Part shown: piece by piece, positions 1 through 34,172 of the stretch | Position numbering within the stretch: position 1 is the first letter of the stretch | Layout: every line of letters begins with the position of its first letter | Assembly (NCBI GenBank): GCA_014240005.1 | Contig: JAAZXT010000033.1 | Location: 1-34,172 of the forward strand | DNA from: Fidelibacterota bacterium | GTDB taxonomy: Bacteria > Fidelibacterota > Marinisomatia > Marinisomatales > Marinisomataceae | Length of the DNA stretch: 34,172 nucleotides | Reading direction: 5' to 3' | Notes under the pieces: generated by a model | Told to the model about the DNA's origin: nothing | The model's database searches: none | What the model saw: the letters and a program-made list of their open reading frames with translations, nothing else | Translations under genes and position numbers: made by a program

Positions 1-285
1 GATCCTGAAATGGTACAAACACAGATCTCCAATCACAATTTTCACAATGAAAGAAATACAACAAAAACTATCAAAACTCCATATGGTTTAAAGACTACAC
101 AAGTGAAGGGCTATCAATGGAAGATGCCAGTTGTAGCAGATGAAATAGATCTACCAAACATTCCTTTAAATGATATACTTGCTTTGTGCAAAACTGACAC
201 TCAAAGAGAAGTCGCTGCATTCTATTATGATCAGAAATTAGACTGTTATGGTTCGTTACAAAAGACAGGCATTGCCTTCGTCTGA
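1..285 (+). CDS. 3' end of a left-truncated CDS, function unknown
   Basis: Frame is open from base 1 (DPEMVQTQ...) to TGA at 283-285; the ATG at 10 may not be the true start. No family recognised. Confidence 0.5.
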   Translation, partial: DPEMVQTQISNHNFHNERNTTKTIKTPYGLKTTQVKGYQWKMPVVADEIDLPNIPLNDILALCKTDTQREVAAFYYDQKLDCYGSLQKTGIAFV

Positions 286-381
286 AAGCGAAATAAAAGT
301 GCATACTATTTGCATACTGGCTTTTGGTGATTAATCTTTACAATAGACATCTACTCTAAATAATCGTTAGATTTGTTGATA

Positions 382-828
382 ATGAAAAAAAGTTTCCAGA
401 TTTTTAAAAATGTAATGACTAATCATTATATGAATTTTAATGGTAGGGTTAGTAGACCAGGTTATTGGCATTTTGTGTTATGGACTGTTATTATTAGTAT
501 TCCTTTGATTGCTCTAGATTTTGTAGTGTTTGGCATAGAAGATGAAGATTTGACTTTATTTAGTAGTCTTTGGGAGCTTGCAGTATTGATACCTTCTATT
601 GGATTAGCTATTAGAAGATTTCATGATACCAATAGAACTGGTTGGTGGGTACTCATACCATACATTGCTCTCATCCCAACGATAATCTTTTTTGTACTAG
701 AATTTGAGAGCCTTGGGATTATTTCTATAGTAGCTTTTTTTATCATATTATTAGCTTCATTAGTTTTTCTATGTCAAAAAAGTGATCCAGAAACCAATCA
801 ATATGGAGATCCAGTCCACTTAGGTTGA
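382..828 (+). CDS. DUF805 family inner-membrane protein
   Basis: NFNGRVSRPGYW near the N-terminus, IRRFHDTNRTGWW, hydrophobic helices and a C-terminal G/N-rich QYGDP; pattern typical of DUF805. ORF track starts at TTG 373; ATG at 382 is more likely. Confidence 0.85.
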   Translation: MKKSFQIFKNVMTNHYMNFNGRVSRPGYWHFVLWTVIISIPLIALDFVVFGIEDEDLTLFSSLWELAVLIPSIGLAIRRFHDTNRTGWWVLIPYIALIPTIIFFVLEFESLGIISIVAFFIILLASLVFLCQKSDPETNQYGDPVHLG

Positions 829-997
829 TTTATGAAATATCTAGTATTATCTTTTACTCTCTCATCGCCCACATTTTTAATCTTACTTTTGATTAAGATC
901 TTCTTATTTGATATATGATAATTGAATTCTGATTTATTTATACATAGATTGATTTAGGTAGCCAACTAAAAAAATCAATATAAAGGAGATATACTTT

Positions 998-1666
998 ATG
1001 TATCTAAAACAACTAGACAAGAAACTTGATGAGTTTCATCTATTAAAACACCCATTCTATGTAGCATGGAATAACGGGAAATTAACCCAAGAAATTTTAC
1101 AAGATTATGCTGAGCAGTATTATCAGCATATTAAAGCATTTCCACGCTATATCAGTGCAACACATTCATTATGCGAAGATATTGAGCAGCGCAAAATCTT
1201 ATTGGATAATCTAAGCGATGAAGAAGATTTTGAGAAGGATCACCCAATGTTATGGAAGCAATTTGCCTTAGCAGTAGGAGCAGATGAATCTGATCTTGAA
1301 ACAATCAAACAAGCAGGATATACAGAAGATATGATTGCAAACTTCTTCAGACTTGCAAGATCTAGCTATGCTGAAGGATTGGGTGCTTTGTATGCTTATG
1401 AACGTCAAGTTCCTGAAATTGCGGATACTAAGATTAAAGGGTTGGTGGATCATTACAATGTTTCATCCGATGAAGGTTTAGAATATTTTGTGGTACATAA
1501 AGACGCCGATGTAGAACATCGCGAACAAAGTGCTATATTAATGAACCAATTGTCTGATGATGACAGAAAACTTGCAGAAGAAGCAGGGATGTCTACAGTA
1601 CATATGTTATGGGGATTTTTATCAGGTCTTTGTGAAAAATATAATATTCCAAGCGAAAGGAACTAG
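998..1666 (+). CDS. CADD-family (PqqC/TENA-like heme-oxygenase fold) di-metal protein, putative folate/pABA synthesis
   Basis: HPFY, EEDFEKDHP, YAYERQVPEIADTK and HKDADVEHRE motifs match the CADD-like iron-dependent family; AAAGGAG RBS just upstream. Confidence 0.85.
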   Translation: MYLKQLDKKLDEFHLLKHPFYVAWNNGKLTQEILQDYAEQYYQHIKAFPRYISATHSLCEDIEQRKILLDNLSDEEDFEKDHPMLWKQFALAVGADESDLETIKQAGYTEDMIANFFRLARSSYAEGLGALYAYERQVPEIADTKIKGLVDHYNVSSDEGLEYFVVHKDADVEHREQSAILMNQLSDDDRKLAEEAGMSTVHMLWGFLSGLCEKYNIPSERN

Positions 1667-1668
1667 TT

Positions 1669-2328
1669 ATGAGATATATATTAACATTTTTATTTATGTT
1701 TTCATCGGCAGTTGTTGCCCAAGAAGCCTATCAAGAAACATTGTCTAATGGGTGGGGTGTTTATGGAGGGATTCAGTCTATGCAAATTTCAGGTGCGGAA
1801 GATGATGCAAGCGATGAAGAACTTGACAGTTACTCTAGCGATCGTTTGAGTTCATTTTATATCGGTGTTTGGAAAAATACGGATTGGACAATTGGAACAT
1901 TGCCTGTCACCATTGGAGCGGAGCTTGGTCATCGTGGTACTAGCTCTCACAGTATAGAAGATGATTCAGATGAAGGAGCTACAGGAGAGCTAGCTTTTGA
2001 TGTTGATATATTAATTACTTATCTAGATTTATGGGCCTCTGTAAATTATACCATGTCAGATAGATTTAATTTATGGGTAGGTCCAATGATTGGCATTAAC
2101 ATTAAAGATAAAGCAACTTTTAGTTTTGATGGACTAGAAGAAGGTGAAGAAGATATTGAGTTTTCAACCGGATTTGGATTTGATGAAAATGATTATGGAA
2201 TTATTTTAGGAGCTGGATATGCATTGAATGAAAAAATTGGTATAAATTTTGGTGTTTATAGAGGGCTTAAAGATCATAATCCTGGTAAATTTAATAATGT
2301 ATTCTTAGATATCGGCTATAGCTTTTAA
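1669..2328 (+). CDS. Secreted outer-membrane beta-barrel-like protein
   Basis: Signal peptide MRYILTFLFMFSSAVVAQ, alternating amphipathic strands, C-terminal aromatic (DIGYSF). Confidence 0.65.
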   Translation: MRYILTFLFMFSSAVVAQEAYQETLSNGWGVYGGIQSMQISGAEDDASDEELDSYSSDRLSSFYIGVWKNTDWTIGTLPVTIGAELGHRGTSSHSIEDDSDEGATGELAFDVDILITYLDLWASVNYTMSDRFNLWVGPMIGINIKDKATFSFDGLEEGEEDIEFSTGFGFDENDYGIILGAGYALNEKIGINFGVYRGLKDHNPGKFNNVFLDIGYSF

Positions 2329-2355
2329 AGAAAGTTTTTAACTAGTAATATTCAT

Positions 2356-2383
2356 TTGAAATTCAAGTAAATTGTAGTATAAT
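2356..2383 (+). promoter_or_regulatory. Putative sigma70-type promoter of apt
   Basis: TTGAAA (2356-2361), 16-bp spacer, TATAAT (2378-2383); ATG at 2397. Confidence 0.5.
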
Positions 2384-2396
2384 TGGCTCAATATTT

Positions 2397-2924
2397 ATGC
2401 ATATTGACGATATAAAAAAGACGATTACTATAGTTCAAGATTATCCTATCGAAGGGATAGTATTTAAAGACATCACAACTCTATTAGAAGATTCTATAGC
2501 ATTTAAAGCTACAGTTGACTTGATGATAGAGAAGATTGCTCATCTAGAATTTGATAAGGTAGTTGGTGTGGAATCTAGAGGTTTCTTCTGGTCAGCACCA
2601 ATTGCTTACGCACTATCTAAATCATTTATTCTAGCAAGAAAGCCGGGTAAGCTTCCTAGAGAGGCTGCAGAGAAGCATTTCACGTTAGAATATGGAACAA
2701 ACAGTGTTCATATTCATAAAGATGCGATTAGTTCTGGAGATAAAATTCTAGTAGTAGATGATTTAATTGCTACCGGTGGTACTGCAACAGCTACAGCTGA
2801 TTTATGCAGAGAGTTGGGTGCAACCGATATCCATACGTTATGTTTGATTGATTTGCCACATTTAGGCGGATCTAAGAAACTTGCAGAGAAGTATGGTGAA
2901 GTAATTACGATAATTGATTATTGA
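2397..2924 (+). CDS. apt: Adenine phosphoribosyltransferase
   Basis: VVGVESRGFFWSAPIA, ARKPGKLP and PRPP motif VVDDLIATGGTA. Confidence 0.96.
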   Translation: MHIDDIKKTITIVQDYPIEGIVFKDITTLLEDSIAFKATVDLMIEKIAHLEFDKVVGVESRGFFWSAPIAYALSKSFILARKPGKLPREAAEKHFTLEYGTNSVHIHKDAISSGDKILVVDDLIATGGTATATADLCRELGATDIHTLCLIDLPHLGGSKKLAEKYGEVITIIDY

Positions 2925-4694
2925 TTAATCTTTATCAAACATAGTAGAGAACTGGATAAATTTTAAATAATTTCCAGATACGCTCAATTTTCCAGAAGTT
3001 ATTGCGCTTTTAGCATCTGTAATTCCCATAATAAGACCTTTCCATGTTGATGTTTCAACAGTAACAATGATTTCAGCATTCTCTGGTATATAATGAACAA
3101 TTTCAGCGATATTGTTGCGAATTATGATACCAAATTTTTCACCAGTATCGCTCATATTAAATCCAACAGTTATAAATTTATTATTAGCTTTAGTGGGATT
3201 TAATCTTGGTGGCATTGCTTCAAAAATAGTCTCTATAGGAATTTGACGGATTTGATTTTCTGTTAGATTGAAAGTTAAGTCAGGTATAATTTGTCCATTA
3301 ATTTCATAAGCCTCTGATAGATAGTAATTTCTTGCAATAGGATTAGTTTCTTGTTTGGAAAGCTCTTGAAGAGATAGCGAATAAAGGTTTTTAATTTCAT
3401 TGTCGTTTGGAAAATTAATTGATCCAATTTGACATAATTCTGCAGCCCATTGAAATTCTTTATTTTCCAATGCTTCATTGATCAATGTTAATAAGTTATC
3501 TTTACTTCCAATGATTTTAAAAATATTTTTGCTACGTACTTTTGTAGATAGGGGTTCTAAATTTACTGCTTTTCCGTCGAAGAATCCTAAATATCCGTTA
3601 TATACATTTCGAATACTCCAGGAAACTTTACCATACTTCTCACGTAAATCAAAATTTTCCTTAAAGAATTTTGGATATTCAAATTCTTCTACAAGTTCAT
3701 CTGGTGTTTTGCCTTTATTTGCTCCTCGTATAGCATAATCATGAACATATTGAATTGCATCACGATAAATAGTTAAACGATCCTGTACTTCCTTTTTACT
3801 GGAAAGAAAAGGTCCATGCGAACTGACAAGATATGTTGGATTATATGCACGCATTTCATCAACAGATTTATACCATTTATAAGTATCGCGATATGATGTT
3901 CCTCTTATTGTATAAAGATTCGGAAAGCGCATGTAATAATTATCACCTGAGAAGACAATTTCTTTGTCTTTATAATAGATAATAATTTGATCATCAGTTT
4001 CACCTGGAGAGTGAACTATTTCTAACGTAACTCCAGCAATGGTAAGTATATTTTTTTTGCCTTCTAATAAAACCGTAGGGTATATTACAGGAGGTTGTTC
4101 GAAGTCAAAAGCAAGAGTAAAGCCTAAGCCATGTCCTTGTTGTTGTTCTTTAGGTAGGAAGAAGCCAAATTGTTTCATTCCTCTTTCTGTTAAGATAGGT
4201 TTTAATAAATTGTTTTGATCATAAAAGCCTTTTTTGAAGGTTTCATGAGCATATATCTCTGTATTTTCATCAACAAAAGGAAGAGCTCCTCTCCAATGAT
4301 CTACATGAGAATGGGTATAAAAAATAGCTTCAATTGGTTGATCAGAAATTTCTTCGAATCGTTCTCGAATTTCTGCTGCCAGCATATCACTTTCAGTAAC
4401 ATCAATAACAATATTACTACCATCCCCAACAATTAAGATAGAATTTGCTAAACCATACCCAATAGCCACATAAACATTGTCAACTACTTGATAGATATTT
4501 TTTTCAAAATAATAATCATCATCTACGCCAATCTGATCGTCAACTTCTGAAAACCATTCCTCAAAAGAGGTGTTTGTTGTTTTTAAGCTATCAACCAAAG
4601 ATTCTTGAGAGATATCCGATATTTCTTTTTTTTCATTGGAACAATTAAGTATGAGAACACATAATATGATTAATTGGAATATTTTATATGGCAT
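2925..4694 (-). CDS. MBL-fold alkyl/aryl-sulfatase-like lipoprotein with alkyl sulfatase dimerisation and C-terminal SCP2-like domains
   Basis: THSHVDHWRGA metal motif, HSPGETDDQ, FSGDNYY, VSWSIRNVYNGYLGFFDGK; C-terminal SCP2-like region. Start moved to 4694 (MPYKIFQLIILCVLILNCSNEKK) because that gives a lipoprotein-type signal; track start is 4745. Confidence 0.85.
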   Translation of the reverse strand: MPYKIFQLIILCVLILNCSNEKKEISDISQESLVDSLKTTNTSFEEWFSEVDDQIGVDDDYYFEKNIYQVVDNVYVAIGYGLANSILIVGDGSNIVIDVTESDMLAAEIRERFEEISDQPIEAIFYTHSHVDHWRGALPFVDENTEIYAHETFKKGFYDQNNLLKPILTERGMKQFGFFLPKEQQQGHGLGFTLAFDFEQPPVIYPTVLLEGKKNILTIAGVTLEIVHSPGETDDQIIIYYKDKEIVFSGDNYYMRFPNLYTIRGTSYRDTYKWYKSVDEMRAYNPTYLVSSHGPFLSSKKEVQDRLTIYRDAIQYVHDYAIRGANKGKTPDELVEEFEYPKFFKENFDLREKYGKVSWSIRNVYNGYLGFFDGKAVNLEPLSTKVRSKNIFKIIGSKDNLLTLINEALENKEFQWAAELCQIGSINFPNDNEIKNLYSLSLQELSKQETNPIARNYYLSEAYEINGQIIPDLTFNLTENQIRQIPIETIFEAMPPRLNPTKANNKFITVGFNMSDTGEKFGIIIRNNIAEIVHYIPENAEIIVTVETSTWKGLIMGITDAKSAITSGKLSVSGNYLKFIQFSTMFDKD

Positions 4695-4747
4695 TTTGAA
4701 ATATACACTATTATAAACAATATTTTTAAATAAATTATGTAACAATT

Positions 4748-5614
4748 ATGAGTCACATTTCGTTCGCAAAAGACAAGTTGATCCCTACTAGTGAGGTAAG
4801 TCTAAGTATTTCTGATAATTTCTTAGGTGTTATTAGGGGGTATCAAGTATTTACTTTTCTAAAGACAGTTAATGGAGGAAAACCCGTCTTCTTAGATCAC
4901 CACCTTGATAGGGTGTTATCGAATGCACAAACGATGAATATGATTGTAAAGCAGTCTCGTGAAGAGATTAATGATATTATCAATGAAACATTAAATCATA
5001 ACAATTTTAATGAATCAGAATGCAATATTATGATATTATTCGCTGGAACAAAAGCTACTGATATTTCCGGGCTTATTTCCGATAGTCCAGTAGACTTGTT
5101 TGTTGTTATTACTCCAGTAAAGATTTTGCCAGAAAGATATTATCAGGATGGCATTGCTATAGGATTCTTTGAGAATAAACGCCCTGGTAGTGTAGAGTTA
5201 AAAATGCCATATAACTATTTTGGGGGCCTTAAAGCGCAACAAGCATTGGTACAGAATGGTGAATATGATGAGGCACTATATATAAGCAATAATAGAATTT
5301 TAGAAGGAACTACTTTTTCATTTTTTGCAGTAGAAAATGATGGTAAGATTATTACTTCTAAAGCAGATGGAAAAATCTTGCGAAGTGTTACTCGACTCGT
5401 ATTGCTCAGTATCTTTAAAGAACAGAAAATTCATGCAGAAGAAACTGACATGTTTATCGATAGTATTTCTTCATACAAAGAAGCCTTTATTGCATCATCT
5501 AATCGAGGAGTTATTCCAGTACAATCTATTGATGGAAATATGGTGGGTAATGGTCAAGTAGGAGATGTTACTAATCAAGTGATGGCTCTTTATGAAAAAG
5601 CTATTAACTTTTAG
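4748..5614 (+). CDS. Class IV PLP-dependent aminotransferase (BCAT / D-amino acid aminotransferase / ADC lyase superfamily)
   Basis: LDHHLDRV, ELKMPYNYFGGLKAQQAL with candidate PLP Lys, DEALYISNNRILEGTTFSFFAV. Subfamily not resolvable by eye. Confidence 0.85.
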   Translation: MSHISFAKDKLIPTSEVSLSISDNFLGVIRGYQVFTFLKTVNGGKPVFLDHHLDRVLSNAQTMNMIVKQSREEINDIINETLNHNNFNESECNIMILFAGTKATDISGLISDSPVDLFVVITPVKILPERYYQDGIAIGFFENKRPGSVELKMPYNYFGGLKAQQALVQNGEYDEALYISNNRILEGTTFSFFAVENDGKIITSKADGKILRSVTRLVLLSIFKEQKIHAEETDMFIDSISSYKEAFIASSNRGVIPVQSIDGNMVGNGQVGDVTNQVMALYEKAINF

Positions 5615-5683
5615 TATAGGTTCTTTTAATGAGCGCACTTATATTTTATTCATAATACCAGGAACAATATTCAAAAAGTGATC

Positions 5684-5701
5684 GTTTATAGTATTATAAA
5701 C
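5684..5701. promoter_or_regulatory. Inverted repeat GTTTATA-N4-TATAAAC upstream of the lipoprotein cluster
   Basis: Perfect 7-bp arms 22 bp before ATG 5723. Confidence 0.35.
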
Positions 5702-5722
5702 AAATAACTCAAAGGTGAAAAA

Positions 5723-6127
5723 ATGAAATATTTACAAATATTAGTTTTATCAAGTCTGTTTATCTCTTCATGTGCAATGAATGCACCAACCGCATCCGCT
5801 GAATCTAATGATTTTACATTAGGTAAGGTTCAAGCTCAACTTTCAGAAGGAATGAGTTCATCTGAGGTAGTAGCATTGCTAGGATCTCCAAATCTAGTGA
5901 CTAGTACTCAAGGCGGTGGCGAAGCATGGACTTATGACAAAGTCTCTCAAGAGTCAGAGTCTTCAAGCGTAGCAGGAGCAGGGATGGGTTCTAGTGGAAA
6001 CTTCTTCGGTATTTTTGGCGGCGGACGTAGCAAGAACTCTACTGCAAGTAAAAATTTAACCTTAATTGTTAAATTTGATGCAAATGGAATTGTTTCTAGC
6101 TATAAATATCAAAGCATTAAATACTAA
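5723..6127 (+). CDS. SmpA/OmlA (BamE)-like small lipoprotein
   Basis: Lipobox LFISSC; GMSSSEVVALLGSPNLV...EAWTYDK resembles the BamE/OmlA fold; AAAGGTGA RBS. Confidence 0.7.
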   Translation: MKYLQILVLSSLFISSCAMNAPTASAESNDFTLGKVQAQLSEGMSSSEVVALLGSPNLVTSTQGGGEAWTYDKVSQESESSSVAGAGMGSSGNFFGIFGGGRSKNSTASKNLTLIVKFDANGIVSSYKYQSIKY

Positions 6128-6625
6128 ATGAGAAACATATCTCTCTCTTTTACTCTAATAGCTATCTTGCTATTTGTAGGATGTGCTCCTGGTGCATCTG
6201 ATCGTACAACCGCTGTAAAGCGAGCAATCGAAACTAGAGAATATAATGTTGATACTAAAACATTAATGACTGCGTCAGTAGGAGCATTCCAAGATTTGGG
6301 ATACACTATTGACGTTCTCAATAGTGATTATGGATTAATTACTGGAAGTAGAACTCAAGGAACGCAGACAATAGAGGATGACCCAAGTATTTTAGAAGGG
6401 ATAGTAGCAGGCCTTTTTGGATTTGAGGGGCGATCAGATGACATTTTGGTTATGCCACTAAAATTATCAGCAACTATCACAGTTAAAGAAGTATCTTCAG
6501 ACCCTCTTATTTCATCATTACGAGTCAATTTTGAGAGTGGTGGAAAGAAATATTCTGATTTATTTTTTAGATCTTTTTTTGCTGCTATGGATCAATCTCT
6601 ATTTCTTCAAACAGAAACTGAGTAG
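6128..6625 (+). CDS. Lipoprotein, paralog 1 of a tandem pair
   Basis: Lipobox LFVGC; AVKRAIETREYNVDTKTLMTASVGAFQDLGYTID...GLITGSR. ATG directly follows the upstream TAA. Confidence 0.75.
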   Translation: MRNISLSFTLIAILLFVGCAPGASDRTTAVKRAIETREYNVDTKTLMTASVGAFQDLGYTIDVLNSDYGLITGSRTQGTQTIEDDPSILEGIVAGLFGFEGRSDDILVMPLKLSATITVKEVSSDPLISSLRVNFESGGKKYSDLFFRSFFAAMDQSLFLQTETE

Positions 6626-6627
6626 AA

Positions 6628-7218
6628 ATGTCAAAAAAACAAATATTCTCATTATTTATTGCTGTTAATTTTCTTTTAGTTAGTTGTAGTTCTTCCAGTT
6701 CCTCAAAGAAAAAATCAGTTGCAGCACAACGCGCTGTTGAAACAAGAGAGTATGCCGTAGATACAAAATCATTGATGACATCTTCTATAGGTGCCTTCCA
6801 AGACCTTGGATTTACTATTGACACTCTTAGTGAGGAATTTGGTTTAATTACGGCTAGCAAAGTTGAAGAAGAGGAAGAGGAAGATGATGAGGGGTTTTCA
6901 GCCGGAAAAATACTAGGCGCATTGCTTATAATCGGTGCATTGATAGCTTTAGATGATATTTTGCCTGACAGCGATGATAGTGGAGGTGGTGGAGGCAGCA
7001 CAAAAACGGTTATCAAAGACTATAAGCTTACAGCCACATTAACAGTAAAGCCTATTTCAGAAACCGAACCTGTTTTATCATCTTTGCGTATCAATTTTGG
7101 AGGTAGTGAAAGAAAGCGATCTATGAGATTCTTCAAAGAATTCTTTGCCGCCATCGACAAATCATTATTTTTAGATGAGAATCTAGATGCAGCAGAAGAT
7201 GTTGATTTAGAAGAATAG
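6628..7218 (+). CDS. Lipoprotein, paralog 2 of a tandem pair
   Basis: Lipobox LLVSC; AAQRAVETREYAVDTKSLMTSSIGAFQDLGFTID...GLITASK aligns to the upstream paralog at both ends. Confidence 0.75.
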   Translation: MSKKQIFSLFIAVNFLLVSCSSSSSSKKKSVAAQRAVETREYAVDTKSLMTSSIGAFQDLGFTIDTLSEEFGLITASKVEEEEEEDDEGFSAGKILGALLIIGALIALDDILPDSDDSGGGGGSTKTVIKDYKLTATLTVKPISETEPVLSSLRINFGGSERKRSMRFFKEFFAAIDKSLFLDENLDAAEDVDLEE

Positions 7219-7272
7219 AATTAAACACCTTCTTATTTTTCAGATTTTTTCTTATACTTTATATCAATAGTC

Positions 7273-10200
7273 ATGATAAGAAAAATCTCAAATTATATAT
7301 TTATTACATCGATTCTTGTAACTAGTATTTTTGCATCAACTGGTAGTAAGGATCACTCTGCTGAAATATTAAGCAGGGGGCGATATATTCCAATTGCGAT
7401 ATCAGATAATTTTCTAGTAACAGCTAAAACTTTCTCATCGCTTACGTCTAGAACAGTAGATATTTATGAATTATATAGCGGTATTGATTCGATGCAAAAA
7501 ACTGCAGAGTTAACATCGCCAAATCCATTATCTGGAGATGATTTTGGTTTCAGTATGGCATTGCATAATAATTATTTACTTATAGGTGCTCCAGGATCAG
7601 ATGATGGTAACGGAGCGGTATACTTATATCGTAAAGATTATACAGGAGAATGGATATTAGTAAAAACATTTGAAAACCCTAACGCAACGACAGATCCTAG
7701 TCAATCCCAAAAGTTTGGATATAATGTAGCTTTAGACGATAAGTATGTTGCTATTGCCTCACCTTTTTTCAATGATGGTACAGTATTTGTATATGACTTT
7801 AATCCTGAGTCTGAAAATTTCAATAATGCACGAACAACACCATTTGAAGTGATTGACGTGCGCAACTTAGGAGATGTAGAGGGTTGTTATGCTGACGGTC
7901 CAGATAAGTTCGGATTTGGAGTATCTATGTCGTTTAACAATAATAAGTTACTTATTGGATCATTAAAAGAATTTGTACATCTTGTTGAATTTAACAACGG
8001 GATTGTATCTGGCATTAATATTTTGTCTCCCGAACAAGAAGATCAGGAGAGTGATGGTAACAGACGTTTTGGTCAATCTGTCCATGTTGGAGATTCTAGT
8101 ATTTATATTTCAGCCCTAGAAGATAGTAATGGTCAAGGTAAGGTGTTTGTTTATCCTTATATAGATACCAACAATAGAACCGATGAAAGTCCTTGGACAA
8201 ATTTTTATACCATCCAACCTTCTGACTTAGTAGAAAATAGTTATTTTGGATATCGATTTAGCGAATTAGACAATCAATTAATTATTAGCACGTTTAATCA
8301 ATCTAATTTATATGTCTATAATAAAAATAAACTAAACAATCAATTCGCACTCAAAGAGGTAATCAAGAACAATAACTATAATAGTTCTGATTATTTTGGT
8401 AGAAATGTTGTTTTAATTGACGATGCGCTTATTACAGATGCTTATTATGCAGATGAGTTAGTGCTATATAATAATCTATCAACTACTCGACAATCTTTCA
8501 AAAATTTATCAACAAAAGGACCAGTTTTATCTATTAGCGGTAAAATAGAATGTACCGGAGGTACTGCGGGATCTTATGATTGTAATAATATTGACTTGAT
8601 GGCATTTATGGATAAGACAGAAATTGGTGGAGGAAACAATACCAATTTGAATGATATTTGGGGATGGACAGACCCTGTGACTGCTAAAGAATATGCACTT
8701 GTTGGTATGAGTAATGGAACATCTTTTGTTGACATTACTGCACCAGATAGCCCTGTATATGTGGGAAGATTGGCAACACATAGCAGTAATTCTACATGGC
8801 GCGATATTAAAGTATATAATAACTATGCTTTCATTGTATCAGAGGCAAGCGGTCATGGTATGCAAGTATTTGACTTAACAGTACTAAGAACTTTCGGTGG
8901 TACTCCCATTACGTTCTCTGAGACAGCTCATTATGGTGAATTTGGTAATGCACACAATATTTTTATTAATGAAGATACAGGCTTTGCATATGCTATAGGT
9001 ACGAGCACTTGCGGTCCAGGAGGATTGCATATTGTAGATATTAGTAATCCTAGTTTACCAGCAAAATCAGCTTGCGTGTCTGATCCTTCTACAGGAAGAA
9101 GTAATACGGGATATGTTCATGACGTACAATGTGTCGTATATAATGGACCGGATTCTGCATATGTCGGGAAAGAGATCTGTTTTGGTTCTAATGAGACCAA
9201 TGTTTGGATTGCAGATTTGAGCACCAAATCAGATGATTCTAGTGGTGCTAAAACTATTGGGCTTGGTAGTTACGATAACTATTATACCCACCAGGGATGG
9301 TTAACGGAAGATCATCGATACTTTATCGTAAATGATGAGCTAGATGAGATGAATGGAGGAATCGGTAATACAAGAACATTAATCTGGAATGTAGAAGACT
9401 TAAATAATCCAACAATACAAAAAGCCTATACTGGACCAACACCATCTATCGATCATAATAATTATATTATTGGAGATTATGTGTATATGTCTCATTACAC
9501 AAGCGGATTACGTATTCTTGATATTTCTGATATAAATAATCCAAGTGAAGCAGCATATTTTGATGTATATCCATCAAATAATAATGCATCATTTGATGGC
9601 ACTTGGAGTAATTATCCTTACTATGGTAGCGGAACGGTTGTAGTAACAGGCATTGATGAAGGGTTATATATTTTAAATCCTACACACGATGATACTGCAC
9701 CTGACGTGCCTGCTAATATTTCTTATTCAATTCCAGTTGATGGAACAATTACTTTTTCTTGGGATCTTAGCGCTGATACTAATTCTAAGGTTAGAGTTTA
9801 TAGGTCAGAAGAAGCTTTATTTACTCCTTCTTCTAGTAATTTAATCGCAGAAATAAGTTATCCAAATTCAGTATTTTCAGATACAGGTTTAGATACAAGC
9901 AAAACATATTATTATAAACTATCTACTGTTGATCAACAAGGACAAGAAAGTCAATATTCTTCTGAATATCAAATTAAACCAGTGACATTTGTTAATGCTC
10001 CTCCAAATATTGATACAATATCAGATGTGCAAATAAATGAAGATACTAATCTTGGTATACAGATTACTGGAGTTAATTACGGGGCAGACGTTAATGCTCA
10101 AAATGTCACTGTAACAGCATATGCGGAGGATACAGCCATGTTCCCTGCATTAGTAGTCAATAATCCTAGTTCTGGTCAATTTATACTTGATTTATCACCA

Positions 10201-11007
10201 AGTGAAAATAGTAATGGATCTTCTGTAGTATATGTTACTGTTCGAGATGATGGTGGTACAGCAGATGGCGGGATTGATTCGACAAGAGTATCATTTAATG
10301 CAACAGTATTACCGATAAATGATTCACCAGGATCTTTTACTACAACAGGAGAGTATGTATTTAATGCTATAGATGGTTCTGGTGCATATTTATCAACTGA
10401 ATATTTATTTATTACACCAGAAAATCAAAACGACTCATTAAGGTTTGTTTGGGAAGAATCTGTTGACGTAGATGGTGATAATATTGAGTATCGTATGATT
10501 GGTTACAATGATTTAGACTTCTTAAGTATGGATACATGGATTCAAGATAATTCAATAGCATGGGCATTAAAAGATTTAGTAGCACAAACTGACACTATTA
10601 ACGTTGCTGAAGGTTCATGGTCTGTTATATCTACAGATGGACAATCCTTTCAAACTGCAGTGTCTGGTTCTATTGGTAATTTAAAAATTGATGGAAGAGC
10701 ATTGATACCGGATGTATTAGAGTTAAAGCAAAATTATCCAAACCCATTTACATCATTTACAACATTAGAGTATGATGTTCCATCAACTCAGTATATTGTT
10801 GTAAGGGTATTTAATATTAAAGGTCAGCTTGTTGCTACTTTAGTAGATGAAGAGCAAGGAGCTGGCTATAAATCAGTAGTATGGGATGGAACCAATGACA
10901 ATGGGGACTTAGTAAGTTCAGGAGTCTATTTCTGTCAAATGTATACACCGGCTAATCCAAATGGTGGCCAGTTTATTAAAGCAATAAAGATGTTAAGACT
11001 AAGATAA
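7273..11007 (+). CDS. Large secreted multidomain protein: FG-GAP-like repeats, choice-of-anchor B domain, FN3-like domain, T9SS type A-like C-terminal sorting domain
   Basis: N-terminal signal; GDDFGFSMALHNNYLLIGAPGSDDGNGAVYLY; HQGWLTEDHRYFIVNDELDE; LKQNYPNPFTSFTTLEYDVP...VVWDGTNDNGDLVSSGVYF. Confidence 0.88.
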   Translation: MIRKISNYIFITSILVTSIFASTGSKDHSAEILSRGRYIPIAISDNFLVTAKTFSSLTSRTVDIYELYSGIDSMQKTAELTSPNPLSGDDFGFSMALHNNYLLIGAPGSDDGNGAVYLYRKDYTGEWILVKTFENPNATTDPSQSQKFGYNVALDDKYVAIASPFFNDGTVFVYDFNPESENFNNARTTPFEVIDVRNLGDVEGCYADGPDKFGFGVSMSFNNNKLLIGSLKEFVHLVEFNNGIVSGINILSPEQEDQESDGNRRFGQSVHVGDSSIYISALEDSNGQGKVFVYPYIDTNNRTDESPWTNFYTIQPSDLVENSYFGYRFSELDNQLIISTFNQSNLYVYNKNKLNNQFALKEVIKNNNYNSSDYFGRNVVLIDDALITDAYYADELVLYNNLSTTRQSFKNLSTKGPVLSISGKIECTGGTAGSYDCNNIDLMAFMDKTEIGGGNNTNLNDIWGWTDPVTAKEYALVGMSNGTSFVDITAPDSPVYVGRLATHSSNSTWRDIKVYNNYAFIVSEASGHGMQVFDLTVLRTFGGTPITFSETAHYGEFGNAHNIFINEDTGFAYAIGTSTCGPGGLHIVDISNPSLPAKSACVSDPSTGRSNTGYVHDVQCVVYNGPDSAYVGKEICFGSNETNVWIADLSTKSDDSSGAKTIGLGSYDNYYTHQGWLTEDHRYFIVNDELDEMNGGIGNTRTLIWNVEDLNNPTIQKAYTGPTPSIDHNNYIIGDYVYMSHYTSGLRILDISDINNPSEAAYFDVYPSNNNASFDGTWSNYPYYGSGTVVVTGIDEGLYILNPTHDDTAPDVPANISYSIPVDGTITFSWDLSADTNSKVRVYRSEEALFTPSSSNLIAEISYPNSVFSDTGLDTSKTYYYKLSTVDQQGQESQYSSEYQIKPVTFVNAPPNIDTISDVQINEDTNLGIQITGVNYGADVNAQNVTVTAYAEDTAMFPALVVNNPSSGQFILDLSPSENSNGSSVVYVTVRDDGGTADGGIDSTRVSFNATVLPINDSPGSFTTTGEYVFNAIDGSGAYLSTEYLFITPENQNDSLRFVWEESVDVDGDNIEYRMIGYNDLDFLSMDTWIQDNSIAWALKDLVAQTDTINVAEGSWSVISTDGQSFQTAVSGSIGNLKIDGRALIPDVLELKQNYPNPFTSFTTLEYDVPSTQYIVVRVFNIKGQLVATLVDEEQGAGYKSVVWDGTNDNGDLVSSGVYFCQMYTPANPNGGQFIKAIKMLRLR

Positions 11008-11010
11008 ACG

Positions 11011-11625
11011 TTGAATCCATTAAAAAATCTATATCAATGGGTCTTATCATGGGCAGAGAGCGCCTATGGAGTATTCATTTTATTTTGTGTCTCTTTTGCT
11101 GAATCATCTTTTTTTCCTGTTCCAGCCGATCCTTTGTTGATCGCATTAGCAATCGGGAATACTAAAAAATCATTTTACTATGCCTTTATGTGTACTTTGG
11201 GATCTGTTGTTGGTGGAATATTTGGATATATGATTGGATATTTCCTTTGGTGGACATCTCCAGGCGAATATTCCTCAGTTGCAGAATTCTTCTTCAATAT
11301 AGTTCCTGGGTTTACCACAGAAGTATTTGATAATATCAAAATTCGATATGAAACCTATAATTTTATTGTAATCTTTACTGCCGCATTTACGCCAATTCCA
11401 TATAAAGTGTTCTCTATTAGCGCAGGTGCATTTTCTATTAATTTACCGATATTCATTATTGCATCTATTCTGGGACGAGGTTTGCGTTTCTATATGATTA
11501 GTACGCTAGTATGGTTTTTTGGAGACGCTATTAAGGCAATGATGGATAAGTATTTTAACCTATTTATTATCATTTTAACTATCATATTTTGCTTAAGCTA
11601 TTTTTTGATTGGATATCTATTTTAA
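11011..11625 (+). CDS. YqaA/DedA (VTT domain) family membrane protein, TTG start
   Basis: FAESSFFPVPADPLLIALAIGN...GSVVGGIFGYMIGYFLW; TTG codon 3 nt after the preceding stop. Confidence 0.85.
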   Translation: MNPLKNLYQWVLSWAESAYGVFILFCVSFAESSFFPVPADPLLIALAIGNTKKSFYYAFMCTLGSVVGGIFGYMIGYFLWWTSPGEYSSVAEFFFNIVPGFTTEVFDNIKIRYETYNFIVIFTAAFTPIPYKVFSISAGAFSINLPIFIIASILGRGLRFYMISTLVWFFGDAIKAMMDKYFNLFIIILTIIFCLSYFLIGYLF

Positions 11626-11644
11626 TTTGTTATAGTTTTCGGCC

Positions 11645-12889
11645 ATGAAATATACATTATATCTATCTATTCTATTTTTAGCATCATGTGCTACCAATAT
11701 GCCTAATGCTAGTATTCCTGAGATTAAAACCACGAAAAATGATATTACTATTGATGATTTTAAATCACATATTACTTATTTATCATCAGATGGATTGCGA
11801 GGAAGAAGTTCTGGTACGCCAGGAGATAGGCTGGCTAAGGATTATATTGTCAATCACTTTACTAACGCTGGACTACCAACAGAAAGAATGATTGAAGTCC
11901 AAGAGCATTATGTTGCAAAAAGCAGACTTAAGCCTAAAAATAAAGTTAAAACATATAATATTATTGCGACCTTACCAGGTAATGATGAACAATTAAAAAA
12001 TGAATACGTTGTTATTGGCGCTCATTATGATAGCGTCAAAAATACACTTGGATTGATTCATAACGGTGCAGACGACAATGGATCAGGAACAGCAATGATT
12101 CTAGAATTATTTGAAAAATTTGCTTCGACTAACACACATAGAAGAACATTAGTTTTTATGACTTTTGGTGGAGAAGAGTTAGGTCTTTTAGGCTCAAAGC
12201 ATTACGTCAATAATCCAACAATCGATTTAAGTAAAGTACAATTAATGGTGAATTTAGATATGGTTGGAAGAATGGACGAAGAAAATAACGTGCAGTTAGG
12301 CGGATCTCCATCTGCAACGAATCTCTCATCGAAGCTTCACCCATTTTTTGTCAATTCTAAGATTAATATAATAGATTTAGGAAAAGGGATATTTAGTCGA
12401 TCAGATCATTATAATTTTTATAAAAAAGATATTCCTGTTCTTTTCTTTTTTACAGGGATTCATCCAGATTATCATACAGCAACAGATGATGAAGATAAAA
12501 TCAACTATGATGGAATGATGGAAATTTCTCAAGTAGTAGAGCCAATCGTTTCTGAATTTGCTAACTCTGAAGAGAGGCTTATTTTTGAAAAAATGGAAGA
12601 TGAACAACAAACAATGCAACAATCTCCATCAAAAATGAAAGTTACTTTAGGTGTAATGCCCGATTACGCTTACGATGGTAAGGGGCTCAAAATAGATAGT
12701 GTAATAGATAATCGTCCCGCAAAAATGGCAGGCATATTAGACGGAGATATTCTTATTAAAATCCAAGATATGGATATTGTAGATATTTATAAATATATGG
12801 AAGCACTTTCAAATATTGAACCTGGCGATCAAGCTCAAGTGACAGTGTTAAGAGCTGAAGAAAAAGTAATATTAGATGTACAATTTTAA
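11645..12889 (+). CDS. M28 family zinc metallopeptidase lipoprotein with C-terminal PDZ domain
   Basis: Lipobox FLASC; VIGAHYDSV, GADDNGSGTA, TFGGEELGLLGS, NLDMVGR; C-terminal PDZ-like VIDNRPAKMAGILDGDILIKIQD. Confidence 0.92.
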   Translation: MKYTLYLSILFLASCATNMPNASIPEIKTTKNDITIDDFKSHITYLSSDGLRGRSSGTPGDRLAKDYIVNHFTNAGLPTERMIEVQEHYVAKSRLKPKNKVKTYNIIATLPGNDEQLKNEYVVIGAHYDSVKNTLGLIHNGADDNGSGTAMILELFEKFASTNTHRRTLVFMTFGGEELGLLGSKHYVNNPTIDLSKVQLMVNLDMVGRMDEENNVQLGGSPSATNLSSKLHPFFVNSKINIIDLGKGIFSRSDHYNFYKKDIPVLFFFTGIHPDYHTATDDEDKINYDGMMEISQVVEPIVSEFANSEERLIFEKMEDEQQTMQQSPSKMKVTLGVMPDYAYDGKGLKIDSVIDNRPAKMAGILDGDILIKIQDMDIVDIYKYMEALSNIEPGDQAQVTVLRAEEKVILDVQF

Positions 12890-13925
12890 GAGACAACACG
12901 TCCAGAAATTATTAATCGTTTTTGCATTCTCGTTCTTTTCATGTAGTCAGCCTCAGACATTTACAATTACCAATGTGCAACAATTGACTCTTACGGGTGA
13001 TAATGGAGAAGGATATTTCAATCAAGAGGAAACACAGATTGTCTTTCAATCTAAGCGTGACGGCAATGAGTGTGATAAGCTGTACTTGGTAGATGTAGAT
13101 GGTAAAAATCTCAGAGAATTTCCAATAAAAGACGGAGCCTTTACTTGTGCACATTACGCCCTTGATAATGAGTTTATTTTCTTTTCTTCAACAATAAAAG
13201 ACGGATCTGAATGTCCAAAAATTTATAAACATCCCAATCCTCGCAAGTATATTTGGCCTTTAAGAAATTATGAGATTTATAGATGGGACGGTGATACTGC
13301 AATGCAATTAACTAATGCTCCAGGATATAATGCTGAAACCACTATCCATCCAACAGAAAGAAAAGTTATTTTTACATCAATGCGTGAAGGGGATATAGAT
13401 TTATACGAAATGGATTATGATGGTAGTAATGTAAAGCGCATTACCACAGAGTTTGGTTATGATGGAGGGGCATTTTACTCTCCTGATGGGAATAGTATTG
13501 TATGGCGTGCATGGTACCCTAGTAATGATGAAGAAAAAGAAAAATGGTCTACCAATTTAAGTAATCGTTATATAGACGCTGTACCATTAGATATTTATGT
13601 GGCAAAACGAGATGGATCTAATAAAAAAAGATTAACGAATAATGGAGCTACTAACTGGTCTCCATCATGGCATCCAGATGGTAAGCATATTGTTTTTTCA
13701 TCTAATATGGATGATTGGAGAGAAGACTATAATGCTTTTGGAAGTAACTTTGAACTTTACATGATTCATGTAAATACTTTAAAGATCCAGCGCTTAACCA
13801 ATAATGATACTTTTGATTCATTTCCAGTAATATCGCAAAATGGAAAAATTATTTTTTCTTCGAATCGGGATGCAGAAAATCCCCGTCAAACAAATATTTT
13901 TATCGGATCTATTATCAATAAATAG
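12876..13925 (+). CDS. TolB/PD40-like beta-propeller lipoprotein
   Basis: Signal with FFSC; repeated D(Y)DGSN-K-RIT / SPDGNSIVW / HPDGKHIVFSSN motifs; overlaps the upstream gene by 14 nt. Confidence 0.82.
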   Translation: MYNFKRQHVQKLLIVFAFSFFSCSQPQTFTITNVQQLTLTGDNGEGYFNQEETQIVFQSKRDGNECDKLYLVDVDGKNLREFPIKDGAFTCAHYALDNEFIFFSSTIKDGSECPKIYKHPNPRKYIWPLRNYEIYRWDGDTAMQLTNAPGYNAETTIHPTERKVIFTSMREGDIDLYEMDYDGSNVKRITTEFGYDGGAFYSPDGNSIVWRAWYPSNDEEKEKWSTNLSNRYIDAVPLDIYVAKRDGSNKKRLTNNGATNWSPSWHPDGKHIVFSSNMDDWREDYNAFGSNFELYMIHVNTLKIQRLTNNDTFDSFPVISQNGKIIFSSNRDAENPRQTNIFIGSIINK

Positions 13926-13930
13926 CTTCT

Positions 13931-13949
13931 ATTGAGATTTAATCTCAAT
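13931..13949. promoter_or_regulatory. Palindromic operator 1: ATTGAGATT-T-AATCTCAAT
   Basis: Perfect 9-1-9 inverted repeat; inner 15-mer TGAGATT-T-AATCTCA is in the 7-1-7 format typical of Fur-superfamily boxes. Confidence 0.7.
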
Positions 13950-13975
13950 TATACTTGCATCTAGATTCTTTCTAT

Positions 13976-13981
13976 TATAAT
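13976..13981 (+). promoter_or_regulatory. Putative -10 element (TATAAT) of the TonB receptor transcript
   Basis: TATAAT immediately upstream of operator 2; possible weak -35 TTGCAT at 13955-13960 with a short 15-bp spacer. Confidence 0.45.
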
Positions 13982-14000
13982 ATTGAGATATAGTCTCAAT
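13982..14000. promoter_or_regulatory. Palindromic operator 2: ATTGAGA-TATAG-TCTCAAT
   Basis: Same 7-bp arms and 19-bp length as operator 1; 51 bp centre to centre. Confidence 0.7.
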
Positions 14001-14009
14001 AGCATATAA

Positions 14010-16400
14010 ATGGGAATGATAAAAAACATAACAATATTATTAGGATTCTTTAGTTTAATTTTCGCTCAAACTACCGTGTCTGGTGTAGTAACAGATGAAA
14101 ATAATAATCCTGTTGCTGATGCTAATATTATTCTTTCAAACGGTAAAGGTACAACAAGTGGTAGTGATGGTAGTTTCATATTTACTGCAATAGTTCCTAT
14201 AACAGCAACATTTTCAGCAATTGGTTACGCAGATAAAAACGTATCAGTCAATGATGAAAGTGTGTCTGTAGAACTATCAAGCAAACCTGTAGCATTAGAT
14301 GCTGTGGATGTATTAGCAGATGCTGCTAGTATTACATCAGGTATGTTCTTAAGATCTGTTAGACCAAGTTCTGTTGTTTCAGAATCAGAATTAAAACAAT
14401 TTGATCACACCGACATTCATCGTGTCGTATCACGTATTCCCGGAGTTTATGTACAGGAAGAAGATGGTTTAGGTTTAAGACCTAATATCGGAGTTCGTGG
14501 TACAGGTCTATTACGTATGGAAAAATTAAATGTAATGGAGGATGGTATTATTATTGCACCGGCTCCATATGCATCACCAGCTGCGTATTATTCTCCAACA
14601 ATGGGGCGTATGCAGTCTTTAGAGATACGTAAAGGATCTACTCAAATTAAACACGGACCTTTCACTACAGGTGGATCATTAAATTATATATCTACTTCAA
14701 TTCCTTCATCAGTATTAAATAATGTTGCTTTTACCACTGGAAGCTTTGGTAAAACAGTATTACACGTTAAATCAGGAAATACAGTAGGGCAATGGGGTTA
14801 TTTATTTGAGATTTACAACGATATGACTAATGGTTTCAAAGAATTATATGGCGGAGGAGATACTGGTTATGCTAAAACTGATGTATTAGCTAAAGTTCGT
14901 TATTCTATGAACGCTAACCATGCTTTAGAAATGAAAGTTTCTATGACAGATGAAATCTCAGATGAAACATATCTTGGATTATCAGATGATGATTATGCTA
15001 CTAACCCATTAAGAAGATATCGTGCGTCCCAACTAGATGAGATGGATGCAGATCATACTCAAGTAGTATTATCATATGCTGGTAAATTATCAGATAATCT
15101 ATCTCTAGCTATAAGTGCTTATAATAATGAGTTCGCCAGAAATTGGTACAAATTAAATAAAGTAAATGGTCAAAAACTTAGCGTTGTTGCAAACCCAAGT
15201 AGTGATCAAGATACTTTTTTATTAATGAGTGCAATGGATAGTGATGCAGATGCATACAGAATTAAAGCTAATAATCGTGAATATTTATCAACTGGTGTTC
15301 AAGCAGTGTTAAACTGGAACGCTGGTAATCATGATGTGCAGGCTGGAATGCGCATACATTCAGACGAAATGGATCGTTTCCAATGGGAAGATAGATATCA
15401 AATGGTTGCAGGAAAGTTAAATATGACTACAGCAGCAATCCCTGGTTCTGACTCTAATAGAATCGATTCTGCAGAAGCTGCTGCAGTGTACGTTGAAGAT
15501 AGAATGATTTCTGGTGATTGGACTGTCACAAGCGGTGTAAGATATGAAGAAATCACTGTTAAAAGAAAAGATTGGGGTAAATCAGACCAGTTTCGTGCTA
15601 CGGATCCATCAGTTAAAGAACAAACATTTAATGTGATTGTTCCTGGTGTAGCAATTGAGTATGGATTACAAGATGGAACTACGCTTGCATATGGTATTCA
15701 TAAAGGATTCGCTCCTTATGGACCAGGTGGTGTTAAAGTAGTTGATGGTGCTACTCAAGAAGTAGAGCCAGAAACAAGTTGGAATCATGAATGGACAGTA
15801 AGATCTTATGAAGGTTTGAACGGATTAGAGCTAACATTCTTCATGAACAACTATGATAACTTGCTAGGATCAGATACTGCTGCTTCAGGTGGCGGAACAG
15901 ATGAACTATATAATGGTGGTGCTGTTGACGTGGCTGGATTAGAATTATATCTTAGACGTATGTTAATGGATAATGGTACTGTACAGTTACCGATTGAAAT
16001 TTCATATACAAAAACTAATACTGAATTTAAAGAATCATTTACTACCGCTTATGAAGGATGGCCAGATGTTTCATCTGGAGATGAACTTCCTTATATACCT
16101 GAAACAATGGTAGCTGTAAACTTAGGCGCAAACTGGGATAAAACTTCAGTAAACGTTGGCTTAAAACATACTTCAGAAATGAGAACAACAGCAGGATCAG
16201 GTCGATTAACTGACGCAAATTCTACGGATGCACTTACTATAGTTGATTTAGGCATAAAATATGCACTTCAAAGTAATTTAACCCTATCTATGGGTGTTAA
16301 AAACCTATTGGACAAGGATGCTGTTGTAGCAAGAAGACCTTATGGTGCTCGTCCTACAATGCCAAGAAGCATTACTTTTGGAATAAATTATATCTACTAA
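14010..16400 (+). CDS. TonB-dependent outer-membrane receptor with N-terminal carboxypeptidase-regulatory-like domain, FecA (Fe-dicitrate)-like
   Basis: TVSGVVTDENNNPVADANIIL; plug LRPNIGVRGTGLLRMEKLNVMEDG...APYASPAAYYSPTMGRMQSLEIRKGSTQIKHGPFTTGGSLNYIS; SDETYLGLSDDDYATNPLRRYRASQLDEMD is typical of FecA-like receptors; C-terminal barrel with LGIKYALQSNLTLSMGVKNLLDKD. ATG at 14016 is an alternative start. Confidence 0.92.
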   Translation: MGMIKNITILLGFFSLIFAQTTVSGVVTDENNNPVADANIILSNGKGTTSGSDGSFIFTAIVPITATFSAIGYADKNVSVNDESVSVELSSKPVALDAVDVLADAASITSGMFLRSVRPSSVVSESELKQFDHTDIHRVVSRIPGVYVQEEDGLGLRPNIGVRGTGLLRMEKLNVMEDGIIIAPAPYASPAAYYSPTMGRMQSLEIRKGSTQIKHGPFTTGGSLNYISTSIPSSVLNNVAFTTGSFGKTVLHVKSGNTVGQWGYLFEIYNDMTNGFKELYGGGDTGYAKTDVLAKVRYSMNANHALEMKVSMTDEISDETYLGLSDDDYATNPLRRYRASQLDEMDADHTQVVLSYAGKLSDNLSLAISAYNNEFARNWYKLNKVNGQKLSVVANPSSDQDTFLLMSAMDSDADAYRIKANNREYLSTGVQAVLNWNAGNHDVQAGMRIHSDEMDRFQWEDRYQMVAGKLNMTTAAIPGSDSNRIDSAEAAAVYVEDRMISGDWTVTSGVRYEEITVKRKDWGKSDQFRATDPSVKEQTFNVIVPGVAIEYGLQDGTTLAYGIHKGFAPYGPGGVKVVDGATQEVEPETSWNHEWTVRSYEGLNGLELTFFMNNYDNLLGSDTAASGGGTDELYNGGAVDVAGLELYLRRMLMDNGTVQLPIEISYTKTNTEFKESFTTAYEGWPDVSSGDELPYIPETMVAVNLGANWDKTSVNVGLKHTSEMRTTAGSGRLTDANSTDALTIVDLGIKYALQSNLTLSMGVKNLLDKDAVVARRPYGARPTMPRSITFGINYIY

Positions 16401-16502
16401 TAAGAGTTTTGAATTTTTAAGGCTGTTTTCTACTTATTTGCTTTCAGATGTTTATTATTGTTAAATTGTTTTAGTTAATAAAGTAAAAAAGGAACACATC
16501 AA

Positions 16503-17228
16503 ATGAAAAAAATATTAGTAATGATGATTTTTTCAAGTATTATTTTTGGACAATATCACATGCAATCTTCTCTAAGTATTAGAGATGGAGTTAAAGCTAC
16601 AGATTTTGAAAGCGCAATGATACATCACAATAAAGCACATCAAAATGAATTAGGAGCAGTAAACACTTTTCTTGTGCTTAATGGACCTAATGTGGGTCAA
16701 TATGTAAGAATGCATCAAGGATTATTTCCAATTCCAGCTGATCAATTAGATGCAATTTATAATGCACATAATAATCACGATCCAGTACCTTACGATAAAT
16801 GGAATGACAGTATGTTGAAACAAGAAACTGGCACTCAGTTTTATACCGTAAGAGGTGACTTGAGCTATAACATGCAATATAAACCTGACTATAAATATCT
16901 TACTATGTCAGTGTTCCAAATTGCTCAAGGTGGAAATGCTTATGCTGAGAATGTTTTTGCAATGATGAATGAGATTAGAGCAGAAATGGGATCTACAGAG
17001 CATTTTGTATGCATGCAGATGAATACAGGCGGAAAGTTTAATGAATATGTTTTTGCAACTGGTCACGATACAATGTCTGAAACTTTAGATCAGTCAGCGT
17101 TCTATGCAGCTCTTGCTAAACTTGCTGAGAAGAATCCTGATTGGGATAAAGAATGGGGTCAAAATGTTTGGGGTGGTTATAGCCAAACAATGGAGTTTAG
17201 ACCTGAGTTAAGTACGCAATTAGATTAA
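16503..17228 (+). CDS. Secreted protein of unknown function with internal duplication (possibly tandem dimeric alpha/beta-barrel-like halves)
   Basis: Signal MKKILVMMIFSSIIFGQ; RBS AAAAGGAAC; halves ending FYTVRGDLS and YSQTMEFRPELS with a similar layout. Confidence 0.6.
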   Translation: MKKILVMMIFSSIIFGQYHMQSSLSIRDGVKATDFESAMIHHNKAHQNELGAVNTFLVLNGPNVGQYVRMHQGLFPIPADQLDAIYNAHNNHDPVPYDKWNDSMLKQETGTQFYTVRGDLSYNMQYKPDYKYLTMSVFQIAQGGNAYAENVFAMMNEIRAEMGSTEHFVCMQMNTGGKFNEYVFATGHDTMSETLDQSAFYAALAKLAEKNPDWDKEWGQNVWGGYSQTMEFRPELSTQLD

Positions 17229-17244
17229 TTATCAATTTAAAAAT

Positions 17245-17282
17245 AAAAAGCCTATCAATTATCTAGTTGGTAGGCTTTTTTT
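17245..17282 (+). terminator. Rho-independent terminator
   Basis: AAAAAGCCTATCAA-ttatctag-TTGGTAGGCTTTTTTT: long stem with one G:T wobble, U tract. Confidence 0.88.
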
Positions 17283-17301
17283 ATACCTAAATTAAAATAT
17301 A

Positions 17302-18261
17302 ATGAAAAGACGTAATTTTATTAAAGCGGGAGCAGTTGGACTGGCAAGTCCTATTCTCTTAGCAGGAAAAAAGAAAATGAAAGTAAATAAAAACAATCCT
17401 ATTGTAGTCTCGACATGGTTGCATGGTATTCCAGCTAATGAAGCCTCTATTAAAGTGTTAAAGAAGAATGGATCGGCACTAGATGCTGTAGAAGTAGGTG
17501 TACGAGTTACTGAAGCAGATGCAGAAAATCAATCTGTTGGATTGGGTGGCAGACCAGACAGTGAAGGAAATGTCACTTTAGATGCATGTATTATGGATTC
17601 TGATGGAAATGCAGGATCTGTTGCATTTTTACAGAATATTAAGCATCCGATTTCTGTTGCAAGAAAAGTCATGGAGAAAACAGACCATGTCATGCTTGCA
17701 GGAAAGGGTGCATTTGAATTTGCCTTAAAAAATGGATTTAAAAAAGAGAACCTCTTAACTGAGCAATCAAGAAAAGGATGGTTAGAGTGGAAAAAGGACA
17801 ACAATATTAAGGATTCTTGGGGTCCAAACGATGATCATGATACGATTACCTCATTGGCACAAGATAATGATGGAAATTTATCAGGAGCATGTACCACAAG
17901 CGGATTAGCCTATAAATTGCATGGACGTGTGGGTGATAGTCCAATTATTGGTGCAGGCATGTATGTTGACAATGAAGTAGGGGCTGCGGGTGCAACCGGT
18001 ATGGGAGAATTGGTAATGAAAACATGCGGCAGTTTTTTAGTAGTAGAATTGATGCGTCAGGGATATTCTGCAATGGAAGCTTGTAATGAAGCAGTTAATC
18101 GTATTGTTAAACAAGAAGGCGGAAAAACTAAATTGCAAGTTGGTTATATTGCTTTAGGGAAAGACGGAAGCATAGGATATTCATCTATTCAAAAAGGATT
18201 TCAATACGCGCTATACAAAGATGGGGTTAATAAACTTCATGATGTTAAGAGCATTTTTTAA
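17302..18261 (+). CDS. N4-(beta-N-acetylglucosaminyl)-L-asparaginase-like Ntn hydrolase, Tat-like signal
   Basis: MKRRNFIKAGAVGLASP; DAVEVGVRVTEADAENQSVGLGGRPDSEG; catalytic HDTITSLAQD; TSGLAYKLHGRVGDSPIIGAGMYVD. Confidence 0.93.
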   Translation: MKRRNFIKAGAVGLASPILLAGKKKMKVNKNNPIVVSTWLHGIPANEASIKVLKKNGSALDAVEVGVRVTEADAENQSVGLGGRPDSEGNVTLDACIMDSDGNAGSVAFLQNIKHPISVARKVMEKTDHVMLAGKGAFEFALKNGFKKENLLTEQSRKGWLEWKKDNNIKDSWGPNDDHDTITSLAQDNDGNLSGACTTSGLAYKLHGRVGDSPIIGAGMYVDNEVGAAGATGMGELVMKTCGSFLVVELMRQGYSAMEACNEAVNRIVKQEGGKTKLQVGYIALGKDGSIGYSSIQKGFQYALYKDGVNKLHDVKSIF

Positions 18262-18297
18262 ATTGATAACCAGTCTTTTTTCTATTAACATTCACAC

Positions 18298-19335
18298 ATG
18301 TTTAATAAAAAGTCAAAGATTGAACTAAGACGACAATTAGAGCAGGAAACGTTTAAGCGTATTACCTGTTCTTTTTATCGATATATAGAGGTTAAAAACC
18401 CCGAAGATTTTCGTAATCATCTATATGAGCAGTTTTCGCATCTAAATATCTTGGGTCGGGTTTATGTTGCTAGAGAGGGTATTAATGCTCAAATAAGCGT
18501 TCCTGAGCATAAATGGGGCATATTTGAGGACTATATTAACTCAGAAACCCTGTTAAACGGTGTAAAGCTAAAAAAAGCAGTTCAAGAAGGAAGTTCCTTT
18601 ATCAAATTAAAGATTTTAGTAAAGAATGAAATAGTAGCTTATGGCGTAGATAAAGATAGCTATGATATGAATCATACCGGTCAGCACTTATCTGCTAAGG
18701 AATTCAATCAATCAATTAAAGAAGAAGGTTCTATTGTAGTGGATATGCGTAATTATTATGAAAGCGAAGTAGGTAAATTTAAGAATGCGATTACACCAGA
18801 TATTCATCGATCTCAAGAATTATTGCCAGCAGTAGAAGAGCTATTATCTGATGATCGCGATAAAAAGGTTCATTTGTACTGTACAGGTGGAATTCGTTGT
18901 GAAAAAGCAAGCGCTTATCTCTTAAAGAAAGGATTTAAAGATGTCTACCAATTAGATGGTGGTATTATTCAATATGCTCATGATATCAAAAAAGAGAATA
19001 TTCCGTCATCATTTATTGGAAAAAACTTTGTATTTGACGACAGATTAGGTGAAAAAATTACTGATGATGTGATTGGAAAATGTCACCAATGTCGAGAAAC
19101 ATGTGATCAGCATGTTAATTGCAGTAATGACGCATGCCATATTTTATTTATTCAATGTGAAAATTGTGCAACGAAATATGATAAATGTTGTTCGGATGAT
19201 TGTAAAGACTTTAATGCCTTAGATATTGAAGCACAAAGAAAACTAAGAAAAGATATAGATAAAAAAATTTCTAGTGCTAAATTATCCACGAAATTTAGAC
19301 CAAAACTATATAAACTATTTAATTATTGGAAATAA
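18298..19335 (+). CDS. trhO: tRNA uridine(34) hydroxylase / rhodanese-related sulfurtransferase
   Basis: FYRYIEVKNPEDFR, GRVYVAREGINAQISVP, rhodanese loop CTGGIRCEKASAYL, C-terminal Cys cluster. Confidence 0.93.
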   Translation: MFNKKSKIELRRQLEQETFKRITCSFYRYIEVKNPEDFRNHLYEQFSHLNILGRVYVAREGINAQISVPEHKWGIFEDYINSETLLNGVKLKKAVQEGSSFIKLKILVKNEIVAYGVDKDSYDMNHTGQHLSAKEFNQSIKEEGSIVVDMRNYYESEVGKFKNAITPDIHRSQELLPAVEELLSDDRDKKVHLYCTGGIRCEKASAYLLKKGFKDVYQLDGGIIQYAHDIKKENIPSSFIGKNFVFDDRLGEKITDDVIGKCHQCRETCDQHVNCSNDACHILFIQCENCATKYDKCCSDDCKDFNALDIEAQRKLRKDIDKKISSAKLSTKFRPKLYKLFNYWK

Positions 19336-19339
19336 GCAT

Positions 19340-19993
19340 ATGTCACTACTAAATAAAATAAAAGAAATGATAAGTAATCCAATTTCAGTTAGCTATAAAC
19401 AGAAAAAAGAGTATAGTAAATTGGATATGATTGTATTGAATCCTGTTTTCCTTTTTCTAATGGTTAGTTGGGTAACATGGTCAGCGTGGGACGTTTCTAG
19501 ACCGCAAACTTCTTCAGCTGCAGATGCAGCATTAAGCAATGCAATGGTTTATTTTGAAAGAGGAGATTTCGATAACGCAGTCCTACAATTGGAGTCAGTA
19601 GTAGAGGATCATAAAAAAACCTCAGCTGCAGTGCATGCTAAATTTTATTTGGGTAGAACTGCCTTTATAAATGGCAATAATGATAAGGCTATAATGTTAT
19701 TATCTGAGTGTGCTTCAAAGTTAGATTATTCAACATTAAAGACTGAAGCATATATCATGCTAGGACAACTTGATTCAGATCTAGATAATGCTCTTAGATT
19801 CTTTGATAAGGCAGCAAAAAATGCGTTATCTGATAACGAAGTAACTTATATATCCATACTAAAAGCTAAGCGCTTAACAATGGTGGGGAAAAAATCAGAA
19901 GCTTTAGAAATTTTAGATAATTTAGATTCTGAAAATAATGCCTATAAAGAGCTATTTGAAGAGGTATATGGGGTTGCATTAACTTTAAACTAA
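19340..19993 (+). CDS. Membrane-anchored tetratricopeptide-repeat protein
   Basis: Single TM (LNPVFLFLMVSWVTW) then TPR-like repeats (ALSNAMVYFERGDFDNAVLQLE...KFYLGRTAFINGNNDKAIMLL). ATG 19340 avoids the trhO overlap of track start 19274. Confidence 0.75.
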   Translation: MSLLNKIKEMISNPISVSYKQKKEYSKLDMIVLNPVFLFLMVSWVTWSAWDVSRPQTSSAADAALSNAMVYFERGDFDNAVLQLESVVEDHKKTSAAVHAKFYLGRTAFINGNNDKAIMLLSECASKLDYSTLKTEAYIMLGQLDSDLDNALRFFDKAAKNALSDNEVTYISILKAKRLTMVGKKSEALEILDNLDSENNAYKELFEEVYGVALTLN

Positions 19994-20042
19994 GTTTCTT
20001 GTTTAAACGGTTTTTAATAAATATATTTACGCAGTATTTGAG

Positions 20043-20062
20043 TGGGCCACGGCCCATTTTTG
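20043..20062 (+). terminator. Terminator-like hairpin before nusA
   Basis: TGGGC-CACG-GCCCA followed by TTTTTG. Confidence 0.55.
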
Positions 20063-20063
20063 T

Positions 20064-20069
20064 TATAAT
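20064..20069 (+). promoter_or_regulatory. Putative extended -10 (TGTTATAAT) of nusA
   Basis: TATAAT 20 bp before ATG 20090. Confidence 0.4.
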
Positions 20070-20089
20070 AGAAAATTTGAAAGGTTGAT

Positions 20090-21526
20090 ATGGTAAACAG
20101 AGATTTAATTGAGATTTTTATTGAATTAGCGAGAGAAAAAAATATTGAGCGTTCTGAGCTTGGAACAATTATTGAGCAGCTCTTTTTATTTATTATTGAT
20201 AAAGAAAAAGGCGAATCTGATAATTGTAGTGTAATTGTTAATCTAGATAAAGGTGAAATTGAAATTTATGTGGAAAAAACAATTGTTGAAGAAGTAGACG
20301 ATGATCACTTCGATATTACACTAGAAAGAGCTCTAGAGCTTGAACCAGAGCTTATAGATTTAAAATTAGGAGATACGTTTGTAGAAGTAGTTGATCCAGC
20401 AGATTTTGGTAGAAGATTGGTTGCCAATGCAAGACAGTTTTTAAATAAAAGAACACGTGAAGTACAACAACAATATATCTATGAAGATTATGTACAAAGA
20501 ATTGGTGAGGTAATTATCGGTACTGTACATCAAGTACATAGAGAGAATACTTTTGTAAATATTGAACAAACCGAGTTAAGAATGCCTCGAAATGAGCAAA
20601 TTTTCTCAGAAAGATTTAGAAGAGGAGACACAATCAGAGCTCTTGTTAAGGCTGTAGAGGTTACTCCTAAAGGTCCAGATATTCTGATATCTAGAAGTGA
20701 TGATTTATTTCTTTATAAATTATTCGAAATGGAAGTTCCTGAGATTGAGGATGGTATTATTGAAATTAAAGGAATCGCTAGAAAACCTGGAGAAAGAAGT
20801 AAGATTATTGTTCATTCTATTGATAAGCGAATTGATGCGGTTGGTGCTTGTGTCGGTATGAGAGGAAGCCGTATTCAATCTGTAGTAAGAGAATTAAACA
20901 ATGAAAAGATTGATATTGTTAATTATACTGAAAAATCAGAGGTTTTTGTCACTAGAGCTCTATCACCAGCTAAACCAATTGACTTATATATAGATGATGA
21001 TAGGAAATACTGCGTCGCAATCTTTGATGAAGGTGGCTTAGAAAATGCTGTTGGTAGAAGTGGGGTAAATATAAATTTAGCTTCTAAATTAACAGGTTAT
21101 ACGATTGATGCTTATACCGAAGAAGAGTATGCTGAAGTATTAGTAAATCAAAAAACAAATCTTGATACTTTTAAAGGTATTAAAAAAGGCGTATTAAAGA
21201 AGTTAGCTAGCGCTGATATTGTTAGTGTTGCAGATTACTTAGGAACAAAGAAATTTGTTTTAGTAGATGAAATCGATCTTAGTGGAGATGAAATTAATTC
21301 TATAAGCACTGTTGTAAATGCTTTTATTAGTAGAAACGATGAGCCAGAAGAAGAAATAGTAGAAGAAGTTGCTACAGAAGAAGTAGAAGAAACTCCTGCT
21401 GAAGAAATAGTAGAAGAAGTTGCTACAGAAGAAGTAGAAGAAACTCCTGCTGAAGAAATAGTAGAAGAAGTTGCTACAGAAGAAGTAGAAGAAACTCCTG
21501 CTGAAGAAGTTGAAGAGGAAAAATAA
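20090..21526 (+). CDS. nusA: Transcription termination/antitermination protein NusA with acidic C-terminal extension
   Basis: S1 and KH motifs: RQFLNKRTREVQQQ, SRSDDLFLYKLFEMEVPEI, IARKPGERSKIIV, AVGACVGMRGSRIQSV; operon position before infB. Confidence 0.97.
   Translation: MVNRDLIEIFIELAREKNIERSELGTIIEQLFLFIIDKEKGESDNCSVIVNLDKGEIEIYVEKTIVEEVDDDHFDITLERALELEPELIDLKLGDTFVEVVDPADFGRRLVANARQFLNKRTREVQQQYIYEDYVQRIGEVIIGTVHQVHRENTFVNIEQTELRMPRNEQIFSERFRRGDTIRALVKAVEVTPKGPDILISRSDDLFLYKLFEMEVPEIEDGIIEIKGIARKPGERSKIIVHSIDKRIDAVGACVGMRGSRIQSVVRELNNEKIDIVNYTEKSEVFVTRALSPAKPIDLYIDDDRKYCVAIFDEGGLENAVGRSGVNINLASKLTGYTIDAYTEEEYAEVLVNQKTNLDTFKGIKKGVLKKLASADIVSVADYLGTKKFVLVDEIDLSGDEINSISTVVNAFISRNDEPEEEIVEEVATEEVEETPAEEIVEEVATEEVEETPAEEIVEEVATEEVEETPAEEVEEEK
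21350..21502 (+). repeat. Three tandem perfect 51-bp repeats in nusA encoding EEIVEEVATEEVEETPA
   Basis: Units 21350-21400, 21401-21451 and 21452-21502 are nucleotide-identical; a degenerate fourth start follows. Confidence 0.97.
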
Positions 21527-21529
21527 TAC

Positions 21530-23878
21530 ATGACTGACTCTATTAGAATCTTTCAGTTAGCAAAAGAACTGAATATATCTCACAATGATATTGTTGATTT
21601 TCTAAAATCAAAAGGGATATCTGTTTCGAGTCATATGTCTCCAATTGATGGAAAAACTCAGCAAGTAGTATATACTGAGTTTGCTAAAGATAGGCAATCG
21701 GCAGAACGAGACAGGAAAGAGCAGGTTAGAAAAGAGATTCATGACTCTAAAGTAGTTATGAAAACAAAATCTGTTAAAAAATTTAAAATTTTGTCAGTAC
21801 AAGATCAAAGAGAGCAAGAAAAGATAAAAAAAGTTGAATCGGAAAAAGTAGAAGGAAAAAAGACAGCAAAAGTTGAATCGAAAAAAGTTGTTGAGAAGAA
21901 AGAACCAAAGAAAAAATTAAGAAAAATTACACTACGAGAACCTTCTACAGCTCAAGATAAGAAAGAAATTAAAAAAGACAAAGAAGCGATTAAGAAAGAT
22001 ACTTCTGCAGTAAAAAGACTTAAAAAGACTTTGGCATCGATGGATGCTAGTCCAAAAAAGAAATCTTATAAAAAAGCTAAAAAAGATTCAGATAGTGATT
22101 CAAGTGATACTCCAAGAGTCGTCGAGTTGGCAGAATACGCTAGTATTGATGAGATTGCGAAAGTATTAGATGTAAACACTAGTGAAGTTATTGGAAAATG
22201 CCTACAGATGGGAGTTTTAGCTACTGTAAATCAAAGATTAGAATGGGACATTATTGAGTTAATTGCTGGAGAATATGATGTTGAATTAAAGAAACATGAA
22301 GAAGTTATAGATGACTTGTTTGTAATAGCTCATACAGAAGAAGAGTTGGTAGATGCAACAAATCGTGCACCAGTTGTAACAATTATGGGTCACGTAGATC
22401 ATGGTAAAACATCTATTTTAGATTATATAAGAGAAACGAAGGTAGCTGCAGATGAATCAGGCGGTATTACCCAACGAGTTGGAGCATATCAGATTGATCA
22501 TAATGGCAATAAAATTACCTTTTTAGACACGCCTGGACACGAAGCGTTTACTGCAATGCGAGCAAGAGGAGCACAATCAACTGATATTGTAATTCTTGTT
22601 GTTGCTGCTGATGATAGTGTTATGCCTCAGACTTTAGAAGCTATTGATCACTCAAAAGCAGCAGAAGTGCCAATTATTGTTGCCATCAATAAAATTGATA
22701 AGCCTGGAGCAAATCCAGATACTGTAAAGAGAGAATTATCTGAAAAAGACGTACTTGTTGAAGATTGGGGTGGTAAAATTCAATCTGTTCATACCTCTGC
22801 CATAACAGGTGAAGGTATTGACGCATTGATGGAAGCAATCTTGTTAGAAGCTGAAGTATTAGATTTAAAAGCTAACGCTGCTATAGAATGCAAAGGGACT
22901 GTGATTGATTCTAAGCTAGATAAAGGTTTGGGTCCAATAGCTACAGTTTTAATTCAGAAAGGAACTTTAAAAATAGGAACTCTATTTATTTGTAATAATT
23001 ATCCAGGAAAAGTTCGTGCAATTATGAATGAAAGAGGTGAGCGTATTAAAACCGCAGGACCGTCAGATGCTGTACAAATTCTTGGATTTGATCAAGTTCC
23101 GCAATCAGGAGATATTTTTGCTGAAGTGGTCAATGAATCTAACTTAAAGAAGATTGCAAATGAAAGGCAAAGAATTAAGAGAGAAATTGACTTACAAATG
23201 GTTCAAAAAACTTCATTAGATAGTATTTCTGCTCAAATTAAAGAAGGCGATGTTAATAATTTAAATATTATCATAAAGGCAGATTCTGATGGATCTATTG
23301 AGGCTCTTATACAAAGTTTAGAGAAAATTAATAACGATGAAGTTGGAGTTGATGTTGTACATAAAGGGGTAGGTAATGTAAGTGACTCTGATGTATTGCT
23401 CGCCCAAGCATCTAAAGCTGTTGTAATAGGTTTTGGTGTTCAAGTACCATCTAATACAAAATTGTTAGCAAATCAAAGCAATGTTGAAATTAGAGCCTAT
23501 AATATCATCTATCAGGTTGTTGAAGATGTTAAGTTAGCTGTTGAAGGTCTATTGAGACCTGATCTTGTAGAAGAAGTTCTAGGAGAAGCTATTGTTAAGG
23601 AATCATTTAAGATTCCAAAAATTGGTTTTATTGCCGGTTCTCAAGTTGAAAGTGGAAAGATCACTAGAGACTGTTTCGTTAGACTTATAAGAGAAGACGA
23701 AGAATTAATATCAAAAGGAAAGTTAGTATCATTGAAACGTTTTAAAGATGATGTCAATAGCGTTGATTCCGGTTTAGAATGTGGAATTGCTGTTGAAGGT
23801 GTTAAAAAGTACTTTCCTGGAGATAGAATTGTAGCATATAAAATAAATGAGATTAAAAGAAAACTATCAGAAAGTTGA
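21530..23878 (+). CDS. infB: Translation initiation factor IF-2
   Basis: [49 protein letters not shown]; lysine-rich N-terminal linker. Confidence 0.98.
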
Positions 23879-24222
23879 ATACTAAACCATTTTCAAGATC
23901 AGAGCGTGTTGAACAGCAAGTTTTAAAAACTATTAATCAAATTTTATCAAAAGATCTAGATTTGAGAAAATATGGTTTTTTAACATTTTCAGACGTTAAA
24001 ATGACTTCAGATCTAAAGCATGCTAATTTATTCTACAGCATTATTAACCCAACCAAAGATTTGAAGATTATCAATAAAGAATTAAACTTGTTAGTTCCTA
24101 CATTTAGAAAGTATTTATCAATGTCTTTAGAGCTAAGATCTACACCTACTTTAAAGTTCATTTATGACGATTCTTTTGAGCAGTTTCAGAAGATAAATGA
24201 ATTAATGAAAAAGATTGATTAG
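23875..24222 (+). CDS. rbfA: Ribosome-binding factor A (TTG start overlapping the infB stop)
   Basis: RSERVEQQVLKTINQIL...LTFSDVKMTSDLKHANLFYSI...LELRSTPTLKFIYDDSFE; between infB and truB. Confidence 0.93.
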   Translation: MNTKPFSRSERVEQQVLKTINQILSKDLDLRKYGFLTFSDVKMTSDLKHANLFYSIINPTKDLKIINKELNLLVPTFRKYLSMSLELRSTPTLKFIYDDSFEQFQKINELMKKID

Positions 24223-24224
24223 TT

Positions 24225-24866
24225 ATGATATATAACATATATAAGCCTAAAGATTTTTCTTCTTTTAGTGTTGTGAAGCAAATTAAGAGGATTACACATG
24301 AAAAAGTGGGACATTCAGGTACATTAGATCCGTTTGCTGACGGTGTTTTAGTATTGGGTGTTGGTAAATCAACTAAAAAATTATCAGATATCATTCAATA
24401 TGATAAGACTTATGAAGGTGTGATAAAATTAGGAAAAAAAACAGATACAAAAGATCTTACAGGAACTGTTATAGGTAAAGAAAAGGTTCCTAATATCAAT
24501 GGTATTGATTTTGAGAAGATTTCTCAATCATTTTTAGGTATTCAAATGCAAGAAACTCCAATGTATTCAGCGAGAAAAGTTAATGGAGTTAGACTGTATA
24601 AGCTTGCTAGAAAGAATATTTCAGTTAAGAGAAATCCTAAGCAGATTGAAATTAAGTATTTAAAGTGTACCGTTATTGATAGTGATACATTGCAAATTAA
24701 AGTGGAATGTTCATCTGGGACATATATTAGGGTTTTGGCAGAAGATATAGCAAAGAAAATTGGTACTGTAGGTCATTTAATAAAACTAACACGAACAACA
24801 GTAGGATCTTTTTCATTAAATGACTCATTAACTGTAGAAAAATTTGAGGAAGAATGGAAGTCATAA
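24225..24866 (+). CDS. truB: tRNA pseudouridine(55) synthase
   Basis: YKPKDFSSFSVV, KVGHSGTLDPFADGVLVLGVGKSTK, MYSARKVNGVRLYKLAR. Confidence 0.97.
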   Translation: MIYNIYKPKDFSSFSVVKQIKRITHEKVGHSGTLDPFADGVLVLGVGKSTKKLSDIIQYDKTYEGVIKLGKKTDTKDLTGTVIGKEKVPNINGIDFEKISQSFLGIQMQETPMYSARKVNGVRLYKLARKNISVKRNPKQIEIKYLKCTVIDSDTLQIKVECSSGTYIRVLAEDIAKKIGTVGHLIKLTRTTVGSFSLNDSLTVEKFEEEWKS

Positions 24867-25804
24867 GATCAATTGAAAATATGCAGCCATTAGAGTCTTC
24901 TGTTGTAACTATTGGAAATTATGATGGAATACATCTAGGTCATCAAGATATACTAAAACATATCATAGAAACTGCTAAAAAAGAGTCAATTCCTTCATGT
25001 CTAATTACATTTGATCCATATCCAGCGTATATATTATCAAATGATAGCAAACCAATGAATCTACAAGATATTGATTCCAAGCTTGCTGCGCTTGAAGAGA
25101 TGGGAGTTGATAAGGTTCTTGTCATTCCTTTTACATTAGAATTTTCACGTATGTCAGCAGAAGATTTTTCAGAAAATATTATTAAGAGACTATTCAATCC
25201 TAAGCTGATCTCCGTAGGAGAAAATCATTATTTTGGATTCAATAAAAGAGGAGATATATCTTTTTTGACTAAATTTTGTCATGAAAATAATATTGATCTA
25301 CACACTCCTGAAATAAGAGTGCTGCATGGTAAACCAATTTCAAGCACACTAACAAGAGGGTTAATCTATGATGGACTTTTAGATCAAGTTCCATCATTAT
25401 TAGGTAAATTTTATGGTTTTAATGTAGTTACGGTACATGGGTCAAATAGGGGAAAATCGATGAATTATCCCACTGCAAATTTTATACCCCTAAGTAAATA
25501 TCAGATGATTCCTGAAGGTGGCGTATATCTTTCAAGAGTACTCTTAGACGGAGAAGAGTACTTTGGGATGGCAAATATTGGATATAGACCGACTTTTAAT
25601 GAAAAAAAATTTGTTATGGAAGTTCACATTTTATCTGATAAATTCAGCGACTTATACGATAAAAGATTTTATATAGAATTTTTAAATAAAATTCGAAATG
25701 AAATAAAGTTTGAAAGTAAAGAATACTTAATCAAACAGATTGAAAACGATAAGGAAGTATGTATTAAATTGATAGATTCTTTTAAGGAGAAATATGAAAT
25801 ATAG
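24854..25804 (+). CDS. ribF: Bifunctional riboflavin kinase/FAD synthetase
   Basis: VVTIGNYDGIHLGHQDIL, ITFDPYP, STLTRGLI, RGKSMNYPTANF, GGVYLSRV. Confidence 0.97.
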   Translation: MEVIRSIENMQPLESSVVTIGNYDGIHLGHQDILKHIIETAKKESIPSCLITFDPYPAYILSNDSKPMNLQDIDSKLAALEEMGVDKVLVIPFTLEFSRMSAEDFSENIIKRLFNPKLISVGENHYFGFNKRGDISFLTKFCHENNIDLHTPEIRVLHGKPISSTLTRGLIYDGLLDQVPSLLGKFYGFNVVTVHGSNRGKSMNYPTANFIPLSKYQMIPEGGVYLSRVLLDGEEYFGMANIGYRPTFNEKKFVMEVHILSDKFSDLYDKRFYIEFLNKIRNEIKFESKEYLIKQIENDKEVCIKLIDSFKEKYEI

Positions 25805-26063
25805 TAAAGAAACGAGTAAGATTATTCAAGACGCAGGTATTGATGTTAATAACGTTGGTAGTAGTGAAGCGCAAATTGCACTTCTTACAGACCGTATTAG
25901 ATCATTGACAGAACATGTAAAATTACATAAGAAAGATGTTCACTCGCGACATGGCTTAGTTAAACTCGTATCACAAAGAAGAAAACAATTGAAATATTTA
26001 AGAAAAACTAAACTAGATAGTTATGATGAATTAATCACCAAACTATCAATAAGAGGATTATAA
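25794..26063 (+). CDS. rpsO: 30S ribosomal protein S15
   Basis: NVGSSEAQIALLTDRIRSLTEHVKLHKKDVHSRHGLVKLVSQRRKQLKYL. Confidence 0.98.
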   Translation: MKYSKETSKIIQDAGIDVNNVGSSEAQIALLTDRIRSLTEHVKLHKKDVHSRHGLVKLVSQRRKQLKYLRKTKLDSYDELITKLSIRGL

Positions 26064-26072
26064 AGAAAGAAT

Positions 26073-28148
26073 ATGATAAAAGTAGAAAAAAATATAGCCG
26101 GCCGACTATTAAAAATTGAATCAGGCCAAATAGCAAGACAAGCGGGTGGATCCGTATTTATTACGTATGGAGACACTGCAATGCTTGCAGCAGTATGTTG
26201 TTCATCTGAACCGAGAGAGGGTTTAAACTTTCTTCCGATGCAGGTTGAATATAGAGAAAAACATTATGCGGGTGGAAAAATACCCGGAGGTTTCTTTAAA
26301 AGAGAGGCGAAACCAACAGATGCTGAAGTTTTAACTTCACGTTTGACAGATCGTCCAATTAGACCTTTAATTCCTAAGAATTATAGAAATGATTTACAAA
26401 TTATGTTAACCACAATGTCTTATGATGGTGTGAATACACCGGATGTAGTAGCAGCAATTGGTGCTTCTGCGGCATTGTTATTGTCTCCAGTACCATTTGA
26501 TGGTCCAATAGCTTCTGTTAAAGTAGGCTTAGTTGACGGAGAATATGTTTTAAATCCTACATTGGAACAAATGGAATCATCTGATTTAGATTTGATGGTA
26601 ACCGGTAAAAAAGATAAAATTTGTATGATTGAGGGTGGTTCTAATTTTGTACCTGAAAAAACAATTTTAGAAGCATTAGACATTGCAATGGAAGGTATTA
26701 ATGACATTGTGGATCTTCAAATGGAATTTTCAGAACATTTTGATAATTCTTATGAGATTGTTGACAATACAGTAATAACTGACGAAGTAATCAAGTCTCT
26801 TGAAGATTCATTTTCAGATCAAATAGAAAAATTACTTGATATGGATTCTAAGCAAGCAATGGATGTTGCATATAACGAAATTGTAAAAGAAGCTTCGACT
26901 CCTCATGAAGAAGATGAAAAGATGTATTCTGAAGTAAAAGAATATGTTAAAAATATGTTTAAAAATGCAGTTAGAAAAACTGCATTAGAGAAAAAAGTGA
27001 GAGTTGATGGTAGAGGATTAGATGATATTAGACCAATTAGTATTGTTCCATCATTATTACCTCGTGTTCACGGATCTGCTTTATTTACTCGAGGTGAAAC
27101 GCAAGCAATTGCTGCGCTTACTTTAGGTAATGCTAGAGACGAACAAATTATCGATTCAATGGCAAGTGATTATAAAAAATCATTCATGCTACACTACAAT
27201 TTCCCTCCTTACTGTGTAGGGGAAACTGGAAGAATTGGTTTCACAAATAGAAGAGAGATTGGCCATGGTCATTTAGCGGAAAGATCGCTAAAACCTATAT
27301 TGCCTTCATCTGAAGAGTTTCCATATACAATTCGCGTTGTATCAGAAATTACAGAATCAAATGGATCTTCTTCTATGGCATCAGTGTGTGGTGGCTCATT
27401 AGCTATGATGAACGCTGGAGTGCCTATTAAAGAGCATGTTGCTGGTATTGCAATGGGATTAATCACTGATGGTGAAAATCATGCAGTATTAAGTGATATC
27501 TTGGGAACTGAAGATTTTTATGGAGACATGGACTTCAAAGTTGCTGGAACTAAAGATGGAATTAGTGCCATCCAATTAGATTTAAAAGTTCCTGGATTAC
27601 CAATGGAAATTCTATCTATGGCATTAGAGCAAGCAAATAAAGGTAGATTGCATATTCTTGATGAGATGAATAAAGCAATAAGTACTCCAAATGCATTGTC
27701 TCAATATGCACCACAGATCGAATCGTTTAAGATTGATAAAGAGAAAATTGGAGCCCTTATTGGTCCAGGTGGAAAAAACATTAAAGCAATTCAAGAAAGA
27801 GCTGAATGTGTTATCAATATTGAAGATGATGGAACTGTTAGTGTATCAGCAGCAGATAAAGCAGCACTTGATAATGCTATTGCTCAAGTTAAAGCGGTTA
27901 CTGAAGATCCAAAAGTTGGAACTGTTTTTGACGGTAAGGTTACAAAGATACTAGATTTTGGTGCTTTTGTAGAATTTGCTCCAGGACGTGAAGGTTTAGT
28001 GCATATTTCACAGTTAGCTTGGGAACGAGTTAATAAAGTAGATGATGTACTGTCAGTAGGGGATGCTGTAAAAATCAAATTGTTTGAAATTGATAAGCAA
28101 GGTCGTTTAAACTTTAGTATGAAATTGCTAATGGATAAACCTGAATAA
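26073..28148 (+). CDS. pnp: Polyribonucleotide nucleotidyltransferase
   Basis: Two RNase PH domains, KH (IGALIGPGGKNIKAIQE) and S1 (GTVFDGKVTKILDFGAFVEFAPGREGLVHISQL). Confidence 0.98.
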   Translation: MIKVEKNIAGRLLKIESGQIARQAGGSVFITYGDTAMLAAVCCSSEPREGLNFLPMQVEYREKHYAGGKIPGGFFKREAKPTDAEVLTSRLTDRPIRPLIPKNYRNDLQIMLTTMSYDGVNTPDVVAAIGASAALLLSPVPFDGPIASVKVGLVDGEYVLNPTLEQMESSDLDLMVTGKKDKICMIEGGSNFVPEKTILEALDIAMEGINDIVDLQMEFSEHFDNSYEIVDNTVITDEVIKSLEDSFSDQIEKLLDMDSKQAMDVAYNEIVKEASTPHEEDEKMYSEVKEYVKNMFKNAVRKTALEKKVRVDGRGLDDIRPISIVPSLLPRVHGSALFTRGETQAIAALTLGNARDEQIIDSMASDYKKSFMLHYNFPPYCVGETGRIGFTNRREIGHGHLAERSLKPILPSSEEFPYTIRVVSEITESNGSSSMASVCGGSLAMMNAGVPIKEHVAGIAMGLITDGENHAVLSDILGTEDFYGDMDFKVAGTKDGISAIQLDLKVPGLPMEILSMALEQANKGRLHILDEMNKAISTPNALSQYAPQIESFKIDKEKIGALIGPGGKNIKAIQERAECVINIEDDGTVSVSAADKAALDNAIAQVKAVTEDPKVGTVFDGKVTKILDFGAFVEFAPGREGLVHISQLAWERVNKVDDVLSVGDAVKIKLFEIDKQGRLNFSMKLLMDKPE

Positions 28149-28183
28149 TTAAAGATATTTAACTTTAAATAACAAAACTCATC

Positions 28184-29284
28184 ATGAAAATTGGCGTTCC
28201 TAAAGAGATTATTTCTCAGGAATATCGTGTATCGATTAATCCTGAGACTGCAAAACTTTTACTCGAAAGTTCTCATCAGTTATTCATTCAAAAAAATGCA
28301 GGCGTTGATAGCGGTTATAGCGACCAAGAATATGCTAATCTTGGTTGTACTATATTAGACAATGCTATAGATGTGTTCCATCAATCTGATTTAATTATAA
28401 AAGTTAAAGAACCTTCTTTAGATGAAGTAGAGCTAATGAAGAATAAGATGCTCTTCACATATCTTCATTTAAGTTCATCAAAAATTCTGACAGAAAAGCT
28501 CTTAGAATGTAATGTTATAGCACTTGCGTACGAAACTGTTGTAATCAATAATGAGACTCCTATGTTAAAACCTATGAGTGAGATTGCGGGCAGATTATCT
28601 CTTTTAGACTCTATTGAACTTTTAAAGAAAAGTAAAGGAGGTAAGGGGAAACTAATATCAGGAACTTCTCTTTCAGATCCAGCAAATGTATTGATTATTG
28701 GCGCTGGTATCGTCGGTATTAATGCAATGCAAATGAGTTTAGGTTTGGGTGCGAATACAACAATTTTAGATATTAATAACGAATTACTTTCAAAAATAAA
28801 AACTCAATATCCTGCAGTAAATATAGGAACATCTTCCAAAGAACTGATTGAAGGTTTATTACCAATAGCAGATGTTGTGATTGGCGCAGTATTAACTCCA
28901 GGGGCTAAGCCACCAACAGTAATTACTAAAGAAATGCTTAGCTTGATGCAGGATAAGAGCATTTTATCTGATGTTGCTATTGATCAAGGTGGTTGCTTTG
29001 AAACATCTAAACCAACTACCCATAGTGAACCTACCTATGAAATTGATGGTGTTATCCACTATTGTGTTAAGAATATCCCATCTGCGGTGCCATTTACTGC
29101 CACTAACGCTTTAAATGAGTCTACAAGGCCATTTATAGCCAGATTAGCTAATGAGGGGGTAGAAGGATTAAGATCAAACATTAATCTTCTTATGGCGCTA
29201 AATACATATGACGGCCATCTAGTTAATAAAGAAGTAGCCGACGCTCATGGCTTAGAATATTCTGATCCAAGTAATATTCTTTAA
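28184..29284 (+). CDS. ald: Alanine dehydrogenase
   Basis: MKIGVPKEIISQEYRVSINP, LLECNVIALAYETV, PMSEIAGRLS, VLIIGAGIVGINAMQMSLGLGA, DVAIDQGGCFETSKPTTHSEP. Confidence 0.97.
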   Translation: MKIGVPKEIISQEYRVSINPETAKLLLESSHQLFIQKNAGVDSGYSDQEYANLGCTILDNAIDVFHQSDLIIKVKEPSLDEVELMKNKMLFTYLHLSSSKILTEKLLECNVIALAYETVVINNETPMLKPMSEIAGRLSLLDSIELLKKSKGGKGKLISGTSLSDPANVLIIGAGIVGINAMQMSLGLGANTTILDINNELLSKIKTQYPAVNIGTSSKELIEGLLPIADVVIGAVLTPGAKPPTVITKEMLSLMQDKSILSDVAIDQGGCFETSKPTTHSEPTYEIDGVIHYCVKNIPSAVPFTATNALNESTRPFIARLANEGVEGLRSNINLLMALNTYDGHLVNKEVADAHGLEYSDPSNIL

Positions 29285-29292
29285 ATATTAGC

Positions 29293-29311
29293 ATTAAAGA
29301 ATAACTTTAAT
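29293..29311 (+). terminator. Weak A/T hairpin after ald (ATTAAAG-aataa-CTTTAAT), followed by a T-rich tract
   Basis: Perfect 7-bp arms; T tract starts only a few bases downstream, so terminator function is uncertain. Confidence 0.35.
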
Positions 29312-29349
29312 CACTTGTTTTTTTCTTAAAAAAATAATAACCTAAAGTA

Positions 29350-29697
29350 ATGCTTGAATCAAAAACAAAGCTATATTATAGCATTAAAGAAGTAAGTGAA
29401 ATCACCAACCTTAAACCTTATGTTTTAAGATACTGGGAGTCAGAGTTTCCATCACTAAAACCTGTAAAAAATAAAGCAGGTAATAGAACCTATAAACAAA
29501 ATGACATTAATGTAGTACTTGAGATTAAGGAATTACTTTATGGTAAGAAATTTACGATTAAAGGTGCAATAGAAGAAATGAAGGGTGGTTCTAAGATTGG
29601 ATCCGCTTCAACTAAGATTAGCAATAGCGATGTGTCAGTTCTTATGGAAATCCGCAATGAATTGAAAAGTATCTTAAATGAACTAAATAGACATTAG
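29350..29697 (+). CDS. MerR-family-like transcriptional regulator
   Basis: YYSIKEVSEITNLKPYVLRYWESEFPSLKPVKNKAGNRTYKQNDINVVLEIKELLYGKKFTIKGA. Confidence 0.92.
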   Translation: MLESKTKLYYSIKEVSEITNLKPYVLRYWESEFPSLKPVKNKAGNRTYKQNDINVVLEIKELLYGKKFTIKGAIEEMKGGSKIGSASTKISNSDVSVLMEIRNELKSILNELNRH

Positions 29698-29701
29698 AGC
29701 T

Positions 29702-30925
29702 ATGGACGTTTCATCGTTAATTACATATTCAATTCCAGTTTTTCTTCTACTAATTATTATTGAGTTTTTTTATGGTATTATAAAAAAAGACAATAATTAT
29801 AGAGTGAATGATGCTTTAACAAGTATGTCTTTAGGTTTGATCAGTCGATTTGTTCCATTATTAGGGTTAGGTTTTCAATACGTTGTTTACAAGTATGTTG
29901 CTCAATATTATAATTTAAAATTACTAAACTTAGAGGAGACTTGGGTTTGGGTAGTATCTTTCATTCTTTATGATATCTGTTATTATTGGATGCATCGCAT
30001 GCATCATGAGATAAAAATTTTCTGGGCAACTCACGTTGTACATCACCATGGAGAAGAGTTTAATTTAGCAACTGCTTTAAGACAGACTAGCAGTGGCTTT
30101 TTATGGAAGTGGGTATTCTTTTTACCAGTGTTTATAATTGGTGTTCCTCCAGAAGTCTATGTTAGTGTTGCAGGGGTTAATTTAATCTATCAATTTTGGG
30201 TGCACACGGAACATGTTGGAAGGTTAGGGTTTCTTGAATATATATTCATAACTCCATCTAATCATAGAATTCATCACGCTCAGAACGATGATTATTTAGA
30301 CGCAAATTATGGAGGTGTTTTTATTTTATGGGATCGTATTTTTGGAACATTTATTGATGAAAGAAAAGATTTAAAACCAATATATGGTACTGTTAAACCA
30401 TTAAAATCATTTAATCCTTTCTGGGCAAACATTGAAGTGTTCTATCAAATGATTTTAGATTCTTATAGGACGAAAAAACTTAAGGATAAAGTATATGTTT
30501 GGTTTTCGCCGCCAGCTTGGAGACCAGATGATGTTACAGAGAAATATCCTCTAAAAAAGAACGACTTGGATAGCTTCAAAAAATATGATCCTCAAATAGG
30601 AATTAGACAAAAAATATTTGGATTCTTTCAATTTATAATGATAAATGCTTTGACGGTTTTAATGTTGTTTAATATAGATAAATTCTCTTATTCTGAAATG
30701 TTATCTGTTGCAGTTTTGGTTGTAACTCTAGCAATTTCAAATTCTTTCATACTGGACGGAAAAACATATGCAAATAAAGTTGAGATAGCCCGATTATGTG
30801 GTGTCTTTATATTCTTATATCTTGGATTTTTTACTAATTTTGTATATTTGATTTTAGTTCATACTATTGTTGCTTTAACAATAACTTTACTCTTGTTAAA
30901 AAATGATAGATATAGTTTTGGTTAA
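29702..30925 (+). CDS. Sterol desaturase / fatty acid hydroxylase superfamily membrane protein
   Basis: His clusters HRMHH, HVVHHHGE, HRIHHAQ; multiple TM segments. Confidence 0.92.
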   Translation: MDVSSLITYSIPVFLLLIIIEFFYGIIKKDNNYRVNDALTSMSLGLISRFVPLLGLGFQYVVYKYVAQYYNLKLLNLEETWVWVVSFILYDICYYWMHRMHHEIKIFWATHVVHHHGEEFNLATALRQTSSGFLWKWVFFLPVFIIGVPPEVYVSVAGVNLIYQFWVHTEHVGRLGFLEYIFITPSNHRIHHAQNDDYLDANYGGVFILWDRIFGTFIDERKDLKPIYGTVKPLKSFNPFWANIEVFYQMILDSYRTKKLKDKVYVWFSPPAWRPDDVTEKYPLKKNDLDSFKKYDPQIGIRQKIFGFFQFIMINALTVLMLFNIDKFSYSEMLSVAVLVVTLAISNSFILDGKTYANKVEIARLCGVFIFLYLGFFTNFVYLILVHTIVALTITLLLLKNDRYSFG

Positions 30926-30959
30926 TAGAATAATTCATACCTTAATTTGGTAGCCAACT

Positions 30960-30997
30960 AAAAGCCTCTCGGTATATGATTACTAAGAGGCTTTTTC
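30960..30997 (+). terminator. Rho-independent terminator
   Basis: AAAGCCTCT...AGAGGCTTTTT with inner GGTA/TACT pairing and a U tract. Confidence 0.85.
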
Positions 30998-31034
30998 TTT
31001 ATTAACATGATAAAAATAGTATTAACTTAATTGT

Positions 31035-31178
31035 ATGAAAATGAAAAGACTTTTTAACTCAATTATAGTAGGGATTGGAATATTTTCTGCTTCTTTTCTA
31101 GTGCCTGTTATTGGTGGAATTATATCTATTCCTATGAGTTTAATCGGAGCATGGATGTATTATGGTCACAGTAAATAG
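31035..31178 (+). CDS. 47-aa hydrophobic small membrane protein (absent from the ORF track)
   Basis: MKMKRLFNSIIVGIGIFSASFLVPVIGGIISIPMSLIGAWMYYGHSK*; basic N-terminus and one or two TM segments; overlaps the msrA start by 17 nt. Confidence 0.55.
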   Translation: MKMKRLFNSIIVGIGIFSASFLVPVIGGIISIPMSLIGAWMYYGHSK

Positions 31179-31719
31179 AAGTTTGTATAAACTTTGCTTA
31201 TTTTTGCTTAGTTTTTTTAACATCATTATGGCAGAAGAAAATACAAATCAGAAGGAAGCTTTCTTTGCAGCTGGATGTTTTTGGGGTGTAGAATCTACAT
31301 TTCAGCAATTAGAAGGCGTAAAATCAGCTAGTGTGGGTTATACAGGGGGAAAGGTAAAAAATCCCTCTTATGAGCTAGTATGTACTGGAATAACAGATCA
31401 CGCTGAAGCAGTTCAAGTAGTATATGATGCAAGCGTAATCTCTTATGAACAGCTTTTAGATATTTTCTTTGACTTACATGACCCAACAACAATTGACAGG
31501 CAGGGCCCTGATGTAGGTTCTCAATATCGTTCAGCAATATTTTATAAGAATGAAGAGGAAAAAACATTAGTTGAAATTAAAATTAACCAGGTTAATGAAT
31601 CTGGAAAATTTCGATCAAGAGTTGTGACTGAGGTAGCACCTTTAAGCGACTTCTACGATGCGGAAGATTATCATCAGGATTATTACAAAAAAAGAGGAAT
31701 AGTTGGTTGCGCAATATAA
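31162..31719 (+). CDS. msrA: Peptide-methionine (S)-S-oxide reductase with N-terminal export-like segment
   Basis: AAGCFWGVESTFQQLEGV, VGYTGG, HAEAVQVVYD, DRQGPDVGSQYRSAIFY; signal-like SLYKLCLFLLSFFNIIMAEE. Confidence 0.95.
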   Translation: MVTVNRSLYKLCLFLLSFFNIIMAEENTNQKEAFFAAGCFWGVESTFQQLEGVKSASVGYTGGKVKNPSYELVCTGITDHAEAVQVVYDASVISYEQLLDIFFDLHDPTTIDRQGPDVGSQYRSAIFYKNEEEKTLVEIKINQVNESGKFRSRVVTEVAPLSDFYDAEDYHQDYYKKRGIVGCAI

Positions 31720-31734
31720 AACCGGGAGAGTAAA

Positions 31735-32262
31735 ATGAGATTGCAAAAGAGTGTTTATTTATTATCGTTTTTACTATTAGTTGTTTTTACTTCTGACTTA
31801 AACGGTCAGTTTAGAAGAAAGAAAGTTAAACTTAGTGAAACCAATAAGATTGAAGAGTTTATAAATGATCATATTCAAGATCCGTTTATGATAGAGCATA
31901 TTCAGGCTATCCAGTCAGAGTTGGTAAAAATGGGATTTGAGATTCTTCCACCTGATACAGATGGAGATCTAGCAGTAGAGGTTGTATTTGAAGATTTCAG
32001 TTTTGATCCAATTTATGGTTCTACAGCAGATCCAAGAACATCACACATTATTTTCAGAAATCCACAAACTACAAAGGTTGTTGCTAAATTTATGACTAAT
32101 TCAATACTACAGGACGATGACTTTGATGGACCAATGACAAATGCATTTGGAAATACAACAAACTCTTCTATGAGTGGTGGTTATGGAGGAAGTTCGAGTC
32201 AACCAATCGACGTAAACGCAATTATCTTAGATTGGATGAAACAAATTAAGAACTTCTATTAA
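31735..32262 (+). CDS. Secreted hypothetical protein
   Basis: Signal peptide MRLQKSVYLLSFLLLVVFTSDLNGQ; conserved-looking ORF with an RBS-like GGGAG upstream; no family recognised. Confidence 0.55.
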   Translation: MRLQKSVYLLSFLLLVVFTSDLNGQFRRKKVKLSETNKIEEFINDHIQDPFMIEHIQAIQSELVKMGFEILPPDTDGDLAVEVVFEDFSFDPIYGSTADPRTSHIIFRNPQTTKVVAKFMTNSILQDDDFDGPMTNAFGNTTNSSMSGGYGGSSSQPIDVNAIILDWMKQIKNFY

Positions 32263-32265
32263 GCT

Positions 32266-34172
32266 TTGGCCTATAATCACAAAGTTATCGAACCTAAGTG
32301 GCAGAAATATTGGTCTAAAAATGAAACATTTAAGACTAGTTCCGACAGTAAAAAGCCAAAATATTATGTCCTTGATATGTTTCCTTATCCTTCTGGATCA
32401 GGTCTTCATGTAGGACATGCTCTTGGATATGTAGCAACAGATATTGTTGCCCGATTTAAGAGAATGAAAGGATTTAATGTTCTTCATCCTATGGGTTGGG
32501 ATGCTTTTGGGTTGCCAGCAGAGCAGTATGCGATTAAAACAGGTACTCATCCTAAAATTACTACAGCTGAGAATATCAGTAATTTTAAACGTCAAATTAA
32601 TCAATTAGGTTTTTCTTATGACTGGTCTAAAGAGATAAATACAACAGATCCTAACTATTATAAGTGGACACAATGGATTTTTCTACAATTATACAACAAA
32701 GGTTTGGCTTATGAAGAAGAAGTGGCTGTCAATTGGTGTCCAGAATTACGTACAGTGCTTGCGAATGAAGAGGTTGTAGATGGTAAATCTGACATAGGAG
32801 GCCATCCTGTTTATCGAACACCAATGAAGCAATGGATCTTAAAGATAACAAAATATGCAGAATCTTTATTAGATGGTCTAGACGATTTAGATTGGCCTGA
32901 GAATATTAAAGAGCTTCAAAAGAATTGGATTGGCAAATCTGAAGGGGTAGAAGTAGGCTTTTCCGTTGATGGATATCCTAATGAAAAAATTGAGGTATAT
33001 ACCACAAGACCTGACACTCTCTTTGGTGCTACTTATATGGTTCTTGCTCCAGAGCATCCACTAGCTAAGAAGGTAGTCACAAAAGATAAATCTCTATCAC
33101 TGGACAAGTATATTGAAGAAACTCAGAAAAAATCAGATTTTGATAGAACGGAAGTAAATAAAGATAAGACAGGTATTTTTACCGGATCTTATGCTATCAA
33201 TCCTTTTAGTGGTGAAAAAATGGAAATATGGGTAGCGGATTATGTGTTGATAAGTTATGGTACTGGTGCAATTATGGCTGTTCCTGGACACGATGATAGA
33301 GATTGGGAATTTGCAACTAAATACACGTTACCTATAAAAGAGGTTGTAGAAGGTGGAGATATAACAAAATCAGCTTTTACTGCTAAGGAAAATGCTATTT
33401 TAGTGAACTCAGAGCATGAAGATACATTATCTCTTAATGGTCTTAATGTGGAAGCAGCAATTGAAAAAGCAATAGACTTTATAGAAAAAAATGGATTAGG
33501 CTCTGGAACAGTGAATTATAAGCTTAGGGATTGGTTGTTTTCTAGGCAACGTTATTGGGGTGAACCATTTCCTATTATTCATACAGAAGATGGAATCACA
33601 ACAATCGATGAATCAGATCTACCTGTGCGATTACCAGAAGTAGAAAATTATAAGCCATCAGATGACGGAAAATCTCCACTTTCAGCTATTAATAATTGGG
33701 TTGAAGTAAAAGATACATCTGATAATATTATTGGACTTAGAGAAACAAATACTATGCCACAATGGGCTGGTTCTTGTTGGTATTATCTAAGATTTACAGA
33801 TCCTTCTAATCATACTGAAGCTTGGTCAAAAGAAAATGAAAATTATTGGATGCCTGTTGATTTATATATAGGAGGGCAAGAGCATGCAGTTCTACATTTA
33901 TTATATGCCCGATTCTGGCATCACGTTTTATATGATTTAGGTTTATTATCGACGAAAGAACCATTTCAAAAGCTGTATAATCAAGGAATGATTCTTGGGG
34001 ACGATGGGTCTAAAATGAGTAAATCAAGAGGAAATGTTATCAATCCTGAAGATATTATTGAACAATATGGCGCTGACGCCATGAGACTCTATGAAATGTT
34101 TATGGGGCCACTAAATAAATCAAAACCATGGAATACAAAAGGCTTACAAGGATGTTATAGATTTATCAATAA
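32266..34172 (+). CDS. leuS: Leucyl-tRNA synthetase, 3'-truncated by the window end (TTG start)
   Basis: Not in the ORF track. [20 protein letters not shown]-type [49 protein letters not shown]; open to window end. Confidence 0.96.

Follow-up and report, generated by a model that had tools for sequence, protein, structure and literature searches.

A predicted self-sacrificing p-aminobenzoate synthase of the CADD family in a marine Marinimicrobia genome

The question raised by this locus is whether a free-living marine bacterium could supply its folate pathway with p-aminobenzoate (pABA) by consuming a protein of its own. The window (that is, the whole stretch of DNA that was analysed, 34,172 nucleotides) is contig C13 of a draft assembly of a single genome (63 contigs totalling 812,083 bases; 93.5% complete). 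The host is a Marinimicrobia species; among named genomes, its close relatives belong to Candidatus Marinimicrobia/Neomarinimicrobiota, and many of these are labelled as MAGs. At 998..1666 on the forward strand lies an open reading frame, uninterrupted by stops, for a protein of 222 amino acids, which we predict to be a self-sacrificing pABA synthase (CADD/PabS) with a probability of about 0.9, the chemistry being extrapolated from two characterised homologues. That chemistry is known, and the window protein would add another member to the CADD family.

A CADD-family protein and its catalytic residues

The original prediction described the product as a CADD-like protein; family models and structure comparison bear this description out and place it in the CADD family rather than with PqqC or TenA. 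The NCBIfam model TIGR04305 (fol_rel_CADD) matched the protein over its full extent (model positions 1-212 of 212) at 296.9 bits (E 7e-89), against a curated cut-off of 200 bits, whereas the PqqC model TIGR02111 reached 47.8 bits, below its cut-off of 240, and the BesC model 34 bits, far under its own. By sequence, the closest solved chains were CT610/CADD (E 4e-55) and two entries titled 4-aminobenzoate synthase. An AlphaFold model of the protein (pLDDT 94.1, pTM 0.90) found its best matches in the PDB in C. trachomatis CADD (8va9 and 1rcw; TM 0.91-0.92, rmsd 1.2-1.4 A, 44% identity), with PqqC next but well behind, at 20% identity. PqqC (pyrroloquinoline-quinone synthase) has the haem-oxygenase-like fold in common with the window protein; it is a cofactorless enzyme which acts on a small substrate. 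One could imagine that the window protein, too, is an oxidase of a small molecule, of the PqqC or TenA type or another with the haem-oxygenase fold, in which the CADD residues have been kept by common descent; it does match the Pfam families TENA_THI-4 (76 bits) and Haem_oxygenas_2 (79 bits), and structure comparison places PqqC, UndA and BesC in the same fold. Given the gap between the CADD score and those of PqqC and BesC, the much closer fit to the CADD structures, and the invariance of the sacrificial Tyr and Lys described below, we find such an oxidase scarcely credible.

We examined catalytic positions in 30 homologues from a genome search of the phylum and 80 from named genomes, sets which partly overlap (approximately 110 in all). 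In a sequence alignment, Y21, Y134, K145 and Y163 of the window protein correspond to Y27, Y141, K152 and Y170 of CADD, so that the Chlamydia numbering given for the first three in the original prediction proved correct; our CADD numbering agrees with that of PMC11965152. Y21 and K145 also align with Tyr25 and Lys159 of NePabS (NE1434 of N. europaea), and it is these pairs, Tyr27/Lys152 in CADD and Tyr25/Lys159 in NePabS, that are consumed in the two characterised proteins (PMC11965152). The codon of Tyr21, from which the ring and the carboxyl carbon of pABA are predicted to come, is at 1058..1060 (+), and that of Lys145, the predicted amino donor, at 1430..1432 (+); both residues are invariant. 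The di-metal site that had been proposed on E75, H82, E135, H167, D171 and H174 was likewise upheld: these residues align with the CADD metal ligands at positions 81, 88, 142, 174, 178 and 181, make up a three-His, three-carboxylate site, and are invariant among the homologues. Allowing for the alignment offset, Y37, Y41 and W86 are the equivalents of NePabS Y41, Y45 and W99, of which Tyr41 is essential and Tyr45 and Trp99 matter (PMC11965152), and they are candidates for the radical path here. In total, 12 of the 13 catalytic positions do not vary in the homologues, the exception being position 163, which is either Tyr or Phe. Judged from these alignments, a match in residues and family by chance is excluded.

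CADD (CT610; PDB 1rcw, 8va9 and 8vag) resembles the window protein in fold, in the six ligands, in the sacrificial Tyr and Lys, and in its pair of tyrosines, Y141 and Y170. The host death-domain role reported for CADD is not implied for the window protein. NePabS shares with it the sacrificial residues, the ligands and the Y41/Y45/W99 equivalents, but contains a loop of about 10 residues that is absent from the window protein (PMC11965152 and our alignment); PDB entry 9pj4 appears to be NePabS.

In the reaction that we propose, the dimetal centre would react with O2, and the oxidising equivalent would reach Tyr21 by hopping through aromatic residues, for which Y134, Y163, W86, Y41 and Y37 are candidates. 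The side chain of Tyr21 would be cleaved at the Calpha-Cbeta bond, leaving Gly, and the released fragment would be converted to the carboxylate with oxygen from O2; Lys145 would donate its amino group and become aminoadipate. Each protein molecule would yield at most one pABA, which FolP would join to the pterin, and CADD/PabS would stand in for PabA, PabB and PabC, the first two of which are missing from the host genome. Both the C. trachomatis and the N. europaea homologues yield pABA in vitro by self-sacrifice, and ne1434 rescues an E. coli pabABC mutant (PMC11965152). Alternatively, the protein may be a pABA synthase that acts catalytically, or mainly uses another donor in the cell, rather than turning over once. 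In favour of this, NePabS gives fewer than 0.1 pABA per protein in vitro, and its physiological activator is unknown; on the other hand, its activity is not raised by chorismate, tyrosine or p-hydroxybenzoate, and its peptides show that Tyr and Lys are consumed (PMC11965152). As the window protein has the equivalents of both consumed residues, we consider a catalytic synthase very unlikely and prefer self-sacrifice.

Folate need and the missing PabB

The host genome encodes FolP (330 bits) and FolK (121 bits), which implies that pABA is needed, and a cytochrome oxidase (COX1, 491 bits), which suggests an aerobic organism and so matches the requirement of an O2-dependent reaction. The chorismate-binding model PF00425 found nothing in this genome, which means that PabB, TrpE and isochorismate synthase of the PF00425 family are all lacking from it; the same model matched in 14 of 14 controls. 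The PabA/TrpG model TIGR00566, whose cut-off is 121 bits, gave only weak matches, of 68 and 56 bits; the open frames concerned are 360 and 379 amino acids long and, judged by that length, probably encode GuaA and CarA. The absence of pabA and pabB, which the original prediction had singled out as a check on its proposal, is thus what family searches of the 93.5% complete assembly returned. An assembly gap is an unlikely cause, since PabB is missing throughout the genus: among the 20 genomes searched, the only matches to the pabB model were four full-length TrpE proteins. (PabB-type genes were told from TrpE by comparing the pabB and trpE models locus by locus; a higher pabB score denoted PabB, and a trpE score of >517 denoted TrpE.) Chorismate synthase is represented in the host by a fragment at a contig end and in other members of the genus by complete genes, and chorismate is likely to be available. 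Taken together, a folate branch that requires pABA, the lack of PabA and PabB, and the conserved residues indicate that pABA most likely comes from the protein's own Tyr21 and Lys145. Homology and genome context hence support the suggestion that a single-turnover protein is the pABA source of this host, with pABA production itself a prediction.

Of 198 phylum genomes, 42 have a CADD gene that scores above the cut-off. PabB-type genes were found in 1 of 44 genomes with CADD (G075) versus 6 of 22 without it (G018, G083, G087, G090, G096 and G111), a contrast over 66 phylum genomes with a Fisher p of 0.004, in which the 22 CADD-negative genomes are a non-random set and kinship is uncorrected. The CADD gene of G102 seems to be disrupted, but this looks like a sequence error, because the adjoining genes are fragmented too.

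Some relatives appear to obtain pABA by other means. Two members of the genus, G064 and G125, carry FolP and FolK, and neither CADD nor PabB was found in them, so pABA uptake within the genus is possible. Many genomes of the phylum likewise keep FolP and FolK without CADD or PabB, which makes it likely that salvage or some unknown route exists there. Six genomes of the same order (G093, G104, G108, G023, G032 and G068) have this composition, and chorismate synthase was not found in most of these six and the two genus members. It might be argued from G064 and G125 that the window host, too, imports most of its pABA and that its CADD gene is residual or auxiliary. We think this improbable, because the gene is present in 17-18 of the 20 genus members even though many of these are incomplete assemblies, and because, as read from codon comparisons, it is under strong purifying selection: between the window gene and its nearest relative there are 41 synonymous and 8 nonsynonymous codon differences, and the corresponding counts for further near relatives are 60 and 15, and 64 and 17.

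Metal-selector site and gene history

Self-sacrificing synthases of this family differ at two metal-selector positions. NePabS has Phe at both and uses Fe/Fe, whereas the window protein has Tyr at both, Y134 (CADD Y141) and Y163 (CADD Y170; NePabS F177), the codon of the latter lying at 1484..1486 (+); the role of this position is taken from PMC11965152. In NePabS, Phe177Tyr changes the preference from Fe/Fe to Mn/Fe, Phe148Tyr makes the protein cambialistic, and the double substitution (148 and 177) keeps the Mn/Fe preference with an approximately twofold yield (PMC11965152). A review cautions that the choice of Mn/Fe is not evident from the primary ligands (PMC13108848). From the two tyrosines and the NePabS mutagenesis, we predict, by extrapolation from the two studied proteins, an Mn/Fe cofactor for the window protein, which would have been acquired independently of the Chlamydiae; a Chlamydiae MAG sequence (L112) occupies a separate branch of the CADD tree. 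A class I ribonucleotide reductase small subunit (class Ic was sought as separate support for Mn/Fe use) was found in none of the genus members searched, which has no bearing on the prediction. Tyr at both selector positions is also found in a CADD homologue (L089) whose contig bears the label Candidatus Micrarchaeota archaeon; mis-binning is possible there.

The closest relatives of the gene outside its own genus are not in its own phylum. In a scan of named genomes, the window protein was 59-64% identical to proteins of SAR11, a highly abundant group (Pelagibacteraceae and Fonsibacter), and of one marine Coxiellaceae genome, and 36-44% identical to other Marinimicrobia CADD proteins. In the tree, its genus, SAR11 and the Coxiellaceae sequence (from a SAG) form a single clade with support of 100/100, other Marinimicrobia sequences fall into two distant groups, and a constraint making all Marinimicrobia monophyletic was rejected (p-AU 4e-7). 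Horizontal transfer, in either direction, would be the natural reading of this gene tree. No viral CADD copies and no sign of a viral origin were found, the phage matches being PqqC, and the plasmid matches listed, with 22-28% identity, were PqqC or further proteins of the haem-oxygenase fold.

Within the SAR11 order, CADD is present in 26 of 198 genomes. Intact proteins were seen in SAR11 genomes of Pelagibacteraceae and Fonsibacter (L063-L073 and L133-L138), with all catalytic residues in L063-L073. A separate PabB was found in none of five SAR11 genomes tested; four of them (G198-G201) gave one pabB-model match each, in an open frame of 481-494 amino acids that is TrpE-sized by length, and the fifth, like the Coxiellaceae genome, gave no pabB-model match.

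In the 30-homologue set, position 163 is Tyr in each of the 17 proteins from the genus and Phe in the remaining 13, which come from other Marinimicrobia; every SAR11 protein examined has Phe there, as does that of the Coxiellaceae genome. On the tree its state has changed at least 6 times, with the genus a Tyr group nested within Phe sisters; the simplest reading would be that Tyr163 was gained within the genus. One tentative scenario, to which we would give a little less than even odds, is that a horizontally transferred synthase shared with SAR11 subsequently gained a preference for Mn/Fe by a Phe-to-Tyr change in a streamlined, free-living ocean lineage, an independent heterobimetallic origin that may be an adaptation to scarce iron. 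The link between iron scarcity and the Mn/Fe preference is one that we infer. The Mn/Fe preference is so far known only from Chlamydia, and is predicted here for a free-living marine bacterium. The window protein, with Tyr163, and the uncharacterised SAR11 proteins L063-L073, which have Phe163 and fall in the same clade at 59-64% identity, would form a natural pair of enzymes in which to study selection of Mn/Fe versus Fe/Fe. If our reading is true, single-turnover, protein-consuming synthesis of a vitamin precursor is not confined to intracellular and soil bacteria and occurs also in streamlined plankton of the ocean, part of SAR11 included, whose cells are sparing with protein and among which exchange of folate precursors may matter. 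Among open-access papers, we found none on CADD in SAR11 or Marinimicrobia.

Neighbourhood of the gene

In C. trachomatis a folate gene cluster adjoins CADD, whereas in the genus of this marine host the conserved neighbourhood contains no known folate genes; in this respect the window gene resembles that of NePabS, which has an environmental host and lies apart from the folate synthesis genes. CADD is followed across the genus by adenine phosphoribosyltransferase (apt, a non-folate gene, at 2397..2924 on the forward strand), a protein which, from its sequence motifs, we take to have a metallo-beta-lactamase fold, a class IV aminotransferase of the BCAT/DAAT/PabC superfamily (4748..5614, +), and subsequent genes in conserved order. 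The aminotransferase was considered as a candidate PabC and rejected: its best model was D-amino-acid transaminase, its scores were ambiguous and under every curated NCBIfam cut-off, and without PabB there would be no substrate for PabC, so that we do not count it as evidence for one. Within the genus it diverges faster (47-66% identity) than apt and CADD (77-94%). An outer-membrane beta-barrel gene (1669-2328) begins two bases downstream of CADD; it also adjoins CADD in G006, and is not beside it in the other genus members checked. Elsewhere in the window, 20090-21526 encodes what appears by eye to be a NusA-like protein, with tandem EEIVEEVATEEVEETPA-type repeats at its C-terminal end.

Follow-up and report, generated by a model that had tools for sequence, protein, structure and literature searches.

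Twin palindromic sites at the promoter of a FecA-like receptor gene as probable Fur operators of a lineage-specific type in SAR406/Marinimicrobia

The window analyzed here, a stretch of 34,172 nucleotides, is contig C13 of an 812-kb genome that is 93.5% complete. The nearest named records to the TonB-dependent receptor encoded in it were from genomes of Candidatus Neomarinimicrobiota (SAR406/Marinimicrobia), an abundant uncultured marine group, and the host is a marine bacterium of SAR406 with a tiny genome. The receptor gene (14010..16400, plus strand), which is presumed to be the regulated gene at this locus, encodes a protein with Pfam plug, barrel and CarboxypepD_reg domains, and its orthologues point to the ATG at 14016 as the possible true start. 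When the receptor was searched against the PDB, E. coli FecA was the only match (E ~5e-21), whereas its scores against the NCBIfam TonB-siderophor and FecA models were below the curated cut-offs (97.9 bits against a cut-off of 1100 for the FecA family). On these grounds the protein is regarded as FecA-like rather than as FecA, and the earlier designation "FecA-like" was a fair one. The gene upstream of the receptor in the window encodes a TolB-like protein. Downstream, an ORF of 241 amino acids (16503-17228) with no Pfam or NCBIfam match follows the receptor gene and may be co-transcribed with it.

Two 19-bp palindromes, neither assigned to a strand, were found before the receptor gene: ATTGAGATTTAATCTCAAT at 13931..13949 and ATTGAGATATAGTCTCAAT at 13982..14000, hereafter putative operators 1 and 2. 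Both have the form ATTGAGA-N5-TCTCAAT with identical 7-bp arms, and their centers are 51 bp apart, exactly as in the original prediction. Operator 1 begins 6 bases past the stop codon of the upstream gene and is palindromic in all nine base pairs about a central T, whereas seven of nine are paired in operator 2. The core of operator 1, TGAGATT-T-AATCTCA, has the 7-1-7 symmetry of Fur-type boxes, and the half-site of TGAGATT-N-AATCTCA matches both the classical TGATAAT and the Riemerella TTAGAAT at five of seven positions. The exact pattern TTGAGA-N5-TCTCAA was present in three copies in the window, compared with 0.01 expected from shuffled sequences, and in four copies in the genome, compared with ~0.1 expected from base composition and none for the reversed pattern. 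The third copy in the window (24511-24527) probably occurs by chance because it is located inside the TruB gene. The fourth copy in the genome lies 25 bp before a gene encoding an FTR1/EfeU-type iron permease. Also on the strand of this permease gene, a small gene for a lipoprotein that appears cupredoxin-like by eye was found upstream of it (L188:7385-7828).

Operator 1 is located just upstream of a putative -35 element (TTGCAT, 13955..13960, plus strand), and operator 2 lies on the -10/+1 region, at a position kept in the genus, where it overlaps a putative -10 element (TAATAT, 13978..13983, plus strand) by 2 bp. These hexamers are weak and gave no match at the threshold of a sigma-70 consensus scan; the arrangement TTG-N3-N17-TAWWAT, with its 17-bp spacer, was nevertheless kept in 17/17 orthologous promoters of the genus. 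The motif TATAAT (13976..13981, plus strand), which had been pointed out as the promoter element lying directly against the downstream palindrome, is present and does adjoin operator 2. It is probably not the -10 element itself, however, since it lies only 15 bp from TTGCAT; it was also less well conserved in the 17 congeneric promoters than the 17-bp register, and TAATAT, two bases further on, probably takes this role.

The two-site layout was conserved upstream of the orthologous receptors in all 17 promoters, a feature on which the original prediction depended. Operator 1 had both arms exact in 14 promoters and a single arm change in the other three; operator 2 was recognizable in all of them, with an eroded left arm in three genomes (G008, G009 and G022). 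The spacing between the operators was 51, 52 or 53 bp in the 16 promoters that allowed site 2 to be positioned, because the sites abut the -35 and -10 elements around the fixed 17-bp spacer. Such a layout predicts that a protein bound at the two sites would occlude both promoter elements. As a spacing of 51-53 bp amounts to about five turns of the helix in each of these 16 promoters, two bound Fur dimers might additionally contact each other cooperatively on the same face of the helix, or through a loop. We consider this addition unlikely. The layout alone is no argument for cooperativity, since the spacing tracks the promoter geometry, and the fixed spacer with sites abutting both elements explains the 2-bp variation. 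Moreover, the three genomes with an eroded site 2 still keep site 1, and the FTR1 and fur promoters carry only one site at the exact-match level. The cooperative or same-face binding originally put forward is thus one of the weaker parts of that prediction.

The palindromes could in principle act in RNA, as hairpins or as a transcription terminator in the spacer that separates the TolB-like and receptor genes. The predicted RNA folds of -6.2 and -8.1 kcal/mol for the two palindromes (z ~-3.7) and the location of operator 1 so close to the upstream stop codon would be in accordance with this. However, neither a T-run nor a terminator-like site was found in the scan, and site 1 is expected to lie outside the receptor transcript because it is upstream of the putative -35 element. 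In addition, the same motif precedes unrelated genes, including those for FTR1, flavodoxin and Fur, and among congeners the gene upstream of the receptor changes while the box stays. A function as RNA structure is therefore extremely improbable, and the palindromes are discussed below as DNA operators.

To identify further genes bearing the box, 24 congeneric genomes were surveyed with the exact pattern TTGAGA-N5-TCTCAA and a reversed-pattern control. The survey yielded 50 exact sites and five control sites (p ~2e-10 in a simple sign test, in which sites related by descent are not independent). The most frequent contexts were the FecA-like receptor (18 sites), the FTR1 iron permease (14 sites) and an uncharacterized lipoprotein of ~160 amino acids (11 sites). 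FbpA-like binding proteins and flavodoxins accounted for two sites each, and single sites were found before a PPOX-type flavoprotein gene divergent from a rhodopsin gene, before a gene for a DUF5916 protein and inside the TruB ORF. Genes without a known link to iron stood behind two of the 50 sites. When one mismatch was allowed, intergenic sites added a Peripla_BP_2 binding protein (heme/siderophore/B12-type) and more flavodoxin genes, and the remaining matches, which were inside unrelated ORFs, were rejected as coding coincidences. The box is thus located on the promoters of iron-uptake genes across the relatives, and the enrichment before iron genes that had been proposed as a check was observed.

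The box upstream of the ~160-amino-acid lipoprotein gene, the product of which has no Pfam or NCBIfam match, was present in no fewer than 11 congeneric genomes (L157:1577-2065, L161, L162, L166, L170, L171, L181, L183). This gene appears beside a second TonB receptor gene in G015, G019, G020 and G021, and the lipoprotein is a candidate for a role at the surface as a partner in the uptake of metals. In G002 (L064, ~1501), the box lies between the rhodopsin gene and the divergent PPOX-type flavoprotein gene, where it might couple light-driven pumping to the iron state of the cell.

The search for candidate regulators, also proposed with the original prediction, identified a single Fur per genome. 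Fur (PF01475) was encoded in one copy in 20 of the 24 genomes of the genus, including all eight near-complete ones, and the other four genomes are incomplete. The PF01475 score was 102.8 bits against a cut-off of 23.1. The Fur of the genus, a protein of 154 amino acids (G000:C55), retains the regulatory ligands H33, E81, H88 and H90, the four structural cysteines and the recognition residues Tyr56 and Arg57, as is characteristic of Fur proteins. At the auxiliary metal site (H87, D89, E108, H125), the Fur of the window's genome has Q, D, S and R, respectively. Its metal response could differ because three of these four ligands are lost; to our knowledge, this site does not define every Fur, and its loss alone does not exclude a protein from the family. 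No protein over the cut-off was found for the DtxR family in any of the 24 genomes, nor was an Rrf2-family protein found in them, and the search thus yielded no regulator of the DtxR/IdeR or of the Rrf2 (RirA/IscR) type to go with the operators.

Box and fur gene were linked in the wider order, across which the G-type box also exceeded its control. In nine genomes of six other families, the box preceded the start of fur by ~10-13 bp, an arrangement expected of an autoregulated gene. In contrast, the fur gene of the window's genus (L192:3980-4444; congeners L035-L054) lacks the box and follows a gene for a UvrD/PcrA-type helicase, named by eye from its sequence. Genome reduction in this genus was accompanied by an apparent loss of fur autoregulation.

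These operators could also serve a regulator of iron genes other than Fur, for instance the one TetR-family protein that the genus encodes. Most genomes of the genus encoded one TetR, with a match in 19 of the 24. In families f7 and f8, elsewhere in the order, a TetR-family gene adjoins the box (L198, L200, L202, L208), being divergent from the receptor gene in G060 (L202). In the window's genus, however, the TetR gene was not adjacent to the receptor gene wherever both could be placed. The box directly before fur in the nine genomes mentioned above also argues against a TetR regulator, as do the targets, since iron-uptake and flavodoxin genes form a classic Fur set, and the arm, which differs by one base from that of a Bacteroidota Fur box with experimental support. 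Control by TetR or another non-Fur protein is consequently very unlikely, and Fur is retained as the regulator that probably recognizes the box.

A protein of the Fur family might bind the box and yet sense peroxide or manganese instead of iron, in the manner of PerR or Mur. The top-scoring NCBIfam model for the Fur of the genus was a PerR, though far below its cut-off, and the degenerate auxiliary metal site would be compatible with such a function. The Bacillus PerR box, TTATAAT-N-ATTATAA, shares the 7-1-7 symmetry of the present box and carries T at both -6 and -4. In PerR, Asn occupies the position of Arg57, as it does in the Bacteroidota Fur examined, whereas the Marinimicrobia Fur has the Arg typical of Fur. 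PerR and Fur are further distinguished by Asp in the former and Glu in the latter at the position of PerR Asp104, and Glu was found here. While Bacillus PerR controls a peroxide regulon, the targets of the Marinimicrobia box were iron transporters and flavodoxin, without peroxide-defence genes. Sensing of peroxide or manganese is thus very unlikely, and an iron-responsive Fur is the preferred reading.

The box was also compared with those of characterized Fur proteins. The Fur box of Riemerella anatipestifer, ATTTAGAATTATTCTAAAT, lies in promoter fragments that were bound by purified Fur in EMSA, before genes for Fe(III)-dicitrate and heme receptors and <100 bp from the start codon (PMC5609570). 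The present sites share with it the 19-bp palindrome with ATTNAGA...TCTNAAT arms and the location before an iron receptor gene, likewise <100 bp from its start, but have G in place of T at position 4 of each arm. In common with the classical Fur box (E. coli, GATAATGATAATCATTATC; TGATAAT-N-ATTATCA), they have 7-1-7 symmetry and five of seven half-site bases, with Tyr56 and Arg57 in the corresponding Fur. They depart from it at two half-site positions, where G replaces T and T replaces A, and they do not fit the overlapping 21-bp form bound by two dimers, being instead two separate boxes ~51 bp apart. Relative to the Magnetospirillum Fur-feoAB1 operator complex (PMC4506495), the recognition helix keeps Tyr56 and Arg57, whereas the Fur of the window's genome has Arg at the position of Lys15 and Arg at position 52 (SRAT).

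In Bacteroidota and Balneolota, the receptor orthologues had palindromes of the ATTTAGATTTAGTCTAAAT type (ATTTAGA-N5-TCTAAAT) at a similar place, and these are close in sequence to the Riemerella Fur box. A Marinimicrobia regulon based on this T-type box was considered and rejected: it gave one match in 61 genomes, below the reversed control, and is essentially absent there. The G-type box, by contrast, occurred across Marinimicrobia, which agrees with the earlier view of a lineage-specific box. Many upstream sites of gammaproteobacterial homologues, candidates for canonical Fur boxes, looked AATGATAATCA-like, with raw scores of 9-13/14 that serve as a hint only.

The Marinimicrobia and Bacteroidota boxes differ chiefly at half-site position -6, where the former have G and the latter T. 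All Marinimicrobia Fur examined had the helix SRAT[VL]YR, with Arg57, whereas all examined Bacteroidota and Balneolota genomes with the T-type box had SRAT[VLI]YN, with Asn57. In solved MgFur-DNA complexes, a conserved guanine is contacted by Arg57 through bidentate hydrogen bonds, and the substitution R57A abolishes binding (PMC4506495). The lineage-specific spelling of the box can be reasoned from this, as Arg57 would read G and Asn57 would read T, and the match between helix and box sequences suggests a residue-base code. An extended code, in which position -6 (G or T) would be read by residue 57 (Arg or Asn) and position -4 (G or T) by residue 52 (Arg or Leu/Val), is advanced only tentatively, at somewhat less than even odds. 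Its four corners, with residues 52 and 57 given in that order, would be TGATAAT for classical Fur (Leu, Arg), TTATAAT for Bacillus PerR (Val, Asn), TTAGA for Bacteroidota Fur (Arg, Asn) and TGAGA for Marinimicrobia Fur (Arg, Arg), so that, if the code is true, this locus supplies the fourth corner. The pairing of Arg52 with G at -4 is weaker than the match at residue 57, and only four lineages were compared. Classical Fur with Leu52 also tolerates G at -4 in some natural sites. The contrast of one residue and one base between two related phyla offers a clean natural test of how operator specificity changes in Fur-family proteins.

Taken together, both palindromes are very probably operators for the single Fur repressor of the organism, with a probability of about 0.9 as judged from comparative sequence analysis. 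The Fur-type operator proposed in the original prediction was supported, and neither the enrichment nor the orthologue conservation check spoke against it. Under iron sufficiency, Fur dimers loaded with Fe(II) would occupy operator 1, against the -35 element, and operator 2, over the -10 element and transcription start, and RNA polymerase would be excluded from the receptor promoter. Under iron scarcity, Fur would be released and the FecA-like receptor would be produced. The same box would control the FTR1 permease in the window's genome and, elsewhere in the genus, the FbpA-like and Peripla_BP_2 binding proteins, flavodoxin and the lipoprotein. The promoter very probably represents an ordinary kind of Fur-controlled system with two Fur boxes. 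The literature searched contained no description of this exact box, of an iron regulon or of Fur in SAR406. Comparative genomics here provides this lineage with a predicted iron regulon and Fur box, and its iron-stress genes can therefore be predicted by sequence. Outside these gene contexts, two boxes ~44 bp apart, TTGAGAATCAGTCTCAA and TTGAGATTCATTCTCAT, were found in G033 (L195, ~1466) with no clear adjacent gene.
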